The notes under the pieces are model-generated. The model was not told the DNA's origin and ran no database searches. It saw only the letters and a list, made by a program, of their open reading frames with translations. A stretch of DNA of 6,953 bases from the NCBI GenBank assembly GCA_900551195.1, contig URVD01000094.1:1-6953 (forward strand), given 5' to 3'. The stretch comes from an uncultured Collinsella sp. (lineage in GTDB: Bacteria > Actinomycetota > Coriobacteriia > Coriobacteriales > Coriobacteriaceae). The position numbers were made by a program, and so were the translations under genes. Below, piece by piece: positions 1 through 6,953 of this stretch (the first letter of the stretch is position 1; each line of letters begins with the position of its first letter).

Positions 1-257
1 CCCTCGGCGATGAGCGCGCACTTGACGGGAAAGCCGGTACGCAGTGCCTCGGCGGCAGCACGACGACCTTCGATAAACTCGCCCTTGGGAACCTGAACAT
101 TGTCGCGGTTGCGATCTCGCTGCGAACGCGCAGCCTGGGCTTGGGAGCGCTCGCGCTGGCCCTTGGGAGTGGCAGCGCGGTCATTGCGGCGAATCGGACG
201 CGAGCCAGAAGCAGCCTGCTTGCCGCCGCGAGGCGCACGCTTGCGATTGTCGGCCAT
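1..257 (-). CDS. rlmB: RlmB-like 23S rRNA (guanosine-2'-O)-methyltransferase, N-terminal part (runs off left edge)
   Basis: Only the first 85 codons are in the window; the gene continues past base 1. Residues 1-55 are rich in Arg, Lys, Gln and Ala and look disordered and basic. The motif GEFIEGRRAAAEALR follows at about 59-73 and matches the start of the SpoU/TrmH-family substrate-binding domain (G-R-x-x-V-x-E-A-L). Family members of this type 2'-O-methylate G2251 in the P-loop of 23S rRNA using S-adenosylmethionine; the catalytic SPOUT knot would lie outside the window. The start ATG at 257 has an ideal AAGGAGG site at 265-271, 7 nt away. Position after cysS is the usual place for rlmB in Gram-positive bacteria, which supports the call. 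Long basic N-terminal extensions are known in actinobacterial RlmB proteins. Another TrmH-family 2'-O-methyltransferase is possible because the catalytic part is not seen. Confidence 0.82.
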   Translation of the reverse strand, partial: MADNRKRAPRGGKQAASGSRPIRRNDRAATPKGQRERSQAQAARSQRDRNRDNVQVPKGEFIEGRRAAAEALRTGFPVKCALIAE

Positions 258-264
258 AAAACGG

Positions 265-271
265 CCTCCTT
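265..271 (-). promoter_or_regulatory. Ribosome binding site of rlmB
   Basis: Minus-strand AAGGAGG, 7 nt before the ATG at 257. It lies about 20 nt downstream of the base of the long hairpin at 292-395, so it should be free when the hairpin is folded. Confidence 0.8.
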
Positions 272-291
272 AAATAGATAACGAACAAGAA

Positions 292-395
292 TCGACCGTC
301 CGAGCCACGGCACCTTGCCTTTCAATCGTTGGGCATGACCACCAGGTCTATGCCCCCCCTCTTTCAAGGCAATCTGCCGCACCTCGAACGGTCGA
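292..395 (-). ncRNA. Long structured RNA element between cysS and rlmB (leader or small RNA, family unknown)
   Basis: Read as minus-strand RNA, the 104 nt fold into one rod. 395-383 pairs with 292-304 (13 pairs, one G-U). After a G-G mismatch, 381-375 pairs with 306-312 (7 pairs, two wobbles). After a 2x2 loop, 372-366 pairs with 315-321 (7 Watson-Crick pairs). Then come GA/GA (365-364 with 323-322), two A-U pairs, and a second GA/GA (361-360 with 327-326). The tip is GGGCAU-A-GACC-UGGU-GGUC-AUGCCC at 355-331. On the plus strand the wobbles become A-C mismatches and the tandem G-A pairs become U-C, so the minus strand is the functional reading. There is no U-tract after the fold, so it is not an ordinary terminator. 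It could be a cis-regulatory leader of rlmB, an RNase III processing site, or a stable small RNA. It lacks the T-box signature and the SRP GGAA loop. Confidence 0.6.
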
Positions 396-401
396 CAAAT
401 A

Positions 402-1868
402 CTAGAGACTCTTAATACGAGTACCCGCGGCCGTATCTTCAATCGTCAGGCCCAGGTCCTTGAGCTGGTCGCGGATGGCGTCGGCCAGATCCCAGTTCTT
501 GGCGGCACGGGCCTCGGCACGGGCCTCGAGAATCTTGGCAGCGGCCTCGTCCACGTCGTCACCCGCGTAGGCAACCAAACCGGCGGCAACGCCCAGCAGG
601 CCCAGCGGCAACTCGACCTTGGGCTCGGGGAGCTCGACGCCAAACGTATCGAGCAGCTCGACCAGCGTATCGGCAGCAGCAAGCGCAGCGGCCTTGTCGG
701 CAGCATCGCCCGCCCGCTCCAGGTACTGGTTGCACTCGGTCACAAAGCCAAAGACAGCACCCATGGCACCGGCAGTGTTAAAGTCGTCGTCCATGCACTC
801 CTTAAAGGTGGCACGGGTCTCGGCGGCCTTGGCGGCAAACGCCTCGGATGCTGCCTCATCGGCATCGGCCGTCGCATGGTTCGCGGCCCAGCGCAGGTTC
901 TCGACCGTACCGGCGATACGCATGAGCGAGTTCTCGGCACCCTCCAGGCGCTCCCAAGAAAAGTCAAGCGGCGAGCGATAGCTCGTCTGCAGCATCAGCA
1001 GGCGCAGGGCCGCGGCAGAGTGCTGTTCGAGCACCTCAGCCAGCGTAAAGAAGTTTCCGAGCGACTTGGACATCTTCTCGCCGTCGACCAGCAGCATGCC
1101 CGTGTGCATCCAGGTGTTGGAGAAACCCTGGTGCCAGGCGCAGGTGGCCTGGGCGCACTCGTTCTCGTGATGCGGGAAGGCAAGGTCGGAGCCGCCGCCG
1201 TGGATGTCGATCGGGGTGCCCAGGTAGCGATGCACCATGGCGGCGCACTCGGTGTGCCAACCGGGACGGCCCTCGCCCCAGGGGCTCGGCCAGCTGGGCT
1301 CGCCGGGCTTGGCGGCCTTCCACAGGGCAAAGTCGAGCGGGTCGTTCTTGTCCTCGTTCTCCTCGATGCGCGCGCCAACCATAAGGTCGTCGATGTTGCG
1401 GCCCGAGACCTGACCATAGTTGGGATCGCTGCGCACGGCAAAGTACACGTCGCCGTTATCGGCGGCGTAAGCGTGGCCCTGCTCGATGAGCGTCTTGATC
1501 ATGGCGATCATGGGGCCGATCTCTTTGGTGGCGCGGGGGCGCACATCGGGATCGAGCACGTTGGCGGCGCGCATGACGCCGATGAACTTGTCGGAGAACT
1601 CCGTCGCGACCTCGGCGGCCGTTCGGCCCTGCTCGTTGGCGCGCTTGATGATCTTGTCATCGACATCGGTGAGGTTCTGGGCGAACGTGACCTCGTAGCC
1701 GCTCGCGATGAGCCAGCGACGAATCACGTCAAAGCTGATGAACGTGCGGGCATTGCCGATGTGGATGTTGTCGTAGACCGTGGGGCCGCACACGTACATG
1801 CGGACCTTGCCGGACTCGATGGGCTGGAACTCTTCCTTTTTATGGGTAGCGCTGTTGTAGATACGCAT
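402..1868 (-). CDS. cysS: Cysteinyl-tRNA synthetase
   Basis: A 488-residue class I aminoacyl-tRNA synthetase that activates cysteine with ATP and charges tRNA-Cys in the cytoplasm. Visible motifs are the Rossmann-fold signature HIGN at 36-39 and KMSKS at 265-269, the two ATP-binding elements. The four zinc ligands expected for substrate recognition are C27 (in YVCGPTVYD), C208 (in HTEC), H233 and E237 (in FPHHENE). The C-terminal half carries the helical DALR-type domain (DDFNTAGAM at 361-369) and the conserved tail around ARAAKNWDLADAIRDQL (453-469). Length is normal for the family. The ATG at 1868 follows the ispF stop by 3 nt, and its AAGGAG site forms the last sense codons of ispF, so translation is probably coupled. 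Nothing is missing or broken. Confidence 0.98.
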   Translation of the reverse strand: MRIYNSATHKKEEFQPIESGKVRMYVCGPTVYDNIHIGNARTFISFDVIRRWLIASGYEVTFAQNLTDVDDKIIKRANEQGRTAAEVATEFSDKFIGVMRAANVLDPDVRPRATKEIGPMIAMIKTLIEQGHAYAADNGDVYFAVRSDPNYGQVSGRNIDDLMVGARIEENEDKNDPLDFALWKAAKPGEPSWPSPWGEGRPGWHTECAAMVHRYLGTPIDIHGGGSDLAFPHHENECAQATCAWHQGFSNTWMHTGMLLVDGEKMSKSLGNFFTLAEVLEQHSAAALRLLMLQTSYRSPLDFSWERLEGAENSLMRIAGTVENLRWAANHATADADEAASEAFAAKAAETRATFKECMDDDFNTAGAMGAVFGFVTECNQYLERAGDAADKAAALAAADTLVELLDTFGVELPEPKVELPLGLLGVAAGLVAYAGDDVDEAAAKILEARAEARAAKNWDLADAIRDQLKDLGLTIEDTAAGTRIKSL

Positions 1869-1871
1869 TCG

Positions 1872-2366
1872 TTACTCCTTAACGGTTTTCTGTAGCAGGC
1901 AGACGGCCCAGGCGCCAATTCCCTCGCCTTGGCCTTCCCAGCCGAGCTTTTCGGTCGTAGTGGCGGCAACGCCCACGTTTTCGACGTCAACGCCCAGGGC
2001 ATGGGCAAGGTTGGCGCGCATGGCATCGCGGTGCGGGGTGATCTTAGGCTGCTGGCAGGCAATGGTGCAGTCGGCATCGACAAACTCAAAGCCAAGCTCG
2101 CGCGCATAGTCCATCACGCGAGCGAGCAGCACCATCGAATCGGCACCCTCGTAGGCGGGATCGGTGTCGGGGAATAGCTTGCCGATGTCTCCCCCGCGGC
2201 AGGCTCCCAGAATGGCGTCTGCCAGCGCGTGTGCAAGCACATCGGCATCCGAGTGGCCCAGCAGGCCGCGCTCGTAGGGGATGTCGACCCCGCCGATGAT
2301 ACATCGACGCCCCTCCACCAAACGGTGGACGTCGTAGCCGTGGCCAATGCGCAGGTTACTGAACAT
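1872..2366 (-). CDS. ispF: 2-C-methyl-D-erythritol 2,4-cyclodiphosphate synthase (IspF)
   Basis: Fifth enzyme of the MEP pathway: it cyclises CDP-methylerythritol 2-phosphate to the 2,4-cyclodiphosphate, releasing CMP, as a cytosolic trimer with a divalent metal. The 164-residue protein opens with RIGHGYDVHRL; D12 and H14 are metal ligands and H46 is the third. The flexible-loop signature GHSDADV sits at 37-43, and the family C-terminal block TTTEKLGWEGQGEGIGAWAV is present. The ATG at 2366 is preferred because it begins just before the conserved N terminus and has AGAGGA at 2375-2380, 8 nt upstream. An in-frame ATG at 2399 would add 11 residues with no family match and a deeper overlap with ispD. 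The gene overlaps the 3' end of ispD by 11 nt. ispD and ispF are fused in some bacteria; here they are separate. Confidence 0.97.
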   Translation of the reverse strand: MFSNLRIGHGYDVHRLVEGRRCIIGGVDIPYERGLLGHSDADVLAHALADAILGACRGGDIGKLFPDTDPAYEGADSMVLLARVMDYARELGFEFVDADCTIACQQPKITPHRDAMRANLAHALGVDVENVGVAATTTEKLGWEGQGEGIGAWAVCLLQKTVKE

Positions 2367-3084
2367 GGGGAAGGTCCTCTCCCTCGGCCATGCGGCCAAG
2401 CAGAATCGCGGTTACGGGACGCAGGTCCTCGGGCACCGTAACCTTAAGGTTGTCGCGCGGACTCTGGACGCAGCGGACGCGTCCACCCATGCGCTCAACC
2501 AGCGATGAATCGTCGGTACCGATAAAGCCCTCGGCGATGGCTGCGGCGTGAGCGCGCTTCATGGCGTCGACGCTAAAGATCTGCGGCGTCTGCGCGGCCC
2601 AATAGAGCTCACGCGGCGGCGTCTCGACGATATTATCGCCATCGACGATCTTGAGCGTGTCGATCGCGGGCTGGCCGCACACGACGCCGTCGAGCGAGCG
2701 GTCACCCACAAGCACGTCGACCGCATGATCGATGGCCTCGGTCGTGATGAGCGGACGGGCGCCGTCGTGGATGGCGACATATTCGAAACCCGCCGGTACC
2801 GCATGCACGCCGGCACGGGTGGAATCCTGACGAGTATCGCCGGCATCGGCAAAACTGATGGGCGTGTCATAGTCAAACGGGTCGATGGCCAGGCGGCGCA
2901 TCTCGGCACGGCGCTCGGAAGGACACACCACCACGATGTGGCCGACCTTATCGCTACGATCAAATGCGCGGATGGACCAGCTCATGAGCGGACGGCCCGC
3001 CACGTTAACGAGCTGCTTGCCACCGGGATTTCCAAAGCGCTGGCCGCTGCCACCGGCAACGACCACGGCGCATACGGGCGCCAT
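2356..3084 (-). CDS. ispD: 2-C-methyl-D-erythritol 4-phosphate cytidylyltransferase (IspD)
   Basis: Third enzyme of the MEP pathway: it transfers CMP from CTP to methylerythritol 4-phosphate. The 242-residue protein has the nucleotidyltransferase loop AVVVAGGSGQRFG at 6-18 followed by GGKQ with K23, the expected catalytic lysine. The CTP/metal motif IHDGARPL, the WAAQTPQIF segment and the C-terminal NLKVTVPEDL with the second catalytic lysine are all visible. The common PKQ of the family reads GGKQ here, a mild variation. The ATG at 3084 overlaps the disA stop by one base (TAATG), a translational-coupling arrangement, with AGGGGA at 3092-3097 as its site. The reading frame stays open upstream to 3534, but that part is antisense-frame sequence inside disA with no family match, so the short start is chosen. 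Confidence 0.96.
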   Translation of the reverse strand: MAPVCAVVVAGGSGQRFGNPGGKQLVNVAGRPLMSWSIRAFDRSDKVGHIVVVCPSERRAEMRRLAIDPFDYDTPISFADAGDTRQDSTRAGVHAVPAGFEYVAIHDGARPLITTEAIDHAVDVLVGDRSLDGVVCGQPAIDTLKIVDGDNIVETPPRELYWAAQTPQIFSVDAMKRAHAAAIAEGFIGTDDSSLVERMGGRVRCVQSPRDNLKVTVPEDLRPVTAILLGRMAEGEDLPHVQ

Positions 3085-4151
3085 TATGCGTTCCCCTGTT
3101 TGGTGCCCTTCATGCGGTACAGGGAGTCCGCAAGAATGGCAGGGTTGTTGACGCCAAAGTCGCCTAGGCGCTCCGGATCCTCGCTGATGTCGTCCATGAG
3201 CTCCTGCAGCGATCCATACTCGTCGACGATCTTCTCGGCCACGCCGTCGCGCACGACGGACACGCGCGAAAGCGTGCGCAGGCCCAGCGGTGTCATGACG
3301 GAGTCCTCGTCCAGGTCGTCGTAACCCAGAACCGCCGCCACATGCTGCGGGTCGGACAAGTCCTTGGGCGTCATACGGCTCAGGTTGGCGCGGATCTTTT
3401 CGGCATTGGCCTCGGAGGAATCGCTCGCATAGTCGCGAATCATCAGGTCGTACTCGGTATCCATGCTGGAGCCGGCGAGCTGCTCGAGCTGCATCTGCAC
3501 GAGCTTGCCCTGGTTGCCCAGCTTGACAATGCAATCCTTAAGTTCGGTCTTTGCCTGCTGCATGATCTCGAAGCTCGAGAAAATCCCGGTAATGTCGGCG
3601 AGCGTAACGTAGTCGTCGAGCTCGAGGGCCGTCAGGCGCAGCAGGGAGCGGTCGAGCGACTGACGGGTAGTCTGGAGCGTGGCGACGAGCTGGTTGACCG
3701 AGCTCATGATGGTGGTGACGGGCTGGATCTCGTAGCTCTTGCCGTGAACGTACACGTTGACGACGGCACGACGGGCCGAGACCGAGATCACGATGGCATC
3801 CGTGAGCACCGACATGCGGGCGGCGGTGCGGTGACGCATGCCCGTCTCACTCGTGGCAAGCGAGGGATCGGGATTGAGGTGGAAGTTGGCGCGCAGGATC
3901 TGGGTGAGGTCGCCGTCGATGACGATGGCGCCGTCCATCTTGGAAAGCTCGAACAGGCGGTTCGAGGTAAACGAAATGTTGAGCGGGAAGCCGTCGTTAC
4001 CGGCAGCGAGCACGTTTTCGGTGTCGCCGACGCAGATAAGGGCACCCAGGTGACCGGCAATGATCATGTCGAGGGCGGTGCGGATCGGCTGGCCAGGTGC
4101 CGTCAGGCGGATGGCCTGTTCCATACGCTTTTGCAGCTCGTTCTTATCCAA
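3084..4151 (-). CDS. disA: Diadenylate cyclase DisA (c-di-AMP synthase, DNA integrity scanning protein)
   Basis: A 355-residue protein with full-length DisA architecture. The N-terminal DAC domain (about 1-140) carries MDGAIVIDG with the catalytic DGA at 73-75 and TGMRHRTA with RHR at 106-108. These bind two ATP and form cyclic di-AMP, a second messenger for K+ and osmotic homeostasis and DNA damage signalling in Gram-positive bacteria. A helical linker (about 150-285) and a C-terminal region matching the helix-hairpin-helix domain follow. In that C-terminal motif the usual G-I-G reads D-F-G (about 331-333), so DNA contact may be weakened. The start is TTG at 4151: no in-frame ATG or GTG exists before the upstream stop, and GGGAG lies 7 nt upstream. 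It is the first gene of the operon. In Bacillus it follows radA, which is not next door here. Confidence 0.96.
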   Translation of the reverse strand: MDKNELQKRMEQAIRLTAPGQPIRTALDMIIAGHLGALICVGDTENVLAAGNDGFPLNISFTSNRLFELSKMDGAIVIDGDLTQILRANFHLNPDPSLATSETGMRHRTAARMSVLTDAIVISVSARRAVVNVYVHGKSYEIQPVTTIMSSVNQLVATLQTTRQSLDRSLLRLTALELDDYVTLADITGIFSSFEIMQQAKTELKDCIVKLGNQGKLVQMQLEQLAGSSMDTEYDLMIRDYASDSSEANAEKIRANLSRMTPKDLSDPQHVAAVLGYDDLDEDSVMTPLGLRTLSRVSVVRDGVAEKIVDEYGSLQELMDDISEDPERLGDFGVNNPAILADSLYRMKGTKQGNA

Positions 4152-4158
4152 GGCATCG

Positions 4159-4163
4159 CTCCC
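4159..4163 (-). promoter_or_regulatory. Ribosome binding site supporting the TTG start of disA
   Basis: Minus-strand GGGAG with a 7-nt spacer to TTG at 4151. The ATG at 4156 is out of frame with DisA, so this site decides the non-AUG start. Confidence 0.65.
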
Positions 4164-4181
4164 ATCGCATACGCTCCATAA

Positions 4182-4210
4182 ACGCTAAATAGTTTCTCAC
4201 GGTTTGTCCC
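4182..4210 (-). promoter_or_regulatory. Candidate promoter of the disA-ispD-ispF-cysS operon
   Basis: On the minus strand GGGACA (4205-4210, four of six matches to TTGACA) is followed after 17 nt by TAGCGT (4182-4187, with T, A and final T matching). Transcription would begin near 4175 and give a leader of about 20-25 nt. The elements are weak, so this is tentative. Confidence 0.35.
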
Positions 4211-4281
4211 CGCGGCGCTCGCGAAATCCGATGCTTACAGAATGAGCGAACACCGCTGAGAGCCTCAACCCAAATGAGCTG

Positions 4282-4311
4282 TTCATGTGGTAGCATCGGG
4301 ATTCACATGAA
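4282..4311 (+). promoter_or_regulatory. Extended -10 promoter of mntP flanked by an inverted repeat
   Basis: TGgTAGCAT at 4288-4296 is an extended -10 element; no good -35 is seen. It would start transcription near 4303, just before the riboswitch. A perfect 8-bp inverted repeat, TTCATGTG (4282-4289) and CACATGAA (4304-4311), brackets the -10, as a repressor or activator site would. The right half also forms the 12-nt palindrome ATTCACATGAAT (4301-4312). The binding protein is unknown; a Mn-responsive regulator is only a guess. Confidence 0.5.
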
Positions 4312-4408
4312 TGAGGGAGTAGTCGCGTGACCGGGTTCGCCTCCGGTGGCGCGGCAAGTCAACATACTGGCCGACACGGTCTGGCTTGCCTTAATGAACG
4401 AGACTCGT
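4311..4408 (+). promoter_or_regulatory. yybP-ykoY manganese riboswitch upstream of mntP
   Basis: The leader contains the family hallmarks: GGGAGTAG (4315-4322) on the 5' side, TCAACATACT (4359-4368) in the second arm, and a closing GAGACT (4400-4405). Helices that can be drawn are ATGAG 4311-4315 with CTCGT 4404-4408 (P1); CGCG 4324-4327 with 4350-4353, capped by ACCGG 4330-4334 with CCGGT 4343-4347; and GCAAG 4354-4358 with CTTGC 4385-4389, with a short hairpin inside. In this family Mn2+ docks the two arms through the conserved loops. The 3' strand of P1 lies inside the 5' arm of the terminator at 4402-4445, so the bound aptamer and the terminator exclude each other. The gene controlled is an Mn2+ exporter, as in many bacteria. 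Confidence 0.9.
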
Positions 4409-4445
4409 GGTTGTACGCGCGGCGCGTACGCCACGGGTCTTTTTT
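4402..4445 (+). terminator. Intrinsic terminator forming the expression platform of the mntP riboswitch
   Basis: GACTCGTGG (4402-4410) pairs with CCACGGGTC (4431-4439, one G-T), stacked on GTACGCG (4413-4419) with CGCGTAC (4423-4429) around the loop CGG, and followed by six T (4440-4445). It precedes mntP by 55 nt, so it is a regulatory attenuator of mntP rather than the end of an upstream gene. Confidence 0.9.
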
Positions 4446-4483
4446 GTTGCTCCCCTGTCAGAAGTACACGCGGGGTCGCCCGC

Positions 4484-4490
4484 AAGGAGG
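4484..4490 (+). promoter_or_regulatory. Ribosome binding site of mntP
   Basis: AAGGAGG, 10 nt before the ATG at 4501. It fixes the start downstream of the terminator; earlier in-frame GTG or ATG codons lie inside the riboswitch and are not used. Confidence 0.8.
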
Positions 4491-4500
4491 GAGCCAAACC

Positions 4501-5079
4501 ATGGGACTCGTAGAGCTCGTGCTGCTCGCCATTGGCCTTTCGATGGACGCCTTTGCCGTATCCATCTGCAAGGGCCTTGGCATGAAGAAGATCAACCTTA
4601 AGGTCGCCGTAGTGCTCGGCCTGTTCTTTGGCGGCTTTCAGGCCGGCATGCCCGTAATCGGATGGGCGCTCGGCAGTCAATTCATGGGCATCATCGGGCC
4701 CATCGACCACTGGATCGCCTTTGTCCTTTTGGCCTTTATCGGCGGCAAGATGCTGTGGGAAGCCTTTACCGAGGACGAGGATGAAGGCGACGACAAGGAT
4801 GCCGAAAAGATTGACCTGGGCGAGTACCTGATCCTCGCCATCGCCACCTCAATCGACGCCCTAGCCGTAGGCATCTCATTTGCGGCGCTCTCGGTTGACA
4901 TCGTTCCCGCTGTATCGCTTATCGGCGTCACAACGTTTATCTTCTCCGTCGCCGGCGTAGCGATCGGCCACACCTTTGGCGCGCGCTACGAAAAACCTGC
5001 CACCATCGTGGGCGGCGTCGTGCTCATTCTCATCGGCCTCAAGATTCTGCTTGAGCATCTGGGGATTTTGGCGCTGTGA
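4501..5079 (+). CDS. mntP: Manganese efflux pump MntP
   Basis: A 192-residue inner-membrane protein that exports Mn2+ and protects against manganese overload. It has six predicted membrane segments in two three-helix repeats (DUF204/MntP family). Repeat one carries GLSMDAFAVSICKG (12-25, D16) and repeat two ATSIDALAVGIS (115-126, D119); these aspartates sit in the membrane and are the likely metal-path residues. GGFQAGMPVIGWALG (44-58) and the HWIAFVLLAFIGGKM block also match the Escherichia coli protein. A strongly acidic cytosolic loop, EDEDEGDDKDAE (91-102), joins the repeats. The ATG at 4501 gives the normal family length and a strong ribosome binding site. Expression should rise with Mn2+ through the upstream riboswitch and terminator. 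A short hairpin overlaps the stop codon (5067-5086) but has no T-run. Confidence 0.96.
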   Translation: MGLVELVLLAIGLSMDAFAVSICKGLGMKKINLKVAVVLGLFFGGFQAGMPVIGWALGSQFMGIIGPIDHWIAFVLLAFIGGKMLWEAFTEDEDEGDDKDAEKIDLGEYLILAIATSIDALAVGISFAALSVDIVPAVSLIGVTTFIFSVAGVAIGHTFGARYEKPATIVGGVVLILIGLKILLEHLGILAL

Positions 5080-5124
5080 CGCCAAACACAATCGCTCAAA
5101 ACTCAACGCCAGTACAAGGCCTCA

Positions 5125-5139
5125 TGCAGAGTTTTGCAT
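5125..5139 (+). repeat. Third half-site of the hipBA operator
   Basis: TGCAGAGTTTTGCAT differs by one base from TGCAGACTTTTGCAT at 5152-5166, lies in the same direction, and starts 27 nt upstream of it. It fits an additional HipB contact site upstream of the promoter. Confidence 0.6.
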
Positions 5140-5149
5140 ATTGCCTTTT

Positions 5150-5194
5150 CGTGCAGACTTTTGCATGTCATACTGATATGCAAAAGTCTGCACG
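5150..5194 (+). promoter_or_regulatory. hipBA operator: perfect 17-bp inverted repeat around the promoter
   Basis: The arm at 5150-5166 is the exact reverse complement of the arm at 5178-5194 (core TGCAGACTTTTGCAT), with an 11-nt spacer. A candidate extended -10, TGtCATACT (5166-5174), lies across the spacer, so binding would block RNA polymerase. HipB-type antitoxins repress their own operon through such palindromes. The repeat ends 13 nt before the GTG start of the regulator. That HipB is the binder is inferred. Confidence 0.7.
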
Positions 5195-5207
5195 TTAGGA
5201 GATCGCC

Positions 5208-5639
5208 GTGAATACCCTTCCCATCACCACACCGCGCCAAGCTGGCATCTACGTGCGCCAGGCACGCGAGGCTCAGGGTCTCACCCGTGCCGCCCTCGCC
5301 AAAACGGCCAGTGTTTCAGAGCGCCTGCTCGCATCGCTCGAGCTAGGAGACGCCACCGGCATTCGACTCGACAAGTTGCTGTCCGTCTTTAACGCACTCG
5401 GCATAGGTCTCTTTGCGCAAAGCGATAACGACTCCATCGCATCGCCCTCCGAACATCCGACGACGAAAGCGGACCTCCCTATCGCGAACTCGAATGCCCT
5501 GCCCAAGCCAAGTGTAGGCAGACGACCCGCCCGACAAGGAACGCCATCTTCCTATGGTGCCTTGCTGGCCCAAATCGCAGCCGAGCAAGGCCTTTCCGAC
5601 ACTTCAGACCTCTCCTTTGGCTGTAAGGTTGTGAAATAA
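5208..5639 (+). CDS. hipB: HipB-like XRE-family antitoxin and autorepressor
   Basis: A 143-residue protein with an N-terminal helix-turn-helix domain (about 10-70). IYVRQAREAQGLTRAALAK forms helices 1-2, VSERLLASLELG (36-47) covers the recognition helix, and RLDKLLSVFNALGIGLFA is the typical HipB closing block. Such proteins bind HipA kinase, hold it inactive and repress the operon. The start is GTG at 5208, with TAGGAG about 6 nt upstream. Residues 72-143 form a longer tail than in E. coli HipB (about 88 residues): a Ser/Pro-rich stretch, a short basic patch GRRPARQ (104-110) and a possible helix ALLAQIAAEQGL (118-129) before a hydrophobic C terminus. The tail may help bind the toxin or be a degradation signal; neither can be seen directly. 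The stop codon abuts the hipA ATG. Confidence 0.85.
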   Translation: MNTLPITTPRQAGIYVRQAREAQGLTRAALAKTASVSERLLASLELGDATGIRLDKLLSVFNALGIGLFAQSDNDSIASPSEHPTTKADLPIANSNALPKPSVGRRPARQGTPSSYGALLAQIAAEQGLSDTSDLSFGCKVVK

Positions 5640-6944
5640 ATGGCAGAGATGGAGCTTGCGACCCTCATTTGTGGCGAAATCGCAGGCACTCTCCGGCAAG
5701 ACGAGCATGGACTCTGCAGCTTTGTATACGTCCCAACCTATCGCGGGGCACCGCTATCGCTAACAATGCCGCTTTCCAATCGCACGTATGGCCATAACAT
5801 CGTCCGCCCGTTCCTATTTGGCCTTTTGCCCGACAGCCAAGAGCAGCGTCGCGCTATTGCCGCCGAGCATGACGTTGCATCCAACAACCCCGTCGCCCTC
5901 TTGTGCCATATCGGTCTTGACTGCGCAGGGGCCGTTCAGTTTTGTCGAACCGATCAATTAGGCGCCGCCCGCGGCAGGGTCTCGGCATACCGCCCGCTTA
6001 CCGATTCTCAAATCGCTCACAAGCTCAAAGCAATTCGCGATGAGGAAAGAGAGACATGGATGGGCTCCAACGAAAGCTGGTCCCTGGGCGGCAACCAAGG
6101 CAAATTTGCACTAGCTTGGCATGATGGCCAATGGTGCGAATGTCTAGGGTCATCCCCCACTACCCATATCTTCAAAAATGGTGTCGTTGGGTTCAAACAT
6201 CAGGCCTTAAACGAATTCGTCTGCATGAAAACGGTTCGGCGTGTTGGCATTCCAACTGCCAACGTCTCCTATTGCACATTTGAAGACGAAGCCGCGCTCG
6301 TCGTTGAACGGTACGACAGAATTGTCAATAGCAGCGGAAATATCGAAAGGCTGCATCAGGAGGACTTTTGCCAGGCGCTCGGTGTATTGCCAAGCCAGAA
6401 ATACACCGCCGACGGAGGACCAACCACACGAGACATCCAAGAACGACTGATTAACACAGTCCCCCACCACATGAATCTTGTGCTTTTTACCTATATGTTG
6501 TTCTATAACGCCATTATCGGAGCGCCTGACGCACACGCTAAAAACTACTCGCTCATCCTAGGTAAAGGCACAAACGCAGCGCTCGCACCCATGTACGATG
6601 TCGCATCGGGCTTGGCGTATGAGCGCATGCGACGTCGGGCACGCCTTGCTATGAGCGTTGGCGGCGAAAATCGTGTGGGGCGCATCGGTCCAGGTGCTAT
6701 CCGCCGATACCACGGTATGGGCGACCCCGCGCTGGAGGCGGCGCTCACCGATGCCGGGCTATCCGAGAAGTTTTGCTTTGCGACCATGATGGACCTCGCC
6801 TACGAGGTGCCCATTTGCATGGAAGAGATCATGGACGAATACGCCGACCTGCCCGGCATGGCGGACCTGCGCGAGCATATGCTCGGCCCCGTCCGCGAAA
6901 ACTGCCAGCGAACCCTCGACCTCATCAGGGCGGATATGGGCTAG
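5640..6944 (+). CDS. hipA: HipA-like serine/threonine kinase toxin
   Basis: A 434-residue protein of full HipA length. Its N-subdomain (about 1-105) carries APLSLTMPLSNRTYGH and FLFGLLPDSQEQRRAIA, then NNPVALLCHIGLDCAGAVQF. The kinase part has the P-loop-like SLGGNQGKFAL (148-158), where S148 matches the autophosphorylated Ser150 of E. coli HipA. It also has PTTHIFK with K179 as the likely ATP-binding lysine, the catalytic GAPDAHAKNYS with D297 and N302, and MYDVAS with D320 as the metal-binding Asp. All key residues are present, so the toxin looks active. HipA phosphorylates an aminoacyl-tRNA synthetase (GltX in E. coli) and causes growth arrest and persistence; the target here is unknown. 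Translation begins at the base after the hipB TAA and is probably coupled. Codons such as AGA, TTA and CTA are used more than in the left operon, suggesting transfer. Confidence 0.92.
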   Translation: MAEMELATLICGEIAGTLRQDEHGLCSFVYVPTYRGAPLSLTMPLSNRTYGHNIVRPFLFGLLPDSQEQRRAIAAEHDVASNNPVALLCHIGLDCAGAVQFCRTDQLGAARGRVSAYRPLTDSQIAHKLKAIRDEERETWMGSNESWSLGGNQGKFALAWHDGQWCECLGSSPTTHIFKNGVVGFKHQALNEFVCMKTVRRVGIPTANVSYCTFEDEAALVVERYDRIVNSSGNIERLHQEDFCQALGVLPSQKYTADGGPTTRDIQERLINTVPHHMNLVLFTYMLFYNAIIGAPDAHAKNYSLILGKGTNAALAPMYDVASGLAYERMRRRARLAMSVGGENRVGRIGPGAIRRYHGMGDPALEAALTDAGLSEKFCFATMMDLAYEVPICMEEIMDEYADLPGMADLREHMLGPVRENCQRTLDLIRADMG

Positions 6945-6953
6945 ACGCCAATC

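Follow-up and report, generated by a model that had tools for sequence, protein, structure and literature searches.

Genes and predicted structure in the cysS-rlmB gap

The window, that is the whole stretch of 6,953 nucleotides analysed here, comes from an uncultured Collinsella sp. and carries cysS and the start of rlmB on its minus strand (Table 1); the rlmB piece has no Pfam match. On the plus strand, a sub-threshold match to the yybP-ykoY manganese riboswitch (4355–4388; 19.6 bits, gathering score 45) precedes mntP (4501–5079), a plausible position in front of an MntP-family manganese exporter. A hipBA-like pair, consisting of an HTH protein and a HipA-family kinase, occupies positions 5208–6944 of the same strand.

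Table 1. Features of the cysS-rlmB region of the window
Feature	Position	Strand	Basis
Rod with outer stem, one copy of the dispersed repeat	291..396	-	fold
Core matching covariance model R1 at 92 bits (the window copy being among the ten R1 training sequences)	301..386	-	model match
Tandem G.A modules, 5' side of two (GA-AA-GA)	360..365	-	sequence; A5 columns 24-31
Tandem G.A modules, 3' side of two (GA-UU-GA)	322..327	-	sequence; alignment
GUGC of tandem U.G/G.U wobble, partner GUG 306-308	379..382	-	columns 6-97, 7-96
cysS, stop codon 5 nt from outer stem	402..1868	-	
rlmB start, cut by window	3..257	-	name from annotated C. aerofaciens record

The gap between the cysS stop codon (402) and the called rlmB start (257) measures 144 nt. 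Positions 270–420 of the minus strand fold into a rod that runs from 396 to 291 and consists of three helices (14, 7 and 7 pairs) capped by a tip of 10 pairs. Its minimum free energy is -72.1 kcal/mol (z -7.52), a stability that was reached by none of 200 shuffled controls. The minus-strand rod described in the initial annotation was thereby upheld, as was the location of its G-A modules at 365-360 and 327-322; tandem U.G/G.U wobbles could likewise be read from the sequence of that strand. An extra G disturbs the third G.A module of this copy. Two weak terminator-like patterns on the minus strand (302–282 and 311–295; 0.2 expected) could represent an alternative fold of the window copy, and no promoter-like pattern was found between positions 200 and 480. 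The Rfam search of the window returned nothing at gathering score, and that of region 200–480 nothing up to an E value of 10, in agreement with the earlier failure to assign the element to a known RNA family.

A dispersed repeat family of Coriobacteriia

The 104-base structure is a member of a dispersed, mosaic palindromic repeat family of Coriobacteriia. Our model R1 was built from ten copies and comprises 36 pairs, with purine.purine positions entered as pairs, and a core of 85 model positions. In a starting sample of 80 cysS loci the R1 rod was present behind cysS in only 23, namely in all 18 loci with a CysS identity of at least 98% and in 5 of the remaining 62. The cysS gap of L002, L008 and L010 harbors the window's rod in opposite orientation, that of the L001 type a different rod, and that of L017 and L050 two rods in tandem. 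At E≤0.001, ten whole genomes contained 35, 39, 43, 9, 1, 23, 3, 21, 19 and 43 matches to R1, and of 197 genomes from the class, 68 had at least one such match; since 22 candidates were scored per genome in the latter survey, its copy counts are floors. A single one of 72,556 plasmid records matched, a Collinsella record, and phage records gave no match to positions 280–402 of the window. When 20 loci with long-form copies were compared with Rfam, one tRNA was the only hit, and the three matches obtained with one long copy at E≤10 were all far below gathering.

The cysS-gap survey together with the tens of copies present elsewhere in rich genomes led us to reject an RNA specific to the cysS-rlmB operon, and the lack of an Rfam match at gathering speaks against a known RNA family. 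Of the original reading, the part describing a structured, covarying element outside Rfam thus stands, and the part confining it to one operon is not supported. A short peptide encoded by the rod was considered by eye and dropped because reading frames are not kept. No description of the family was found in open-licence PMC text, including text of PMC2267715 and PMC8040213 (as distinct from the supplementary candidate tables of the latter). More generally, a covarying intergenic structure may be a dispersed repeat instead of an operon-specific RNA.

Covariation, purine modules and strand stability

An alignment of 77 copies (76 distinct), with training copies and copies from related genomes among them, was fitted to the model. 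The stems covary: cells in which both sides of a pair had changed numbered 425, compared with 139.8 (sd 8.3) in shuffled alignments, none of 500 shuffles reached 425, and slid controls gave 30–58. At least one both-side change was seen in 29 of the 36 pairs, compared with 19.0 after shuffling, some of the 29 being noncanonical positions with few both-side-changed cells. On the strand that bears the G.A pairs (the G.A strand), the first module reads G.A and A.G in 75 of 76 copies. The next two modules have A.G in 70 and 69 copies and G.A in 56 (G.G in 13) and 69; the tandem U.G/G.U wobbles occur in 64 and 67 of the 76 copies. In the larger genomes G.A modules were seen by eye at different spacing, so that the G.A positions behave as modules. 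An inner G.A module swapped between the two arms was also noted by eye (L043 4472-4558, G172:C1:519033).

Of the two strands, the G.A strand has the more stable fold, with -66.7 versus -53.4 kcal/mol under RNA parameters (better in 73 of 75 copies) and -33.9 versus -28.5 under DNA parameters (75 of 75). Among ordinary pairs outside the conserved wobbles, 114 distinct copies showed 60 G.T and 38 A.C on the G.A strand, which is a weak strand signal; with a ratio of only 60 to 38, we rejected wobble asymmetry as proof of an RNA on one strand. The outer stem pairs preferentially with its own flank (mean score 6.1 versus 2.2 when cross-paired), the gain beyond the inner 8 nt being small (4.1 versus 3.3), and some outer stems include the stop codon of the host gene.

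Long form, boxes and turnover

In 36 of 75 copies from three genomes, as judged with a loose pattern, the boxes CGACGCTGC and TCGCTG enclose the rod. A hairpin termed H1 (GTTnCG..CGnAAC) usually follows the stop codon immediately and a tail comes after, this long form measuring about 190 nt in total. The layout is the same in the larger genomes, five of which contained 126 occurrences of CGAYGCTGCG-N(93-118)-CTCGCTGA and none of the reversed control pattern. A rod-less parent, in which a single CGCTG would link H1 to the tail, was absent among the 68 H1-plus-box matches listed.

Turnover was read by eye at two orthologous sites (51 loci). Behind the first gene, 15 of 30 loci carry an element of one of several rod types, 2 a truncated one and 4 only a box remnant, while the 9 loci without an element are the more distant ones. 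Behind the second gene, 14 of 21 loci have an element, 4 a truncated one and 1 none, the remaining 2 being cut by the contig end. At orthologous sites of close relatives, rods are thus swapped, truncated or lost, and this fast turnover suggests that an individual copy is dispensable. In L259, L287 and L264 the H1 or tail module occurs two or three times. The dispersed, intergenic module combinations seen by eye (tandem rods, duplicated H1 or tail modules, truncations) are those of a BIME-like mosaic.

Position and orientation relative to host genes

Genes were called with a purpose-built small caller based on codon usage. Removal of 36 opposite-strand or overlapping matches from 187 model matches left 151, which were reduced by flank similarity to 75, with some orthologous copies remaining. 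Of these, 63 lie between co-directional genes, with the G.A strand antisense in 59 of them and sense in the other 4; 10 placements were convergent, none divergent and 2 undetermined, and no copy overlapped a called gene. When 75 of the 78 matches in G006, G149 and G172 were examined (three from G006 being left out), 56 were co-directional with 51 antisense and 5 sense, 18 convergent and 1 divergent. Both co-directional sets stem from Collinsella and relatives and overlap. Inspection of 30 of the 119 matches in six larger genomes placed 27 between co-directional genes (26 antisense, 1 sense) and 2 between convergent ones, while 1 overlapped a called open reading frame, as did two of 20 further regions.

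A check that is independent of the gene caller was provided by NZ_OY725717.1, where, in four annotated stretches picked around known matches, all seven matches are antisense to the preceding annotated gene and lie 8, 14, 25, 45, 49, 50 and 50 nt behind its annotated stop. The hosts include amt, cysS, hisF, queA, an SDR gene, lysS and an M20 peptidase gene. This record (L411; 899,693 bp) is labelled C. aerofaciens plasmid 6; it is probably a piece of the chromosome because it carries rlmB-cysS-ispF-ispD-disA, tuf and ribosomal protein genes.

Copies of the repeat thus sit just behind stop codons, with the G.A strand antisense to the host gene in nearly fixed orientation, and many are located between close co-directional genes such as hisF-hisI or an amt-glnK-like pair. 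The stop codon sequence itself was rejected as an insertion target, since host genes (50 TAG, 44 TAA, 10 TGA; n=104) and other genes (83, 69, 13; n=165) do not differ in stop usage (p 0.86). The first paired base lies within 15 nt of the stop in 61 of 61 copies, a figure that comes without a control and was not used as evidence.

With the G.A strand antisense to the preceding gene in most copies, the selection on minus-strand RNA that had been proposed for the window does not generalize. The window rod is one copy of the dispersed repeat in the rare orientation. It is the L002 rod reversed between its arms, suggesting that a rod was flipped in place between inverted arms; the more stable G.A form would then lie on the cysS-rlmB mRNA.

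Replication direction

The boxes of five larger genomes follow the direction of the replication fork in 119 of 126 cases, fork direction being set from dnaA and the midpoint, with one contig taken as 3.9 Mb; three of the exceptions fall in the final 12% ahead of the midpoint. Of 241 genes sampled from one of the five genomes, 170 are co-oriented with the fork, and the difference has a p value of 1.7e-11 if this fraction held for all five genomes. In Collinsella, only 4 of the 56 co-directional hosts run against the fork, compared with 59 of 259 genes sampled from G149 (p 0.002). Replication strand as the sole cause of orientation was rejected because in all four of these head-on hosts the G.A strand is antisense and thus follows the gene. 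The fork bias may reflect hosts that are themselves strongly co-oriented genes, or replication may take part.

Comparison with known repeats

The repeat most resembles REP/BIME and BOX elements but is set apart from them by its length, its strict orientation and its conserved purine modules. In the passages compared, REP/BIME are dispersed intergenic palindromes that form mosaic clusters in co-directional or convergent gaps near the 3' ends of open reading frames (PMC3733652, PMC2817692), and the Coriobacteriia repeat shares their dispersal, palindromic nature, mosaic clustering and placement at gene 3' ends. A REP is described there as a palindrome of 20–40 bp tagged GTAG or CGTC (PMC3733652), whereas the core of the repeat covers 85 model positions and its long form about 190 nt, its orientation to the host gene is nearly fixed and its G.A modules are conserved. 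CGTC was found by eye inside the rod and not as an end tag. The passages on pneumococcal BOX portray a modular structured repeat whose modules may be absent or repeated and some copies of which are transcribed, and in this the two are alike; BOX mirrors coding bias, the leading strand carrying 60.8%, and is enriched in convergent gaps, whereas a fixed place behind stop codons is not described in those passages (PMC3049150).

Neither a target-site duplication nor a parent transposon was found for the repeat, the 51 orthologous loci gave no clean empty/filled pair, and eight regions with two copies each enclose ordinary genes, as judged by eye. MITE-type repeats such as ERIC, Correia and RUP are palindromic and intergenic and measure about 100–200 bp. 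The Coriobacteriia repeat is similar in these respects but differs by outer arms that vary from copy to copy.

Possible function and spread

We give an even chance to the model that the family is a dispersed mosaic repeat maintained behind stop codons, where it forms a putative hairpin in the 3' end of the host mRNA. Each copy would be non-autonomous and might spread or be exchanged by recombination between copies or by some enzyme, misplaced or misoriented copies being purged by selection. Once transcribed, the hairpin would hold up 3'-to-5' exonucleases and possibly ribosomes at termination, by analogy with REPs of E. coli, and the repeat may be kept at mRNA 3' ends for end protection or slower termination. 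For REPs close to stop codons of E. coli, such slowing of 3'-to-5' exonucleases, and possibly of terminating ribosomes, is reported in the passages of PMC12306157 that we compared, and those of PMC3049150 make BOX a precedent for structured, partly transcribed repeats. That orientation follows the genes speaks for a role tied to transcription. By contrast, better folding of the antisense strand and polarity along the fork point to a step involving single-stranded DNA; a function in mRNA leaves it unaccounted for that the G.A strand, which folds better and bears the wobbles, is antisense in most copies. If the model is right, dozens of genes in a common gut lineage carry a repeat system of conserved structure that is apparently undescribed and obeys a placement rule (behind the stop codon, one orientation) absent from the REP and BOX passages compared. 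Both the delivery and upkeep of a non-autonomous hairpin at gene ends and the effect of G.A-rich rods on mRNA ends would become directly testable.

A possible but rather unlikely alternative is a selfish REP-like element whose G.A strand is moved as single-stranded DNA by a Y1/RAYT-type or other enzyme and which has no function in mRNA. Such an origin would fit the better folding of the G.A strand with DNA parameters in 75 of 75 copies, the mosaic clusters and turnover, and the fork polarity (119/126). Y1_Tnp genes, moreover, occur in 48 of the 68 genomes with the element and in 34 of the remaining 129, a hand count from two lists taken as the same draw and confounded by kinship, and in 14 of 17 element genomes in another count. 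Against it, none of 30 Y1_Tnp loci contained the element at E≤0.1 (one chance-level match had an E of 0.35), and G078, G082 and G141 have at least 10–12 copies with no Y1_Tnp found. In addition, several RAYT-like genes are flanked by another palindrome, and orientation tracks the gene and not the fork in the four head-on co-directional cases. A RAYT link was rejected: Y1_Tnp is common in element genomes, yet 0 of 30 loci hold a copy. We found no mobilising enzyme for the repeat.

It is tempting, if speculative and on balance improbable, to imagine a class-wide element of Coriobacteriia with insertion or exchange machinery of its own that puts a G.A-zippered hairpin just behind stop codons, in an orientation fixed by the gene, and swaps rods like cassettes between CGACGCTGC and TCGCTG. 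If true, this would be a new kind of site-targeted mobile hairpin decorating mRNA ends.

A polar chromosome mark or a transcription terminator in which folding is incidental would account for fork polarity and nearness to stop codons, but we consider it quite unlikely in view of the long covarying structured sequence, the many copies within close co-directional pairs (hisF-hisI, amt-glnK-like) and the Collinsella copies that follow head-on genes. Even less can be said for a distinct antisense RNA made from the G.A strand and acting on the 3' end of the host gene: this strand is stably folded and antisense in most copies, but window positions 200–480 are devoid of a promoter-like pattern, the window copy is oppositely oriented, and copies are gained and lost in a mosaic fashion.

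Integron attC sites lie behind genes in fixed orientation and have a folded bottom strand. Although the repeat resembles them in these three features, including its nearness to stop codons, an attC-kind recombination site marking mobile gene cassettes is highly improbable, as the neighbors are ordinary chromosomal genes without a cassette array and the integron integrase model TIGR02249 exceeded its cut-off in 0 of 20 genomes (and likewise in none of the 14 control genomes), with weak generic recombinase matches in 20 of 20.

In REP systems, according to the passages compared, two inverted copies of the repeat border the RAYT gene (PMC2817692), an arrangement that the Coriobacteriia repeat showed at E≤0.1 in none of the 30 Y1_Tnp loci. 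Eight of 27 loci (L190, L191, L192, L193, L199, L204, L205 and L206) have a RAYT-like Y1 gene with GGGGAC/GTCCCC within about 200 nt on both sides, a count made without a shuffled control. These motifs appear to be the genuine REPs that go with the Collinsella RAYTs, and motifs of this type often adjoin rods.
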